From: Candidatus Saccharimonadota bacterium
GTDB lineage: Bacteria > Patescibacteriota > Saccharimonadia > Saccharimonadales > Saccharimonadaceae
DNA length: 64,000 bases
Assembly: GCA_017511925.1 (NCBI GenBank)
Contig: JAFWHS010000014.1
Coordinates: 124,001-188,000 of the forward strand
Reading direction: 5' to 3'
The number at the start of each line of letters is the position of its first letter. Position 1 is the stretch's first letter. Below are positions 1-64,000 of the stretch, in pieces. Below the pieces are notes generated by a model. It worked only from the letters and a program-made list of their open reading frames with translations, searched no databases and was not told the origin of the DNA. A program made the position numbers and the translations under genes.

Positions 1-581
1 TAATCACAAATCTTATATATTTTATATCCCACCGGATCATCAATTACATCCGCAAATTGCCGATCGAGTCCCCATTTAATCCGCTCATATAACTTTTGCC
101 TCGGCAAACTCATAAAATACCCTCTGATATCTAGTTTTATTACATATGCTTCCTTTGTAAAATTCTCCGACGCTCGCCACATCATCTTTTGCGCGCGCTG
201 TATACCAAATAATGTACCCTTACCCACCCTGCAAGAATACGAATCATATAAAAATCGCCGGTCCCACCATCCGGCTTGCATATTATATAAGAAATGATGT
301 ATCACTCTGTCGCGAAATGGTGCGGCAAAGATTTCCCTTACCATCGGCTTAAAAATCACAAATGCCACACTCGGACTTGGTTCATAACGCCGCTCCACCA
401 CAGCGTCTCTGAGCAAAATTATATTTTTTATCCAATTTTGTTCAAAATGATGTTCATCGTATGTCTTAAGCTTACCTTTTCTAGCGTCTTCAAAAGCCCG
501 CGTCAACTCATCTAAGAGCCACTGTCGAATGCCTACTTGCTTAACCTTTTCTACGGCTTTTTCTAACTCTATCGGCTTCAC
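1..581 (-). CDS. DGR reverse transcriptase (N-terminal part, cut by window edge)
   Basis: Reading the minus strand from a GTG at 581 gives about 193 residues that run off the left edge. The protein resembles reverse transcriptases of diversity-generating retroelements and group II introns. It contains the block FAAPFRDRVIHHFLY, then FLYDSYSCRVGKGT, then KLDIRGYF near residue 148, which is the first catalytic Asp motif. The YxDD box must lie beyond the edge. The start overlaps the end of the Avd-like gene by 41 bp. An AAGGG lies about 11 nt upstream of the GTG, and an in-frame stop lies just before it. The enzyme would copy a template-repeat RNA with errors at adenines, for transfer into the variable gene at 1492-3171. 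The DGR reading rests on the variable-protein and Avd-like neighbours as well as on this partial domain. Confidence 0.85.
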   Translation of the reverse strand, partial: MKPIELEKAVEKVKQVGIRQWLLDELTRAFEDARKGKLKTYDEHHFEQNWIKNIILLRDAVVERRYEPSPSVAFVIFKPMVREIFAAPFRDRVIHHFLYNMQAGWWDRRFLYDSYSCRVGKGTLFGIQRAQKMMWRASENFTKEAYVIKLDIRGYFMSLPRQKLYERIKWGLDRQFADVIDDPVGYKIYKICD

Positions 582-1386
582 GTTTTATGTGCCCTTCTAT
601 TCTATTTTCCATAAACACTACCTGCTCCCCCACCTTCACGCAAGACTCTCTCGTCCATAACTTAAGCCCCGCCAAAATCTGCAATTCTATCAAAAGATCG
701 TGCGTATTTCTTCGCATAACTTTCCAATCAGCCAACAATACCTCCGGCGGTGCATTTAGCGTCTCAGACATTCTATAATAATCTCTAATTAATACATCGC
801 AAAGCTCTACTATCCTACGACCATTAGTCGCGCTAGATAGCTTGTCCAATCTTCTAAAACATATCCTATGCAACCTCGTCGCTACCTCAATCATTTTTTG
901 ATGCAAAACCGGATCTGCAAAAGTTACCTTTACTATACTATTTAACGCCGCCTGATGCTCTTCTTCCTTTTGCCGCATCAATGCCAATTCTTTATTAGTG
1001 AATTGATGATTTAACTGAAAAATCACCGAACGGTCTTTCAAAGTTTCTTTTTCATACAAGCCGGCCTTTTCTAGCCGTCGTCGCACTACGCTAAACCCCC
1101 TCGTACGAATTCTTCCCATTTTGTATTGGATGTAGAAGCTATCGAGATCGTCCGTCATCGACACGGCGATCCCAAGCTTCTCACACACCGCATATTTATA
1201 TATCAATGCAGAATTATCACTCATTTCGCACCAGTCATTTTCGCCATCACACGGGATGACCAAAACATACTGAGCATTTTTGCTCTCAAATTTTATTGCC
1301 CGCCGCTTTAGTTTGTCGTATTCTTTTCTATCTACTTTACCAATCGTATCGAGGCGCGCCAAATCATCTGTACTACTTTTCTCCAC
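541..1386 (-). CDS. avd: Avd-like DGR accessory protein with extra N-terminal domain
   Basis: This is a 281-residue protein between the variable protein and the reverse transcriptase. Residues about 155-270 are helical and basic, and resemble the four-helix-bundle Avd protein that binds the reverse transcriptase and template RNA in DGRs (for example LHRICFRRLDKL, then GLKLWTRESCVKVGEQV). Typical Avd proteins are about 110-130 residues. Here about 130 residues precede it, including KLGIAVSM and GFSVVRRRLEKAGLYE. That pattern faintly recalls the mismatch-recognition domain I of MutS, and MutS-like accessory proteins are reported beside some DGRs. The start is GTG. A -10 box at 1393-1398 lies only 6 nt before it and there is no ribosome-binding site, so the transcript is probably leaderless. 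The Avd part is fairly secure; the MutS-like reading is weak. Confidence 0.7.
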   Translation of the reverse strand: MEKSSTDDLARLDTIGKVDRKEYDKLKRRAIKFESKNAQYVLVIPCDGENDWCEMSDNSALIYKYAVCEKLGIAVSMTDDLDSFYIQYKMGRIRTRGFSVVRRRLEKAGLYEKETLKDRSVIFQLNHQFTNKELALMRQKEEEHQAALNSIVKVTFADPVLHQKMIEVATRLHRICFRRLDKLSSATNGRRIVELCDVLIRDYYRMSETLNAPPEVLLADWKVMRRNTHDLLIELQILAGLKLWTRESCVKVGEQVVFMENRIEGHIKREADRVRKSRRKG

Positions 1387-1491
1387 TATTCTATTATATC
1401 TTATTTTTACATTTTGCTCATGTTTTTCTATTTATCGTCTCGACAAAGAGTTGCGGGGGAAAGCCGGCGACGAAGAGCGCTACGAGCCAAA

Positions 1492-3171
1492 CTAGTACTC
1501 AGAGACGCAGCGCACTGACCACCCGACGCTCCTGCTGCCGTTGTTGGCAGGGTTAACGTTATCACTACGGAAGTATAGGTAGTAAGCGACGTTAGCATTG
1601 CTGACCGTACTAGACCAGTAGTAGCCGTAGTACCCTGCGTAGTTAAGGGAGCCATCGACCACGTGGCCGGACCGGACCAAGTAAAGAGGGCTTTGGACTA
1701 GCTTATTACCGTTACCAGTATTGCCACCATTATATACATTGTTTAGCCTAGCGAACTCACTCTTGGCGGCTACACTAGATACTGTAGGGAGTCTCCAGCC
1801 TTTAGGGCAAATGGAGTTCTGGGGGTTATTGGCTACGTTATTGTAGGTGCTGGTATTATACCCACCGGAAGCATTGGAGGCTATAGCTGCGCTCCAGTTG
1901 TAGTAGTTACCAATTTTTCCGTGATTACCGTTACCGGTAAAGGCATTGTGGCTAAAGTAAGTAGGAGCTACGGTATTGTTTGCGTTAAGGTAGTTACAGG
2001 TTTGGTTATTAGAACTTACGTAGCACAAGTTGGAGTTATAAGCTTCACCTGTTGCATACCATGGGCTGTTTGGATTACCTGCGTCTGGGTCTGCGGAGTA
2101 GGCTTTATTATTATCATTAACCCAGTTGTTAAACTTACCGGTAGAGGTATTAATACTTGTGATCGTGGTGGTGGCTGGGGTCCAGTGAATTACTCCTAGT
2201 GAGTCTTGGCTATAGCCAGCAGAGTAAGCTTTGTTATCTACTACTCTTAAGTCTGTGTCTTCTGACGTGAGTTCTACGTCTTTGCTGAGATCTAAGTCTA
2301 GGTTTTGTGTCATCCAGAGCATAGAGTTAGCCAAGGTACAGTTGTCTCCAGTACCACTCATACACATTCTTCTTACAGTATAGGCTTTATTGTCTCTATC
2401 GTCGTAAGCTGTGACTTCTTGGCCTATAGCTATAGTACCACCCCAGTCTTCTACGTCTTGCATCTTATAGTTACCAGCAGGAGCAGCGTGATCTGATGGG
2501 TGAAGTAGTACGTATTTCACTTGTCCTTCATAGGTACCAGCTGGTTGGGTAGGTTTAATATAAGCTGCATAGGTAGTAGTGATAGAAGAACCTATAGTGT
2601 CCAGATCAGTACTAGAGTCAAAGCTTGCTACTTTAGTATAGCTTGCTGGTACTGTATGATATGCGGTAAATGGATAGACTGTTTCTACTCCTCCTACTTC
2701 TTCTGTAGTAGATCCTATGGTTGGTTCATAGGTACCTGCTACACTTGCTAGTTTCATAGACCAACCAGAATAGTCATCTCCACTAGTTAGTGTATTAGTG
2801 GGAATATCATAAGTAGAGCCTAGTGTATCGCTTCTTAGTACTGTATTGTAATTACCAGTTACTCCTGCATCTCCACCAGTATAGCCTATAGCATAGATTA
2901 CATAACCACTTGGATCATTACAGAAGGTTTGAATGGTAGTGAGGCCTATATCTGCTAAATATTGGCCATTGATCATGGTAGCTGCATGTTGTTTGCCTGG
3001 TGCTATGGTGGCGGTCATGGAACAAGTGGATTTAACACGAATGGTGGTGGTGGCAGTTGTAGTCTGTGATAGGGGGGTAGCCAAAGTTTGTGGTGCGGTC
3101 AACGCCAGACCAGAAAGAACCGTCGTACCAAACAGCCCTCCCAAAATAAAATAAGTGGATTTTTTGTGCAT
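1492..3171 (-). CDS. Secreted FISUMP-domain variable protein (DGR target)
   Basis: The ATG at 3171 is preferred over the upstream ATG at 3213 because GGAGAG lies just before it and it opens a clear signal peptide (MHKKSTYFILGGLFGTTVLSG...TLA). Residues about 40-235 are Thr/Ser-rich and beta-like. The C-terminal half is a FISUMP (Fib_succ_major) domain with SICPKGWRLPT and then YYWSST...AYYLYF...WSVRCVSEY at the very end. This is the C-type-lectin-like fold used by many DGR variable proteins. The last 40 codons are unusually rich in codons ending in C (AAC, AGC, TAC, GTC). That fits templating from AAC codons in a template repeat. It is probably an exported, diversifiable ligand-binding protein. 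No LPXTG motif or C-terminal membrane segment is visible. Confidence 0.8.
   Translation of the reverse strand: MHKKSTYFILGGLFGTTVLSGLALTAPQTLATPLSQTTTATTTIRVKSTCSMTATIAPGKQHAATMINGQYLADIGLTTIQTFCNDPSGYVIYAIGYTGGDAGVTGNYNTVLRSDTLGSTYDIPTNTLTSGDDYSGWSMKLASVAGTYEPTIGSTTEEVGGVETVYPFTAYHTVPASYTKVASFDSSTDLDTIGSSITTTYAAYIKPTQPAGTYEGQVKYVLLHPSDHAAPAGNYKMQDVEDWGGTIAIGQEVTAYDDRDNKAYTVRRMCMSGTGDNCTLANSMLWMTQNLDLDLSKDVELTSEDTDLRVVDNKAYSAGYSQDSLGVIHWTPATTTITSINTSTGKFNNWVNDNNKAYSADPDAGNPNSPWYATGEAYNSNLCYVSSNNQTCNYLNANNTVAPTYFSHNAFTGNGNHGKIGNYYNWSAAIASNASGGYNTSTYNNVANNPQNSICPKGWRLPTVSSVAAKSEFARLNNVYNGGNTGNGNKLVQSPLYLVRSGHVVDGSLNYAGYYGYYWSSTVSNANVAYYLYFRSDNVNPANNGSRSVGWSVRCVSEY
1495..1617 (-). other. Probable DGR variable region (VR)
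   Basis: This is the 3' end of the FISUMP gene, from the codons for WSST to the stop. By analogy with other DGRs it is the target of mutagenic homing. Predicted variable positions are the residues S N A N V, Y, Y, R S D N, N, NN and S R S, set in a conserved scaffold (AYYLYF, GWSVRC). The limits are approximate because no template repeat is visible to align against it. Confidence 0.55.
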
Positions 3172-3203
3172 GATCTCTCCATTTTGGTTATGTCTATGCC
3201 CCC

Positions 3204-3232
3204 ATTTTAGCACTAACTTTTTCCAAAAACAA
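3204..3232 (-). promoter_or_regulatory. Promoter of the variable-protein gene
   Basis: Minus strand: -35 TTGTTT at 3227-3232, 17-bp spacer, -10 TAAAAT at 3204-3209. The start codon at 3171 lies about 25 nt downstream of the expected transcription start, with GGAGAG in between. Confidence 0.6.
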
Positions 3233-3256
3233 GCACTTTTTATTAATTATTTTTTC

Positions 3257-3285
3257 TTGACTAAAATATTAAAAAGCTATATAAT
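3257..3285 (+). promoter_or_regulatory. Strong plus-strand promoter
   Basis: TTGACT at 3257-3262 and TATAAT at 3280-3285 are separated by exactly 17 bp. No plus-strand gene follows. Transcription would start near 3292 and soon meet the hairpin at 3314-3332. Confidence 0.7.
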
Positions 3286-3291
3286 ATAAAC

Positions 3292-3338
3292 GTATTCGGG
3301 ATCTACCCGCCCACCCCAATCTACGATTGGGGCACATT
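3292..3338 (+). ncRNA. Possible short RNA between DGR and toxin gene
   Basis: Downstream of the promoter at 3257-3285 is a stretch of about 45 nt ending in a perfect 7-bp hairpin (CCCCAAT at 3314-3320, ATTGGGG at 3326-3332), followed by CACATTTTTA. A weaker CGGG/CCCG pairing precedes it. The transcript would be antisense to the 3' end of the toxin gene. No reading frame with a ribosome-binding site is visible. The poly-T run is offset by three bases, so termination is uncertain. Confidence 0.4.
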
Positions 3339-3737
3339 TTTATCTTGGAACAAATCGAAAAACTTTTTAGCTATTAGTCGATAATCACCGCGCGAAATCT
3401 CACCCATACGCTCGTACAGTCTAGTTACGTCCATTGGTTTCGCTTGCACTAAAACGGCGAATTCCGTCTTACCCTGAAACTCAAATTTAGCATACCAACT
3501 GCCATCATGTGATTGCGAAGTTAATGGTATACCAGTAAAAAACAAACTGCTATGTTTTTTAAAAATCAAAACTGGGCGAGAATATTTTTTACTTTTTCCG
3601 TCTATCTCTACACCTATATTTTCCCCTACAGCGCTCCACCAAACTTCACCTTCTTTAAACGCCCTCTTTGGAGCATTATTGTTAATTTGAGATTTTATAC
3701 CCATCCATTCTGAATAATTTTTGATCTTTTTCTTCAT
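3321..3737 (-). CDS. PemK/MazF-like toxin-family protein
   Basis: The protein has 138 residues. From residue 27 it follows the PemK/MazF pattern: FKEGEVWWSAVGENIGVEI, then RPVLIFKK, then TGIPLTS and a Thr/Arg-containing C-terminal strand. MazF-family members are usually about 110 residue sequence-specific endoribonucleases. Here an extra basic N-terminus of about 25 residues (MKKKIKNYSEWMGIKSQ) is present. No antitoxin gene is adjacent: upstream lies a divergent promoter, downstream the DGR. It may be an orphan toxin or a domesticated RNase. No Shine-Dalgarno is evident; a weak TTGAGA-17-TAAGTA promoter lies directly upstream. Confidence 0.7.
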   Translation of the reverse strand: MKKKIKNYSEWMGIKSQINNNAPKRAFKEGEVWWSAVGENIGVEIDGKSKKYSRPVLIFKKHSSLFFTGIPLTSQSHDGSWYAKFEFQGKTEFAVLVQAKPMDVTRLYERMGEISRGDYRLIAKKFFDLFQDKNVPQS

Positions 3738-3803
3738 AATGCAAAATACTTATCATGTAGCCAAAGAAATCTCAACCCCCCACCTATACAGTAGCCAAAT
3801 TTA

Positions 3804-3832
3804 TTGACCAAAACTTCAAAAAACTATATAAT
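3804..3832 (+). promoter_or_regulatory. Promoter of the DUF916-like gene
   Basis: TTGACC at 3804-3809, 17-bp spacer, TATAAT at 3827-3832. GGAGG follows at 3844-3848, just before the start codon. Confidence 0.75.
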
Positions 3833-3850
3833 AGAATAAACAGTGGAGGA

Positions 3851-4711
3851 ATGATGGATAGTAGTAATATTTTTACCGTTACACCGATGAGCCAACAGAT
3901 AGAGTTGGAAGCTGGCCAAACATATATTGGTCATATCACCGTGGCAAATCCCGCCAATGCGGCAGCCGATTTTACTTATCAGGTAAATGTATCGCCATAC
4001 GGCGTAATAGGCGAAGATTACACGGCCGATCTTATGACCCAAACGGATCGTTCACAAATTTCCAAATGGATTACCATACCTGAGCCTACTGGCACTCTGA
4101 AGCCAAACGAGACTCATGACGTAGAATTTGTAATCAATGTCCCAGAAAATGCCCCAGACGGTGGTCAGTATGCCACCATCATGATTAGCTCAGCTCCAAA
4201 ATCTACTGCTAATGACGATGGCGTAAATGTGAAAAATATTTTCGAAATGGCAAGCATAATCTACGCTAAGGTAGCTGGCGAGACTACTTATAAAGGTGAA
4301 ATTTTAGAAAACTACATCCCAGGTTTCGCCACTGGTACACCCATACGCGTCAGCACTACTATCAAAAACGAAAGCAACGTACACGAAACAGCGCGCATCT
4401 CGCTCGAAGTAAAAAGCTTCTTTGCTGCTGCGCCAGTTTATCCAAGAGCTGGAGAAAGTGGTACTGTGCAGGAAGTAATCATGCCGGATAGCACTCGTTT
4501 GTTCACGCGCGATATTGACGGCATTTCACCACTAGGTATTTATGATATTACGCAAACAGTTACTTTCTTAAACGATACGTCTATCAATCACCAAACTATA
4601 GTAGTATGCCCAATTTGGTTTATGGCTTTGGTGATTATCTCAGTAGCAGCTATCATCGTAGCTATTGTCCACGCCATTAAAAAACACCGCCGCAAAAAAG
4701 TTGTAATATAA
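3851..4711 (+). CDS. DUF916/WxL-type surface protein with C-terminal membrane anchor
   Basis: The protein has 286 residues. Residues about 8-215 look like tandem Ig-like beta sandwiches (IELEAGQTYIGHITVANPAN, ISKWITIPEP, PENAPDGGQYATIMIS), as in DUF916 / WxL peptidoglycan-binding proteins. A membrane segment (about residues 250-275) and a basic tail KKHRRKK close it. Two adjacent ATGs (3851, 3854) are possible; GGAGG at 3844-3848 fits the second better. No signal peptide is visible, although the promoter and ribosome-binding site fix the start. So either the N-terminus is exported with a tail anchor, or the Ig-like part is cytoplasmic. The exact family is moderately certain. Confidence 0.6.
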   Translation: MMDSSNIFTVTPMSQQIELEAGQTYIGHITVANPANAAADFTYQVNVSPYGVIGEDYTADLMTQTDRSQISKWITIPEPTGTLKPNETHDVEFVINVPENAPDGGQYATIMISSAPKSTANDDGVNVKNIFEMASIIYAKVAGETTYKGEILENYIPGFATGTPIRVSTTIKNESNVHETARISLEVKSFFAAAPVYPRAGESGTVQEVIMPDSTRLFTRDIDGISPLGIYDITQTVTFLNDTSINHQTIVVCPIWFMALVIISVAAIIVAIVHAIKKHRRKKVVI

Positions 4712-4724
4712 CTAATCGATACAA

Positions 4725-4761
4725 AAAACGGTCCTGTAATTAAAATCTGCAGGACCGTTTT
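4725..4761. terminator. Bidirectional terminator
   Basis: A perfect 12-bp inverted repeat (AAAACGGTCCTG / CAGGACCGTTTT) with a 13-nt loop lies between the convergent DUF916-like gene and nrdG. T-runs are present in both directions. Confidence 0.85.
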
Positions 4762-4763
4762 AA

Positions 4764-5315
4764 TTATTCTATGCTTAAAATTTTCCCAGTGCCAAGCTCA
4801 AGATGAAGCAAGCGCTGATTTTTTGACCCTCTATATCTAAGGCTCAAATCTCTCTGGCTCAAGATAAACGGCCCGTCTATCAAAGCATCCAAAGATTTCA
4901 AAAACTCCCATGCTTCTCCACCGGCAGCTTTAATCTGCTCATGCGTAAAACCAGAAAAGCTCCATACATCCCAACCGAGCTCTTTACGTACATAATCCGC
5001 TATTTTTTTGCAAGCCGCTGGCTGCACAAAAGGCTCACCCCCACAAAATGTCAAACCAGTTTGCCCAGGAAACTCAGCCAAACGCTTACAAATTTCGTCT
5101 ATTTCTATCATCATACCAGCCTCAAAATCCCAAGTTTCAGGATTTTGACAACCTTTACAGTGGTTTGGACAACCTTGTGTCCACACCACTGCTCTTAGCC
5201 CATCACCATTCACGATGTTATCGTGCTCTAATGGCCCGCTTAGCCGGATCATCCCCTCCGGCGGTTGCGGTGCGGACTGAATCTTAAGGATTGCAATTTT
5301 ATCCCAGTCTGCCAT
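4764..5315 (-). CDS. nrdG: Anaerobic ribonucleotide reductase activating protein
   Basis: This 183-residue radical-SAM enzyme carries the CX3CX2C cluster-binding motif within WTQGCPNHCKGCQNP (residues about 46-60). A GLTFCGGEP block follows, typical of NrdG. It uses a 4Fe-4S cluster and S-adenosylmethionine to install the glycyl radical on NrdD. The start abuts the nrdD stop, so the two are translated as a pair. Compared with the usual 150-175 residues it is slightly long, with a short N-terminal extension (about 20 residues). Confidence 0.93.
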   Translation of the reverse strand: MADWDKIAILKIQSAPQPPEGMIRLSGPLEHDNIVNGDGLRAVVWTQGCPNHCKGCQNPETWDFEAGMMIEIDEICKRLAEFPGQTGLTFCGGEPFVQPAACKKIADYVRKELGWDVWSFSGFTHEQIKAAGGEAWEFLKSLDALIDGPFILSQRDLSLRYRGSKNQRLLHLELGTGKILSIE

Positions 5316-7511
5316 TTATTTACCTTTTGCACAGCTGCAAACTTTTTCAAACGCTACATCGCCCTCTAATCTACCGCAGTGCGGACAACGATCACCGGTA
5401 ATCACACCAGAGAATCCACAAATCGGATCACGATCCACTGGGTGGTTCACCGAACCATAGCCGATACCAGAATCGTGCATCTTGCGAATCACCGACTCAA
5501 ATGCAGCAATGTTTTGCGAAGGATCGCCGTCTAGCTCGATATAAGTAATGTGCCCAGCATTACAAAGATTATGATATGGTGCCTCAATATCAATTTTATT
5601 AAAGGCTGAGATAGGATAATATACCGGTACATGGAATGAATTAGTGTAAAATTCACGATCAGTCACACCCGGGATGATTCCAAATTCTTTCTTGTCGATC
5701 TTAGTAAAGCGACCCGCAATACCTTCAGCCGGCGTTGCGAGTAACGAGAAATTCAATTTATATTTCTTGCAATATTCATCGCATTTCTCTCGCATAAAGG
5801 TCACGATATCAAGACCAAGTTCACGAGAATCCTCATCCTCGCCATGATGCTTACCGGTCATGGCTACAAGTGTTTCCGCAAGGCCAATGAAGCCAATAGA
5901 TAGTGTACCGTGCTTAATTACATCACGCAAAGTATCATTTGGCCCAAGCTTTTCGCTGCCAAACCAGTTGCCCTGCCCCATAAGGAATGGGAAATTGCGT
6001 ACATGTTGGCTCGCCTGAAATTCAAATCTATCTAGAAGCTCATCTTTTACTAGATCCATCTTCTCGCCAAGCTCCTTATAAAATCCTTCCCAGTCTGCCT
6101 CTTTGCGCTCACCAAGGCAAATGCCGTGTTTAATACCTATGCGCACAAGGTTTACCGTAGTAAATGATAAATTACCTCTGCCGGTTACAATACCGTCACT
6201 CTCCGGGAAAATCGAGGCGAAAACCCTAGTCCTACAACCCATAGTCGCGATCTCGGTACGATAATCACCTTTTTTATAATATTTCAAATTGTATGGCGCA
6301 TCAACGAAACAAAAGTTCGGGAATAATCTCTTAGCCGATACTTCCATAGATTTTTTGAACAAATCATAGTTTGGATCATCTGGCTCATAATTTACACCAG
6401 ACTTCACCTTAAAAATCGAAATTGGGAAAATCGGCGTCTCGCCCTTACCAAGACCATTCTCGGTAGCCTCTAAGAGATATTTTGACACAAGCCTACCAGC
6501 TGGGGTAGTATCTGTGCCAAAATTAATTGAAGTAAATGGCACCTGTGCACCAGCACGCGAATGCATAGTGTTAAGATTATGAATAAAGCCCTCGAGTGCC
6601 TGCAAAGTCTCTTTTTCTACATCTTCATTAGAAGCTTCAACAACTTCCTTTGGCCATTTAGCTTTTTCGAGCTTCTTGTCATCGCCAAATTCAATATCCT
6701 TTGGCACTTCAAGCTCAACTTTTTTCTTCGCAAATTTATTATATTTTTCAAGATTGCGCTTCAAAGCTTTACGGAAAGATTTGTTTACGCCTGGCGCCAT
6801 CGCATAATCAAAGTTTGGAATCGATTGTCCACCATGCTGTTCGTTTTGGTTGGCCTGCAATAAGATTGCCGCAAGTGCACAATAAGAGCCAATCGAATTT
6901 GGTGTACGAAGATGCCCGTGCCCAGTATTAAAACCACCATTTTCGAACAATACAAATGGATCGCTCTGGCAGCAAGTCAAAGTACCAGTCGCATAAAAGT
7001 CTAAATCATGAATATGAATATCGCCATTGTCGTGCGCTGCCGCAATATCCGGGCGAAGCAACAATGTTTTTGCAAACACCTTGGAACCTTCTGCACCAAA
7101 TTGAAGCATCTTGCCCATGGCCGAGTTACCATCTACATTTGCATTGGAACGCTTCACATCGGAATCTTCCGACGCGTCAGCATGCGAAATCGTTCGGTAA
7201 ATCATCATGAGATCGCTTTTTGCCTCACGGCGACGTGAACGCTCCTGACGATATTGAATATATGCCCGTGCCGTCTTCTTAAAGCTAGATTCCATCAAGA
7301 CCTCTTCTACGATATCCTGAATCTGCTCCACGTTTGGCGTACGTGCCTTAATTTCGTTTTCTGCGCGCGTCAAAACCTTATCTGCAAGCGCCTTTGCTCT
7401 ATCATATTTAAATTCTTCTGTTGCTAGTCCCGCCTTTGCAATCGCGTCGGTGATTTTCTCTGGGTCAAATTTTACTATTTTCCCATCACGTTTTACTATT
7501 CTTTTGAACAT
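5316..7511 (-). CDS. nrdD: Anaerobic ribonucleoside-triphosphate reductase
   Basis: The protein has 731 residues. An ATP-cone (residues about 1-95, starting MFKRIVKRDGKIVKFDPEKI) provides allosteric control. The glycyl-radical barrel follows. Near the end is ICGFSG with the candidate radical glycine at residue 699, and then the zinc-binding pairs CPHC and CSC. It makes deoxynucleotides without oxygen, which suggests an anaerobic or microaerobic life. AAGGAGG lies upstream of the ATG. The promoter at 7622-7650 carries two candidate NrdR boxes. Confidence 0.95.
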   Translation of the reverse strand: MFKRIVKRDGKIVKFDPEKITDAIAKAGLATEEFKYDRAKALADKVLTRAENEIKARTPNVEQIQDIVEEVLMESSFKKTARAYIQYRQERSRRREAKSDLMMIYRTISHADASEDSDVKRSNANVDGNSAMGKMLQFGAEGSKVFAKTLLLRPDIAAAHDNGDIHIHDLDFYATGTLTCCQSDPFVLFENGGFNTGHGHLRTPNSIGSYCALAAILLQANQNEQHGGQSIPNFDYAMAPGVNKSFRKALKRNLEKYNKFAKKKVELEVPKDIEFGDDKKLEKAKWPKEVVEASNEDVEKETLQALEGFIHNLNTMHSRAGAQVPFTSINFGTDTTPAGRLVSKYLLEATENGLGKGETPIFPISIFKVKSGVNYEPDDPNYDLFKKSMEVSAKRLFPNFCFVDAPYNLKYYKKGDYRTEIATMGCRTRVFASIFPESDGIVTGRGNLSFTTVNLVRIGIKHGICLGERKEADWEGFYKELGEKMDLVKDELLDRFEFQASQHVRNFPFLMGQGNWFGSEKLGPNDTLRDVIKHGTLSIGFIGLAETLVAMTGKHHGEDEDSRELGLDIVTFMREKCDEYCKKYKLNFSLLATPAEGIAGRFTKIDKKEFGIIPGVTDREFYTNSFHVPVYYPISAFNKIDIEAPYHNLCNAGHITYIELDGDPSQNIAAFESVIRKMHDSGIGYGSVNHPVDRDPICGFSGVITGDRCPHCGRLEGDVAFEKVCSCAKGK

Positions 7512-7596
7512 GAAATTTACCTCCTTAAAATATATTCAGTTCAGTTACTATCATATGACCTTTGTGGCAACTACAGGGTAATGCGTTGTTGTAATT

Positions 7597-7612
7597 ACAC
7601 CACATTTAGCGT
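7597..7612 (-). promoter_or_regulatory. Candidate NrdR box 2
   Basis: The 16-bp ACACCACATTTAGCGT matches about 12 of 16 positions of the NrdR consensus (acaCwAtATaTwGtgt). It lies just downstream of the nrdD -10 box, over the expected transcription start. Its start is 33 bp from that of the other box, close to three helical turns. Confidence 0.45.
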
Positions 7613-7621
7613 CTTACACCT

Positions 7622-7650
7622 ATAATACACCACCAAATATAGTTTTACAA
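7622..7650 (-). promoter_or_regulatory. nrdD promoter with overlapping NrdR-like box 1
   Basis: Minus strand: -35 TTGTAA at 7645-7650, 17-bp spacer, -10 TATTAT at 7622-7627. A 16-bp NrdR-like box (7630-7645, about 12 of 16 matches) fills the spacer. Binding there would block RNA polymerase. No nrdR gene is visible in the window. Confidence 0.55.
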
Positions 7651-7680
7651 GACTTTTTATGCTTAATTCTACACAAAAAA

Positions 7681-7759
7681 TGGTGGGATTTACAGGGCTT
7701 GAACCTGTGACCTCACGAATGTGAATCGTGCGCTCTAGCCAACTGAGCTAAAATCCCAC
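7681..7759 (-). tRNA. tRNA-Val (CAC)
   Basis: A full cloverleaf reads on the minus strand. The acceptor is GTGGGAT/ATCCCAC with encoded CCA. The anticodon stem is CACGA/TCGTG with loop TTCACAT, so the anticodon is CAC (GUG codons). The T arm contains GGTTCAAGCC. Confidence 0.9.
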
Positions 7760-7780
7760 AAAGTATGCTACAATTGTACC

Positions 7781-8818
7781 ATGGATTTACAAAAATATAA
7801 AGATGAACTTAGCGAAGTTGAATCATTTCTCGCCGCGCCAGAAGCTTATAGCAAGCCAGATTTTGCAGCTAAAAGCAAGCGTGCCGCCGTTTTGCGCGAA
7901 ATTATCGACTTAGACAACAAAATTACTAAATACACCGCCAGCCTCGAAGAAGCCGAAGCTCTTGTAAACGACCCGGAACTTGGCGATATCGCTAGAGAAG
8001 ATATTAAAATCCTCAAGTCCGAAATCGACACTGCCAAAGCCGAGCTGGAAGAGCTGCTCATCCCTCGCGACCCAGAAGATGATAAGCCGGCAATTTTTGA
8101 AATTCGTGCTGGCGCCGGTGGCGACGAAGCCTCACTTTTTGCCGGAGAATTATACCGCATGTACCTCAAGTATGCCGAAGCTCACGGTCTCAAAGCGGAG
8201 CTCATCAGCCAAAACGAAAATGAAGCCGGTGGCATGAAAGAAGTAATTTTTAAAATTAGTGGTGATAACGCCTACGGACAGCTCAAATTTGAAGGCGGCG
8301 TTCACCGCGTACAACGCGTACCAGTCACAGAATCTCAAGGACGCATTCATACTTCTACCGCCACCGTCGCAGTTTTACCAGAAGCTTCCGAAGAAGACCT
8401 CGAGATTAAACCAGAAGATCTTCGCATTGATATTTATCGATCTGGTGGTCATGGCGGGCAAGGTGTTAATACCACCGACTCAGCCGTCCGTATCACGCAT
8501 TTACCTACCGGTTTAGTCGTAGCCATGCAAGACGAACGCAGCCAGCAGCAAAACCGCGTTAAAGCTATGAATATTTTGCGTAGCCGCCTCTTAGAACGCA
8601 AAAAAGAGGAAGAAATCAAAAATGCTTCCGAGGCACGCAAATCACTCATCGGCACCGGCGACCGCTCCGAAAAAATCCGCACTTATAATTTTCCCCAAGA
8701 CCGCGTCACCGACCACCGCATTCATTATTCCCGCTCTAATATCAACGCAGTCATGGATGGCGATATCGAAGACATTATTCACGAGCTAATAAAACATGAG
8801 CGCAGCTTGTCAGAATAG
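7781..8818 (+). CDS. prfA: Peptide chain release factor 1
   Basis: This 345-residue class I release factor has the catalytic GGQ loop ([17 protein letters not shown]). It also has PVT in [14 protein letters not shown], the position of the RF1 P-x-T tripeptide that reads UAA and UAG. It is slightly short of the usual 355-360. A TACAAT -10 box (7769-7774, with TG before it) lies 6 nt upstream of the ATG and there is no Shine-Dalgarno, so the mRNA is probably leaderless. The stop codon starts the left arm of the long hairpin at 8816-8895. prmC, which modifies the GGQ glutamine, follows directly. Confidence 0.96.
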
Positions 8819-9536
8819 ATTTGTAAGGCCTTTTGAGGACCATAAGCTCGGGCGAACGCCCTCGAGTGTGTCCGAAAAAGGCCCTTACAAATCTATGTGT
8901 GATTTCTACGGTCGCGACTTCATTGTCACGCCAGACGTTTTAATCCCTCGCCCCGAAACCGAGCAAATCATCGACACTGTTCTTACCCTTGCCGGCAAAC
9001 CCTTCCTCCCCGGCGTTAAGCCCACGCCAAGAGTATTGCCAGAATCACCAATTATTCTCGACGTTGGTACCGGATCGGGGTGCATTGCCATCACTTTAGC
9101 ACTAAAACTCCCCGAAGCCAAAGTTTACGCTGTAGATATTTCAGACAAAGCTCTCAAAATAGCCGAAAAAAACGCTGTTTTACACAGCGCCCCTATAACT
9201 TTAATTATATCACACTTACTCGAAAAAGTCAAGGATGGCACCATTCCCACCCCTGATTTAATCGTGGCAAATCTTCCCTATGTTGACAAAGATTGGGATT
9301 GGCTAGATCTAGAAGCCCTCTCAAAAGAGCCTAGCATCGCCCTTTATGCCGAAGATCACGGCCTTGTCCTCATCAAAGAGCTTATCGACGAATCCGCCAC
9401 CCTCAAAATTCCTCGTCTCGTTCTTGAAGCCGACCCTTGCCAGCATGAAGCTATCAAAGATTATGCATCAAAAAAGGGTTTCGACTTAGTCGAAACCCGT
9501 GGCTTTATTTTGTATATGCGCCAATCTCAATATTGA
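8796..9536 (+). CDS. prmC: Release-factor glutamine methyltransferase
   Basis: PrmC/HemK methylates the glutamine of the release-factor GGQ motif. Visible motifs are [15 protein letters not shown], the SAM-binding [12 protein letters not shown] and the substrate-binding NLPY (usually NPPY). The usual N-terminal helical domain of about 80 residues is missing. From the ATG at 8796 (inside prfA), the reading frame runs through the hairpin element at 8816-8895. A second ATG at 8894 would remove that part and begin MCDFYGRDF, close to where the catalytic domain starts. Neither start has a clear ribosome-binding site. The longer form would rely on coupling to prfA. A terminator for the opposing htrA gene is embedded near its 3' end. 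Confidence 0.9.
8816..8895 (+). repeat. Long hairpin with conserved core, copy 1
   Basis: Arms TAGATTTGTAAGGCCTTTT (8816-8834) and its near-perfect complement at 8875-8895 (one bulged base) enclose a core from GGAC (8837) to GTCC (8873) with an inner GGGCG/CGCCC stem. The left arm begins at the prfA stop codon; the right arm is prmC coding sequence. The core resembles that of copy 2 at 32976-33068, while the arms do not. Confidence 0.7.
9204..9232 (-). promoter_or_regulatory. Antisense promoter-like box inside prmC
   Basis: Minus strand TTGACT (9227-9232), 17-bp spacer, TATAAT (9204-9209), with the same spacer features (TTTTT then TAAGTGTGA) as promoters elsewhere in the window. It points back into prmC and prfA. 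No gene lies downstream on that strand. Confidence 0.4.
9476..9498 (-). terminator. htrA terminator inside prmC
   Basis: A perfect 10-bp stem (GGGTTTCGAC / GTCGAAACCC) with a 3-nt loop, followed on the minus strand by six Ts. It lies just past the htrA stop but within the prmC coding region of the opposite strand. Confidence 0.75.
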
Positions 9537-10653
9537 CGGCTATTTCTTTTCCTTCTCTTACAGCAGTCAGCTGTACCGTATCGCCAGGCTTATACTCACC
9601 AATTAGATTAGAAAGCGAGCCAGCTACACCAATCTTTGCCCCATTTACCGCGGTGATGATATCTTTATCTTTTAGCCCCGCTTTGGCGGCTGGGCTACCA
9701 GAAACTATAGCCGAATAAGCCGCTGAGTTATAAAGATAAGCCCCTGCACTTACTGGCAAATTATAATTCTTTGCAATCTCTGGCGTAATCTCTACCATAT
9801 ATACACCAATATAAGATCTAGAAGCTTTGCCAGTCTCAATCAATTGATTTAGCATACCCTTCACGCTAGAAATCGGGATCGCAAAACCTACATTCTCTGC
9901 CGTAGAGCTCGTCGCAGTATTAATACCAATTACTTCGCCTGCCGCATTCACCAACGGACCACCAGAATTACCCGAATTGATCGCCGCATCAGTTTGTATC
10001 ATATCAGACAACTGTTCCGCCATCGATCCGGTACTATCCGTCGCCGTCAAAGAGCGCCCAGTGCCAGAAATAATCCCAGATGTCACAGTATTTTGATATT
10101 GACCAAGTGCGTTACCAATTGCTACCACCTGCTGCCCCACGCTAATCGTCTTAGAATCGCCTAATTTCGCTGCCTTCAAACCAGTCGCATCTTTTATCTT
10201 CAAAAACGCTATATCATTAAGCGGATCTACCGCCGCCACCTCCACATCTTCATAAGTCGTGCCGTCATCCAGCACAACAGAAATTTTATTTGCACCGTCA
10301 ATCACATGCTTATTTGTCAAAATGTAACCATCCTCCGTCACGATCACGCCAGTACCAGCCGCCGACGAATCATAACTCTGCCCAAAATAGCTAGTAGATT
10401 TGATCGATGTCACAATAGACACCACACTTTCCGCAACCTTCTCCGCCACCTCGGCAATTGAGCCTTCCACAAAATTCACAGAATTGCCATCAGCACCAGA
10501 ATTTAAGAAAGTTAGCGGAGTCGAAGCTTTTTGATAGCTAAGATAACTAAATACTGCACTAGCCCCAGCTAAAACTATCGCCACGCTAGACAATGTAATG
10601 GCCAACTTACCACCACAACCACAAGTGCACTTCTCCATTTCTTTTTTATCCAT
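9505..10653 (-). CDS. HtrA/DegP-like serine protease
   Basis: This 382-residue membrane-anchored protease helps with envelope protein quality control. The N-terminus has a short cysteine-rich stretch (KCTCGCGGK) and then a membrane segment (about residues 17-40). The trypsin-like domain shows the triad: His in TNKHVID, Asp in DPLNDIAFLKI, Ser in GNSGGPLVN. One PDZ domain (about residues 290-380) follows. GGGAGG precedes the ATG. It converges on prmC with a 32-bp overlap of coding regions. The gene for a multi-pass membrane protein lies just upstream (12 bp). Confidence 0.95.
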   Translation of the reverse strand: MDKKEMEKCTCGCGGKLAITLSSVAIVLAGASAVFSYLSYQKASTPLTFLNSGADGNSVNFVEGSIAEVAEKVAESVVSIVTSIKSTSYFGQSYDSSAAGTGVIVTEDGYILTNKHVIDGANKISVVLDDGTTYEDVEVAAVDPLNDIAFLKIKDATGLKAAKLGDSKTISVGQQVVAIGNALGQYQNTVTSGIISGTGRSLTATDSTGSMAEQLSDMIQTDAAINSGNSGGPLVNAAGEVIGINTATSSTAENVGFAIPISSVKGMLNQLIETGKASRSYIGVYMVEITPEIAKNYNLPVSAGAYLYNSAAYSAIVSGSPAAKAGLKDKDIITAVNGAKIGVAGSLSNLIGEYKPGDTVQLTAVREGKEIAVNIEIGAYTK

Positions 10654-10665
10654 TTTTACCTCCCT

Positions 10666-11448
10666 TTATATATTAAATATTGGATCGCTAAACCATATCA
10701 CGATAATACCGATAATTATCACGCCAAACAAAACCGGCCCCAAAATATCACGCAATCTAAAATCTTCTTGATGCCTTATCATTACCTGTCTTACATAATT
10801 ATAAATAAATGCAAAGATCGTCAAAATTATCGCTATCTGTGGAATCCGAATCCCACTACTGCCAAATGTATATATAATAGACCACGACTGGCAAAGCCAT
10901 GCCACCTCGGCAAACACTAGCCCACACACCAAAGTAGTGAGCGTAAAATCCTTACTATTTGTTTGCGCTAGTACATGACGACTCGCCGCATAACCTACCA
11001 AAAACGCCAACACGACATCTACAACCGAATTCATCCCAGCTGCCATAATCGTAGATGCTGAGATACCCAAAAATACCGCAACCAAAGACTGCGTGAGATT
11101 TGCCGTCTCGGAAGACATTGGCTTAATTATAGTCAACCATACCACATATATCGCCATTAATATAAAATGCACCGGCATCAAAGAAGACCCAGCATAATAA
11201 GACAAAATTACAATACTAAGCCCCACTATCAAATCTACCAAGTTGGATTTTATATTTAATAGCAGGTACCTACTTCTCACTGCAAAAACTCGCCATTTAG
11301 AAACCAACACTAATAATATGCCTAGTAGCGGGCTACCACTAAACACCGTAATCAGAACCGCACCAATACCAAGCAATATATTCAATAATACATGTACCGC
11401 GTTGCTCGCGATATTACGTGATTTTCTTGCTAAAACATAATCTGCCAT
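10666..11448 (-). CDS. Multi-pass membrane protein of unknown function
   Basis: The 260 residues form about seven or eight hydrophobic segments and no recognisable domain. The N-terminus is basic (MADYVLARKSRN), and short polar loops such as HQEDFRLRD precede the last segment. A TATAAT box at 11457-11462 lies 8 nt before the ATG, with no Shine-Dalgarno, so it is probably leaderless or nearly so. It is followed by htrA in the same direction. The promoter region is shared divergently with lepB. It could be a transporter or an envelope assembly factor, but nothing in the sequence decides. Confidence 0.7.
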   Translation of the reverse strand: MADYVLARKSRNIASNAVHVLLNILLGIGAVLITVFSGSPLLGILLVLVSKWRVFAVRSRYLLLNIKSNLVDLIVGLSIVILSYYAGSSLMPVHFILMAIYVVWLTIIKPMSSETANLTQSLVAVFLGISASTIMAAGMNSVVDVVLAFLVGYAASRHVLAQTNSKDFTLTTLVCGLVFAEVAWLCQSWSIIYTFGSSGIRIPQIAIILTIFAFIYNYVRQVMIRHQEDFRLRDILGPVLFGVIIIGIIVIWFSDPIFNI

Positions 11449-11507
11449 ACTTATATATTATAGCAGATTATTTAAATTAAGCTTAAAAAGGTGTTATAAT
11501 TGTCACT

Positions 11508-12176
11508 ATGGAACCAAAATTCTTTCAGAAACATCCTTTACTCAAAGATTTCTTGAGCCTCGGTGCTTTTATTTTGGCTATCGTCCTTGGTACGCTATTT
11601 CTCAATACTTACATCTATCGCTCTTATAATGTCGTAGGCAGTAGTATGGAAAATACCCTACACAACGACGACCGAGTCATCGTAAATCGTGCCGCCGTAT
11701 CGTGGTCACATTTCTTAGGCCAAGAGTACGTACCAGAACGCGGGCAAATTATTGTTTTTGTAAACGAAGACGAGCAAAAAGTATCCGAATATAAAGCCGC
11801 TGGAGTCAAAAATCCCACCACCTGCACAGTGCCATCCAGCGTGTCCGACCAATACATTATCAAACGCGTCATTGCTTTCCCAGGCGAACGTGTCACTGTC
11901 AAAAATGGTATCATGACTATTTATAATGACGAGCATCCAGATGGTTTTATTTACGACGATGAATGGCGAACTTCAGAAGCCGAAGGCCCCAAAGATTACA
12001 CATCTGGCGAAGTAGACGTTACTGTGCCAGAAGGTGAACTCTTTGTCTCCGGCGACAATCGCGAAGGCTCCAATTCTTGGGATTCACGAAATGGCCTTGG
12101 CACTATCCCTTACTGCCGCATTATCGGCCCAGTCATCATGCGCCTTTTCCCATTCGACAAGATTAAGACATTCTAA
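11508..12176 (+). CDS. lepB: Signal peptidase I
   Basis: This 222-residue protein has one N-terminal membrane segment (about residues 14-35), then the catalytic serine in GSSMENTL. The lysine is in YIIKRVIAFPGE, and the box SGDNREGSNSWDSR is present. It cleaves signal peptides of exported proteins. A TATAAT box (11495-11500) lies 7 nt upstream of the ATG without a Shine-Dalgarno, so it is probably leaderless. Confidence 0.95.
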   Translation: MEPKFFQKHPLLKDFLSLGAFILAIVLGTLFLNTYIYRSYNVVGSSMENTLHNDDRVIVNRAAVSWSHFLGQEYVPERGQIIVFVNEDEQKVSEYKAAGVKNPTTCTVPSSVSDQYIIKRVIAFPGERVTVKNGIMTIYNDEHPDGFIYDDEWRTSEAEGPKDYTSGEVDVTVPEGELFVSGDNREGSNSWDSRNGLGTIPYCRIIGPVIMRLFPFDKIKTF

Positions 12177-12180
12177 GCAT

Positions 12181-12205
12181 AAAAATACCCCCTCTTTCGA
12201 GGGGG
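12181..12205 (-). terminator. Terminator of the flotillin-like gene
   Basis: A 7-bp GC stem CCCCCTC/GAGGGGG with a 4-nt loop. The T-run (TATTTTT) follows on the minus strand, just past the stop of the flotillin-like gene. Confidence 0.8.
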
Positions 12206-12232
12206 CGATGTGAGTTTTAGGGGACTTTAAAT

Positions 12233-13879
12233 TTATTCTTCCGAATCAGTTTCTTCAACTTCCGGAAGTGAGCCCTGCCCCTTAATCGGGTCCGCGATTG
12301 CAGAAACTATTTTTTTGACGGTATCAGTAATTTCTTCACCGTTCAAAGCCTGATTCTGCATATCTGCTTTTGCAAATATCTCCGGTATGCGACCAAGTAT
12401 TCCAGTTAGCAAATCACCGCCGCCTTCCTGTTTAGCTCCACCGTTAAAATCATAGAATTTAGCGTTTTTACCGACTTCGGCCATAACCGTGGCAACATTT
12501 GTTGCAACTTGTACACGAGTGGTCTGTTCAATCTTGAATTTTTCAAGCTCAAAGTTAACTTTCTCATTCGCAGCCTGCGCATCAGATAATTCACGAGCCG
12601 CTTTAGCTTCAGCCATACCTTTTGCCTCAATAGCTTCAGCGTCGGCTTTACCCTTGGCAGCAATTGCTGCAGCCTCAGCTTCACCTTTCATCTTAGTAGC
12701 AGACGCTTCAGCCTCAGCTTTCAGCTTAGTGGCTTTAGCCTCAGCCGTAGCCTCTTTTTCGCGGGCAATAGCCATACCGTCAGCCTCAGTCTTCTTAGCT
12801 TCGGCCGTAGCTTGAGCTTCACGGGTCTTACGAACTGCGGCAGCCTCCGCCTCACCAGTTGCAGTCAGCTTCTTAGCCTCCGCATCACCAGCAGCTTCGG
12901 CCTTTTTACGTTCAGCCTCAGCTTCAGCCTCAATTACAGTCGTGCGCTTTTTCGTCTCTGCATGAGTCACTTCTACTTCCTGTTGCTTTTTAGCTGCAAG
13001 ATTAGCTTGTTCTGCCTGCATTACCGCAACGGCACCCTTCTTTTCTTCCAGCCCTTTATTAATATCCTGTTGTTCAAGCTCACCAGCCATTTTTGATTTA
13101 GCTTGCTCTCGAGCAGTTTCCGCTTCAAACTGAGCTTTTTTAACATCAGTGTCGCGTTGACGCTCTGCAACTGCAACTTGTGCATCAAGTTCTCTTTCCT
13201 GAGCCTTACGATCAGTTTCTGCCTTGGTCTCACGAATCTGTTGGTCATTTTCTGCTGTGATATTCGCAGCTTCACGACGTCTATTTTCGCGATCTGTAGC
13301 GGCAAGATCCCTATAGTAAGTACTACCTTCGGCATCCTCCACTTCATGGATTGAAAGAATTACATCAAATCCCAAATTTTTCATTTGAGCAGAGATTGAT
13401 GTCTTTACTTGATCATCTAACGTATCTTTTCCATTCATGACTTGTTCAGGTGTCATCTTTGCAATAACTGCACGCACACCACCGGATACAACATCAAGTA
13501 TAACTCGCCTCAGTTCATCATCCTTTTTATCAAGAAACTTACAAACTGCACGCTGTAGACTTTCATCTGACGATGTATCAGGACTATAAGCTATCGCCCA
13601 ATCAATCCTCACCGGCACACCAGTAATTGTTTTGGTGACATCGCCTTCTACTTTTGCCGTGCGAACGCAAAGATCGAAATATTTAACCTTTTGGATTAAA
13701 GGAATAACGACTCTACCGCCAGCACGTTTAATCGTAGGATTACCATTCTTATCCGTAGCACCCACGCCAGATACAACCAAAGCCTCATTACCGTCGGCAG
13801 TTTTAATCATTGCAAAAAGCAATCCTATCACTACCAAAAGAATAACTACGCCCAAAATAATTGGAATTAATAAAGTCAT
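12233..13879 (-). CDS. Flotillin-like SPFH/Band 7 protein
   Basis: The 548-residue protein has an N-terminal membrane segment (residues about 3-25), an SPFH domain (about 30-195), a long Ala/Glu/Lys-rich coiled coil (about 195-450) and a C-terminal domain ending in an acidic tail. The order and length match bacterial flotillins (FloT/YqiK type), which organise membrane microdomains. AGGAGG lies upstream of the ATG. A promoter sits at 13975-14003, giving a leader of about 85 nt. No NfeD partner gene is adjacent, unlike in many bacteria. Confidence 0.85.
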   Translation of the reverse strand: MTLLIPIILGVVILLVVIGLLFAMIKTADGNEALVVSGVGATDKNGNPTIKRAGGRVVIPLIQKVKYFDLCVRTAKVEGDVTKTITGVPVRIDWAIAYSPDTSSDESLQRAVCKFLDKKDDELRRVILDVVSGGVRAVIAKMTPEQVMNGKDTLDDQVKTSISAQMKNLGFDVILSIHEVEDAEGSTYYRDLAATDRENRRREAANITAENDQQIRETKAETDRKAQERELDAQVAVAERQRDTDVKKAQFEAETAREQAKSKMAGELEQQDINKGLEEKKGAVAVMQAEQANLAAKKQQEVEVTHAETKKRTTVIEAEAEAERKKAEAAGDAEAKKLTATGEAEAAAVRKTREAQATAEAKKTEADGMAIAREKEATAEAKATKLKAEAEASATKMKGEAEAAAIAAKGKADAEAIEAKGMAEAKAARELSDAQAANEKVNFELEKFKIEQTTRVQVATNVATVMAEVGKNAKFYDFNGGAKQEGGGDLLTGILGRIPEIFAKADMQNQALNGEEITDTVKKIVSAIADPIKGQGSLPEVEETDSEE

Positions 13880-13974
13880 AAAAATACCTCCTAAATTTGT
13901 CTTTTCGACATAAAATTTAAGGGGAATCTTCGCACAAAACTCACAAAATGCTAAAGAACACCCCCAATCTGCTC

Positions 13975-14003
13975 ATTATAGCACAAAACATCAAAAAAGT
14001 CAA
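13975..14003 (-). promoter_or_regulatory. Promoter of the flotillin-like gene
   Basis: Minus strand TTGACT (13998-14003), 17-bp spacer, TATAAT (13975-13980). The spacer starts with a T-run and ends TTTTGTGC, like others in the window. Confidence 0.75.
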
Positions 14004-14005
14004 GC

Positions 14006-15121
14006 TTAAACTTCACCAATCAACTTCACCGAATCTGGCTCCGGCAACTCTTCTACATCTTTCAATTTTCTTTCAATTTGCCTTGAAGTAGTCTTTGCCG
14101 ACTCAATCTTATTAGCTGACTCTTGCAATTTCTTTTGTACGCCTTCTAGAAGCTCACTAAACTTACCAAATTGCGTTTTCACCGCGCCAAGCGTCTGCCA
14201 CACCTCGGCCGAACGTTTTTCAATTGCCACCGTCCTAAAGCCCATCAAAAGCCCCGACAACATCACTGGCAGAGTAGATGGCGACGCAATCGTTATATTA
14301 TATTTCTGTCGTATCTCATCAGACAAGCCCGGAATCCGAATAATCTCCGCATATAAAGATTCTGTCGGCACAAACATAATAGCAAAATCCGTAGTCTTTG
14401 GTGGATCAATATATTTAGTAGAAATTTTCTTAGCTTGCTCTTTTACATCTGTCGCCAAAGCTTTTTGATAAGTCGCAATTTCCGCCTTGTCGCCATTATC
14501 ATATGCTGCTATCAAACGCGAATAATTTTCTACTGGAAATTTTGAATCAATTGGTAGATACACATCTGTCTCTTTGCCCGGCATCTTCACCGCAAACTCA
14601 ACCCTATCGTTCGAACCGTGTTTAGTAATGATATTCTCCTCGTACTGAGTTTTATTTAAAGTATCTTCAATAATTGCCCCGAGCTGCACCTCGCCATAAA
14701 TGCCTCGCGTTTTTACGCCTTCCATTACTTTCTTTAAATCACCTACTCCAGTAGCCAAGTTTTTCATCTCACCGAGGCCTTGATAAACTTGCGTAAGCTG
14801 TGTAGAAATCGATTTAAAGCTCTCATTAAATCGCTTCTCTACCGAAGCTTTAAGCTTCTCATCCACCGTCTCGCGCATTTCTTCCAATTTTTTCTCATTG
14901 CCAGTCTGAAGCCTCTCTAAATTTTCCGCAATTTCCTTTCTATTTTCTCGGAAATTCCGATCAATCGCCGGATTTATTTTGCCTACTTCGCCTTCTACGC
15001 GAATTAAGCGTTCTTCTAAACCTTTAAAATCCGCTGACTTCCCAGGCTTTGACTGCCTAAAAATCAAAACCCCTAAAAGTACAATTATTATCACCCCCAT
15101 TACACCTAAAACTATATCCAT
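14006..15121 (-). CDS. rmuC: RmuC-family DNA recombination protein
   Basis: A membrane segment (about residues 1-20) is followed by a coiled coil and the RmuC domain, with GVKTRGIYGEVQLGAIIEDTL, DSKFPVENYSRLI and FVPTESLYAEI. RmuC proteins are putative nuclease-fold proteins that limit inversions and recombination in E. coli. The ATG at 15121 is preferred to the one at 15127 because the TATAAT box (15128-15133) touches the latter and sits 6 nt from the former. That makes it probably leaderless. A promoter for the next gene partly overlaps its 3' end. Confidence 0.9.
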   Translation of the reverse strand: MDIVLGVMGVIIIVLLGVLIFRQSKPGKSADFKGLEERLIRVEGEVGKINPAIDRNFRENRKEIAENLERLQTGNEKKLEEMRETVDEKLKASVEKRFNESFKSISTQLTQVYQGLGEMKNLATGVGDLKKVMEGVKTRGIYGEVQLGAIIEDTLNKTQYEENIITKHGSNDRVEFAVKMPGKETDVYLPIDSKFPVENYSRLIAAYDNGDKAEIATYQKALATDVKEQAKKISTKYIDPPKTTDFAIMFVPTESLYAEIIRIPGLSDEIRQKYNITIASPSTLPVMLSGLLMGFRTVAIEKRSAEVWQTLGAVKTQFGKFSELLEGVQKKLQESANKIESAKTTSRQIERKLKDVEELPEPDSVKLIGEV

Positions 15122-15150
15122 AACCATATTATATCATAAAAAAACAAAAA

Positions 15151-15226
15151 TGGAGCCGTGAACCAGGCTTGAACTGGTGACCTGCCGCTTACAAGGCGGC
15201 TGCTCTACCAACTGAGCTATCACGGC
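15151..15226 (-). tRNA. tRNA-Thr (TGT)
   Basis: A 76-nt cloverleaf on the minus strand with acceptor GCCGTGA/TCACGGC and encoded CCA. The anticodon loop CTTGTAA sits in a GCCGC/GCGGC stem, giving anticodon UGU. Confidence 0.92.
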
Positions 15227-15252
15227 ATCCACTTTTAATTATAACACAAATT

Positions 15253-15798
15253 TTAATAATTTTCAGGCTTTATTTCAAAATAAGCTTGTGGATGATTGCA
15301 AACTGGGCAAACCTCAGGAGCTTCTTTGCCCACCACGATATGGCCACAATTTCGGCATACCCAAATCACATCACCATCCTTAGAAAATACTTTTTTATCC
15401 TTTACGTTTGCAAGCAGTTTACGATAACGTTCTTCATGAGACTTCTCTATCTTAGCTACTTCCTCAAACTTCACCGCCAAATCTTCAAAACCCTCTTCGC
15501 GAGCCGTCTCAGCAAAACCAGCATACATGTCAGTCCACTCATAATTTTCACCGTCAGCCGCAGCTTCCAAATTAGTTTCCGTGTCTTCTACCGCACCGCC
15601 ATGAAGTTCCTTGTACCACATTTTGGCGTGCTCTTTTTCGTTTAATGCTGTCTCAGCAAAGATCGCCGCAATCTGTTCAAAACCATCTTTCTTCGCCTTC
15701 GACGCAAAGAAATCATATTTATTGCGCGCCTGGCTTTCGCCCGCAAAAGCTACTTCCAAATTTTTTTCGGTCTTGGTTCCAGTATATTTAGTTTTCAT
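15253..15798 (-). CDS. Rubrerythrin
   Basis: The 181 residues form a ferritin-like diiron domain (residues about 1-135) with paired ExxH motifs ([11 protein letters not shown] and [10 protein letters not shown]). A rubredoxin-like domain with CRNC and CPVC follows. Rubrerythrin reduces hydrogen peroxide in anaerobes, consistent with the anaerobic NrdDG. AAAGGAG precedes the ATG. It lies 18 bp downstream of the SDR gene and may be co-transcribed with it. Confidence 0.95.
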
Positions 15799-15816
15799 AT
15801 TTTCTCCTTTATTTTA

Positions 15817-16578
15817 TTAAATCGCCGTATAACCGCCATCTACCGGCAAAATCACACCCGTAACATACGAAGCTTCTTCCGACGCAAGGAATACTACCGC
15901 CGCATCAAGCTCGCCAGGTTTACCATAACGCTGCATCGGTACCATAGTTTTTGCGAAATTTTGGAATCTATCTGTATCAAGTACCGCCGTAGTCAACTCG
16001 GTATAGAAATAACCTGGGCAAATCGCATTACAGGTAATACCATCTGTGGCCAATTCCGCCGCAACTGCACGAGTAAAGTTCACCACCGCGCCTTTTGAAG
16101 TATGATACGCAATGGTTGGGATCTCGGTATTACCAACCAAACCATACATAGAGGCAATATTAATAATCCTACCATATTTATTTTTCTTCATGATTTTAGC
16201 AAAAGCTCGTGTCATCTTAAATACGCTTGTTTCGTCTGTCGCAATTGTAAAATCCCACTCCTCATCGCTCATGTCAGTCACGCCCTTATCCTTAGAAGAC
16301 CCAGCGCAGTTAAGTAAGATATCCACTCTACCAAATTCTTCCTCAGCCTTCTTGGCCGCCGCATTTATATCATCCGTAGATGTCACATCACATTTGATAG
16401 CCAATACTTTACCTGCACCAGCCTCAATCAATTTTGGCTTAAACTCTTCCAATCTTTCAACCCGTCTTGCCAAAATCACAAGATTCGCACCTTGTCTCGC
16501 CAAGGCTAACGCCATTTGTTGCCCGAGTCCAGAAGATGCACCAGAAACCACCGCAACTCTATCTTTTAAATTAAACAT
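15817..16578 (-). CDS. Short-chain dehydrogenase/reductase (FabG-like)
   Basis: The 253-residue classical SDR has the cofactor motif GASSGLG (about residues 14-20), NCAG and the catalytic YHTSK. It ends GVILPVDGGYTAI as FabG-type enzymes do. The substrate cannot be told; gluconate/keto-sugar or acyl-carrier reductases share this pattern. AAGGAGA precedes the ATG, and a TATAAT box further upstream overlaps the divergent promoter of the cation transporter. Confidence 0.9.
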   Translation of the reverse strand: MFNLKDRVAVVSGASSGLGQQMALALARQGANLVILARRVERLEEFKPKLIEAGAGKVLAIKCDVTSTDDINAAAKKAEEEFGRVDILLNCAGSSKDKGVTDMSDEEWDFTIATDETSVFKMTRAFAKIMKKNKYGRIINIASMYGLVGNTEIPTIAYHTSKGAVVNFTRAVAAELATDGITCNAICPGYFYTELTTAVLDTDRFQNFAKTMVPMQRYGKPGELDAAVVFLASEEASYVTGVILPVDGGYTAI

Positions 16579-16628
16579 ATATCTCCTTTCTTATCTCAAT
16601 TATACCAAATTTATGCTAATATATTACT

Positions 16629-17306
16629 ATGAAAACAGCTCGGAGCAAAGTTGTGTTGAAATCTGGCTATCTCTTCATCTTAGTCAATTTTTTATTAGCT
16701 ATTTTTAATATCCTCGTCGGCGTATTATCGAACTCTATCGCCATAATATCGGACGCTGCACACAGCCTGATTGATGCAATTTCGGGTGTTTTAATTATTA
16801 TCAGCGAAAAACTCGCCAGTCACCACAAGCTCAGCCAACATCGTGCCAAAATAGAGCGCATTACTACTATTTGTATCGCATTGATTATTATTGCAGCCGG
16901 CGTTCATATTATCTTCGAATCTATCGAAAAATTCTACGAATCCGACATGGTAGATTACTCATTTGCAACCATTATGGTGTTAATTGCTAGCATTCTGGCA
17001 AAATATGCTCTTGCAGTATATCTAAAAAACACTGGCAAAAAAATAAAATCTAGCGTAGTTGGCGCCAGCGGTGCCGAAACCATGAATGACGCATGGATCA
17101 GTATTGCAGTATTAATCTCAGCAATTATTTATCTGATCTGGCATATCGACATCGAGGCATACGTTAGCATCTTCATTGCAATAGTCATCATCAAAATCGG
17201 CCTCGAATTTATCTTCCCGCACATCTCCAAACATCACCATCATCATTTAGAACAAGATTCCGATCATGATCATTGCAATAAAAATGGAGCCGCGAACCGG
17301 GTTTGA
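16629..17306 (+). CDS. Cation diffusion facilitator, short C-terminus
   Basis: The 225-residue CDF-family metal exporter has about five or six membrane segments. The metal site is suggested by SDAAHSLID (helix 2) and NDAWIS (helix 5). The usual cytoplasmic C-terminal domain (about 80 residues) is missing. The protein instead ends in a His-rich tail (KHHHHHLEQDSDHDH) and its last eight codons overlap the tRNA-Thr gene on the other strand. It may be a natural tail-less CDF or one truncated at the tRNA. A TAATAT box lies 6 nt before the ATG (probably leaderless). Confidence 0.88.
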   Translation: MKTARSKVVLKSGYLFILVNFLLAIFNILVGVLSNSIAIISDAAHSLIDAISGVLIIISEKLASHHKLSQHRAKIERITTICIALIIIAAGVHIIFESIEKFYESDMVDYSFATIMVLIASILAKYALAVYLKNTGKKIKSSVVGASGAETMNDAWISIAVLISAIIYLIWHIDIEAYVSIFIAIVIIKIGLEFIFPHISKHHHHHLEQDSDHDHCNKNGAANRV

Positions 17307-17360
17307 ACCGGTGACCTCATCCTTACCATGGATGCGCTCTACCAACTGAGCTATCGCGGC
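17285..17360 (-). tRNA. tRNA-Thr (GGT)
   Basis: A 76-nt cloverleaf on the minus strand with acceptor GCCGCGA/TCGCGGC and encoded CCA. The anticodon loop ATGGTAA in a CATCC/GGATG stem gives anticodon GGU. The 3' end overlaps the CDF gene on the plus strand by 22 bp. Confidence 0.93.
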
Positions 17361-17392
17361 AAAACTTAGACACTACCCCTGCTTGTAATTTA

Positions 17393-17468
17393 TGGTGGAG
17401 TGTGCGAGACTCGAACTCGCCACCTCAGCTACGCCATAGCTGCGCTCTACCGGATGAGCTAACACCCC
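17393..17468 (-). tRNA. tRNA-Ala (GGC)
   Basis: A 76-nt cloverleaf on the minus strand with acceptor GGGGTGT/ACACTCC and encoded CCA. The anticodon loop ATGGCGT in a CAGCT/AGCTG stem gives anticodon GGC. Confidence 0.93.
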
Positions 17469-17485
17469 AAATTTTCTTTAGAAAA

Positions 17486-17570
17486 TGGTGCTGGAAGTAG
17501 GACTCGAACCTACGAAGCCCGAAGGCGAGAGATTTACAGTCTCTTGTCATTGCCACTAGACGATTCCAGC
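17486..17570 (-). tRNA. tRNA-Tyr (GTA)
   Basis: An 85-nt class II tRNA on the minus strand with acceptor GCTGGAA/TTCCAGC and encoded CCA. The anticodon loop CTGTAAA gives anticodon GUA. The long variable arm contains a CGCC-TTCG-GGCTTCG hairpin. Confidence 0.93.
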
Positions 17571-17610
17571 AATATTTATATTATATACAATCTCTGCAAG
17601 AAAATCAACC

Positions 17611-18357
17611 TTAAATACGCTTTATAGTACGCTTTGGTTTGGCCGCCACTTTTTCTTTCGGCCGACTTTTCATAAGAGGCTTTCTCGGCGCTCTCGTTAC
17701 CATTTTTGTGGTTCGCACTGTGCGCTTGCGCTTGGCGGCTGTAGTCCTAGCGATCTGCGCCTCAATCCGAGCAGTTGTAGCGGTCGCCGCTTCCACATCG
17801 CCATTCGTCTCATAGATAGCCAAAATTTGTCGCAAAGTATTTACCGTGGGACTCAACTCGTAAGCATTCTCTAGAGCCTCTATGGCTTTCTTATAATTCC
17901 CCAACTTTTCCTCAGTCTTAGCTAGCGCAATATAGCGCGCCGGCACATCACCTTCCAGTTCAATAGCTTGCTCAAAAGCCATTTTTGCCTTCTCATAAGC
18001 ACCGGTCTCAAGATAAATCAAACCCACGTTATGAATAGACGCCGGGTTGTTATCTAAAGATTGCGCAATTTCAAAACACTCCACCGCTTCGTCATAGCGA
18101 TTGTCTTTCGCATAAAGAATCCCCAAACGGTTGTAGGCGGCCGCATTTTTCTCATCAAATTTCAAAATCGTGAGAAGTGCCTTTTCGGCTCTAAATGGTT
18201 TACGCTCTTTCATAGAAGTCTGAGCAATTTGCCAAAGCTTCTTCATTTGCGCCGTGTACTTCGGCGATTTTACTTCTTCTTGTTTTACCTTAGGTTGATC
18301 TGGAAAGAAAAACACCAAATAAACAACGAAAATCAATATAGCAAAAATTGCAATCAT
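17611..18357 (-). CDS. Membrane-anchored TPR-repeat protein
   Basis: The 248 residues start with a membrane segment (residues about 2-18). Four or so tetratricopeptide repeats follow (residues about 60-190, for example AAAYNRLGILYAKDNRYDEAVECFE). A very basic tail (KRKRTVRTTKMVTRAPRK...) closes it. TPRs mediate protein contacts; the basic tail could bind nucleic acid or acidic surfaces. A TAATAT box at 18364-18369 is 6 nt from the ATG, so it is probably leaderless. Its partner is unknown. Confidence 0.8.
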   Translation of the reverse strand: MIAIFAILIFVVYLVFFFPDQPKVKQEEVKSPKYTAQMKKLWQIAQTSMKERKPFRAEKALLTILKFDEKNAAAYNRLGILYAKDNRYDEAVECFEIAQSLDNNPASIHNVGLIYLETGAYEKAKMAFEQAIELEGDVPARYIALAKTEEKLGNYKKAIEALENAYELSPTVNTLRQILAIYETNGDVEAATATTARIEAQIARTTAAKRKRTVRTTKMVTRAPRKPLMKSRPKEKVAAKPKRTIKRI

Positions 18358-18383
18358 ATTAGTATATTAGCATAAATTTTATT

Positions 18384-19046
18384 TTACAGCAAATCCGCCA
18401 CGAGATGCAATTTGATATGTCCATTTTTTTCAATATTCTCATAAGCCTTCAAAAACTTAGGAATCTTATTCGCAAACACAATTTTGCCAGTCTTATAATA
18501 AGATTTATAAAGCATTTCTATAGTTACCGCCAAAACCTCAAGCGCATAACTCCGTACTGAATCTTTTTTCTTAGCAATTTCCTCTGCCAACGCAGGCAAA
18601 TCTGCCGGTTTTGCCACAATAAAACGCTTCGCCAAATTAATTATTTTCGCATCTGCCTCAATATCACCATCTATCGGACGAATATCTCTCAAAAAATACA
18701 TCGCCGAACGACTCAAAATCGTCGGCAAAATCTTAGATGCGCTATCCGTAATCAAAACAAAATGTACTTTTTCTTTAGGCTCCTCCAAATTTTTGAGAAG
18801 CGCGTTGGCAGCTTCCTCACCAAGCTTCTCTGCTGGACGAATTATAATAAATCTATCGTTGAATTGCTTTGTGCTCAAATCTTTTATCGCTTCGCGCACT
18901 TGTTCAATCGTAATATTTACCTTGCTATCTGGCGCCAAAACCAGAGCACCTCGAATATTAATTTCCGTGCCCGCCGGCAAGACAAAAATCGTACAACCAC
19001 TCCGAAGAGCAATATTCTCTATACTAGAAACATCATCAAAAAACAT
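18384..19046 (-). CDS. holB: DNA polymerase III delta-prime-like protein
   Basis: The conserved block NALLKNLEEPKEKVHFVLITDSASKILPTILSRS marks the clamp-loader AAA+ family (HolB/DnaX). No intact Walker A is visible in the short N-terminus, as is typical for a non-ATPase delta-prime subunit. The ATG at 19046 (MFFDDVSS) is preferred over the upstream ATG at 19094. It overlaps the end of the pseudouridine synthase gene by 11 bp, implying coupled translation. At about 220 residues it is shorter than the usual 300-330. Confidence 0.72.
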   Translation of the reverse strand: MFFDDVSSIENIALRSGCTIFVLPAGTEINIRGALVLAPDSKVNITIEQVREAIKDLSTKQFNDRFIIIRPAEKLGEEAANALLKNLEEPKEKVHFVLITDSASKILPTILSRSAMYFLRDIRPIDGDIEADAKIINLAKRFIVAKPADLPALAEEIAKKKDSVRSYALEVLAVTIEMLYKSYYKTGKIVFANKIPKFLKAYENIEKNGHIKLHLVADLL

Positions 19047-19914
19047 CTGTAAATTCCCGCGGCAAAGGCGCCTCAAAAACCCGACGTTCACCACCCGGTA
19101 AAGTAATCTCTAAAGATTTTGCATGCAAAAATAGCCTATCAGCCTTCTCGTCGCCATACACAACGTCGCCAATAATTGGATGTCCTAAATATTTCATATG
19201 CACACGCAACTGATGAGTGCGACCAGTAGTCGGTTTAAGCTCTAATAGAGAATGCTTATCATCAGACTTCACTACCCTATAATAAGTCTCCGAAGCCTTG
19301 CCATTAGGATCTACCCGAAAGGTCGTAGGACGCTTCAAATCACGCGCAATCGGTAAATCTACTCTTGCTGCATCCAATTTTGGGCGTCCAGTCACCACCG
19401 CATAATAAGTCTTGTGCGTCTTGCGATCTTGAAATTGTTTGCGTAAAAACTTCTGCACCTCAAGATTCTTCGCCAAAATCACTACACCGCTAGTATCACG
19501 ATCCAACCTATGCACCAAAAGTCCATAATCTTCAAGAGTTTTTTCTGGGCAATATTCACCTTTTGCCATACTAAGAAGCCCTGCCGGCTTATCTAAAACT
19601 ATGACATTCTCATCTTCATAGATCACTTCCGGCTTCAAGTCGGCATTTTTTAAATCTTCTGGCACATTTAATTCCAACTTAACCCCCTCTTCAAATTTTT
19701 GGTTTGGTTTTTTTGCTACTACACCATCCACCGTCACAAAACCATTCTGAATAAATTTTTGCAGAGTAGAACGATTGTAACTTTTATATTTATTTACCAA
19801 CAAAATATCCAACCGAGTTTTTGGGATAGCCTCTACTTCCTCGGCAAGTCGTTTGTCGCCATTAATAATCCGCGACAATTCTGGTTTTGAGAATTTTTTA
19901 CCGGTAACTAGCAT
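19036..19914 (-). CDS. RluA/RluD-family pseudouridine synthase
   Basis: The 292 residues carry an S4 RNA-binding domain (residues about 30-80, RLDILLVNKYKSYNRSTLQKFIQNG) and the catalytic box VHRLDRDTSGVVILAK with the essential Asp. It isomerises uridine in rRNA or tRNA. The promoter at 19923-19951 places the -10 box 8 nt from the ATG, so it is probably leaderless. The DNA polymerase III gene follows with an overlap. Confidence 0.93.
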   Translation of the reverse strand: MLVTGKKFSKPELSRIINGDKRLAEEVEAIPKTRLDILLVNKYKSYNRSTLQKFIQNGFVTVDGVVAKKPNQKFEEGVKLELNVPEDLKNADLKPEVIYEDENVIVLDKPAGLLSMAKGEYCPEKTLEDYGLLVHRLDRDTSGVVILAKNLEVQKFLRKQFQDRKTHKTYYAVVTGRPKLDAARVDLPIARDLKRPTTFRVDPNGKASETYYRVVKSDDKHSLLELKPTTGRTHQLRVHMKYLGHPIIGDVVYGDEKADRLFLHAKSLEITLPGGERRVFEAPLPREFTDVF

Positions 19915-19922
19915 ACCCTTAT

Positions 19923-19951
19923 ATTATATCACACTTATGTTAAAAAGTCAA
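19923..19951 (-). promoter_or_regulatory. Promoter of the pseudouridine synthase gene
   Basis: Minus strand TTGACT (19946-19951), 17-bp spacer with TTTTT...CATAAGTGTGA, TATAAT (19923-19928). Confidence 0.8.
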
Positions 19952-19959
19952 CTTTACCT

Positions 19960-20970
19960 CTATCGTAAATGGAAAGCTTTCTGCGCCTCAAACAATTTAG
20001 CATTCGCCACTTCATTGGCATATTTCTCGCCAGATTCTAGCAAGGCAAACACTTCCCCATCCGATATATCCGCAAGCTTTTCCTGAAAAATAGTCAACAT
20101 CTCAGAAACACTCGAAGCGACCTTTTTCTTAAGTTCACCGTATCGTGTCTCACTCGCCCAAGTAGAAATCACATCCTGCAAAGGCACATCATTTACCAAA
20201 GCTTCTATCTGGAGTAAGTTCGAAATCCCCGGCTGACTCCACATATCAAACTTCACTTTGCCAAAGGAATCTGTCGTGGCAGACATTATCTTCTTTGCGG
20301 CCTTCGCCGGATTATCATCAAGCATAATCTTTGAATTCTCAGCCTTGGTAGACTTGCTCATTTTCTTCTCTGGATTCAAAAGATCACGAATCCTAATACC
20401 ATCAGACATCCCCATAAACTTCACCTGATCGGCAGTCTTTGCGGGCACCGTAAAAATCTCACCAAAACGATTATTGAATCTTGTAGCGAGATTACGCGTG
20501 AGTTCAATATGTTGGAACTGATCCTCACCAATCGGCACATATGTAGCATCATAAAGCAAAATATCCGCAGCCATTAAAATCGGATAGTCAAAAATTCCCA
20601 CGTTGCAAGATTCCTGCCCTTTTGATTTCTCCTTATATTGAGTCATACGCGACGCTTCGCCCATCGTCGCAATACAATTTAAAATCCAGCAAAGTTCCGA
20701 ATGGGCCGGCACATAGCTTTGTCGATAAATATGCACATTTTCATTTACTTCTAAACCAGCCGCAAGATAATACTTAAGCGTCCGCAAAGTATTTTGCCTC
20801 AAATCTCCATCTACATCAGAAATAATCGAATGCAAATCCGGCACAAAAATGTTTACATGCGAATCCTTTGAATGAGCATTCGCCAGTCGCACCATAGGCA
20901 ACAATGCCCCAAGATAATTGCCCAAAGTTAATACGCTATTTGATCTAATGCCAGTTAAAATCGTTTTCAT
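19960..20970 (-). CDS. trpS: Tryptophanyl-tRNA synthetase
   Basis: The 336-residue class I synthetase has a TLGNYLGA box in the HIGH position (about residues 15-22) and a KKMSKST box for ATP (about residue 198). It also has the GEDQFQHIELTRNLATRFN stretch that is typical of TrpRS. Length matches the family. No strong Shine-Dalgarno is visible. Confidence 0.95.
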   Translation of the reverse strand: MKTILTGIRSNSVLTLGNYLGALLPMVRLANAHSKDSHVNIFVPDLHSIISDVDGDLRQNTLRTLKYYLAAGLEVNENVHIYRQSYVPAHSELCWILNCIATMGEASRMTQYKEKSKGQESCNVGIFDYPILMAADILLYDATYVPIGEDQFQHIELTRNLATRFNNRFGEIFTVPAKTADQVKFMGMSDGIRIRDLLNPEKKMSKSTKAENSKIMLDDNPAKAAKKIMSATTDSFGKVKFDMWSQPGISNLLQIEALVNDVPLQDVISTWASETRYGELKKKVASSVSEMLTIFQEKLADISDGEVFALLESGEKYANEVANAKLFEAQKAFHLR

Positions 20971-21020
20971 AATCTTATGATAACATACTTCCTGGCAATT
21001 TTGGAATAGTTATAGATATA

Positions 21021-21971
21021 CTAAACTTGCACTAATTCTGCGCTATCGAGATCATAATCCGTCATCGCTACTTTTTGGATCGCCGGATCTTCGTAAGTGC
21101 TATAACAGTAAGTCTTTGCAGCAGAAGAATAGCCGCCCGTATAAATAGTGAGCTCACTCTTACCGTCTGCCATCTCGGCCGCACCGTCGATCATCGCTAC
21201 GCCAGTCAATGTGTGGAACAATCTTGAAACGTTATCTTCTTCAGTAGACTTTACTGGATAATGCGTATTAAGATATGCCACTCTCACAAAACGTGACGGA
21301 GAATAATAATCTCCCGGAATGCCACGCATCAAAGACCCCGACCCAAACGCAGTAAGCGACGCATCACGCCATTTAACTTCCTTCGGCATTTGTGGGAACA
21401 AATTCATATAATTACGCAAATTCTCTTTGTGCCAACCATAACCTGGCTGATTCGTCAAAATATCAACATCATTATGGAAAATTTCCATACCTTTATCTGT
21501 ATATTCTACTACGATAGAACGCTTCGCATCGCCAATGATAAAATGCAACTCCGACACTGGATATTGATCATTTACCGGTTTTGCCACAATCACAGCATTT
21601 TTCAGAGCTTCCTCCACTTCATCTACACTCTGAAAATTCAATACTACCCAAAACGGAAACTCGTAAGCCGCCACATTTGTCTTGCCATCAATCGCATCAG
21701 GCGCATAACTTGCATAACCCGGGAAATTCAAACCCGCAATCGCAAGGCCTGCTTCATTTGCACAGTCAAAATACAGAGGAATATTCTCCGCTACAATCGC
21801 CATACCAATAATTGCACCGTGCTTCGGCTTCATTTCACCAAGAAACGCTGAATTATAAGAAAACCCACGTGGAGTCACTACTACTTTTTGACCATATGGC
21901 GTGGACCAATCCAAATTGCGCCCAAAATACATATTACCTTTATCGTCGCTAAATCGCACACCTGTGCACAT
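21021..21971 (-). CDS. Choloylglycine (bile salt) hydrolase family enzyme
   Basis: The 316-residue Ntn-hydrolase family protein begins MCTGVRF. Cys2 becomes the N-terminal nucleophile after loss of Met. FGRNLDWS carries the Arg and Asp of the active site; LTNQPGYGWH and SPSRFVR supply the Asn and Arg. The overall sequence resembles bile salt hydrolases and penicillin V acylases of gut Firmicutes. Which amide is cut (bile salt, penicillin V or N-acyl homoserine lactone) cannot be read from the sequence. GGGAGGA precedes the ATG. No signal peptide is present, so it should act in the cytoplasm. Such a gene suggests life in an animal host. Confidence 0.9.
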   Translation of the reverse strand: MCTGVRFSDDKGNMYFGRNLDWSTPYGQKVVVTPRGFSYNSAFLGEMKPKHGAIIGMAIVAENIPLYFDCANEAGLAIAGLNFPGYASYAPDAIDGKTNVAAYEFPFWVVLNFQSVDEVEEALKNAVIVAKPVNDQYPVSELHFIIGDAKRSIVVEYTDKGMEIFHNDVDILTNQPGYGWHKENLRNYMNLFPQMPKEVKWRDASLTAFGSGSLMRGIPGDYYSPSRFVRVAYLNTHYPVKSTEEDNVSRLFHTLTGVAMIDGAAEMADGKSELTIYTGGYSSAAKTYCYSTYEDPAIQKVAMTDYDLDSAELVQV

Positions 21972-22016
21972 ATTTCCTCCCTTTTTTTGCTTTACTTTAT
22001 TATAACATAAGCAAAA

Positions 22017-23345
22017 TTAGATTTCTACCATGAATCTACTTAAATCTTTCCACCCGCCGTACTCATATTCAAAATGGTCAAAACGTCTCGATACCCAATC
22101 TTTCAAATACTCCACTTCTTCTTCAAAATTTCCCTTTCCCCATTTTTCACTATCCGCTCGTACTGCTTCGCGCACAAAATCTGCTCTATCATCTATATAA
22201 TTTAACAACTCATCTTTTCGTCCACTCATTTTTTCCCTAAAAATCGCATCTACTTTTTCCTTAAAATCCGGAAAATCCAAAAGTTTATAAATCAAACGCG
22301 AAATTTTTAAGTCTGCTTCAGTATCCTCGTATTCATTACTCTCTATATTCAACACTTTTCCACCAAAAGCATACCGCTCCTGATATCTAGTATTATAAGG
22401 AGAATAAAAATCAGCCGTATAACTAAACCCCCACTGCTTGTTCCCTAGAGCGAAGTCAAAATCCCAGCCCGGACCAGCATGAACCAAATCGTTCTCGCCA
22501 TCTTTATAGAAAAAGTAACTCGTCACATAAGAGTCTGGGTTGACTGTGAATTCGGAAATCAAATAATATTGAGCAAAAGATTCTACGTCTATAATTGTTT
22601 TTACCTTTTCAAAGTCACCATCAAAAACCGCCGCTTCCAACTGATTTATACTATCTACAAATAGATCCATTGCCGCAAACTCATTGTCTTTCGACACTAA
22701 ATCACTCGCCATAAAACAATCTCCACCGAGAGATCTATAGCATTTTTTATCAACATTATGTAAGTTATCCAATTCCACAACCACTCCTAGCGGATCACGT
22801 AAATCCACTCTATCCTTACCTATCTCAACTTTTGGCGTCAAATAATATAAGCCAACATATTCATTATCAACATACAATTCAACATATTCGCCATTTAACG
22901 CATACCGCTCGTCAAGCATCTTCTCTATAAAAAACGCCGTATCGTTCCTTAAGACAGAGTCGTCAAAAATATTCGTAAGCAAAATCCAATTTCTAGACTT
23001 ACCCAATCCCAGCAGATCATTCTTACTGTCTAATTTTATCTGATAAGGCTTTTTCGCCTGCGACCAGGTTGAATTACCTCTACCTTTGATACTTACATCT
23101 TCATATTGGCTCGTTATTTCGTTTATTGTAATAGATAAACTTTCCCCCTCATACACCACGCCCTTTTCTCCAACATTAATTTCTTCCAAAGTCACGCCAT
23201 TCAAAACAATATCTATTCTTGGCAAACTAACCTCTAATTCTCCAGGCTCCGCCCGAACTTCCCACGGCTTAAAATACAACAAAAATGAAGTCGTAACAAG
23301 ACCAACAATAACAACAGAAATGCCAAACCATTTCCATTTTTTCAT
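22017..23345 (-). CDS. CotH-like kinase family protein, membrane-anchored
   Basis: The 442 residues have a signal/anchor segment (about residues 5-27) and the CotH domain: SIKGRGNSTWSQAKKPYQIKLD, NWILLTNIFDDSVLRND, then FDFALGNKQWGF. CotH proteins are atypical protein kinases; in spore formers they phosphorylate coat proteins. In a non-sporulating CPR cell it probably acts on envelope or surface proteins. A TAAAAT box (23352-23357) lies 6 nt before the ATG, so it is probably leaderless. A sortase gene is just upstream on the same strand. Confidence 0.85.
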   Translation of the reverse strand: MKKWKWFGISVVIVGLVTTSFLLYFKPWEVRAEPGELEVSLPRIDIVLNGVTLEEINVGEKGVVYEGESLSITINEITSQYEDVSIKGRGNSTWSQAKKPYQIKLDSKNDLLGLGKSRNWILLTNIFDDSVLRNDTAFFIEKMLDERYALNGEYVELYVDNEYVGLYYLTPKVEIGKDRVDLRDPLGVVVELDNLHNVDKKCYRSLGGDCFMASDLVSKDNEFAAMDLFVDSINQLEAAVFDGDFEKVKTIIDVESFAQYYLISEFTVNPDSYVTSYFFYKDGENDLVHAGPGWDFDFALGNKQWGFSYTADFYSPYNTRYQERYAFGGKVLNIESNEYEDTEADLKISRLIYKLLDFPDFKEKVDAIFREKMSGRKDELLNYIDDRADFVREAVRADSEKWGKGNFEEEVEYLKDWVSRRFDHFEYEYGGWKDLSRFMVEI

Positions 23346-23364
23346 ACGTCTATTTTAGCACGGG

Positions 23365-23958
23365 TTATATTGCATTAGCAAACAAAACTAGTCGATGTGA
23401 AGCGTCACCGCCACTATACATAGTACCGTAGCAAGTCATCATAGATAAATCATAGTTCACGCCAGCATACCTTGCTCTCGACACCGCACCCATATAGTTA
23501 CCCTCGCCTTCAAGCTGGAGCATACCGTCATTTTTTTCAAACACTACCACCTGCATCACCTGATAATTTCGAGTAGTCCCACCATAGCTCATCGCAAAAA
23601 CACTCCCTGCTCCAACATTATATAATCCGCCAAAAACTCCAGCACTGTTATGGCCATATAAAAACTTCTCACCATATTTATTTACATGATTCCCGGCATT
23701 TACCTCAGTAGAAGCCACATCCACTATTTCAATCACTCGCCCCGCTATTTGAATGTTATTTGCTGGGGCTACATATACTGGCGCCACATATGTTGAAACT
23801 ATTACGGGCTCCGGTTCCGGTTCTGGTGGTAGCACGGTCTCCACAACACCGGCATTACTCAACCCATGCACGGATACCGAGTCAGACGCCATCAAAATCT
23901 CAGGGTTTGCCATGATCCCAATAAAACTAGAAAAAAATATCAATAAAAACTTCTTCAT
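23365..23958 (-). CDS. Sortase-like transpeptidase, short form
   Basis: Signal peptide MKKFLLIFFSSFIGIMANPEILMA is followed by a Pro/Glu/Val linker. The sortase fold shows His in FLYGHN, Cys in MMTCYG and Arg in SHRLVLFA. Sortases join surface proteins to wall or pilus. The ATG at 23958 is preferred to a GTG at 23967 because it opens the signal peptide; no clear ribosome-binding site precedes either. The promoter is at 23992-24020. It is adjacent to CotH and may be co-transcribed. Confidence 0.82.
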   Translation of the reverse strand: MKKFLLIFFSSFIGIMANPEILMASDSVSVHGLSNAGVVETVLPPEPEPEPVIVSTYVAPVYVAPANNIQIAGRVIEIVDVASTEVNAGNHVNKYGEKFLYGHNSAGVFGGLYNVGAGSVFAMSYGGTTRNYQVMQVVVFEKNDGMLQLEGEGNYMGAVSRARYAGVNYDLSMMTCYGTMYSGGDASHRLVLFANAI

Positions 23959-23991
23959 CTCACACACTCGTTTTTATAGATTTATCCCTAT

Positions 23992-24020
23992 ATTATATCA
24001 CACTTTGCCAAAAAAGTCAA
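23992..24020 (-). promoter_or_regulatory. Promoter of the short sortase gene
   Basis: Minus strand TTGACT (24015-24020), 17-bp spacer ending AAAGTGTGA, TATAAT (23992-23997). A plus-strand TATAAT (24023-24028) for the HD-domain gene lies directly beside it. Confidence 0.75.
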
Positions 24021-24079
24021 TCTATAATATAATTGCCTCATCTAGAGGGATGTACATTAAAAGCTAGGAGGTGAAAAAT

Positions 24080-24967
24080 GTGGATAAAAACCATATTTTA
24101 CAAGAATATAGCCGCATTATAAAAGAAGAACTGAAGATAAAGTCTATTGATACAACATACGATAATTTCTGGATGTTGCAGCACGTTATTTCGGATGCTA
24201 ATGCCATATATGGATATACCATGCAAATCGCCGAAGTGGCAAAATCTTCACTACTGTCGCGCTCGTACAATAAAATCTACAACTTAAGCGACAATGCCAT
24301 TGCCTATGAATCTGTTGGCGGGCATACTAACTTAGTTTCCGCCCTCATGGACCGCGCGCTCATTTCTACTTACGGCCCAGATTTTGGCGGTACTAATGCA
24401 GGATATCCGTGTACCATTGATGGTTTCAGTTATCGCGATATCATGGAAGCAGTACGTCTTCACGATTTGCCCGAAAACCAAATCGGCGATTGGCCCGACA
24501 ACGGTTCGCTCGATCGTAACAAAAAAGCTGCACTTGAGCAAGATTTCCTGCAATCATTCAAGACGTTATATCCAGATTATGAAAACCGTTTTCCAAGCAA
24601 CGACAAAGCCCTTAAATTAGTTGCCAATATGGATACTCGTAAGTATCGCACCAGTGATCTACTTAAGGCCGCCGACAAAGCCGCTGCCCTAATCATTACT
24701 CTCTGTTATGATAGTATCGGCCAACCACCAATGCTACACATCGACAACCCAAATCTCTCAAAACGTGATGTCGAAGAGATGAAGATCTGTGGATCAGGAG
24801 AAGATGGTTGGTATAGAGCTAGCGAAATGTGGGCGATAGATTATTTCAAACTTCGCAAATTCAACGAGCTCGACAAAGACAACTTCTTCACCGCAATTAT
24901 TGTCATGTACACCCTTATAGTAAAGGGATACTGGTACACTTGGCGCGAAAAAGATTATTTTAGCTAA
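24080..24967 (+). CDS. HD-domain hydrolase, probably a nucleotidase
   Basis: This HD-superfamily protein of about 295 residues is mostly helical, with metal ligands in GGHTNLVSALMDR and RLHDLPENQIGDW. The arrangement is like YfbR-type 5'-deoxynucleotidases, but family identity is only moderately certain. The GTG at 24080 is chosen over the GTG at 24071 because AGGAGG (24066-24071) overlaps the latter and is well spaced from the former. It lies just upstream of thyA-folA-glyA but is separated by a terminator. A role in dNMP control is an inference from position. Confidence 0.7.
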   Translation: MDKNHILQEYSRIIKEELKIKSIDTTYDNFWMLQHVISDANAIYGYTMQIAEVAKSSLLSRSYNKIYNLSDNAIAYESVGGHTNLVSALMDRALISTYGPDFGGTNAGYPCTIDGFSYRDIMEAVRLHDLPENQIGDWPDNGSLDRNKKAALEQDFLQSFKTLYPDYENRFPSNDKALKLVANMDTRKYRTSDLLKAADKAAALIITLCYDSIGQPPMLHIDNPNLSKRDVEEMKICGSGEDGWYRASEMWAIDYFKLRKFNELDKDNFFTAIIVMYTLIVKGYWYTWREKDYFS

Positions 24968-24986
24968 TCTCAAATCCTTCTAGTTA

Positions 24987-25019
24987 AAGTCCCGCTATTC
25001 TTGCAAGGCGGGGCTTTTT
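24987..25019 (+). terminator. Terminator of the HD-domain gene
   Basis: A 9-bp stem AAGTCCCGC/GCGGGGCTT (one G-U) is followed by TTTTT. A TTGCAA (25001-25006) inside it and TAGAAT (25025-25030) look like the thyA promoter, so terminator and promoter overlap. Confidence 0.8.
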
Positions 25020-25049
25020 CATGCTAGAATAAAGAAAAGAGGAGGTAAA

Positions 25050-26015
25050 GTGAGTAAATTCGACGATCAATATATCGACCTATGCCGTCGCATCCTTGAT
25101 CACGGTGAGAAGATCACCAATTACAAAAAGTCCGACAATAGAAGCAGCACCGTAGCCTCGGCCATTCCAGACCACGCCGCCCAAGGTGCTTCCAGTGCTA
25201 GCACCATTCGTTTACCTCATCAAGTTTTGCAATTTGATTTATCCGAAGAATTCCCAATCTTAGTATCAAAAAAAGTTGGCTTCAAAACCGCCGTCCTCGA
25301 AATGCTTTGGATCTACCAAGTCGCCTCAAACGATGTAAAGTGGCTCAAAGAACGCAACGTTAAAATTTGGGATGAATGGGAAATTTCCGAAACCGGCGAA
25401 TATCAGGGTCGCAATATCAACCAAATTTTTGCCGACAAACATCCTAGCGAACCAGCTCAAAACTTTGCTCACACCATTGGCACCGCCTACGGCTGGATTG
25501 TCAATCGCTACCACCTCATTGAAAACCTCATCGAAACTTTAAAAGCTAATCCTGGCAACCGTCGCATGATTCTTTCTCTCTGGCAAAACGAATGGCTTGA
25601 AACCGCCGCTCTTCCAAGCTGTGTCTGGAATTCGCAATGGAATCTTATCGATGGCCGACTTAATGTTTTGGTCACTTCTCGCTCTTCCGACGTCCCACTA
25701 GGCTTACCTTTTAATGTCGTCCAATATGCCGTACTTTGTCACCTCATAGCGCAATCTGTCGGCGTCCGCCCCGGGCAACTCACTTTCATCACCAACGATG
25801 CCCATATTTACGAAAATCAAATCGACGGCATTCGCGAACAAATCAGCCGCTACGACGCAGCAAAAAAATCCGGTACCTTACCACCAACACCCAAACTATG
25901 GATCAATCCAGAAATTACCGATTTTTATAAATTTGACAACTCTCGCGAATTAAAAGATATCAAACTAGAAAACTACGAGCACCTCGGCGTCATCAAAATG
26001 CCAGTTACGGAGTAA
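25050..26015 (+). CDS. thyA: Thymidylate synthase
   Basis: The 321-residue enzyme methylates dUMP to dTMP using methylene-tetrahydrofolate. The catalytic cysteine is in LPSCVWNSQW, and SDVPLGLPFNVVQYA forms the dUMP-binding region. The usual LPPCH and QRSxD boxes are varied (SCV, SRSSD), a form also seen in some Firmicutes. GTG start with GGAGG 4 nt upstream. First gene of a tight operon: folA starts 2 nt after its stop. Confidence 0.95.
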   Translation: MSKFDDQYIDLCRRILDHGEKITNYKKSDNRSSTVASAIPDHAAQGASSASTIRLPHQVLQFDLSEEFPILVSKKVGFKTAVLEMLWIYQVASNDVKWLKERNVKIWDEWEISETGEYQGRNINQIFADKHPSEPAQNFAHTIGTAYGWIVNRYHLIENLIETLKANPGNRRMILSLWQNEWLETAALPSCVWNSQWNLIDGRLNVLVTSRSSDVPLGLPFNVVQYAVLCHLIAQSVGVRPGQLTFITNDAHIYENQIDGIREQISRYDAAKKSGTLPPTPKLWINPEITDFYKFDNSRELKDIKLENYEHLGVIKMPVTE

Positions 26016-26017
26016 AT

Positions 26018-26491
26018 ATGTTTAGCATAATAGCAGCAATCGGCAAAAACAACGAACTCGGAAAAAACAATCAGCTCGTTTTTCATATCAAAGAAGATAT
26101 GAAATTTTTCCGCGAAACCACCACTGGCCATCCAGTTATCATGGGGCGCAAAACTTGGGAATCTTTACCTGGCAAACTCAAAGATCGCGAAAACATCGTA
26201 GTCTCTCGACATAAAATCACGGGGGCCGACTACGTCATCTCTGATCTTCCAGCCTACATTTCAAAGTACAAAGATTCCGATACAGAAATTTTCATCATCG
26301 GTGGTGCCACTATTTACAAAGAATTTTTACCTTACGCCAAATATCTCTACCTTACCGAGGTTGACGCCTCCGCAAAAGATGCCGATGCTTTCTTCCCTCA
26401 ATTCAACAAAACTGAATATCCAACAGAAATTCTAAAGAAAGGTTCCGAAAATGGTCTAGATTTTTCCATTGTAAAATACATTAAACATTAA
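26018..26491 (+). CDS. folA: Dihydrofolate reductase
   Basis: The 157 residues include the classic N-terminus SIIAAIGKNNELGKNNQL, GRKTWESLP and IIGGATIY near the end. It regenerates tetrahydrofolate from the dihydrofolate made by ThyA. It sits directly between thyA and glyA, so the operon holds the full thymidylate cycle. Confidence 0.96.
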   Translation: MFSIIAAIGKNNELGKNNQLVFHIKEDMKFFRETTTGHPVIMGRKTWESLPGKLKDRENIVVSRHKITGADYVISDLPAYISKYKDSDTEIFIIGGATIYKEFLPYAKYLYLTEVDASAKDADAFFPQFNKTEYPTEILKKGSENGLDFSIVKYIKH

Positions 26492-26501
26492 GGAGAAATT
26501 C

Positions 26502-27869
26502 ATGAAAGATTTAGTATTTGATTTAATCGACAGCGAAAAAAAGCGCCAAAGCGAAGGCCTAGAACTCATTCCAAGCGAAAACTATGTTTCCCCTGCAGTC
26601 TTAGAAGCTATGGGCTCAATTTTAACTAACAAATATTCCGAAGGTTATCCCCATTTTGATGGTATAGGAGACATCGAAGGCGAATGGAGCGAAGCCGAAA
26701 TTGCTAAACAAATTTTACCAAACTACCGCTATTATGGCGGCCAAGAAAACATCGACCGCATCGAACGCCTCTGCATAGATCGCGCTTGTCGACTTTTCCA
26801 TGCCGACCACGCCAATGTACAGCCTCACTCTGGCGCCAATGCCAACGAAGCTGTTTATTTCGCCTGGTGCAACCCTGGCGACAAAATTCTCGCTATGAGC
26901 CTACCGGCCGGTGGGCATCTCACCCATGGCTCGCCAGTCACTCGCTCCGCCAAAATTTACAACTTCATTTCTTACGGTGTCACCAAAAATGGCGATATTG
27001 ATTACGAAGAGCTTGAGGCTAAAGCCATAGCCGAACAGCCCAAGATCATCCTCGTAGGCTACTCCGCCTTTATGAAAATCCCTAATTTTAAACGAATCGC
27101 CAAAATCGCCAAAAATATCCCAAATTGTCTCTTGATGGCAGACATGGCCCACGTAGCTGGTCTCATCGCCGGCGGAGTTCACCCAAATCCTCTTGATTTC
27201 GGTTTTAACGTCATGACCACCACTACCCACAAAACTCTCCGCGGCCCACGTGGTGGCTTGATCCTATCTAAAGGCAATGTCGCTTCACCTCTGAAAAAAC
27301 CCGAAAAAACTATCGAGAATATTCCTATTCTAATTGATCGCGCCGTATTCCCCGGCACCCAAGGTGGCCCGCTCGAACATGTAATTGCGGCCAAAGCCGT
27401 CGCTTTTGGCGAAGATTTGAAGCCAGAATTTAAAGATTACGCCGCCAGAATCGTTGAAAATGCCAAAACTTTAGCCGAAGAACTCAAAAAATACGACTTT
27501 GTTTTACAAGGTAATGGTACCGAAAACCACTTGATCCTCGTCAACGTTAAAGAAAGCTTCGGATTCGACGGCAAAATCTACGAAAAAGCCCTCGATAAAG
27601 TTGGGCTCACCCTAAACGCCAACTCTCTCCCCACCGATAAAGGCGGTGCTTTCCGTCCTTCCGGCGTACGTCTTGGTACTCCAGCCATCACTACACGCGG
27701 TCTCGGCGTAGAGGAAATGAAAACCCTCGCCAAATGGATGAAAAAAGTCGCTGATATTTGTAAAGAAGCCAGCTCCGAAGATAATCTTTCTAAATATTCC
27801 GCTGAACTCGAAACCATCAAAAAAGAAGTTCGCAATCTCGCCCTCAAATTCCCTGTCCCAGGAATCTAA
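26502..27869 (+). CDS. glyA: Serine hydroxymethyltransferase
   Basis: The 455-residue PLP enzyme moves the hydroxymethyl carbon of serine to tetrahydrofolate, feeding ThyA. The lysine that binds PLP is in TTTTHKTLRGPRGG (about residue 245). The N-terminus has ELIPSENYVSPAVLEAMGS and GYP, as is typical. AAGGAGA precedes the ATG. It is slightly longer than the usual 415-430, with an insertion around residue 265-285. Confidence 0.96.
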   Translation: MKDLVFDLIDSEKKRQSEGLELIPSENYVSPAVLEAMGSILTNKYSEGYPHFDGIGDIEGEWSEAEIAKQILPNYRYYGGQENIDRIERLCIDRACRLFHADHANVQPHSGANANEAVYFAWCNPGDKILAMSLPAGGHLTHGSPVTRSAKIYNFISYGVTKNGDIDYEELEAKAIAEQPKIILVGYSAFMKIPNFKRIAKIAKNIPNCLLMADMAHVAGLIAGGVHPNPLDFGFNVMTTTTHKTLRGPRGGLILSKGNVASPLKKPEKTIENIPILIDRAVFPGTQGGPLEHVIAAKAVAFGEDLKPEFKDYAARIVENAKTLAEELKKYDFVLQGNGTENHLILVNVKESFGFDGKIYEKALDKVGLTLNANSLPTDKGGAFRPSGVRLGTPAITTRGLGVEEMKTLAKWMKKVADICKEASSEDNLSKYSAELETIKKEVRNLALKFPVPGI

Positions 27870-27892
27870 AATATGATATAATATACAGTGTT

Positions 27893-27968
27893 GGGGTATT
27901 AGCTCAGCTGATAGAGCGCCGCATTCGCATTGCGGAGGTCGCGGGTTTAAGTCCCGCATACTCCACCA
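27893..27968 (+). tRNA. tRNA-Ala (CGC)
   Basis: A 76-nt cloverleaf with acceptor GGGGTAT/ATACTCC (one G-U) and encoded CCA. The anticodon loop TTCGCAT in a CCGCA/TGCGG stem gives anticodon CGC. Confidence 0.92.
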
Positions 27969-27975
27969 CTGTTTT

Positions 27976-28000
27976 ATGCCTCTTTTATAGAGGTATTTTT
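27976..28000 (+). terminator. Terminator after tRNA-Ala
   Basis: A 7-bp stem ATGCCTC/GAGGTAT (one G-U) with a 7-nt loop, then TTTT. Confidence 0.6.
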
Positions 28001-28021
28001 GTTTGCAAACCACCCTCGGCA

Positions 28022-28050
28022 TTGACTTTTTTAGCATTTTGTGATATAAT
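28022..28050 (+). promoter_or_regulatory. Promoter of the cell wall hydrolase gene
   Basis: TTGACT (28022-28027), 17-bp spacer TTTTTAGCATTTTGTGA, TATAAT (28045-28050). The spacer resembles those of minus-strand promoters elsewhere in the window. Confidence 0.8.
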
Positions 28051-28091
28051 AGAGTTAAGTGATCGTTCTTTACTAAAGAGGAGGTGTAGCG

Positions 28092-28757
28092 ATGAATTCG
28101 CTAGAAAGAAGAATAGCAAGAAGGAAGGCAAAAAGAAGAGCAAAAAGAAGAATAGCCTTCATCACTACCGTAATTATATGTGCGACAATAATGACGATTA
28201 TATCATCAAAATCGTCTTCGCCATCCGTTGCAACAGCAAGCAATTCTGTGGAGATCCCCAAAATCGCCATAGAAATCGCTGAAGAAACGGCTACAGAAAC
28301 TGCACAAGAAACTCCTGTTCTCACTCAAAGAGAACGCGAGGTTCTAGCCAAGCTTCTCTACGGAGAAGCAAACAACGGCGTAGTACCAGAAGCCGAAAGA
28401 TCCATGGTGATCTGGTGTGTACTAAATCGTTTAGATAGTGCTCAATCGCAATGGTTTGGTGGTACCATAGAAGGTATTACTACAAATCAAAAACAATTCA
28501 ATGGATACAGAGAAAATAATCCAGCAACAGAAGCTAATCTAAACTTAGTCGACGACGTCGCTAAACGCTGGCAACGTGAAAAATGCGGCGAGCAAAATGT
28601 CGGCCGTACTCTGCCAAAAGATTACTTATTCTTTGTAGCAGACGGAACCGGACGACACAACCGATTCTACAAATGGTCATCCAGCGGTTTAGGGAACGCT
28701 GGGGACTACAAAATCTGGTACGACCACCAGAATATAGCAGAAAATCCCTACAAATAA
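28092..28757 (+). CDS. SleB-like cell wall hydrolase, membrane-anchored
   Basis: The 221 residues start with a very basic N-terminus (RRIARRKAKRRAKRR) and a membrane segment (about residues 20-38). The Hydrolase_2 (SleB/CwlJ) domain begins TQREREVLAKLLYGEAN, with the catalytic Glu in YGEA, and includes VIWCVLNRLDS. It likely cleaves peptidoglycan at the outer face of the membrane. GAGGAGG precedes the ATG; a strong promoter lies at 28022-28050. Confidence 0.87.
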   Translation: MNSLERRIARRKAKRRAKRRIAFITTVIICATIMTIISSKSSSPSVATASNSVEIPKIAIEIAEETATETAQETPVLTQREREVLAKLLYGEANNGVVPEAERSMVIWCVLNRLDSAQSQWFGGTIEGITTNQKQFNGYRENNPATEANLNLVDDVAKRWQREKCGEQNVGRTLPKDYLFFVADGTGRHNRFYKWSSSGLGNAGDYKIWYDHQNIAENPYK

Positions 28758-28762
28758 CACTC

Positions 28763-28789
28763 AGCCCGGCTTACAGTTGGGCTTTTTCT
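28763..28789 (+). terminator. Terminator of the wall hydrolase gene
   Basis: AGCCC/GGGCT stem followed by TTTTTCT on the plus strand. Confidence 0.65.
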
Positions 28790-28795
28790 TACAAC

Positions 28796-28821
28796 AAAAA
28801 TAGCCCCTTTGGGCTATTTTT
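28796..28821. terminator. Bidirectional terminator, end of the ribosomal operon
   Basis: An 11-bp stem AAAAATAGCCC / GGGCTATTTTT with a 4-nt loop. It closes the minus-strand ribosomal operon. Confidence 0.85.
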
Positions 28822-28828
28822 GCTAGGC

Positions 28829-29230
28829 TTAACGCTTTGAGAACTGTTCGCGCTTACGAGCAGAACGAAGACCATATTTCTTGCGTTCTTTCTCACGTGG
28901 ATCACGCTTCATCATTCCAGCCTTCTTTAGTACTGGACGAAGATCTGGCGCCTCTAAAACGAGAGCTTTCGAAATAGCAAGCTTAATTGCGTCTACTTGA
29001 CCAGCTAGACCACCACCTTTTGCCAAAATAGTAATATCATACTCTTTTTGTTTCTCGGCGATAGCTAGCGGATCAGTAATCTCTGCAAGAAAAGTCTTGT
29101 TGTTTGAAAGATATTCTAAAGCTGGCTTACCATTGATGGTAATCTCACCTTTGCCCTTGTAGAGACGTGCTGTAGCCGTAGCAGCTTTACGACGCCCCAA
29201 ACCGTAGATATATTTTTTCGTAGCAACCAT
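28829..29230 (-). CDS. rpsI: 30S ribosomal protein S9
   Basis: The 133 residues have the S9 hallmarks YGLGRRKAATATARLYKGKGEITING, GGGLAGQVDAIKLAISKAL and the basic end KKYGLRSARKREQFSKR. The C-terminal arginine-rich tail reaches the P-site tRNA. Last gene of the rpoA-rpsI operon; its start overlaps the L13 stop by one base. Confidence 0.97.
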   Translation of the reverse strand: MVATKKYIYGLGRRKAATATARLYKGKGEITINGKPALEYLSNNKTFLAEITDPLAIAEKQKEYDITILAKGGGLAGQVDAIKLAISKALVLEAPDLRPVLKKAGMMKRDPREKERKKYGLRSARKREQFSKR

Positions 29231-29655
29231 TACTTAATCTCCTTTGGATTTTGTGCCGCATGAGCGTGTTCTGCTCCGTCAAATACACGAAGACGAGCTA
29301 ACCTGTCAGCTGCTAATTTATTCTTTGGAAGCATACCCTTAACCGCCTCGCGAATCACGATGCTAGGATTCTTCTCAATTACTTCCTCGAGCTTAAGCTC
29401 GGTCAAACCACCAGGAAATCCACTGTGACGGTAATACTTTTTCTGTACCATCTTGTCGCCAGTTACCTTAATATCCTTGGCGTTTACTACTACCACATAG
29501 TCGCCATTGTCGATATGTGGAGTGTAAGTTACTTTAGACTTGCCCATTAACTTGTCAGCAATCACTACTGCCAATTTACCAAGAGGCAAAGTCGATGCGT
29601 CAATTACCCACCATTCACGCTTAATTTCGCTAGATTTTTGAGAATAAGTTTTCAT
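29230..29655 (-). CDS. rplM: 50S ribosomal protein L13
   Basis: The 141-residue L13 includes WWVIDASTLPLGKLA, YRHSGFPGGLTE and AVKGMLPKNKL, and has family length. It pairs with S9 as in most bacteria, with one-base overlaps on both sides. Confidence 0.97.
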   Translation of the reverse strand: MKTYSQKSSEIKREWWVIDASTLPLGKLAVVIADKLMGKSKVTYTPHIDNGDYVVVVNAKDIKVTGDKMVQKKYYRHSGFPGGLTELKLEEVIEKNPSIVIREAVKGMLPKNKLAADRLARLRVFDGAEHAHAAQNPKEIK

Positions 29656-30122
29656 TATTTATCCTCCTTTTTCGCAGTTTTGGCGGCTTTGGCTGGTTTC
29701 TCAGCTTTTACCGTTTTCTCAGCCTTTTCTGCTTTTTCTTCCTTGATAGGAGCTTCGTCAAACGAAAGATCGTCTACAAAGCTAATTGTACCCATCTCGG
29801 AATTATCTCCGCGGCGATATCCGGCATGCTCAATCCTAAGATAACCAGAATCACGCTTAATCTGTGGCGCAATCATATCGATTAAGATAGTTGCAGCTTC
29901 AAGGTCATTGAGGCGAGCAATAATCAAACGACGGTTATGTAAACCACCTTTTTTAGCCATCGTGATCAGCTTCTCAGTGGAGCGACGAATTTCTTTCGCA
30001 CGCGCTAGAGTTGTAGTTATAGTTTGATATTTGATCAGAGAGCACATCAACCCACGTGTGAGTGCCAATCTCTGGTCGGTTTCACGGCCGAATTTGCGGC
30101 CTTTATATCCGTGGCGATGCAT
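29655..30122 (-). CDS. rplQ: 50S ribosomal protein L17 with basic/acidic tail
   Basis: L17 covers residues about 1-118 (RKFGRETDQRLALTRGLMCSLI...). A 35-residue Lys/Glu/Ala repeat tail (EEKAEKAEKTVKAEKPAKAAK) follows; standard L17 ends near residue 120. The tail may bind rRNA or be flexible. Confidence 0.95.
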   Translation of the reverse strand: MHRHGYKGRKFGRETDQRLALTRGLMCSLIKYQTITTTLARAKEIRRSTEKLITMAKKGGLHNRRLIIARLNDLEAATILIDMIAPQIKRDSGYLRIEHAGYRRGDNSEMGTISFVDDLSFDEAPIKEEKAEKAEKTVKAEKPAKAAKTAKKEDK

Positions 30123-30123
30123 A

Positions 30124-31074
30124 TTAAATATTTAACTCCGTTAACTTTTCTTTAACTTCGTCTAATGCCTTAGTGCCAAAACCTTTCAAATCTTTGAGAT
30201 CACTCTCGGAAAGAGTTACAAGATCACGCACAGTCTTAATATCATTATTAAGAAGAGCATTAGCCGTACGAGCAGACAAATCCAACTCTTCAATAGGAAG
30301 TAAGAGTCCAGAATCATCTTCCTCAGTATTTACACCTGGTGCTGGTACAGATTCCACCTTTGTGCTACCAGCTAGTGCAGTGTATTGATTTACGAGAATA
30401 GCAGCTGCTTCTTCAAAAGCTTCTTTTGGCGTAATAGTGCCATCAGTATCTATTGTAAGAGTTAGCTGTTGCAAGTTTGTATCCTGACCAACGCGAGTAT
30501 TCTCTACTTTGTAGCGAACACGAAGTACAGGAGTAAACACAGCGTCAATTGCAATCATATCCGAATGCAAACGCTCTTCGCTGGCATGCTCAATCGTAAG
30601 ATATCCTCTACCAGTCTCAACTACAAATTGCATTTTGAGCGTATACTTTGGATCATCAATGTGGCAAATCACCTGATTTGGGTTGGCAATTTCAACTTCT
30701 GCCGGTAATTTAATGTCACCAGCAATAACTCTCTTATCACCATCCTTCTCAGACTGCTTGTCACCCTTAATCTCTAATGAAAGTTCTACAGGAGCATCAG
30801 TATGCATCTTAAAACGAATGTTTTTAAGATTTAGCATTATGTCAACTACATCTTCGCGAATCCCAGGGATCGATGTGAACTCGTGACTTGTCCCCTCAAT
30901 GGAAAAGGCTGTAATTGCTGCACCTTTCACGCTAGAGAGAAGTACGCGACGAAGTGAATTACCAAGTGTATTGCCATAGCCATAATAAAGTGGCTTAATC
31001 ACAAACTCGGCTTGCGTTTCGCTAAGTTCTTTTACTTCAGCAAGATTTGCTTCGTGAATATTTTTTGTAGTCAT
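30124..31074 (-). CDS. rpoA: RNA polymerase alpha subunit
   Basis: The 316 residues contain the assembly domain (residues about 1-230, with LGNSLRRVLLSS) and, after a linker, the C-terminal domain that binds DNA and regulators (ARTANALLNNDIKTVRDLVTLSESDL). Both domains are intact. It lies in the usual alpha operon order S13-S11-S4-alpha-L17. Confidence 0.97.
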   Translation of the reverse strand: MTTKNIHEANLAEVKELSETQAEFVIKPLYYGYGNTLGNSLRRVLLSSVKGAAITAFSIEGTSHEFTSIPGIREDVVDIMLNLKNIRFKMHTDAPVELSLEIKGDKQSEKDGDKRVIAGDIKLPAEVEIANPNQVICHIDDPKYTLKMQFVVETGRGYLTIEHASEERLHSDMIAIDAVFTPVLRVRYKVENTRVGQDTNLQQLTLTIDTDGTITPKEAFEEAAAILVNQYTALAGSTKVESVPAPGVNTEEDDSGLLLPIEELDLSARTANALLNNDIKTVRDLVTLSESDLKDLKGFGTKALDEVKEKLTELNI

Positions 31075-31084
31075 TTAAGTCTCC

Positions 31085-31702
31085 TTAACGTGAGTAGTAC
31101 TCAACGATTAGTTGTTCATTAATGCCAGCTTCCGCTTCTTCACGCTTTGGAAGCCCTGCAACTTCAATTTTCATCTTCTTTCCGTCGACCTTGAGCCATG
31201 AAAGAGGCACTGCGTTTGCTGCCCCCATCACATTCGGGAGATTCTTGAAATATTCTGTCTTTCCTGATTTTGGACGAACTTCTAGAACATCACCCGGGTT
31301 CAAACGAATCGATGGAATATCAATCCTTCTACCATTCAATAGAAAATGTCCATGCGATACTAATTGTCTTGCCTGACGACGAGTCGTAGCAAAACCAGCG
31401 CGGAATACCACGTTGTCTGCCCTTCTCTCAAGAAACTCTAGGAGCTTCTCACCAGTTAGACCATCAGCTTTCTGCGCTTCTTTCATCAATTTAGCAAATT
31501 GCTTCTCAAGAAGCCCATACATACGACGCACTTTTTGCTTTTCGCGAAGCTGTGTAAGATACAAGCTTCCGCCTCTCACACGCATATCACCATGCTCGCC
31601 TGGAATTCCAGACTTTTTGGCCATAACTTTGTGAGCTTTTGGCGCTAAAGCATAACCCTCACGTCGACTTTGTTTTACAATTGGAGAATTATCACGTGCC
31701 AT
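31085..31702 (-). CDS. rpsD: 30S ribosomal protein S4 (zinc-free type)
   Basis: The 205 residues include the S4 RNA-binding domain (VFRAGFATTRRQARQLVSHGHFLLNG). The N-terminal cysteines of the zinc form are absent (VKQSRREGYALAP). S4 starts small-subunit assembly. The start overlaps the S11 stop by one base. Confidence 0.97.
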   Translation of the reverse strand: MARDNSPIVKQSRREGYALAPKAHKVMAKKSGIPGEHGDMRVRGGSLYLTQLREKQKVRRMYGLLEKQFAKLMKEAQKADGLTGEKLLEFLERRADNVVFRAGFATTRRQARQLVSHGHFLLNGRRIDIPSIRLNPGDVLEVRPKSGKTEYFKNLPNVMGAANAVPLSWLKVDGKKMKIEVAGLPKREEAEAGINEQLIVEYYSR

Positions 31703-32142
31703 TACGGTTTCCTTTCTCCCTTAGGACGCACACCACCGTGTGCAATCGGGGTTACATCAGTAATACTATCAATCTTGATACCTACGGTCGAAATCGCACG
31801 TACTGCTGCATCACGCCCCAAACCAATTCCGGAAACATAAACATCCACAGAATTTAGAGCATGATTTTTCTTTGCAATCTCGAGAGCTTTTTCAGCCGCT
31901 ACACCAGCAGCAAATGCCGTACCCTTCTTCGATCCGCGGAAGCCATTAGCTCCAGCCGAAGACGCAGAAAGCACGCCACCGGTTTTGTCGGTAACGCTGA
32001 TAATAGTATTATTAAAGGTAGCTTGAATATGTACAGCACCGCTGTTTACAATTCTTTTACCTTTTTTAGCCGCTTTCGTCTTTGGAGCCTGAGCTTCCAC
32101 AGCCTCAGCGACAGTCGTGTTTTTTACTTCTTCTTCTGCCAT
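31702..32142 (-). CDS. rpsK: 30S ribosomal protein S11
   Basis: The 146 residues include VHIQATFNNTIISVTD, SSAGANGFRGSKKGTAFAA and the end GIKIDSITDVTPIAHGGVRPKGERKP. An acidic/basic N-terminal extension of about 30 residues precedes the conserved part. Confidence 0.97.
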   Translation of the reverse strand: MAEEEVKNTTVAEAVEAQAPKTKAAKKGKRIVNSGAVHIQATFNNTIISVTDKTGGVLSASSAGANGFRGSKKGTAFAAGVAAEKALEIAKKNHALNSVDVYVSGIGLGRDAAVRAISTVGIKIDSITDVTPIAHGGVRPKGERKP

Positions 32143-32151
32143 TTTTACTCC

Positions 32152-32538
32152 TTAAGTCTTACTTGCTGCTTTAGGTTGTGCACCACCGACCGCGATCGCC
32201 TTACCCTTACGAGTACGTGCATTCGTACGAGTACGTTGGCCGTTGACTGGTAATTTAGCCTTGTGGCGGATACCCTTGTAGGAATTAATATCCTTTAAGC
32301 GTTTGATATTATTGCTCACGAGGCGCTTCAAATCACCCTCAACATGATATTTCGCAGAAATAATGTCGTTGATTTTTTGTTCGTCAGCCCCGGTGAGATC
32401 TTTCACCCGAGTGGTAGGCTCGATTTTAGCCTCCGCAAGGATGGCTTTAGAAGTTGTTCGTCCAATTCCGTAAACATAAGTGAGAGCAATCCACACTTGC
32501 TTATCGGAAGGGATCACAACACTAGCTATTCTAGCCAT
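32152..32538 (-). CDS. rpsM: 30S ribosomal protein S13
   Basis: The 128-residue S13 has the standard N-terminus [26 protein letters not shown], the block [33 protein letters not shown], and a basic tail that contacts tRNA. Normal length. Confidence 0.97.
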
Positions 32539-32543
32539 ATATT

Positions 32544-32660
32544 TTAACCCTGCCTTTGCTTATTCTTAGGTTTTTTCTTGTTGATAACACGAAGTACACC
32601 TTTGCGGCGCACGATGATGTCATCAGGTGAGATTTTTTTAACACTTGCACGTACTTTCAT
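32544..32660 (-). CDS. rpmJ: 50S ribosomal protein L36 (zinc-free type)
   Basis: The 38 residues begin [21 protein letters not shown] and end KNKQRQG. The four zinc ligands of standard L36 (CxxC...C...H) are replaced (SPDD, INKKK). It sits between infA and S13 as in the usual spc/alpha cluster. Too short for most gene finders but the order and sequence leave little doubt. Confidence 0.95.
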
Positions 32661-32715
32661 AGTGTCAAAATTATCCTTTCCTCTTTTATTGTTGTAAAAA
32701 TTACAACAGTTAATA

Positions 32716-32940
32716 TTAATCTTTGAGTCTAAAGCTGATTCTGCCCTTTGTAAGATCGTAAGGGGTTAACTCAACCTCAACTCTGTCACCCGGGACCAAA
32801 CGAATATAGTTCTTTCGCATGCGTCCACTCATATGGGCAACAATAACATGACCATTCTCGAGTTCAACCCGAAATTGGGTATTAGGCAACGCCTCAACAA
32901 CGGTGCCTGTGAGTTTAATCACTTCCTTTTGACTAGCCAT
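32716..32940 (-). CDS. infA: Translation initiation factor IF-1
   Basis: The 74-residue OB-fold protein includes [57 protein letters not shown]. It blocks the A site during initiation. AAAGG lies before the ATG. A small hairpin (GTTGTAA/TTACAAC, 32691-32707) separates it from rpmJ. Confidence 0.97.
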
Positions 32941-32975
32941 AAATTACCTTTTTAGTTTAGCACAAAAAATATGTT

Positions 32976-33068
32976 TTGTAAAGACTAAAATAGCTTATTT
33001 GAAGGAGTGAAGCTTGGCCTAGCGGCCTGGAGCGCTCCCAAAAAATAAGCTATTTTAGTCTTTTACAA
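32976..33068. repeat. Long hairpin with conserved core, copy 2
   Basis: Arms at 32976-33000 and 33040-33068 are inverted copies of each other (TTGTAAAGACTAAAATAGCT..., one inserted base). They enclose a core from GGAG (33004) to CTCC with an inner GGCC/GGCC stem. The right arm holds the last codons and stop of the sortase gene. The core aligns with copy 1 at 8816-8895 (GGA...AAGCTyGG...CCTsGAGyG...CC), but the arms differ in sequence. Confidence 0.7.
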
Positions 33069-33744
33069 TTATAGCTCTTGTAAATTGCCTAGAGAGATAC
33101 GTCTTTTGCGTCTGTGACCACTCCCCTGTGCAAGTAATCAATGTTAGTGATTCTTTTCCTACTTCTGGTGATTTCAAAGCGGTCGCCATATAATTATCAG
33201 ACTCATCTAGTGATACTGCTATATTTTCCACCACGGAATACTTAAATATTTCTCCGTCACCCCTCTCCACCACAATAATATCTCCATCTACCAAATCGGG
33301 CGTCTTCTTAAAAACACCATAGACATTTGGCCCACCGTTGTGACCATCAATCAACATAGTCTTTCCTTCTCCAGGTTTGCCAGACGCATCGTACCAACCC
33401 ACATCAAAAATATTATTTGGCGTCCCCAGCTCTCCACTCGCATTTACCCCCACAGGTAATACTCTGGCCTTGTTTATGCCTAATTTTTCAATAGAAAGAT
33501 ATCTCGGACGATCCGCTGCAACTTTATACTCCTTTACCTCCTGCTCCGTAGGCTCTACTTCTTCTAGCTCCACTTCTTCCAAAACATCCTCCGTAATCGC
33601 CCTTTCACTGCCTTCTTTTTCACGATAGTAATAATCTTCCCACGTAGCAACTCTTACGAAGAATATTGCTATCACCAAGAACAATAGGGACCAAGCCACC
33701 CATTTTACAGTTTCTTTCCAACCAAGCTTAATCTTCAGACTCAT
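33055..33744 (-). CDS. Sortase, membrane-anchored
   Basis: A membrane segment (residues about 15-33) and an acidic linker rich in Glu/Val precede the sortase domain. His is in IDGHNGG, Cys in LITCTGEW and Arg in LSRQFTRAI. The ATG at 33744 is favoured over one at 33759 since both overlap the secY 3' end. It sits between secY and infA, where adk and map usually lie. The class is uncertain (E/F-like catalytic motifs). Confidence 0.88.
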   Translation of the reverse strand: MSLKIKLGWKETVKWVAWSLLFLVIAIFFVRVATWEDYYYREKEGSERAITEDVLEEVELEEVEPTEQEVKEYKVAADRPRYLSIEKLGINKARVLPVGVNASGELGTPNNIFDVGWYDASGKPGEGKTMLIDGHNGGPNVYGVFKKTPDLVDGDIIVVERGDGEIFKYSVVENIAVSLDESDNYMATALKSPEVGKESLTLITCTGEWSQTQKTYLSRQFTRAIIVKD

Positions 33745-35158
33745 TGTTAAAATCGTCATAAGTTATCATTAGAGCTCTAGAATCCACCGACCTTAGATTC
33801 TCTAACGCCACCGTCACTACAATCAAAAGCCCAGTACCAGAGATAGATAAGCCAATTGGCGCTCCAGTAGTCAATATGAATACATAATCAGTGATAAACG
33901 GTAGCATAGCAATCAAACCTAATGCTAATGCACCAAACAAATCAAGACGATTTACCACTTTGCCCAAATACTCTGCAGTTTTAATGCCAGGACGTACACC
34001 CTCAATAAAACCACCTTGTTTCTGCAAATTATCCGCAATCTCTTTCGTATTAAAGATAATCGAAGTATAGAAATAGGTAAACGCAAATACTAGCACAAAG
34101 TAAAGCGCTGGATACACAAACCATTGCCCAGTAATACCATCTGGATACATCGAAGCAAAATTACTTGCCGAAGGAGCCGAAAAGACCGCCATCAAAGTTT
34201 CACCAAATTCATTCCCTGGATTCATGGAAGTAATTACCTGCCCCACAAGTGCTGGCAACGACAAAAATGCAGTCGCAAAAATCACCGGTACTACACCAGC
34301 CGCAATCAACTTAATTGGCAAAATAGATTTAATCCCACCATAAGACGAGTTACCATGTACTCTTTTGGCGTAATTAATAGTAACAATCCTCTGAGCCTCA
34401 TTCAACTTCACCAAACAGTAAATCACTACTATCATTGCAATAGTAAAGCCCAAAATTATCCAAAAAGTCACAGGATTAAATGGCGTTTCAATTCCAAACA
34501 AATTCAACGCGCCATCACTCGTATCGAACAGCGAAGCGCCAAGTGACGCCATGGTCGTAGGTAACTGTGAAATAATCGACGCAAAAATCAAAGTAGAAAT
34601 GCCGTTACCAATACCCTGCTCAGTGATTAGCTCGCCTAGCCACATCAAGATAACCGAGCCAGTAGCCATCGCAGTCACCGACAATATCCAGTCTCCCGCT
34701 GTTGGAGTAAAATCAGAAGCAATATTAGCTGCGACAGTAGACTGATACAAGATAAAGATATAAGCAACCGATTGCACTATAGCTAGTGGCACAGTCAACA
34801 TTCTAGTCCACTGATTTATCTTGCGACGTCCTGTCTCGCCATCATTTGAAAGCTCTTCCAAACTGGGGATCGCTTTTGTGAGTAACTGTATAATAATGGA
34901 GCCGGTAATGTACGGCGAAAGGCCAACCAAAATAATACTAAACGACGCCAACCCACCACCAGAAATCAAATTCAAAAAGTTCGAAAAATCCGACTTCTCC
35001 ATTAAATTGGATACGGCTTCTTTAAACGTCGAAGCATCGCCCATCGGTACCGGAATTTGCGCCAACAATCTATATGCTACCAAAATACCAAGTATAATGC
35101 CCACTCGCTTCAACATGTCTTTATTTTTTAGGGATTTGAAAATAGTCTTGAAATGCAT
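33728..35158 (-). CDS. secY: Preprotein translocase subunit SecY
   Basis: The 476 residues form ten membrane segments. The protein includes LGLSPYITGSIIIQLL, VYCLVKLNEAQRIVTINYAKR and GIKTAEYLGKVVNRL, typical of SecY. It forms the channel for exported and membrane proteins. AAGAGGT precedes the ATG. The downstream sortase starts inside its last codons. Confidence 0.97.
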   Translation of the reverse strand: MHFKTIFKSLKNKDMLKRVGIILGILVAYRLLAQIPVPMGDASTFKEAVSNLMEKSDFSNFLNLISGGGLASFSIILVGLSPYITGSIIIQLLTKAIPSLEELSNDGETGRRKINQWTRMLTVPLAIVQSVAYIFILYQSTVAANIASDFTPTAGDWILSVTAMATGSVILMWLGELITEQGIGNGISTLIFASIISQLPTTMASLGASLFDTSDGALNLFGIETPFNPVTFWIILGFTIAMIVVIYCLVKLNEAQRIVTINYAKRVHGNSSYGGIKSILPIKLIAAGVVPVIFATAFLSLPALVGQVITSMNPGNEFGETLMAVFSAPSASNFASMYPDGITGQWFVYPALYFVLVFAFTYFYTSIIFNTKEIADNLQKQGGFIEGVRPGIKTAEYLGKVVNRLDLFGALALGLIAMLPFITDYVFILTTGAPIGLSISGTGLLIVVTVALENLRSVDSRALMITYDDFNNESED

Positions 35159-35204
35159 AATACCTCTTGATAACTACATATAATAATAGCATACTTTAAT
35201 TTAT

Positions 35205-35230
35205 AAAAAAAGCCCCCGAAGGGGCTTTTT

Positions 35231-35232
<2 letters not shown>
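35205..35232 (-). terminator. rpoC terminator
   Basis: GC stem GCCCC/GGGGC flanked by A and T runs of seven, overlapping the rpoC stop. It separates rpoBC from secY. Confidence 0.85.
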
Positions 35233-39064
<3,832 letters not shown>

Positions 39065-39065
39065 A

Positions 39066-42449
<3,384 letters not shown>

Positions 42450-42475
42450 TCTACCTCTTTTTTATTAGTGTTATT

Positions 42476-42587
42476 AATCTTTCTTGACAGCATCAGCAAC
42501 TCCAGCCAACACTGTCTCAGCGCCGAAGATTACTGCCTTATCTCCCCCAGAGAGTCGCCAGCTCTCACAAGTTACAAAAATAAGGCA
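42476..42587 (-). promoter_or_regulatory. Structured rpoB leader
   Basis: The leader of about 150 nt folds into two compact units. The first has a perfect closing stem GCCTTAT/ATAAGGC (42536-42542 and 42581-42587) around an inner hairpin GAGAG/CTCTC. The second has AATCTT/AAGATT (42476-42481 and 42527-42532) around GACAG/CTGTC. It looks like an autoregulatory or attenuation leader, but no known family is claimed. Confidence 0.5.
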
Positions 42588-42604
42588 CACTACTTCTTAT
42601 TTCA

Positions 42605-42633
42605 AGTATATCGCATTTTTTTCTTTTTCGCAA
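42605..42633 (-). promoter_or_regulatory. rpoB promoter
   Basis: Minus strand TTGCGA (42628-42633), 17-bp spacer, TATACT (42605-42610). Transcription would start near 42598, about 150 nt before the rpoB ATG. Confidence 0.7.
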
Positions 42634-42637
42634 TACT

Positions 42638-42670
42638 AAAAAAGAACCCTCGGGTCAAGACCTGAGGGTT
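42638..42670 (-). terminator. Terminator of the 36-residue protein gene
   Basis: AACCCTC/GAGGGTT stem with a 12-nt loop and six Ts on the minus strand, right after the stop. Confidence 0.8.
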
Positions 42671-42780
42671 TAGCCATTTGATATCATATTGCCCATAAAT
42701 ACATATCCGAAACGATACGCAATCGCAAATATAACTACGGTGACAATCGATAAAATAATAAATCTGGCTATCCATTTCAT
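42670..42780 (-). CDS. Small membrane protein (36 residues)
   Basis: The frame starts MKWIARFIILSIVTVVIFAI and continues to NG-stop. One membrane helix with a short basic N-terminus is predicted. AAGGGGG precedes the ATG, a promoter is at 42838-42866 and a terminator follows, so it has its own transcription unit just upstream of rpoB. No family is recognised. Confidence 0.7.
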   Translation of the reverse strand: MKWIARFIILSIVTVVIFAIAYRFGYVFMGNMISNG

Positions 42781-42837
42781 TTTAAATTCCCCCTTCTTAT
42801 AAGTTCTAGGCAAATCTTGCGCTCACCTCATCTTCTA

Positions 42838-42866
42838 ATTATACCACACTTATGCCAAAAAGTCAA
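42838..42866 (-). promoter_or_regulatory. Promoter of the small membrane protein gene
   Basis: Minus strand TTGACT (42861-42866), 17-bp spacer TTTTGGCATAAGTGTGG, TATAAT (42838-42843). It follows the terminator at 42887-42914. Confidence 0.8.
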
Positions 42867-42886
42867 TATTCACCCCTATGCCAACC

Positions 42887-42983
42887 AAAAAATCGCCCAA
42901 CGAAGCGATTTTTTAGACAAATATAAAACTCTCAACTTTTGTTTATTGTGTTGTTATAAGCAAACTCGCAGTTAGTTAGCTTA
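42887..42983 (-). ncRNA. Candidate small RNA
   Basis: A stand-alone unit: promoter at 42990-43018, start near 42983, about 97 nt, ending in a 10-bp terminator AAAAAATCGC/GCGATTTTTT. It holds no reading frame with a ribosome-binding site. The internal sequence has GCTTAAGC (self-complementary) near the 5' end. It does not match tmRNA, 6S or SRP RNA as far as can be judged by eye. Confidence 0.55.
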
Positions 42984-42989
42984 AGCTCT

Positions 42990-43018
42990 ATTATACACGC
43001 AAATTTTCACCACGTCAA
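42990..43018 (-). promoter_or_regulatory. Promoter of the candidate small RNA
   Basis: Minus strand TTGACG (43013-43018), 17-bp spacer, TATAAT (42990-42995). Confidence 0.75.
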
Positions 43019-43032
43019 CCCACTTTTTCACA

Positions 43033-43060
43033 AAAAAATGCCACCCATTATATGGGCGGC
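43033..43060 (-). terminator. khpA terminator
   Basis: GCCACCCAT/ATGGGCGGC stem (one mismatch-like G-U position), loop of 3, with a T-run on the minus strand. Confidence 0.75.
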
Positions 43061-43084
43061 ACCGAACTCACACTTCCCGTGTTT

Positions 43085-43513
43085 TTATATATCCAGATCG
43101 TCCAAATCAGCCAGCTCTGCACGCGTTTTCTCGGCAAGCTCAGAAGATTCTTCTTCACCACCTTCGTCCTCTTCCTCGATCTCCTCTTCTTCTACCTCAG
43201 GCTCTTCTACGGTCTCAATTTTTTCTTCCATAACCTCCGCCGGCGCGTCCTGTTTTTCACCGTCTTCATCGGTATTTACAATCTTCAAATTGTAACGCGC
43301 ATCTTGCTTAGTACCGAGTGCACGAAGTAACATCCTGATAGATTGCGCCGTCACACCACGCTTACCAATCACGCGACCCACGTCTTCAGGAGCCACCGTT
43401 AGAGACAAAAGTACGCCTTTTTCATCAATCTTGCGTTCCACCGAAACTTTATCGGGATTATTGACTAGGGTTTTTACGATATATTCTACAAATTGCTGGT
43501 CGATAGTAGCCAT
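43085..43513 (-). CDS. khpA: KH-domain RNA-binding protein KhpA with acidic tail
   Basis: Residues 1-80 are a single KH domain (VGRVIGKRGVTAQSIRMLLRALG; GxxG loop is GKRG). A 60-residue tail of Glu/Asp follows, ending LADLDDLDI. KhpA forms a complex with KhpB and affects cell length in Firmicutes. The tail is unusual, since KhpA is normally about 80 residues. It is next to rpsP, as in many bacteria. Confidence 0.9.
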   Translation of the reverse strand: MATIDQQFVEYIVKTLVNNPDKVSVERKIDEKGVLLSLTVAPEDVGRVIGKRGVTAQSIRMLLRALGTKQDARYNLKIVNTDEDGEKQDAPAEVMEEKIETVEEPEVEEEEIEEEDEGGEEESSELAEKTRAELADLDDLDI

Positions 43514-43550
43514 ATTTTCTCCATATCATTTATTTTTAACCATTATAACA

Positions 43551-43582
43551 AAAAAATGGCCCTTTACAAAGAGCCATTTTTT
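43551..43582. terminator. Bidirectional hairpin between rpsP and khpA
   Basis: AAAAAATGGCCCTTT/AAAGAGCCATTTTTT stem (one mismatch). It follows the rpsP stop on the minus strand and may partly separate khpA expression. Confidence 0.75.
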
Positions 43583-43588
43583 GCAATT

Positions 43589-43984
43589 TTAAGCTTCTGC
43601 AGGAGTTGCCTCTTCGGCTGCAGCTTCCTCTGCTGGAGCCTCAGCAACTTCTTCAGCCGGCGCTTCTTCCTTTGGCTGATTTTTCCTCAACTTGTCCGCG
43701 TGCTTAGCCTTAGCAGACTTCTTCGGAGCCACCTTTACCCAATCAGGTAATTTCACCCCGTTTTTACTCAAGATGAAAGCCACCCGGCTCGAAGGTTGAG
43801 CACCATTTTTAAGATATTTTTCTACCAACTCTTTGTCGAGAGTAAGAGCTTTGGTAGCTGGGTTGTAATTGCCGACCTCAGCCACAACGCGCCCAGACAA
43901 AGGGTGGCGCTGCGCTTCTTGGACGACTATCCGGTACGTAGGATAATGCGCCCGGCCGTTACGTTGCATGCGAATCGCTAGCAT
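43589..43984 (-). CDS. rpsP: 30S ribosomal protein S16 with long tail
   Basis: The S16 core (residues 1-85, MLAIRMQRNGRAHYPTYRIVVQEAQRHP...) is followed by a 45-residue tail: basic at first, then Ala/Glu/Pro repeats (EEAPAEEVAEAPAEEAAAEE). Standard S16 has 80-90 residues. AGGAGA precedes the start. Confidence 0.96.
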   Translation of the reverse strand: MLAIRMQRNGRAHYPTYRIVVQEAQRHPLSGRVVAEVGNYNPATKALTLDKELVEKYLKNGAQPSSRVAFILSKNGVKLPDWVKVAPKKSAKAKHADKLRKNQPKEEAPAEEVAEAPAEEAAAEEATPAEA

Positions 43985-44040
43985 TTTTTCTCCTTAAATT
44001 AATATTTCAACCATTATATCATAAAAGATCACAAATGAAA

Positions 44041-44060
44041 AGGGTCTCCCATGAGACCCT
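44041..44060 (-). terminator. Terminator of the 47-residue protein gene
   Basis: AGGGTCTC/GAGACCCT stem with a 4-nt loop, followed on the minus strand by TTTT. Confidence 0.7.
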
Positions 44061-44065
44061 TCTAT

Positions 44066-44209
44066 CTAAAAGTGCTTTTCCTCGATGTCTTCGTCCCGAG
44101 ATTCGGGACCTTCAAATTCTATCTCCTCTTCGTCAACGTCTCTGCCCCAAGTTCTTGGATCATCTGCCTCCTCAAAGGAATATCCGCCATAGAATTTAAT
44201 TTTAGACAT
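44066..44209 (-). CDS. Small acidic protein (47 residues)
   Basis: The frame begins MSKIKFYGGYSFEEADDPRT and ends EEKHF. It is strongly acidic (EEEIEFEGPESRDEDIEE). AAGGGGG lies before the ATG, a promoter at 44260-44288 and a terminator follows, so it is a complete separate unit. Too short for the usual cutoffs; no family recognised. A conserved sequence in related genomes would settle it. Confidence 0.75.
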   Translation of the reverse strand: MSKIKFYGGYSFEEADDPRTWGRDVDEEEIEFEGPESRDEDIEEKHF

Positions 44210-44259
44210 CTTCCTGCCCCCTTTCTTACAGAAAACTACTAGACTGCATCTCTACCCTA

Positions 44260-44288
44260 ATTATATCATACTTACGCTAAAAAGTCAA
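44260..44288 (-). promoter_or_regulatory. Promoter of the 47-residue protein gene
   Basis: Minus strand TTGACT (44283-44288), 17-bp spacer TTTTAGCGTAAGTATGA, TATAAT (44260-44265). Confidence 0.8.
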
Positions 44289-44382
44289 CATAAAACCTTG
44301 CCTTACCTCTATTTTATGTTATAATTACCGCAGTAATGTAACCCATTAAGCAATTTACATTTTTTACAAAGGAGGGCTGAAT

Positions 44383-45063
44383 ATGGGTCGTACTTTCACT
44401 ATTATTGGTGGCATTTTGGGCGTCATCCTAGTGGTTATCTTAATAATTTTATCCCCCAGGCAACACGAACTAACTATCATCGACAAACACTGGGAAAGAC
44501 AGGTGATTGTAGAAGAATACCGTACCGTGCAAGAAGAAGGTTGGAGTATCCCTACTGGCGGCCGCAAAACCGGCCAGTATCAAGATATCTATACCTACCA
44601 GCAAGTTTTCGACCACTACGATTACACCACCGAAAGCCGCACAGTGCCAGACGGTGGCCACTACGAGGTCGTCGGTCATGACAGTGAAGGCAATCCGATT
44701 ACTGAGTGGGTAACAGATTATCGAACTGAATATTACACCGAGTCGGAGCCAGTTTATCGCCAAGAACCCGTTTATCGCACCAAATATCAATACGATATCG
44801 AACGCTGGGTTTTTGACCATTACGAGACCACTAGCGGGCGCGTCGACGCACCATATTTTGCCACACCAAACCTTACCGACAATTTCCGTACCAACGGCAC
44901 CAAAGAAAAGTATACCGTCACCGCTACAAAAAACCGTGACGATTCCAAAGTCGGAACCTATACTTTAAACTTTGAAGATTGGTCATCTGTAAAAATCGAC
45001 CAGACCGTTCGTGTCAAAAAATACGTCGGTAACCACATCGAACTCATCAAAGACGATGAGTAA
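44383..45063 (+). CDS. Membrane-anchored protein rich in Tyr/Thr, unknown function
   Basis: The 226 residues begin with one membrane segment (about residues 5-24). The rest is extracytoplasmic, with repeated Tyr/Glu/Arg/Thr strands such as YRTEYYTESEPVYRQEPVYRTKYQYDIERW. The overall look is a beta-rich domain without catalytic motifs. AAAGGAGG precedes the ATG, with a TATAAT box further up. I do not recognise the family. Confidence 0.75.
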   Translation: MGRTFTIIGGILGVILVVILIILSPRQHELTIIDKHWERQVIVEEYRTVQEEGWSIPTGGRKTGQYQDIYTYQQVFDHYDYTTESRTVPDGGHYEVVGHDSEGNPITEWVTDYRTEYYTESEPVYRQEPVYRTKYQYDIERWVFDHYETTSGRVDAPYFATPNLTDNFRTNGTKEKYTVTATKNRDDSKVGTYTLNFEDWSSVKIDQTVRVKKYVGNHIELIKDDE

Positions 45064-45066
45064 ACC

Positions 45067-45093
45067 AAATCTCCCAAATCTACTGGGAGATTT
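45067..45093. terminator. Bidirectional terminator
   Basis: A 10-bp stem AAATCTCCCA/TGGGAGATTT with a 7-nt loop between convergent genes; it overlaps the last codons of rnc. Confidence 0.8.
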
Positions 45094-45811
45094 TCTGTTG
45101 CAATGCCTTGTAAGCTTTCACCCCTTCACGCGCCGCTTCAGTCTGTGCTTCCTGCTTAGAATGCCCCGTACCGGTGCCCATAATCTTGTCGCCCACATAA
45201 ATCCCTACCGTGAAAGTCTTATCATGATCTGGGCCCTCTTCTTTAAGAGTACTATACACCGGTGTACAACCATCGATTCTCTGCGCCAACTCCTGCACGT
45301 AAGACTTCGGGTCGCGCCAAGTCTCCTCCTCCAAAATCGCATCTATTTTCACCAAAATATGTTTTGCAATAAAATCTCGCGCTGCATCATAGCCCTGATC
45401 TAAATAAATCGCCCCTATCACCGCCTCAAAACAATCCGCAAGTATCACATCGTGTGCCCTATCCGAACCATTTTGCTCTCCACGTGATAATCTCACCAAA
45501 GGCTCATAGCCCAACTCTTTCCCAGCATCGCCAATCGACTCAGTCCTCACCAAAGCCGCTCTTAGAGCCGTCATAATCCCCTCGGGTTTGTCGTAAGTCC
45601 TATACAAAAAATCTGAAGAGACTAATTCTAGTACCGCATCCCCCAAAAATTCCAGCCTTTCATTATGCTCATGTACTAATTTGTGCTCATTTACATAACT
45701 TCGATGTGTCAAAGCCGTCACTAAAAGGTTTATATCATTAAACTCAAAACCTAACTTTTCTTTTGCAAACTCCTGATACGGAGTTACGTCCAACATTTTA
45801 TTATCTTTCAA
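45080..45811 (-). CDS. rnc: Ribonuclease III
   Basis: The 243 residues have the signature HNERLEFLGDAVLEL (about 49-63), the metal-binding DCFEAVIGAIYLD, and a double-stranded RNA-binding domain (about residues 165-238). The start is TTG, with GGAGG 4 nt upstream. It cuts double-stranded RNA in rRNA processing. The Nudix gene lies just upstream. Confidence 0.96.
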   Translation of the reverse strand: MKDNKMLDVTPYQEFAKEKLGFEFNDINLLVTALTHRSYVNEHKLVHEHNERLEFLGDAVLELVSSDFLYRTYDKPEGIMTALRAALVRTESIGDAGKELGYEPLVRLSRGEQNGSDRAHDVILADCFEAVIGAIYLDQGYDAARDFIAKHILVKIDAILEEETWRDPKSYVQELAQRIDGCTPVYSTLKEEGPDHDKTFTVGIYVGDKIMGTGTGHSKQEAQTEAAREGVKAYKALQQKISQ

Positions 45812-45826
45812 TTTGCCTCCTTATTT

Positions 45827-46435
45827 TTAATAATCACCAGACCTAATTTTTTTCTTAGCAATCAACATCAATTTCTCAATATCTTCATATTCTATTAAAT
45901 CAAGCGCCTTCGCAAACGGAAACCACTGTATACCCTTCATCCATTTTTCGGGCGTAGGCATCTCGTGTGCATCCAAAGCCTGCACTAGATAAATCTGAGT
46001 AGTCATGAGTACTAATTTATCCGCACGACGATATTTAAAATGAATCTTTCCAAGCCAAGTAAGCACCGAGAAATTCTTCAGACCAGTTTCTTCCTCTATC
46101 TCACGCCGCGCCGTCATTTTTGCCGTCTCGCCCGGCTCAATATGCCCTTTCGGGATCGTCCAACGCCCTTTAGAATCCTGAATCAAAAGCACTTCTATAT
46201 CTTTTTGATCACTCGTCAATCGAAAAACAATCCCACCAGAAGTCGGCTCACGCACGATAGATTGAATCGCTGTCTTTTTCCCAAAAACAGCCGAAGTGAT
46301 TTTCTTAAAAGGAGATTCTTTAATCCGCTCCGTCGGCAACGCTTCCGGAACCTTCAGCGTCCTTCGCGCTACCGGCTCCTTCGGAGCCGTCACTCTCCCC
46401 ACCGTCCTTCTCGACGGATTCATCTGTTGATTCAT
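45827..46435 (-). CDS. Nudix hydrolase
   Basis: The Nudix box [23 protein letters not shown] fits GX5EX7REUXEEXGU. The domain begins about residue 65 (SGGIVFRLT); the first 60 residues are basic and of low complexity. The ATG at 46435 is preferred to one at 46519 but still lies deep inside nusB, giving a 116-nt overlap in different frames. A later start cannot be excluded, since the overlap part carries no known domain. Substrate is unknown; these enzymes cleave nucleoside diphosphate derivatives. Confidence 0.82.
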
Positions 46436-46880
46436 GATTACTTTCTTTTGCAATATTGAGCTCTTTAAAGGCCGTACCAAGCACGCCGTTGATAAACTTC
46501 GACGAATTATCTGAGCCAAAGGCTTTTGCTAGCTCTACAGCCTCATTGATAGCTACCTTCGGCGGAATAGTATCTCTACACTCCGAAAGCTCATAAAGTC
46601 CCATCCTTAAGACATTTCTATCAATCGCAGAAATCGAACTAATTGGCCACTCTGGCGCCATCGGCTGGAGGGCAGTATCCAAAGTCTCAAAATTCTCGGT
46701 AACTTTGTGTGCAAGATTATACACGAACTCAGTATCACCGAGCGCTTTCTCGTATGGTTCGATATTTTTCGCGATAATAATGTCTAGATCGACTTCTGGG
46801 TCATTTGCGAGGGTCCTAAGCTCATACTCATACAAGCTCTGCAAGACAATAACTCTACCTAAATGTCGATTACTAGCCAT
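46320..46880 (-). CDS. nusB: Transcription antitermination factor NusB
   Basis: The 186 residues hold the NusB helical domain (about 1-138, with [15 protein letters not shown] and [26 protein letters not shown]). A Ser/Gly/Asp/Glu-rich tail of about 45 residues ([16 protein letters not shown]) follows, which overlaps the Nudix gene. NusB binds boxA RNA with S10. Normal NusB is 130-150 residues. rpmF lies just upstream (2 nt). Confidence 0.93.
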
Positions 46881-46882
46881 CT

Positions 46883-47053
46883 TTAAGCTTCTTTTTTCTT
46901 AACAGTTTTTACTTTAAGATTCGGTGTCTTCTTCTTGGTTTCGAAAACTTTCACCGGAGATGTTTTGTTAACTCTACGAGCCAACGCTAAACGAAGATGG
47001 CTTCGACGAAGACCAGTCTTCCGCGGGCTACTCTGTTTTTTAGGTTCAGGCAT
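46883..47053 (-). CDS. rpmF: 50S ribosomal protein L32 (zinc-free type)
   Basis: The 56 residues begin [20 protein letters not shown], the family's MxxPKxxxSxxRxxxRRSH start. The C-terminal half has no cysteines, whereas standard L32 has a CxxC...CxxC zinc ribbon. AAGGAGC precedes the ATG. nusB follows directly. Too short for the usual cutoffs. Confidence 0.88.
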
Positions 47054-47095
47054 TTTGCTCCTTAATTAATAGATAATTTTCTCCATTTTACCACG

Positions 47096-47299
47096 TTATG
47101 CCTGTTTTCGCAAGGCTCTTTTGATTGCTGGGCGATCAAAACCTATTATCCGCTCTCCGTTGATCTCCGTCACCGGCACCGTATTGATCTCTGGATACTT
47201 GGTCGCATCCAGTTCTTCATATTCCACGCCCATTTCATCCAACCAATCCATCAAAGCATGGCAATATATACAAGTTGAAGTCGTATAAATCTTTATCAT
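47096..47299 (-). CDS. Glutaredoxin-like protein
   Basis: The 67-residue thioredoxin-fold protein has the redox pair CIYC near the N-terminus (residues 10-13), then VPVTEINGERIIGFD as in NrdH/Grx. It reduces disulfides. Overlaps the SpoU-type gene by 4 nt (ATGA-type overlap). Confidence 0.88.
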   Translation of the reverse strand: MIKIYTTSTCIYCHALMDWLDEMGVEYEELDATKYPEINTVPVTEINGERIIGFDRPAIKRALRKQA

Positions 47300-47802
47300 A
47301 AGTTCATTATACCATACATGGCAATTCCTGCCGCCACCGATACATTAAAAGACTCTTTTTGACCCTTCATTGGTATTTCCACAAACAGATCTATCATATC
47401 ATACAATGAATAATCTATGCCATCCACCTCCTCTCCAAGTATCAAAATAACCTTATCTCCAATTTTATCTTTGAGGCCCAAATCATTTAGTTTATACAGG
47501 GGTACATCTTCAATATTATTCTCCAAACCCACAACTTGCCACCCCTGTTTATGCAATTCTTTCACCTCAGTAAATATATCACCGCACGAATAAATATCTA
47601 GCATTTTTTCCGCACCTAGTGCGGTCTTATGAATTTCCTTATTTAGTTTTTCCCTCAAGTGTGGCAATAAATTCGCATCGTCAATCCTTGGAGTATACCC
47701 AGACAAAATTACCCGGCTCACTCCAAAACCTTCCGCCGTCCTAAAAATGGCGCCTACGTTATAACACGAACGAATGTTATGCATCACCAATATCATTTCC
47801 AT
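47296..47802 (-). CDS. SpoU/TrmH-family RNA methyltransferase
   Basis: The 168-residue SPOUT-fold enzyme has NVGAIFRTAEGFG, LILGEEVDGID and IPMKGQKESFNVSVAAGIA, which form the knot that binds S-adenosylmethionine. It 2'-O-methylates tRNA or rRNA; the exact target is unknown. A TATAAT box (47810-47815) lies 7 nt before the ATG, so probably leaderless. Confidence 0.92.
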   Translation of the reverse strand: MEMILVMHNIRSCYNVGAIFRTAEGFGVSRVILSGYTPRIDDANLLPHLREKLNKEIHKTALGAEKMLDIYSCGDIFTEVKELHKQGWQVVGLENNIEDVPLYKLNDLGLKDKIGDKVILILGEEVDGIDYSLYDMIDLFVEIPMKGQKESFNVSVAAGIAMYGIMNL

Positions 47803-47914
47803 ACAAAATATTATACAACTATTTTCAAAAAAAATCCAGCTACCTACCCAACTCCCCCCTGTTATTTTGACTTTTTCCTTTTCTATGTTATATTATAAGT
47901 AAGGGGGTGTTAAT

Positions 47915-48178
47915 ATGGCAACATTAAGCCATTGGCTACAAAACGTCGAGCTAATCGAGGTACCATTAGCAATCGTAGCAGCAATCGTATTAACTTTCAC
48001 CGTGAGGGCCATAGGCTGGTCCCCCTTAGAAAAAATGCTCATAGCAGCTGCAGCGTTTTGCGCATGTTTCGCCGATCAGGCGATGCCTTATGACACGCTA
48101 TTTGACGTTTTGGTCGTTCTGCTAGAAGCAGTGCTCATTATTTTACCTATTCTCCGATATTTTTATTATCGGAGGTAG
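47915..48178 (+). CDS. Small membrane protein of unknown function
   Basis: The 87 residues contain about three hydrophobic segments and end in RYFYYRR. AAGGGGGTG precedes the ATG; a TTGACT-like promoter lies around 47870-47895. Two hairpins close the gene: CTCCGATA/TATCGGAG inside the last codons (48152-48174), then the terminator. No family recognised. Confidence 0.65.
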   Translation: MATLSHWLQNVELIEVPLAIVAAIVLTFTVRAIGWSPLEKMLIAAAAFCACFADQAMPYDTLFDVLVVLLEAVLIILPILRYFYYRR

Positions 48179-48181
48179 CCG

Positions 48182-48204
48182 ATCCCCGCTTAGCGGGGAT
48201 TTTT
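48182..48204 (+). terminator. Terminator of the 87-residue membrane protein gene
   Basis: An 8-bp stem ATCCCCGC/GCGGGGAT with a 3-nt loop, then TTTT. Confidence 0.85.
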
Positions 48205-48251
48205 CCTGACTTTTATGATATAATATTGTTAAGAAAAATCAAATTTTAATT

Positions 48252-49313
48252 ATGCGAAATCACCTTTTATCTCAACATTTCTTACGTAACCCTCGTTTAG
48301 CTTTAATTTTGATCGGCCACTCAAACCTTAAAAAACGCGATCTCGTAATCGAAATCGGCGCTGGCTCCGGCGTCATTACTAGCGCTTTGTCAAAACGCGT
48401 GCGCAAGGTCATCGCCATCGAACCAGACCATCAAACTGCCTCAAAATTACGCGAAAATCTCACAAAACGCAATATTTCAAACGTAAAAATCGTAGAAGAA
48501 GATTTCTTAAAATACCAACTACCTTCCGAACCCTACAAAATCTTTTCCAATCCACCTTTTCATCTTAGCTCAGCCATTATCCATCGTTTACTAGAAGCAA
48601 ACAACCCACCCGAAGCTTTTTACCTCATCCTCCAAAAACAGTTTGCATTAAAACTCTTAAACACTGACCGCCATTATACTTCTCAACTTGGCCATACCTT
48701 AATCCAAAAATACCAAACCAAAATCCGTTTACCGCTCAAAAATACTGATTTCACTCCACCGCCAGCCGTTCCTACCGTATTTTTTGAAGCCAAAAAAATC
48801 CCCGATACGGCCACAGATGAGCAAATCATCAAAGCTCTAAAATCCAGCCAAATCGCCACCGTTCCAACTGAAACAGTAGAAGGCTATGCCGTGGCGCTAA
48901 ATTCAAAAGACGGTATTCTTAATCTTATGAAGCTCAAAAACCGCGATTTTGATTCCGGTAAAATTTTTACTCTCGTCCCAGAAAATATTGATGCCATTTC
49001 AAAATACGTCATAATTCCAGACACCGCAAAAAGCCTGATCAAAGAACATCTTCCTGGTGAACTCACTCTCATTTTACCTAAAAACCCAGACTTCCATCAT
49101 TTTTACTACGACCATTTTAATACCATTGGCATCCGCATCCCAGCTCACCCATTATTCCCAAAAATCGCCAAAGAAGTTGGACCGATCCTCCTCACTTCAG
49201 CCAATCCTCGTGGCGGCACTCCGCGCACGCTAACCGGCCACTTGCCCTCCACTATTATTGATTTGTCTGGCAATAAGCCAAAAATCATCCGCCAAGGTAA
49301 TCTCGTGGTATAA
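48252..49313 (+). CDS. Fusion: rRNA adenine dimethyltransferase (Erm/KsgA) + TsaC/Sua5 domain
   Basis: Residues 1-185 are a SAM-dependent rRNA adenine methyltransferase: LSQHFLRNPRLA, VIEIGAGSGVITSALSK, and the catalytic NPPFHLSSAIIHRLLE. It resembles Erm (23S) as much as KsgA (16S) and lacks the small C-terminal domain. Residues 196-353 form a YrdC/Sua5/TsaC domain (TVPTETVEGYAVAL, LPGELTLIL, GIRIPAHPLF, LLTSANPRGG), which makes threonylcarbamoyl-AMP for the tRNA modification t6A. These functions are usually separate genes. No frameshift or gap is visible between them. No Shine-Dalgarno precedes the ATG. Confidence 0.85.
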   Translation: MRNHLLSQHFLRNPRLALILIGHSNLKKRDLVIEIGAGSGVITSALSKRVRKVIAIEPDHQTASKLRENLTKRNISNVKIVEEDFLKYQLPSEPYKIFSNPPFHLSSAIIHRLLEANNPPEAFYLILQKQFALKLLNTDRHYTSQLGHTLIQKYQTKIRLPLKNTDFTPPPAVPTVFFEAKKIPDTATDEQIIKALKSSQIATVPTETVEGYAVALNSKDGILNLMKLKNRDFDSGKIFTLVPENIDAISKYVIIPDTAKSLIKEHLPGELTLILPKNPDFHHFYYDHFNTIGIRIPAHPLFPKIAKEVGPILLTSANPRGGTPRTLTGHLPSTIIDLSGNKPKIIRQGNLVV

Positions 49314-49321
49314 TATATCTT

Positions 49322-51577
49322 ATGGAAAGATACGAACCACTCAAAATTGAAGAAAAATGGCAAAAAATTTGGGAAGAAACTTCCGCTTTTAAAGCCGAAG
49401 AACTAAAAAATCGCCCAAAAATGATGCTCGCCGAAATGTTCCCATATCCATCAGGCGCTGGTCTTCATGTTGGACACGTTCGTAATTTTACTATCGTAGA
49501 TGTTCTTACTCGTTTTTATCATCAACAAGGTCTCAATGTATTGCGCCCATTCGGATACGACACCTTTGGCCTTCCTGCCGAAAATTATGCCATCAAGACT
49601 GGTACCGCCCCCCAAGAAGTCACCAAAACCAACATCGCCAATTTCCGCAAACAAGCCAAACGTCTTGGCTATGCCATTGACTGGTCTCGCGAAATCAATA
49701 CTTCCGACCCAGAATATTATCGTTGGACCCAGTGGTGCTTCCTCCAACTCTACAAAAAAGGCCTCGCTTACCAAAAAGAATCCTATCAATGGTGGTGTCC
49801 AGTAGACCAAACCGTCCTCGCCAATGAACAAGTCGAAAACGGCAAATGTTGGCGTTGTGGTCATGAAGTCGAAAAAAAGAAAATGAAACAATGGTTCTTC
49901 AAAATTACCGAATACGCAGATGAGCTCCTAGACGAAATTGATAGTCTCGAATGGCCAGAAAAAATCAAAACCATGCAAAAAAATTGGATTGGCCGTTCCG
50001 TTGGTGCCGAAATCGACTTTATGATTACAAATAGTCGCAAAATCAAAGTCTTTACTACCCGCCCAGACACAATACTCGGCGCAACATTCTTAGTGGTCGC
50101 TCCAGAATATCCCGAACTCGAATCATTGGTAAATGACGACACTCGCGAAGAAGTCTTAGCCTACAAAGCCGCTGCCCTCAAAAAATCCGAAATTGAACGC
50201 CAAGAAAACAAAGAAAAAACCGGCGTTTTCACCGGTTCATATGCCATAAACCCAGCTACCAAGGCAAAAATTCCTATCTACGTCGCGGATTACGTACTCG
50301 CCGGATACGGTACTGGTGCCATTATGGCCGTTCCCGCAATGGATGACCGCGACCGTGAATTCGCTGAAAAATTCAATTTACCAATCGTCGAAACCGAGCT
50401 TGTCGATCGCGATCTTTATGGCACTCCAAAAGTCACCTATCGTATGCGCGACTGGCTTATTTCCCGTCAACGTTACTGGGGTTGTCCAATTCCAATCGCT
50501 TATGATAAAGAAGGTAATCCTCATCCTATCCCAGAAGATCAACTTCCAGTACTCATCCCAGAAGTAGATGATTATAAACCGGATAACTCTGGGCGCAGCG
50601 CTCTCGCCAAAGCTAAAGATTGGCTCAAAGTTACTATAAATGGCGAAGAAATGACTCGCGAAACCGACACACTAGATGGCTACGCTTGCTCTTCTTGGTA
50701 TCTCTGGCGCTATGCTTCACCACATGATAATAAAGCCGCCTGGGATCCCGAAGCTATCAAATATTGGGAACCCGTTGATTATTATTGTGGTGGCGACCAT
50801 GCCGTTGCTCATCTGCTTTATGTTCGTTTTTGGTGTAAATTCTTCGCCGATGAAGGCTACTTGCCTTTCCGCGAACCAATCAAAAGATTACTTTACAATG
50901 GTTACATCAACGCTCCTGACGGCAAAAAGATGAGCAAAAGTAAAGGAAACGTTATCGACCCACTCGACGTCATCAATGACGGTTACGGCGCCGACACTCT
51001 TCGTACATACGAAATGTTCATTGGCCCATACGATCAAGATGCCGCTTGGGACACCCGCTCTGTTGGCGGTGTTTATCGCTTCTTGAATCGTTGCTGGAAC
51101 TTAGTTTTCGCCAAACCGTCTCCTGAGGATAAAAACATCGTCATTAGAAACAAAACTATCAAAAAAGTCACTAGTGACATTCACCGTTACAACTTCAATA
51201 CTGCCGTTGCCGCTCTAATGGAATACGTCAACGAACTCTACAAAACCGGCGCCACAAACGAAGATCTCGTCATACTCGCTAAGCTCTTAAAACCTTTCGC
51301 CCCACACCTTGCCTCCGAAATGCTAGAACGCCTAAATGCCACCGACGAATGGCCTACCTGGGACGATAAATACCTAATTGCGGATACTGTAGAAATTATC
51401 GTTCAAGTTAATGGTAAACTTCGCGCTAAAATTTCCGTTGTCCCAGAAGATTTAGAAGACGAATCAAAAATTCTCTCCCTGGCCCTCACCAACGACAAAA
51501 TCACAAAATACACCGAAAATGGCATCAAAAAATCCATTTTCGTGAAAAAAGCCAAACTATTAAACTTAGTTGTTTAA
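49322..51577 (+). CDS. leuS: Leucyl-tRNA synthetase, compact form
   Basis: The 751-residue class I synthetase includes the HIGH box (HVGHVRN, about residue 48), zinc-type CPVD...CWRC, the CP1 editing domain (TTRPDTILGATF, GTGAIMAVPAMDDRD) and KMSKSKGN. The editing motif usually reads AHDERD; here AMDDRD. The leucine-specific insertion before KMSKS is absent, so it is shorter than the common 800-880. A TATAAT box at 49309-49314 overlaps the upstream stop codon and lies 7 nt before the ATG (probably leaderless). Confidence 0.96.
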   Translation: MERYEPLKIEEKWQKIWEETSAFKAEELKNRPKMMLAEMFPYPSGAGLHVGHVRNFTIVDVLTRFYHQQGLNVLRPFGYDTFGLPAENYAIKTGTAPQEVTKTNIANFRKQAKRLGYAIDWSREINTSDPEYYRWTQWCFLQLYKKGLAYQKESYQWWCPVDQTVLANEQVENGKCWRCGHEVEKKKMKQWFFKITEYADELLDEIDSLEWPEKIKTMQKNWIGRSVGAEIDFMITNSRKIKVFTTRPDTILGATFLVVAPEYPELESLVNDDTREEVLAYKAAALKKSEIERQENKEKTGVFTGSYAINPATKAKIPIYVADYVLAGYGTGAIMAVPAMDDRDREFAEKFNLPIVETELVDRDLYGTPKVTYRMRDWLISRQRYWGCPIPIAYDKEGNPHPIPEDQLPVLIPEVDDYKPDNSGRSALAKAKDWLKVTINGEEMTRETDTLDGYACSSWYLWRYASPHDNKAAWDPEAIKYWEPVDYYCGGDHAVAHLLYVRFWCKFFADEGYLPFREPIKRLLYNGYINAPDGKKMSKSKGNVIDPLDVINDGYGADTLRTYEMFIGPYDQDAAWDTRSVGGVYRFLNRCWNLVFAKPSPEDKNIVIRNKTIKKVTSDIHRYNFNTAVAALMEYVNELYKTGATNEDLVILAKLLKPFAPHLASEMLERLNATDEWPTWDDKYLIADTVEIIVQVNGKLRAKISVVPEDLEDESKILSLALTNDKITKYTENGIKKSIFVKKAKLLNLVV

Positions 51578-52807
51578 GACACGATTATATATATTAATAA
51601 ACTTATCTAAAGTTTTTTCAAAATCATGCTCCGAAGCAATCTTTAGTGAGTTTTTGCTAAATTTTTCTCTCAATTTTGGATCCGATAAAATTTTTTCGAT
51701 CGCCAAAGCAATACCGCTCACATCTCCAGGCCTACATAAAAAGCCATTTTCATCGTTAACACAAACCTCAGACACTGCACCAGCATCCACCGCGATAAGC
51801 GGTAAACCAGAAGCCGCCGCCTCGATCAATACGATACCTTGCGTTTCGATTTCGCTAGCCGTAACAAACACATTACCTATTTTATATATTTCATACAAAT
51901 CCGGCGCCACCACTCTCCCCAAAAATCTTGCTGATTCCGTCAAGCCAAGCTTCACGGCTTTTTCTTCAAGACGGGCTTTATCTACACCGTCACCCACAAT
52001 CACCAACATCGCCTCTGGCACCTTCTTAACCACCTCAGAAAAAGCCTCCACCACCATGCCCACATTCTTTTCCGGATCAACCCTCCCTACGTATAGCACG
52101 ATCGGTCTATCTGTGGGAATGTTATATTTCTTATAAAAATCTACCTTCACTTTTCCAGGCTTAAAATTAGATAAATCTACCCCATTACTCACGGCCGCCA
52201 CCGGCACAGTAAATTCTCTACCATCCAACAAATTATAAATCGCCTTCTTTGTCGGCATCGTCACAAAGTCGCTCTTACTCTGCCGATTCACAAAATATGC
52301 ATTCAAAAGAGCATTTACCGGCTTTTTTACTAAGCCTGGCATCTTTAAAGGTTCCGTCAACACTTCTGGCTGATTATGTTCAGTCGTCACTACGGGTATC
52401 TTGTGTTTTCTTGCATAAGATACTACCGACAAACCTATTGGATCAGAAATTTGCACATGTACTACATCCGGCTTAAAATTATCCAAAATTTTCTTTATCT
52501 CATTAAACGGGAATACCGATACCCTAAACCCATGTTTATACCACAAGTGTGGCCACTTCATGCCAAGAAACTTCTTTTTTTCTGGAACTTCGTGAATCTG
52601 ATCTGGATAAACCTTTGCTTCCACCGAACGAAGATAGTGTACCTCTACATCATCTTCTTTTCTTTTATAACTTTTTCCGGTTTGCGAAGGGCATAATACC
52701 AAAACATCATGACCCCGTTTAGCCAACCCCACTGCCAAATTATGCGAAAACATCGCCACGCCATTTATCATTGGATAATAAACAGCTGTGGCGATTATAA
52801 TTTTCAT
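51566..52807 (-). CDS. GT4-family glycosyltransferase
   Basis: The 413-residue GT-B enzyme has an N-terminal YYPMINGVAMFSHNLA acceptor region and the donor domain ILYVGRVDPEKNV, with the EX7E motif in ETQGIVLIEA. It resembles diacylglycerol or phosphatidylinositol glycosyltransferases, so membrane glycolipid synthesis is likely. Its 3' end overlaps leuS by 12 bp (convergent). The Ctp protease gene lies upstream with one-base overlap. Confidence 0.93.
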   Translation of the reverse strand: MKIIIATAVYYPMINGVAMFSHNLAVGLAKRGHDVLVLCPSQTGKSYKRKEDDVEVHYLRSVEAKVYPDQIHEVPEKKKFLGMKWPHLWYKHGFRVSVFPFNEIKKILDNFKPDVVHVQISDPIGLSVVSYARKHKIPVVTTEHNQPEVLTEPLKMPGLVKKPVNALLNAYFVNRQSKSDFVTMPTKKAIYNLLDGREFTVPVAAVSNGVDLSNFKPGKVKVDFYKKYNIPTDRPIVLYVGRVDPEKNVGMVVEAFSEVVKKVPEAMLVIVGDGVDKARLEEKAVKLGLTESARFLGRVVAPDLYEIYKIGNVFVTASEIETQGIVLIEAAASGLPLIAVDAGAVSEVCVNDENGFLCRPGDVSGIALAIEKILSDPKLREKFSKNSLKIASEHDFEKTLDKFINIYNRVLNN

Positions 52808-53994
52808 TAAAGCTCCTTTGCTTTTTTAAGCTGCGGATCCTTCATAGCATTAATATCTTCAAAAGTCCGTTCCACTTCTACATCCGGCTTAATTCCCTCG
52901 CCGCTAATAGATCTATCATTTGGTGTATACCATTCTGCCGTAGTCACTTTGAGCGTAGTACCACCAGACAAATTAAACAAATTTTGTACTACACCTTTTC
53001 CATATGTGCTTTCACCAACTATCGTAGCCTTTCCGTAATCCTGCAAAGCCCCTGCCACGATCTCCGAAGCTGAAGCTGTTGAACCATTTACTAACACTAT
53101 AGTCTTCATATCTTTCAAAATAGCTTTGCCACTGGCCGTAGAAGTAGTAGAATCGCCATAATGCTTCGATTTTTGAATCAACATCTTCTGATTATCTAAC
53201 CATAAACTAAGTAAATCTTGTGCTGCAGACACATAACCACCGCCATTACCACGCAAATCCAAAATCACTTTATTTACGCCCTTTTTACTAAACTCTTGTG
53301 CCATCTGTTGCACTTTTGTACCAGTATCATTATCAAATCGAGTCAACGTTATGATTGCCGTCTTACCATCATATTCTACATATGCCGACACATTATTAAT
53401 CGTCTCACGCTTCATTGTAAAATCTAATTCTTCACCATCTCTCACCACGGTCACCGTAACTTCAGAGCCTTCTTCACCGCGTATTTTTTGCGCAATTACT
53501 TCGGAAGATTCAGTCCATATTTCTTCGCCATTTACCTTATATAATATATCTCCAGCCAAAATACCTACTTTTCTCGCTGGGTTATCCGGTAAAGTTCTAA
53601 GCACTCTTACATAGCCATCACGAAGCCCCATCTCTACACCAATGCCGCTTCCTACATTACCATGTAAATCATCGTAAAAATCAGAACTCTCATCGGCATC
53701 AAGATATACCGTATATTTATCACCAAGTGATTCCACTAACCCCTTCTTAGCTCCTTCTATTGCATCATTCAAGGCAATCTCACCATTATAAGAATCATTT
53801 AGCTTATTATATACTTCATCCAAAGCTGACCAATCATTGCCGCCAACAATCCCAAACTGAACCCCGCTACCACTAAACCACTTACTACAATTCGCACCAA
53901 TAATTATGCCAACCACCAACACTGCGGCGCAAGCAATAATAGCACTCCCCAAATTAAGTTTTATTCTTTTTTGTTTCCACTCCAATTTATTCAT
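52807..53994 (-). CDS. ctpA: C-terminal processing peptidase (S41 family)
   Basis: The 395 residues have a membrane segment (about 15-35), a PDZ domain (about 110-195) and the S41 core with serine in NGSTASASEIVAGAL and lysine in YGKGVVQNLF. It trims or degrades envelope proteins. A TATAAT box at 54001-54006 is 6 nt before the ATG (probably leaderless). It lies next to the FtsEX-CHAP genes, which fits control of wall hydrolases by proteolysis. Confidence 0.95.
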   Translation of the reverse strand: MNKLEWKQKRIKLNLGSAIIACAAVLVVGIIIGANCSKWFSGSGVQFGIVGGNDWSALDEVYNKLNDSYNGEIALNDAIEGAKKGLVESLGDKYTVYLDADESSDFYDDLHGNVGSGIGVEMGLRDGYVRVLRTLPDNPARKVGILAGDILYKVNGEEIWTESSEVIAQKIRGEEGSEVTVTVVRDGEELDFTMKRETINNVSAYVEYDGKTAIITLTRFDNDTGTKVQQMAQEFSKKGVNKVILDLRGNGGGYVSAAQDLLSLWLDNQKMLIQKSKHYGDSTTSTASGKAILKDMKTIVLVNGSTASASEIVAGALQDYGKATIVGESTYGKGVVQNLFNLSGGTTLKVTTAEWYTPNDRSISGEGIKPDVEVERTFEDINAMKDPQLKKAKEL

Positions 53995-54022
53995 TACTTT
54001 ATTATAGCATAAAAACTATATT

Positions 54023-55210
54023 TTAGCGTAAATGAATATAATTATAGCCAGCTGCCTGAGCCGCCGATAAAGTTTGCGAGCCAAAGTCACCCATATGATA
54101 CGATCCAGTCAATTGCCCAGTAGACCAATAATTGTTATATTCTGTAATATTCACCGAACCATCAGCATTTACACTCTCTACCCAGAATACATGGCCATAA
54201 GTACCTCCCACCGCCTGCCCAATCGTGCCAGCCGCAGGATTATGATCCACGGTATATCCTCTCTTCTCGGCTGAACTCTTCCAAGACTTAGCATCGCCCC
54301 AGAAAGATATCACAATCCCATATCTTTCATAAGCCTTCCATCCTGCATAGCTAGTACATTCGCAAAGATAACCGCCAATCACACCTACACCAGGATATCT
54401 TGAAAGATCCCAGTCTTGATGATGCGGACATTCATCCTGCCAATAATAAGTATTGGCTCCAGAATACACCTTACCATTACCGTACAACTGTGGGTTAGCC
54501 CTCTGTTCGGCTTCTTCGGCAGCTATCTTTTCCGCCAAAGCTACCCTGGCCTGCTCTTCATAAGCCGAGGCGTCATTCTGATATTTAATTACTAGCTCTT
54601 CCTGCGCCGCCTTCGTAGATTCCAGACTAACTTTTGTCGTCCGTTGTTCGGCCAATAACTCTTCAACCTTCGCTCTATCAGCTTCCAATTCTTCCTTTGC
54701 CCGCTTTATATCGGCCGCCTTAATACTTATTTGCTGTTCTACCACTTCACTCCGTGCTTGTTTTTCCGCTAGATCAGAAATCGACTCCGCACCAGCCAAC
54801 ACCTTTATTGGCTCCGAATCATCCTCAAAATGCATATTAACCAATAGTTCCGCTAAGGCCTCTTTCTCTGCTACCAACTTTTTCTCAGTCACTATAATCT
54901 TCGCATTCAAGTCATCCACTTCTGCAGCAGTCTCCGCAATTGCCATCTCCATACTAGCAATCTGCAAGCTAAGCTCCGTCACCTTAGCTTGGAATAAACT
55001 TGCTGAATTACTAGCCTCTGAAGCTTTTTTATTTGCCTCTTCTTCTCTCTGTGCGGCCTCTCTACATTCCTTGCTATTCTCACAAGCCTTAGAAAGTGCC
55101 CCCACCCTACCCGTCATTGCAAGATCAGTCAACACTGGAACAAAAGTCAAAATCACTGCACCAAAGACCACCAGAACATTTTTCATTTTTGTTTTCAAAA
55201 GCATTACCAT
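54023..55210 (-). CDS. Secreted CHAP-domain peptidoglycan hydrolase with coiled coil
   Basis: A signal peptide (residues 1-38) is followed by a long coiled coil (about 50-240) and a CHAP domain (about 270-395) with the catalytic cysteine in LCECTSYAGW and histidine in GTYGHVFWVESV. This architecture is that of PcsB/RipC-type hydrolases, which FtsEX activates at the septum. It is directly downstream of ftsX on the same strand, supporting that role. A TATAAT box lies 6 nt before the ATG (probably leaderless). Confidence 0.92.
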   Translation of the reverse strand: MVMLLKTKMKNVLVVFGAVILTFVPVLTDLAMTGRVGALSKACENSKECREAAQREEEANKKASEASNSASLFQAKVTELSLQIASMEMAIAETAAEVDDLNAKIIVTEKKLVAEKEALAELLVNMHFEDDSEPIKVLAGAESISDLAEKQARSEVVEQQISIKAADIKRAKEELEADRAKVEELLAEQRTTKVSLESTKAAQEELVIKYQNDASAYEEQARVALAEKIAAEEAEQRANPQLYGNGKVYSGANTYYWQDECPHHQDWDLSRYPGVGVIGGYLCECTSYAGWKAYERYGIVISFWGDAKSWKSSAEKRGYTVDHNPAAGTIGQAVGGTYGHVFWVESVNADGSVNITEYNNYWSTGQLTGSYHMGDFGSQTLSAAQAAGYNYIHLR

Positions 55211-55249
55211 AATTATATTATAGCATAAACGTCAACTATCAAGCAAATT

Positions 55250-56293
55250 TTATGCCTTATTCAGATATTTCGATACCGCAAGTCTTGCTGATACCCTACC
55301 AATAACTATACCAATTGCCACAAATGCCAAATATACTAAGATTAATTTATTTGACTCCAAAGTCGCCTTAATGGTTTCCACATTGATCCCATATCCAGCC
55401 AATTTCGGCGCCAAGAACATAAAACCAAAGTAACTAGCCGTAGCTGCCACTACTCCAGCAATAATCCCGCAAATCTCTGCCTCCACTAGAAACGGCCCAC
55501 GAATAAAACGCTTATCTGCCCCAACCAATTTCATCATATAAATCTCTTCCCGACGCGAGAAAATCGCCATTCTAATCGTACTAAATATAATGAGTACCGA
55601 TATCACCAAAAATACCAACGCCAGTATCATACCACCAGTTCTTGCAATCCTCGCCCAAGAAGTAATCGTCGCAATCTCCACTTGATTCACATCATAAGTT
55701 GGAGACATCTCCTCGTCCACATATTTTTTAAACAACTCATTCGTTGCCACTAATTCTTTTATGCTATCCAAATTATCCACATCATAAACCTTAATTCTCA
55801 TCGTCGCCTGCATTTTAGCGATCATCAAATCTTTCATTTCATCATCGAGTACGTTAAGAATATCTTCACTTTCTGCATTCTCTTCCAAAAACTTTGCATA
55901 TTCTTCTTCCGAACTAGAAGTTACTACGCTCTTAATATTATTGTCACTAGAAATAATCTCTTCAAGTTTACCCAATACCTCTTTTGAAGTATTTGGCTTT
56001 AAATAAATTGTGATATCAATTTTGTCGCGCATCATTTCTGCAGTATTTGTCAAAATCACACTCGCTACAACCGTTACAAACAAAATAATCAAAGTAATAG
56101 ACATTACCACAGTTGCAGCCGTAGAAAGCCATATATTTCTCGCGAAACCTTTTGTACCATACTTTATAATACGCCCTTCTTTGCGCATCGGATGTTTTGC
56201 ACGAGTTTTCTTCATAGCCTTAAGGCCACTCTTTGCCGCTTTTTTCAAGCTTCTGTCATTATTGTCTGGTAAACTATTCTTTCGCATCATCAT
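55250..56293 (-). CDS. ftsX: Cell division ABC-like permease FtsX
   Basis: The 347 residues have a basic N-terminal part of about 45 residues and then a membrane segment, an extracellular domain (about 80-215) and three more membrane segments. TARMAIFSRREEIYMMKLVGADKRFIRGPF is the FtsX signature. It passes the FtsE signal to the outer hydrolase. Overlaps ftsE by 4 nt. Confidence 0.94.
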   Translation of the reverse strand: MMMRKNSLPDNNDRSLKKAAKSGLKAMKKTRAKHPMRKEGRIIKYGTKGFARNIWLSTAATVVMSITLIILFVTVVASVILTNTAEMMRDKIDITIYLKPNTSKEVLGKLEEIISSDNNIKSVVTSSSEEEYAKFLEENAESEDILNVLDDEMKDLMIAKMQATMRIKVYDVDNLDSIKELVATNELFKKYVDEEMSPTYDVNQVEIATITSWARIARTGGMILALVFLVISVLIIFSTIRMAIFSRREEIYMMKLVGADKRFIRGPFLVEAEICGIIAGVVAATASYFGFMFLAPKLAGYGINVETIKATLESNKLILVYLAFVAIGIVIGRVSARLAVSKYLNKA

Positions 56294-57051
56294 AGAACTT
56301 TCCTTTTTATTGCATGCCCCGGAGTTTGAATCACACGCTTCGGCTTAGGTGGTATTTTTTTCTCATCCAATTTATATATACCATTGTTCTTTTGATCATC
56401 CACTATTTTGCCGTCTTTCATAGTCACTACACGCTTTTGCAAAGTATTCACCACATTTTCATTATGTGTAGTTACTAATATCGTAGTACCAAAATCGTTA
56501 ATCTTTTTAAGAAGACCCATGATTTCTTCCGTCGTCAGCTTATCCAAATTTGCCGTAGGCTCATCCGCAATTAAAATCTTCGGCTGACGCGCTACACTTC
56601 TTGCAATCGATACGCGCTGTTGTTGCCCACCAGAAAGCTGACTTGGAAATTTCTTTGCTTGATCTAATAAATCTACCAACTCTAGCACTTTTGGCACAGT
56701 CTTACGAATTTCCTTACCGCTCATTCCGGCAATCTCAAGCGCAAAAGCCACATTTTCATACACCGTACGTCTCGGCAATAACTTAAAATCTTGAAATACC
56801 ACACCAAGCCTTCTACGATAGCCGGGTATGTGACGTTTTTTCACATAATCAAGATCAATGCCACCGATAATGATTTTCCCAGAATCCGGGTTTTCTTCCT
56901 TTGTGATCATTTTCATTAAGGTGGATTTACCAGCACCAGACTTACCTACCAAAAATACAAATTCATTTGGCTCAATATGAAGTGATACTGAATCAAGCGC
57001 CGGCTCCTTGTCACCAGCGTAAGTTTTAGTCACGTTATCGAGCAATATCAT
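56290..57051 (-). CDS. ftsE: Cell division ATP-binding protein FtsE
   Basis: The 253-residue ABC ATPase has Walker A GKSGAGKSTL, signature LSGGQQQRVSIAR and Walker B ILIADEPTANLD. A basic C-terminal tail of about 25 residues is extra. A TTGAAG-17-TAAAAT promoter (57058-57086) lies in the pheT 3' end, with the -10 box 6 nt before the ATG, so it is probably leaderless. Confidence 0.95.
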   Translation of the reverse strand: MILLDNVTKTYAGDKEPALDSVSLHIEPNEFVFLVGKSGAGKSTLMKMITKEENPDSGKIIIGGIDLDYVKKRHIPGYRRRLGVVFQDFKLLPRRTVYENVAFALEIAGMSGKEIRKTVPKVLELVDLLDQAKKFPSQLSGGQQQRVSIARSVARQPKILIADEPTANLDKLTTEEIMGLLKKINDFGTTILVTTHNENVVNTLQKRVVTMKDGKIVDDQKNNGIYKLDEKKIPPKPKRVIQTPGHAIKRKVL

Positions 57052-57057
57052 AAGCTC

Positions 57058-57086
57058 ATTTTAGCATAAACTTTATAACGCTTCAA
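57058..57086 (-). promoter_or_regulatory. ftsE promoter
   Basis: Minus strand TTGAAG (57081-57086) in the last codons of pheT, 17-bp spacer, TAAAAT (57058-57063). Confidence 0.65.
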
Positions 57087-59463
57087 GTTTTTGCATAATC
57101 TCACCGTCGATTCTTTGATCAAATTCCAAATGTAAAGAAATCCGTTTCTTTTCACCATCAGGCTGATAAATTGAAATCGGCGAAATCTCCGCACGTAAAT
57201 TATTTTCCGCCAAAACATCATGAATACGCTTCAATAACTCACCGTAACTAATATTAGTCTCTACCGTTAAATCACGTTTTTCTTTTTCGGCCACAATATC
57301 TACTGTTTTCTTATCTTGTTTCAAGTCCAAAACTGCATCAAGATTAATTTCAAAACCTGCCAAATACTCTGCTAGCTTAAAATTCCTTCTCACTGAATTT
57401 TTAAATTCACCCACCACGCCAATTTTCTGTTCAGCACTCCAAATCTCCGCCGCACGTTTATTCTCGAACGGCAAACTATCTGCGTCTTTATTTTTAAGCG
57501 GCAAAAATTCCACCGTAATATTCATCTTCTTAAATAATTCTTCAGCGTATTTTTTTGCTTTATAATATGCAGTTTCAGTATTCTTCCGCTCTGCCACCAC
57601 GAAACCCATTTGCATTTTTTCTACTGGCACGCCCTCATCATTCATCCCCCATGCTTTCTGATAAACTTTGTTAATTTCAAAAATCGCAAACTTATCTACT
57701 GGCAATTTTTGATTCATATAAGCTTTATCAAGTAAACTTGGCACAATAGATTGCCTTACATATTGTAATTCTGGTGAAATTGAATTAACAATTTTATACG
57801 AATTATTAGCATCCTGCCCAGCCTTTTTAATCAATTTCTCACTCACAAAACTATAAGTCAAAAGTTCATTTGCACCAAAATTACTCATCGTACTACGAAC
57901 AAAATTCTTCAATTCCAACATTTGATTTTTATTTGCTGTGCGATGTTGTGGCAGAGTAGGAGTAATATTATCATATCCAAGCAATCTCCCTACTTCTTCA
58001 ATAACATCTTCTTTAATATGAATATCCGTCCGCCATAACGGTGCGGTGACAAGCATTTCATTGCCTTCAAGCCTTATTCCAAACCCAACATTTTCCAAAG
58101 TTTTTACAATTAACTCTTTCTCATAAGTCGTACCAAGTAAATCATTTATTTCATCTATCTTCACTTTCACTACACTAGCGCTCTGCCAACCAGGAAAATA
58201 ATCATCCAAGGCTAGTGGTTTGGCCCCAATTTCTTTCACCGCTTCGGCTAAGACATTAAACGTACCACCGGCCGGAACGCCTTTTGTAAATCTCGTAATT
58301 GCCTCACTAAAAATTCCATGCGACATCTGCGTCTTGCGCAAATTATACAAACTAAATGAAGCCGATTCCAAAATTACATTCTTTGTATCCTCATCAATCA
58401 TAGTAGACTTACCGCCCATCGCTCCCGCCAAAGCCACCGGCACGTCATTAGAACAAATCACAATATCATTTTCGTTCAACTCTATTTCTTTATCATCAAG
58501 CAAAATAATTTTCTCACCCGCGTTAGCCAATCTCACATTTATCATCGGGAAATCAGTCCCACCCACCATCAAAAACTTATCACCATCAAAAGCATGTAAA
58601 GGTTGCCCAGTTAAAAGCATTAAATAGTTCGTAATATCCACAATTTTTGACCTTGTCATCATGCCAGATTTAGCAAGCTCAATTTGCATTTCCGATAAAT
58701 ATTTTTCCTCCGCCGTAGCCTCCACCACTTTCACCAAAGCACCAGTATAACGCGGGCAAATCTTGGAATCAGAAATCTTAACCTCAATCTCACCGTCCTT
58801 ACTTTTTACTCCATCCTTTGTTTCTACCAAAAATCCTTCCGGAAATACTGTTTCCTTAAACAAAAACTCCGGCTCGATAAATTTCTGTCCCAAAATCCCT
58901 GCCACTTCTCTCGCAAAACCAATAATTCCAAAACAATCCGGTCTATGCGTAAGTGACTTATTCTCAATTTCAAGAATCAAATCATTCAGATCGAATACAT
59001 CAGCAAGAGAATCACCAGCCTTAGCCATTGCCGGATCAATTTCTACGATTTTTTCATGTTTATCATCAAAATCCAACTCATCCGCACCGGCAAGCATACC
59101 GTTGGATTCATAACCTTGCATCTTGCGCTTACCAATCACAAAAGGCGCATCTTCATGTATTGAAGCTGGCACTACAGCACCCGGTGCAATCCACACGGCA
59201 AACATTCCCTCGCGCACATTTGGTGCACCACACACTACCTGGATTAACTCCGACCCACCATTATTAATTTGACACAGAGTCAAATGTGTATCCGGAATCT
59301 TTTCTGCAGATTCTACTTTTACTATATATATATTGTCGTATTTATGTGTCTCATCAATTATGCCTTCGACTTCTACAAGCCTTGCACCAATCAAACGAAT
59401 CAAATCTTCATTCGACACCGTTATATTTACAAACTTTTTTAGCCAATTTAATGATATACGCAT
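57073..59463 (-). CDS. pheT: Phenylalanyl-tRNA synthetase beta subunit
   Basis: The 796 residues contain the tRNA-binding domain (about 40-150), B3/B4 editing domain, B5 and the C-terminal anticodon-binding (FDX-ACB) domain near the end (KKRDLTVETNISYGELLKRIHD). Length and order match the bacterial family. It starts one nt after the pheS stop. Confidence 0.96.
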   Translation of the reverse strand: MRISLNWLKKFVNITVSNEDLIRLIGARLVEVEGIIDETHKYDNIYIVKVESAEKIPDTHLTLCQINNGGSELIQVVCGAPNVREGMFAVWIAPGAVVPASIHEDAPFVIGKRKMQGYESNGMLAGADELDFDDKHEKIVEIDPAMAKAGDSLADVFDLNDLILEIENKSLTHRPDCFGIIGFAREVAGILGQKFIEPEFLFKETVFPEGFLVETKDGVKSKDGEIEVKISDSKICPRYTGALVKVVEATAEEKYLSEMQIELAKSGMMTRSKIVDITNYLMLLTGQPLHAFDGDKFLMVGGTDFPMINVRLANAGEKIILLDDKEIELNENDIVICSNDVPVALAGAMGGKSTMIDEDTKNVILESASFSLYNLRKTQMSHGIFSEAITRFTKGVPAGGTFNVLAEAVKEIGAKPLALDDYFPGWQSASVVKVKIDEINDLLGTTYEKELIVKTLENVGFGIRLEGNEMLVTAPLWRTDIHIKEDVIEEVGRLLGYDNITPTLPQHRTANKNQMLELKNFVRSTMSNFGANELLTYSFVSEKLIKKAGQDANNSYKIVNSISPELQYVRQSIVPSLLDKAYMNQKLPVDKFAIFEINKVYQKAWGMNDEGVPVEKMQMGFVVAERKNTETAYYKAKKYAEELFKKMNITVEFLPLKNKDADSLPFENKRAAEIWSAEQKIGVVGEFKNSVRRNFKLAEYLAGFEINLDAVLDLKQDKKTVDIVAEKEKRDLTVETNISYGELLKRIHDVLAENNLRAEISPISIYQPDGEKKRISLHLEFDQRIDGEIMQKLEAL

Positions 59464-59464
59464 T

Positions 59465-60421
59465 TTAAAACTCCCTCAAAAAGTTAAGATTTCCCGATTC
59501 AAAATATCTCACATCCTTAAGACCATAACGCAACATCACCAGGCGATCTATTCCTCCGCCCCAAGCAAAACCGTGATATTTCTCCGGGTCAATCCCTGCC
59601 ATTTTCAATACATTTGGATGAATCATCCCGCAACCAAGCATCTCCAGAAAATCACCCTTCTTGCCACCAAGTGCCTGCGGTTTTTCAATCATAAATTCCA
59701 AACTTGGTTCCGTAAACGGGAAATACCCAGGCTGAGTTCTAATATTCAATTTTTGCTCATAATACTTTTCAAAAAACTCCCGCAAAATCCCAAGCATATC
59801 GCCCATTGTACATTTTTCCGACACATACACACCCTCACATTGATAAAATGTATGTTCGTGTGTAGCATCCACATCCTCATTACGATATACTCTGCCCGGC
59901 ACTACTACCGCAATCTCTTCACCACGTTTTAGATTATCACGATACATTTTTAAAACTCTATTCTGCATTGTTGAAGTATGTGCTGGCGGTATCAATCCTT
60001 CTTCGGTCCGAAAAGTATCATAACCATCGCGCGCTGGATGTTCTTTTGGGAAATTTAAAGAATCGAACATATGATACTCATCATCAAGCTGCCTTGATTC
60101 CACCACATCAAAACCCATCATTTGATAAATTTCCACCACCCGTTTCAATTCTGCTGTCAAAGGATGTCTCGATCCATCAAGTACCGAATACAATTCTGGC
60201 AAAGGTTCATTTGGCGCACATGGTGCAGTAATATCAATCGGCTCCACTTCGGTATCCAACGCCGCCTCTTCCACCGCACGAATTTGCTCCAGAATATCCA
60301 TCTTCTCAGCATTTAATTTACGCCCAAACTCCGCCCGTTGCTCTACCGGTACATCCTTAATACCTGCGTACTTCGCATTCAAATTTTTTAGTTCAGATTT
60401 TAGTTTCTCCAACTCTTCCAT
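59465..60421 (-). CDS. pheS: Phenylalanyl-tRNA synthetase alpha subunit
   Basis: The 318-residue class II catalytic chain has HPARDGYDTFRTEEGLIPPAHTSTMQNRV and GGGIDRLVMLRYGLKDVR. The N-terminal coiled coil that binds tRNA is somewhat shorter than usual. A TATAAT box (60427-60432 region) lies about 9 nt before the ATG, so the leader is at most a few nt. A small reading frame lies just upstream. Confidence 0.96.
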   Translation of the reverse strand: MEELEKLKSELKNLNAKYAGIKDVPVEQRAEFGRKLNAEKMDILEQIRAVEEAALDTEVEPIDITAPCAPNEPLPELYSVLDGSRHPLTAELKRVVEIYQMMGFDVVESRQLDDEYHMFDSLNFPKEHPARDGYDTFRTEEGLIPPAHTSTMQNRVLKMYRDNLKRGEEIAVVVPGRVYRNEDVDATHEHTFYQCEGVYVSEKCTMGDMLGILREFFEKYYEQKLNIRTQPGYFPFTEPSLEFMIEKPQALGGKKGDFLEMLGCGMIHPNVLKMAGIDPEKYHGFAWGGGIDRLVMLRYGLKDVRYFESGNLNFLREF

Positions 60422-60436
60422 ATAATATATATTATA

Positions 60437-60598
60437 TCACAGCTTTATCTTTTTAAATAAATCCTCTATGTACGCCGAATCTTCTACAAAATCAGGATCA
60501 TCCCGCGAGCTAGTTTGCAATTTTGCCCTAAGATCCGCATTGATTCTTCGCGTTAATTCTTCATTTTTATCTTCTTCTCGATTCATCATTATTGCCAT
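60437..60598 (-). CDS. Small charged protein (53 residues)
   Basis: The frame begins MAIMMNREEDKNEELTRRIN and ends FKKIKL with a TGA stop. It is rich in Glu, Asp, Arg and Lys and probably helical. A TATAAT box (60605-60610) lies 6 nt before the ATG, as for leaderless genes here. The pheS -10 box lies at its 3' end. Its size and lack of a known family make it tentative. Confidence 0.5.
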   Translation of the reverse strand: MAIMMNREEDKNEELTRRINADLRAKLQTSSRDDPDFVEDSAYIEDLFKKIKL

Positions 60599-60660
60599 TT
60601 TTTCATTATACCATAATCAAAGTGTGCTATAATTGTATCAATATTATTTAAGGAGGAATC

Positions 60661-61578
60661 ATGGCAACAAAAAAGCCAAAGTCGTCCGCAAAGTCTACTA
60701 AGACAAAAGCGACGAAATCTCAAACTGCCGCGAAGACTGTCGAAACACCAGTATCCGAGGCTCCTAAAAAAACTACAGCTGAAAAATCCAGCAAAAAATC
60801 TTGCTTGAGCGGTTTCTTTGCTAAAAAATACGAAGAAAAAGAAAGCATCCTCACAGTATTCAAGAGCCATAAATTCTATGGCGCTCTACTCGGAGAAGTG
60901 ATCGGCACAGCACTTATCACGCTATTGCTGTTCGCCCTTTCACTCATGGGTATTGCTTCAATCGCTACTTACTCATTCGCAGTATTAGCTATTTTCATCG
61001 CAGTATATGCTTTTTCTAGCGCCTGCCTTAACCCTATCGTTGCTGCCGGCATGATGGCTTCTCGCCGCATGTCTGTCATCCGCGGTGTTATGTATATCAT
61101 TGCTGAAATCGTCGGTGCATGGCTCGGTTGGCTTATCTTCAACGCTTTCCACCTCGCCGGTGGTGACACCGCTATGGTAGATGTGCCAGTCATGGCAGAG
61201 ATTGCCGAAGGTAATTTCTGGGTTACTGCAATGGTAGAATTGCTCGGCGCAGTTATCATTGCGTTCTTCTATGCTCGTGCCCTCAAATACAAGCGCAGTG
61301 TATTTACATTCGGCGCAACCATCGCCGGTGGTCTAGCACTTGCTATCGTACTCGGCTACGTAGTTTCTGCAGCCTTCGTTGGCTTAAATAGTAACTTTAT
61401 CTTCAACCCAGCTTCAGCTTTGATGCTTCAAATTTTCCCAACCGCTGGTGAAAACTTTGGTGAAATCATGGGCGGCGTTTGCCAAGCTCTCTCGGTTTAC
61501 GCACTCATCCCAATGATCGGCGGCGTCTGCGGTTTCTACTTGTCAGACTTCATGGGCAAACTAAGCTCCGAAGAGTAA
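60661..61578 (+). CDS. MIP/aquaporin-family channel with basic N-terminal extension
   Basis: The 305 residues begin with a Lys/Thr/Ser-rich extension of about 55 residues. Six membrane segments follow, with two MIP half-helix motifs: LNPIVAAGMMASRRMS (NPI instead of NPA) and FNPASALMLQIF. It should pass water or small neutral solutes such as glycerol. AAGGAGGA precedes the ATG, and a TATAAT box lies about 25 nt further up. Confidence 0.82.
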   Translation: MATKKPKSSAKSTKTKATKSQTAAKTVETPVSEAPKKTTAEKSSKKSCLSGFFAKKYEEKESILTVFKSHKFYGALLGEVIGTALITLLLFALSLMGIASIATYSFAVLAIFIAVYAFSSACLNPIVAAGMMASRRMSVIRGVMYIIAEIVGAWLGWLIFNAFHLAGGDTAMVDVPVMAEIAEGNFWVTAMVELLGAVIIAFFYARALKYKRSVFTFGATIAGGLALAIVLGYVVSAAFVGLNSNFIFNPASALMLQIFPTAGENFGEIMGGVCQALSVYALIPMIGGVCGFYLSDFMGKLSSEE

Positions 61579-61590
61579 AGTACTTTAAAT

Positions 61591-61625
61591 AAAAAAATAA
61601 CTCTCTTACGAGAGTTATTTTTTTA
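61591..61625. terminator. Bidirectional terminator
   Basis: AATAACTCTC/GAGAGTTATT stem with a 4-nt loop and A/T-runs on both sides, between the channel gene and metG (convergent). Confidence 0.85.
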
Positions 61626-63041
61626 TTATTGCTTAGGGAACAATGGCACTTCTGGTGGCATAATTGGATCAGCAAAAACTTTCTCAATTTTTTTACATGT
61701 ATCTGGAATAAACGGCTTCAGCATATTATTTGCATTCAAAAGTTCATCAATTAGCCCAATCATACAAGTATTCAACTTCTCGATCTCACCATTTTTTGCC
61801 AGACTCCAAGGTTTTTCTTCATCAATCTTACGATTGATATCCTGCACTTTTGCCCACACATAATCAAACGCTTTACTGTATTCAAAATTATCCATTAATT
61901 CAGTATACTCGTGCGGCAACTCAAATTTCAACTCATCATTAATCGTAATGTTATTCTTTTTTGCTAAAGTTGCCAGCCTCTGTACCAAATTACCAAGATC
62001 ATTTGCAAGTTCGTTATTATAAGCGTTGTCAAACTTTTCCCATGTAAAATCCGAATCCGCAAAAGTATCTATATGCCTTAAGAAATAATAACGAAACGCA
62101 TCTAAACCATGTTTTTCTATAGCTTCCATAGGATCCACTACATTGCCAATCGATTTAGACATCTTTTGCCCATTAGCTAATACCATCCCATGCGAAACTA
62201 AATTCTTTGGCAAAGGAAGCCCTAGCCCCATCAGCATCGCTGGCCAAATAATTGCATGGAATCTCAAAATATCCTTACCAACAAACTGCGCTTCCGCTGG
62301 CCACCAATCCAAAATATCTTTTTCTGGATATCCAAGTACCGTAATATAATTTGCCAATGCATCAATCCATACATACATTACTTGTGTATCATCATCGGGT
62401 ACCGACACTCCCCATGTCAATTGTTCCTTCGGACGCGAAATCGACACATCGGGCGAATCTGCCAACAGTTTCAAAATCTCTTTCTTGCGGAATTCCGGCA
62501 AAATCACCATCTCTCCAGATTCTATAGCCTGGTTAATCCTATCCTTAAAATCCGCAATCCTAAGATAATAATTTTCCTCTTCTAGTCTCTCGTACGGTTT
62601 CTGATGATCCGGGCACACCCCATTATTCTCTTCATATTCCTTCTCAGTTATAAACCTCTCACAACCAGTACAATACCAACCCTCATATTTGGCCTTATAT
62701 ATATGGTTTTCCAATTTCTTCCAAATTTCCTGACAGCCTTTTTCGTGCATAGCATCAGTGGTCCGAACAAAATCTGTATAATGCACCCCCAATTTATATA
62801 TGAAATCTTTGAACTTCTGTGTATTTTCCGCTACATATTCTTCTACGGGTATACCCAGATCCGCTGCTTTCTGAAAAATTTTTCCACCATGCTCATCTAC
62901 TCCAGCTTGCATTCTTACTTCATCGCCTATCATAGCATGATACCTTGCACACACATCAGCCAAACAATAATCCATCGCATGACCTATATGCGGTGTGCCG
63001 TTTACATATGGTATAGCAGTGGTAATATAAGTCTTTTTCAT
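61626..63041 (-). CDS. metG: Methionyl-tRNA synthetase, compact form
   Basis: The 471-residue class I enzyme has PHIGHAMDY (HIGH box), a zinc-knuckle CTGC with VCPDH, KMSKSIGNVVDP and an anticodon-binding helical domain. The C-terminal tRNA-binding (EMAP-like) domain of longer MetRS is absent. A TAAAAT box (63048-63053) lies 6 nt before the ATG (probably leaderless). Confidence 0.96.
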   Translation of the reverse strand: MKKTYITTAIPYVNGTPHIGHAMDYCLADVCARYHAMIGDEVRMQAGVDEHGGKIFQKAADLGIPVEEYVAENTQKFKDFIYKLGVHYTDFVRTTDAMHEKGCQEIWKKLENHIYKAKYEGWYCTGCERFITEKEYEENNGVCPDHQKPYERLEEENYYLRIADFKDRINQAIESGEMVILPEFRKKEILKLLADSPDVSISRPKEQLTWGVSVPDDDTQVMYVWIDALANYITVLGYPEKDILDWWPAEAQFVGKDILRFHAIIWPAMLMGLGLPLPKNLVSHGMVLANGQKMSKSIGNVVDPMEAIEKHGLDAFRYYFLRHIDTFADSDFTWEKFDNAYNNELANDLGNLVQRLATLAKKNNITINDELKFELPHEYTELMDNFEYSKAFDYVWAKVQDINRKIDEEKPWSLAKNGEIEKLNTCMIGLIDELLNANNMLKPFIPDTCKKIEKVFADPIMPPEVPLFPKQ

Positions 63042-63072
63042 AAATATATTTTACAATACTTTCACCAAACAA

Positions 63073-63103
63073 ACAAGGGTCAGCTCTATTGCCAACCCTT
63101 GTC
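63073..63103 (-). terminator. Terminator of the Pro/Ala-rich protein gene
   Basis: ACAAGGGT/ACCCTTGT stem with a 14-nt loop. The minus side continues TTGTTTGG, a weak T-run. Confidence 0.5.
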
Positions 63104-63123
63104 TAAAATAACTTTATTTTGCA

Positions 63124-63792
63124 CTAACCCATCATGGATACTAATAATACTATTAGCGCCACCACCACTACTGCTGCAATCGCAATCAAAATATATAAAG
63201 TTTTCTTATCCATTTTCTTCTTCGCCGGAGCCGCCGCCATATTATTAACGGGCGCCTCTGCAGCCGGGTCATTAAATGCCACACTCGGCGTACGTTCGCT
63301 TGGATTATTTGCGAAAGTATTCACCATAGGATCAGTCTGAGTCTGGTTATTTTCCGCCGGCACCGAAATCGCGCTACCGATAGACCCCGGCACTGGAGCA
63401 GAAGCCTTAAGCGGAGCCTTGAGCTCTTCTTCTTCTGGATCTGGCGTCTTTGGTGGAGCTGGCATAGTAATTGGATCGGTCGCCCCCAACATCTCATCAC
63501 TACCGGGCTGATAAATATTAGCATTAGCAGCTGGATTAATCACTGGATTCACTGCCGCTGGCGCCTCTGGAGTAGCCACCGGTACATCAACTGGTGCCGC
63601 CGCTACATCCGGCATCGCTGGAGCTACTACCCCGCTAGGCTCAATTACCGGTGCTACCGGCGCTGGTTGCACTACTGGTGCCTCTGGAGCTACTGGAGCA
63701 GCTACAGGAGTCTCCACTGGCGCTGCCGGCGATGGAGCTACTGGCGCAGGAGCAGGATTTGGTGTTGGTATCGGATTATTTGTTTGATCCAT
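63124..63792 (-). CDS. Pro/Ala/Val-rich protein with C-terminal membrane anchor
   Basis: The first 190 residues are low complexity (repeats such as APVAPSPAAPVETPVAAP and further VAPV/PAP units). A basic KKKMDKK and a membrane helix (about 200-220) end it. No signal peptide; the long tail probably lies in the cytoplasm. Such proteins may be spacers or scaffolds. The promoter is at 63830-63858 (TTGATA-17-TAAAAT). Confidence 0.8.
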   Translation of the reverse strand: MDQTNNPIPTPNPAPAPVAPSPAAPVETPVAAPVAPEAPVVQPAPVAPVIEPSGVVAPAMPDVAAAPVDVPVATPEAPAAVNPVINPAANANIYQPGSDEMLGATDPITMPAPPKTPDPEEEELKAPLKASAPVPGSIGSAISVPAENNQTQTDPMVNTFANNPSERTPSVAFNDPAAEAPVNNMAAAPAKKKMDKKTLYILIAIAAVVVVALIVLLVSMMG

Positions 63793-63829
63793 CTCAAAAA
63801 TTCCTTATTAAGTCTTATTCTTTTATCTA

Positions 63830-63858
63830 ATTTTAACACTTATGCTTAAAACTATCAA
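63830..63858 (-). promoter_or_regulatory. Promoter of the Pro/Ala-rich protein gene
   Basis: Minus strand TTGATA (63853-63858), 17-bp spacer ending GCATAAGTGT, TAAAAT (63830-63835). The spacer matches those of other promoters in the window. Confidence 0.65.
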
Positions 63859-63863
63859 GCAAA

Positions 63864-64000
63864 CTATATCTTTATTTTAGAGATTGCACCCCTAAGTACA
63901 TTCACAGATTTCTGCAATTCTACCCCCTCACGCTCAGAAATCTTTACATCAAGTCTCCGGATCACTCCAGCCCTCCCCACTACCGACGGCCAACCAAAAC
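63864..64000 (-). CDS. L-lactate/malate dehydrogenase, C-terminal end (cut by window edge)
   Basis: Minus strand: 44 codons and a TAG stop. FGWPSVVGRAGVIRRLDVKIS and ELQKSVNVLRGAISKIKI match the last helices of LDH/MDH proteins (P-x-VVGR-x-GV). The rest lies beyond the edge, so lactate and malate forms cannot be told apart. Fermentation to lactate is known in Saccharibacteria. Confidence 0.75.
   Translation of the reverse strand, partial: FGWPSVVGRAGVIRRLDVKISEREGVELQKSVNVLRGAISKIKI

What the first reader, a model, noticed from the sequence alone, without database searches (positions are those of the whole stretch)
48252..49313. Fusion of an rRNA adenine dimethyltransferase with TsaC/Sua5
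One continuous frame joins an Erm/KsgA-like methyltransferase, without its usual C-terminal domain, to a YrdC-type threonylcarbamoyl-AMP synthase. Both act on RNA modification (rRNA m6,2A and tRNA t6A), so the link could coordinate ribosome and tRNA maturation, or the YrdC part could act as an RNA-binding module. I know of no described protein with this layout, but could not search.
Basis: partly seen in the sequence, partly recalled or inferred. Interest (0 to 1): 0.7.

Follow-up and report, generated by a model that had tools for sequence, protein, structure and literature searches.

The report
Erm-like methyltransferase fused to TsaC
In one rumen-type Saccharibacterium, two normally separate enzymes, a short antibiotic-resistance-type rRNA methyltransferase and the enzyme that starts the universal tRNA modification t6A, are encoded as one protein; the join is real but rare, most likely a neighbouring-gene fusion, and one of many unlike fusions of this tRNA enzyme in these tiny bacteria.

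Summary
One 353-aa frame (48252-49313, +) joins a complete RrnaAD-type methyltransferase (residues 1-183) to a complete TsaC/YrdC domain (about 185-353), with no in-frame ATG, GTG or TTG between them. The genome, a Saccharibacterium of the Candidatus Nanosyncoccus group, has a separate full KsgA but no other YrdC domain, so its t6A synthesis must rest on the fusion. The methyltransferase is Erm-like, not KsgA. Its missing C-terminal domain is ancestral: standalone genus homologues also end near residue 183. Motif IV is NPPF, so dimethylation is not shown.

Among 174 genomes of the genus, 114 carry the methyltransferase and 59 a YrdC domain; only this one joins them. It sits in the trmL/tsaC gap of a conserved block. 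In another genome a membrane-protein gene sits in the same gap and is also fused to TsaC. The best reading is fusion by insertion of a gene upstream of tsaC with loss of tsaC's start. TsaC fusions recur across Patescibacteria with unlike partners (TsaE, TrmB, TruB, others), so a special rRNA-tRNA link is possible but unproven. New architecture of known enzymes; moderate interest.

The parts
48182..48204 (+). Inverted repeat ATCCCCGC/GCGGGGAT followed by T-run: probable terminator of the upstream 87-aa ORF
   Evidence: Read directly; terminator-like hit overlapping it at 48194-48208, consensus only
48214..48224 (+). TATGATATAAT, probable -10 element of the fusion gene, 27 nt before the ATG
   Evidence: Read directly; the same motif (translated as YDII) precedes most standalone tsaC starts in the genus. 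Inferred, not tested; not picked up by the consensus scan
48252..49313 (+). Fusion gene, 353 aa plus stop
48252..48800 (+). Erm-like rRNA adenine N6-methyltransferase domain, residues 1-183, catalytic domain only
   Evidence: Pfam RrnaAD; NCBIfam Erm broad 148.7 bits against ksgA 115.1; AlphaFold2 pLDDT 91, pTM 0.88, KsgA/Erm folds in the PDB at TM 0.8-0.89
48351..48371 (+). SAM-binding motif I, EIGAGSG (residues 34-40)
   Evidence: Glycines 36, 38, 40 invariant in the genus alignment
48549..48560 (+). Catalytic motif IV, NPPF (residues 100-103)
   Evidence: N100 and P102 invariant, P101 and F103 nearly so; NIPF/NIPY/NLPF/NLPY in the Erm and KsgA compared
48801..48818 (+). Junction, residues 184-189 (PDTATD); no stop, no ATG/GTG/TTG
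48816..49310 (+). TsaC (YrdC) domain, short genus variant lacking ~20 residues before PSTIID
   Evidence: Pfam PF01300; NCBIfam TIGR00057 107.9 bits, under its 123.2 cut-off; alignments; AlphaFold2 blocks mostly above 90 and Sua5/TsaC2 folds in the PDB
48936..48944 (+). KxR of the TsaC tetrad (K229, R231)
49194..49205 (+). T315 (TsaC-type signature residue) and SxN of the tetrad (S316, N318)
   Evidence: family definition in PMC10321239
49322..51577 (+). leuS, next gene; its probable -10 TATAAT (49309-49314) overlaps the fusion's stop
   Evidence: tsaC followed by leuS is a common genus order
47296..47802 (-). TrmL-like SpoU-type methyltransferase gene, left border of the slot that received the methyltransferase
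   Evidence: name by sequence resemblance only
47915..48178 (+). 87-aa membrane-like ORF in the same slot, without homologue in the loci then held and without Pfam match

Best explanation
A genuine, probably recent fusion seen in one genome only. A short Erm-like methyltransferase gene (with a small ORF) came to lie in the gap between trmL and tsaC, directly upstream of tsaC. Its stop and tsaC's own start were lost, so one promoter and one start now give a bifunctional protein. The N-terminal half is a complete SAM-dependent rRNA adenine-N6 methyltransferase of the truncated Erm(37)/Erm(41)-like layout, predicted to methylate 23S rRNA. The C-terminal half is the cell's only TsaC and makes threonylcarbamoyl-AMP for TsaD/TsaB/TsaE. 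The halves probably work independently, and the fusion mainly ties their expression together. Shown: frame, domains, catalytic motifs, absence of another YrdC domain, presence of KsgA, TsaE and the TsaD/TsaB fold, uniqueness among 174 genus genomes, ancestral absence of the C-terminal domain. Inferred: order of events, activities, rRNA target, independence of the halves.
For: One frame with both domains; no start codon for TsaC alone. Standalone genus methyltransferases end where the fusion's TsaC begins. Conserved block nudix-nusB-grx-trmL | tsaC-leuS in relatives, with the methyltransferase and the 87-aa ORF inserted in the trmL/tsaC gap here. Parallel event: in G014 a 737-aa PF10131 membrane protein-TsaC fusion lies in the same gap before leuS, while its sister TsaC in G149 has its own ATG. 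Catalytic motifs kept. Neither half sits on an unusually long branch (0.16 and 0.32), and low nonsynonymous against saturated synonymous divergence indicates long-term constraint. Only YrdC domain in the genome, with TsaE and two TsaD/TsaB-fold matches and a separate KsgA.
Against: One assembly only; no reads and no second genome of the species were available. No activity or target data. TsaC and methyltransferase co-occur more than expected without regard to phylogeny (48 of 59 TsaC genomes, Fisher p 0.002). Other TsaC fusions in the phylum include RNA-modification partners, which fits a functional bias as well as chance neighbours. The two halves have different nearest relatives in their trees, weakly supported.
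Confidence: 0.75

Rival explanations
1. Functional coupling: the fusion physically or temporally coordinates rRNA methylation and tRNA t6A formation (shared RNA binding, co-localisation at the ribosome, or fixed stoichiometry under selection).
For: TsaC is fused to other RNA-modifying enzymes elsewhere in Patescibacteria: TsaE (G680, G608, G792, G571), TruB (G777), TrmB (G348, G363, G417, G404). Truncated Erm lacks a domain thought to help RNA binding (PMC8844858), which an appended domain might replace.
Against: Standalone truncated methyltransferases exist in 113 other genus genomes without TsaC attached. Partners of TsaC also include a PF10131 membrane protein, DUF4015 and HIT. The two targets lie on different RNAs. 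No structure of the whole or assay.
Confidence: 0.12
2. Assembly or sequencing artefact: two genes wrongly joined, or a stop/frameshift lost at the A7 run in the junction.
For: A single assembly (24 contigs, 4.5% contamination estimate); an AAAAAAA run at the junction.
Against: Both flanks match the conserved block, so a misjoin would need two breakpoints around an insert. GC3 is even across trmL, both halves and leuS (0.39, 0.39, 0.43, 0.43). TsaC has no start of its own in its frame. G014 shows the same kind of event independently.
Confidence: 0.08
3. One half is a passenger in decay: the TsaC or the methyltransferase part is no longer active, since most of the genus lives without TsaC and many without the methyltransferase.
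For: No YrdC domain found in 115 of 174 genus genomes; no methyltransferase match at E 1e-30 in 60; the short TsaC variant scores under NCBIfam's cut-off.
Against: Frames intact, catalytic residues kept, branches not long, synonymous changes dominate.
Confidence: 0.05

Closest known systems
Erm(37) and Erm(41) of mycobacteria (Erm without C-terminal domain, ~20 kDa; PMC8844858)
   Same: Erm-type catalytic domain that ends before the C-terminal helical domain; chromosomal
   Different: Here the polypeptide continues into TsaC; motif IV is NPPF; rRNA target untested; closest fetched Erm are Erm(42)/Erm(53), about 48% identical over 128 residues
TsaC (YrdC), E. coli type
   Same: K/R/S/N tetrad and Thr signature before SxN; YrdC fold
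   Different: Fused at the N-terminus to a methyltransferase; short variant without ~20 residues; VEGYA in place of the VYGLG-like motif; under NCBIfam's equivalog cut-off
Known YrdC-domain fusions: Sua5, HypF, TobZ (PMC10321239, PMC9654439)
   Same: YrdC domain as part of a longer protein
   Different: Partners there are the SUA5 domain or Kae1-like carbamoyltransferase domains; no methyltransferase
KsgA/RsmA (16S rRNA dimethyltransferase)
   Same: Same superfamily and fold
   Different: The genome has its own full-length KsgA; the fusion's domain lacks the C-terminal domain and groups with Erm
TsaC-TrmB, TsaC-TsaE, TruB-TsaC fusions found here in other Patescibacteria
   Same: TsaC joined to another RNA-modification enzyme in one frame
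   Different: Different partner enzymes and domain order; separate lineages; I found no published description

Membership tests
TsaC/Sua5 (YrdC) | KxR/SxN catalytic tetrad (PMC10321239) | tested here: met
   K229, R231, S316, N318
TsaC/Sua5 (YrdC) | TsaC-type Thr/Ser signature residue rather than Sua5-type Pro | tested here: met
   T315 directly before SxN
TsaC/Sua5 (YrdC) | YrdC fold and Pfam PF01300 above cut-off | tested here: met
   94 bits against 25.1; model matches Sua5/TsaC2 structures
TsaC/Sua5 (YrdC) | NCBIfam equivalog score for L-threonylcarbamoyladenylate synthase | tested here: not met
   TIGR00057 107.9 bits against 123.2; a standalone genus TsaC scores 107.7 too, so it is a trait of the short variant, not of the fusion; a curated score cut-off, not a biochemical feature
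TsaC/Sua5 (YrdC) | TC-AMP synthesis | not testable with these tools
   Needs enzyme assay or complementation
Erm 23S rRNA methyltransferase | RrnaAD catalytic domain with SAM motifs | tested here: met
Erm 23S rRNA methyltransferase | Groups with Erm rather than KsgA | tested here: inconclusive
   Erm profile 148.7 against ksgA 115.1 bits, but under the 212 cut-off, which a truncated protein can hardly reach. The tree joins it to Erm(42)/(53)/a Salmonella Erm-like protein with 88/83 support and away from Saccharibacterial KsgA; long branches present
Erm 23S rRNA methyltransferase | Motif IV (A/S/N)(L/I/V)P(Y/F) of dimethyltransferases | tested here: not met
   NPPF; (N/D)PP(Y/F/W) is associated with monomethylation (PMC6787224)
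Erm 23S rRNA methyltransferase | C-terminal helical domain | tested here: not met
   Absent, as in standalone genus members and in Erm(37)/Erm(41) (PMC8844858)
Erm 23S rRNA methyltransferase | Methylation of 23S A2058 | not testable with these tools
   Needs rRNA mapping; the report therefore says Erm-like, not Erm
KsgA/RsmA | Best match to ksgA profile above cut-off, with C-terminal domain | tested here: not met
   115.1 bits against 171; the genome's other gene scores 207.2 and fills the role

The most novel reading that the evidence does not exclude
In Patescibacteria TsaC acts as a fusion hub: it is repeatedly joined to other RNA-modification enzymes (TsaE, TruB, TrmB, a TsaB-like fragment, and here an Erm-like rRNA methyltransferase) because tethering this patchily kept enzyme to RNA-bound partners couples or localises the synthesis of short-lived TC-AMP. 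The window's protein would then be a bifunctional rRNA/tRNA modification enzyme selected for coupling.
Probability: 0.13. Interest if true: 0.65.

Novelty: new variant of a known kind. Interest (0 to 1): 0.42.

Why it matters
It adds a domain pairing not found in the literature searched (rRNA adenine methyltransferase plus TsaC) and, with its relatives, shows how a nearly universal tRNA-modification enzyme is lost, kept and fused in reduced, host-dependent bacteria. The finding that most genus genomes keep TsaD and TsaE but show no TsaC makes the question of where TC-AMP comes from directly testable, as already asked for Nanoarchaeum (PMC10321239). If the halves are coupled, it would link rRNA methylation and t6A in one polypeptide.

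Tried and rejected
Alignments A1 and A3 mixing standalone methyltransferases and TsaCs misaligned TsaC rows to the methyltransferase half and were not used for folding; A2 and A4 were. The fusion model from A2 is poor in the methyltransferase half because only three such rows were in it, so it says nothing about domain packing. Phage search with TsaC gave only 22-30% matches, no sign of phage origin. Long YrdC frames that turned out not to be new fusions: HypF (G499), Sua5 (G336; G710, with an N-terminal extension), upstream open frame only (G274, G010), TsaC and TrmB adjacent but separate (G267, G260). The dN/dS comparison has saturated synonymous sites and cannot date constraint to after the fusion. 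Coordinates tried for protein scans were wrong twice. Paper searches gave no description of this or of TsaC-TrmB/TsaE/TruB fusions, but only open-licence papers are held.

Full report
Check of the observation. The window holds one continuous frame at 48252-49313 (+), 353 aa from an ATG. Pfam finds RrnaAD at residues 6-180 (113 bits, cut-off 24) and the YrdC domain at 195-323 (94 bits, cut-off 25.1). Between residue ~50 of the methyltransferase and the first TsaC motif (PTETV) there is no in-frame ATG, GTG or TTG, and the other two frames of the junction are closed. The TsaC half therefore can only be made as part of the fusion unless an ATC codon were used as start.

Whose genome. The window lies in G000, 832 kb in 24 contigs. 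A same-genus genome, G001, carries its methyltransferase at C1:81301-81849 on the minus strand, which matches the place of the locus named Candidatus Nanosyncoccus alces (L017); the genus is therefore taken to be Nanosyncoccus-like Saccharibacteria (lineage). This identification is by matching coordinates, not by a name on the window. Most named relatives come from ruminant guts.

Gene content. The genome has one YrdC domain, in the fusion, and two RrnaAD proteins: the fusion and a separate 245-aa protein at C24:217641-218369 that passes the ksgA equivalog cut-off (207 bits against 171). It also has two TsaD/TsaB-fold matches and one TsaE. So the fusion is the only candidate for TsaC, and the methyltransferase half is not the cell's KsgA.

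The methyltransferase half. The Erm profile scores it at 148.7 bits and ksgA at 115.1; on plasmids the best hits are Erm(53) and Erm(42), 48-49% identical over 128 residues. In a tree the genus methyltransferases form one group (99/98), joined to Erm(42), Erm(53) and a Salmonella Erm-like protein at 88/83, apart from the Saccharibacterial KsgA; some branches are long, so this is good but not final. The missing C-terminal domain is not a result of the fusion: in the standalone relatives the protein ends a median of 3 codons after residue 183. The known parallels are Erm(37) and Erm(41) (PMC8844858). Motif IV is NPPF, conserved in the genus, whereas Erm and KsgA references have NIPF/NIPY/NLPF/NLPY; PMC6787224 associates (N/D)PP(Y/F/W) with monomethylation. 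A model of this half is confident (pLDDT 91, pTM 0.88) and matches KsgA and Erm structures.

The TsaC half. It has the K/R/S/N tetrad that defines the family and the Thr signature of TsaC (definitions from PMC10321239). It belongs to a short genus variant that lacks about 20 residues before PSTIID. The model of this half is confident and matches Sua5/TsaC2 structures.

Distribution. Over 174 genus genomes, the methyltransferase (E <= 1e-30) is in 114 and YrdC in 59 (the same number with the window's own TsaC as query). Only G000 has both in one frame. The genes co-occur in 48 genomes; from the places listed they are near each other in only a few (G025, G063, G092, G097, G120 and the window). 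They are convergent neighbours in three of these and separated by trmL and grx in two.

How it arose. Relatives share a block nudix, nusB, grx, trmL on one strand and tsaC, leuS on the other. In the window the methyltransferase and an 87-aa ORF lie in the trmL/tsaC gap, followed by TsaC and leuS. In G014 a PF10131 membrane-protein gene lies in that same gap and runs on into TsaC as a 737-aa frame, again followed by leuS. G149, whose TsaC is G014's sister (100/99), has TsaC with its own ATG. Two unrelated genes in the same gap, each fused to TsaC, point to insertion next to tsaC with loss of its start as the cause, not to a special affinity of the two enzymes. The order of events is inferred.

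Wider pattern. Elsewhere in Saccharimonadia TsaC is fused to TrmB (G348, G363, G417, G404; G406 has both in one frame by tblastn) and to a HIT domain (G221). Over 381 Patescibacteria genomes many YrdC frames are longer than TsaC alone. Of those inspected, several are TsaC-TsaE or TsaE-TsaC (G680, G608, G792, G571), others TruB-TsaC (G777), TsaC with a TsaD/TsaB-fold fragment (G797, G663), TsaC-DUF4015 (G629, G538), RNA-ligase-like-TsaC (G694), besides ordinary HypF and Sua5. I found no second RrnaAD-YrdC, but I inspected a sample, not all. The papers searched mention only Sua5, HypF and TobZ as YrdC fusions.

Is it real DNA. There are no reads here. Against an artefact: both flanks agree with the conserved block, GC3 is even across the join, both halves are complete, and a like event exists independently in G014. 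A run of seven A at the join is a place to check.

Conclusion. A real and rare bifunctional fusion of two known enzymes, very likely with both halves active, most likely born from gene neighbourhood. Functional coupling is possible but unproven. The more striking fact met on the way is that 115 of 174 genus genomes show no YrdC domain although nearly all have TsaD-fold and TsaE genes; low tsaC conservation in CPR bacteria has been reported (PMC12641178), and absence in obligate symbionts is discussed in PMC10321239.

Noticed in passing
Genus-wide: No YrdC/TsaC domain found in 115 of 174 genus genomes (72 of 110 near-complete ones), while TsaD/TsaB fold is in 173 and TsaE in 168: the source of TC-AMP in most of the genus is unclear.
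   Followed up: partly
L149:1146-3359 (G014): Independent fusion of a PF10131 membrane protein with TsaC (737 aa) in the same genomic slot before leuS.
   Followed up: yes
L151:1807-3150; L152; L185; L186; L188: TsaC-TrmB fusions (t6A synthase plus putative tRNA m7G methyltransferase) in several Saccharibacterial genera; in many other genomes tsaC and trmB are adjacent.
   Followed up: partly
L210, L211, L215, L217: TsaC and TsaE in one frame, in both domain orders, in other Patescibacteria.
   Followed up: partly
L216:1779-2993 (G777): TruB-TsaC fusion, 405 aa.
   Followed up: no
L219, L220: TsaC followed by a short TsaD/TsaB-fold segment in one frame.
   Followed up: no
L205, L207; L206, L214: TsaC joined to DUF4015 (putative glycosyl hydrolase), and RNA-ligase/LigT-like proteins joined to TsaC.
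   Followed up: no
L154:1390-2391 (G221): TsaC-HIT domain fusion.
   Followed up: no
window 47915-48178: 87-aa membrane-like ORF with a terminator behind it, no Pfam match and no homologue in the loci then held.
   Followed up: partly
Genus tsaC starts: A TATAAT-like box directly before most tsaC start codons (translated as YDII), suggesting leaderless or near-leaderless transcripts.
   Followed up: no
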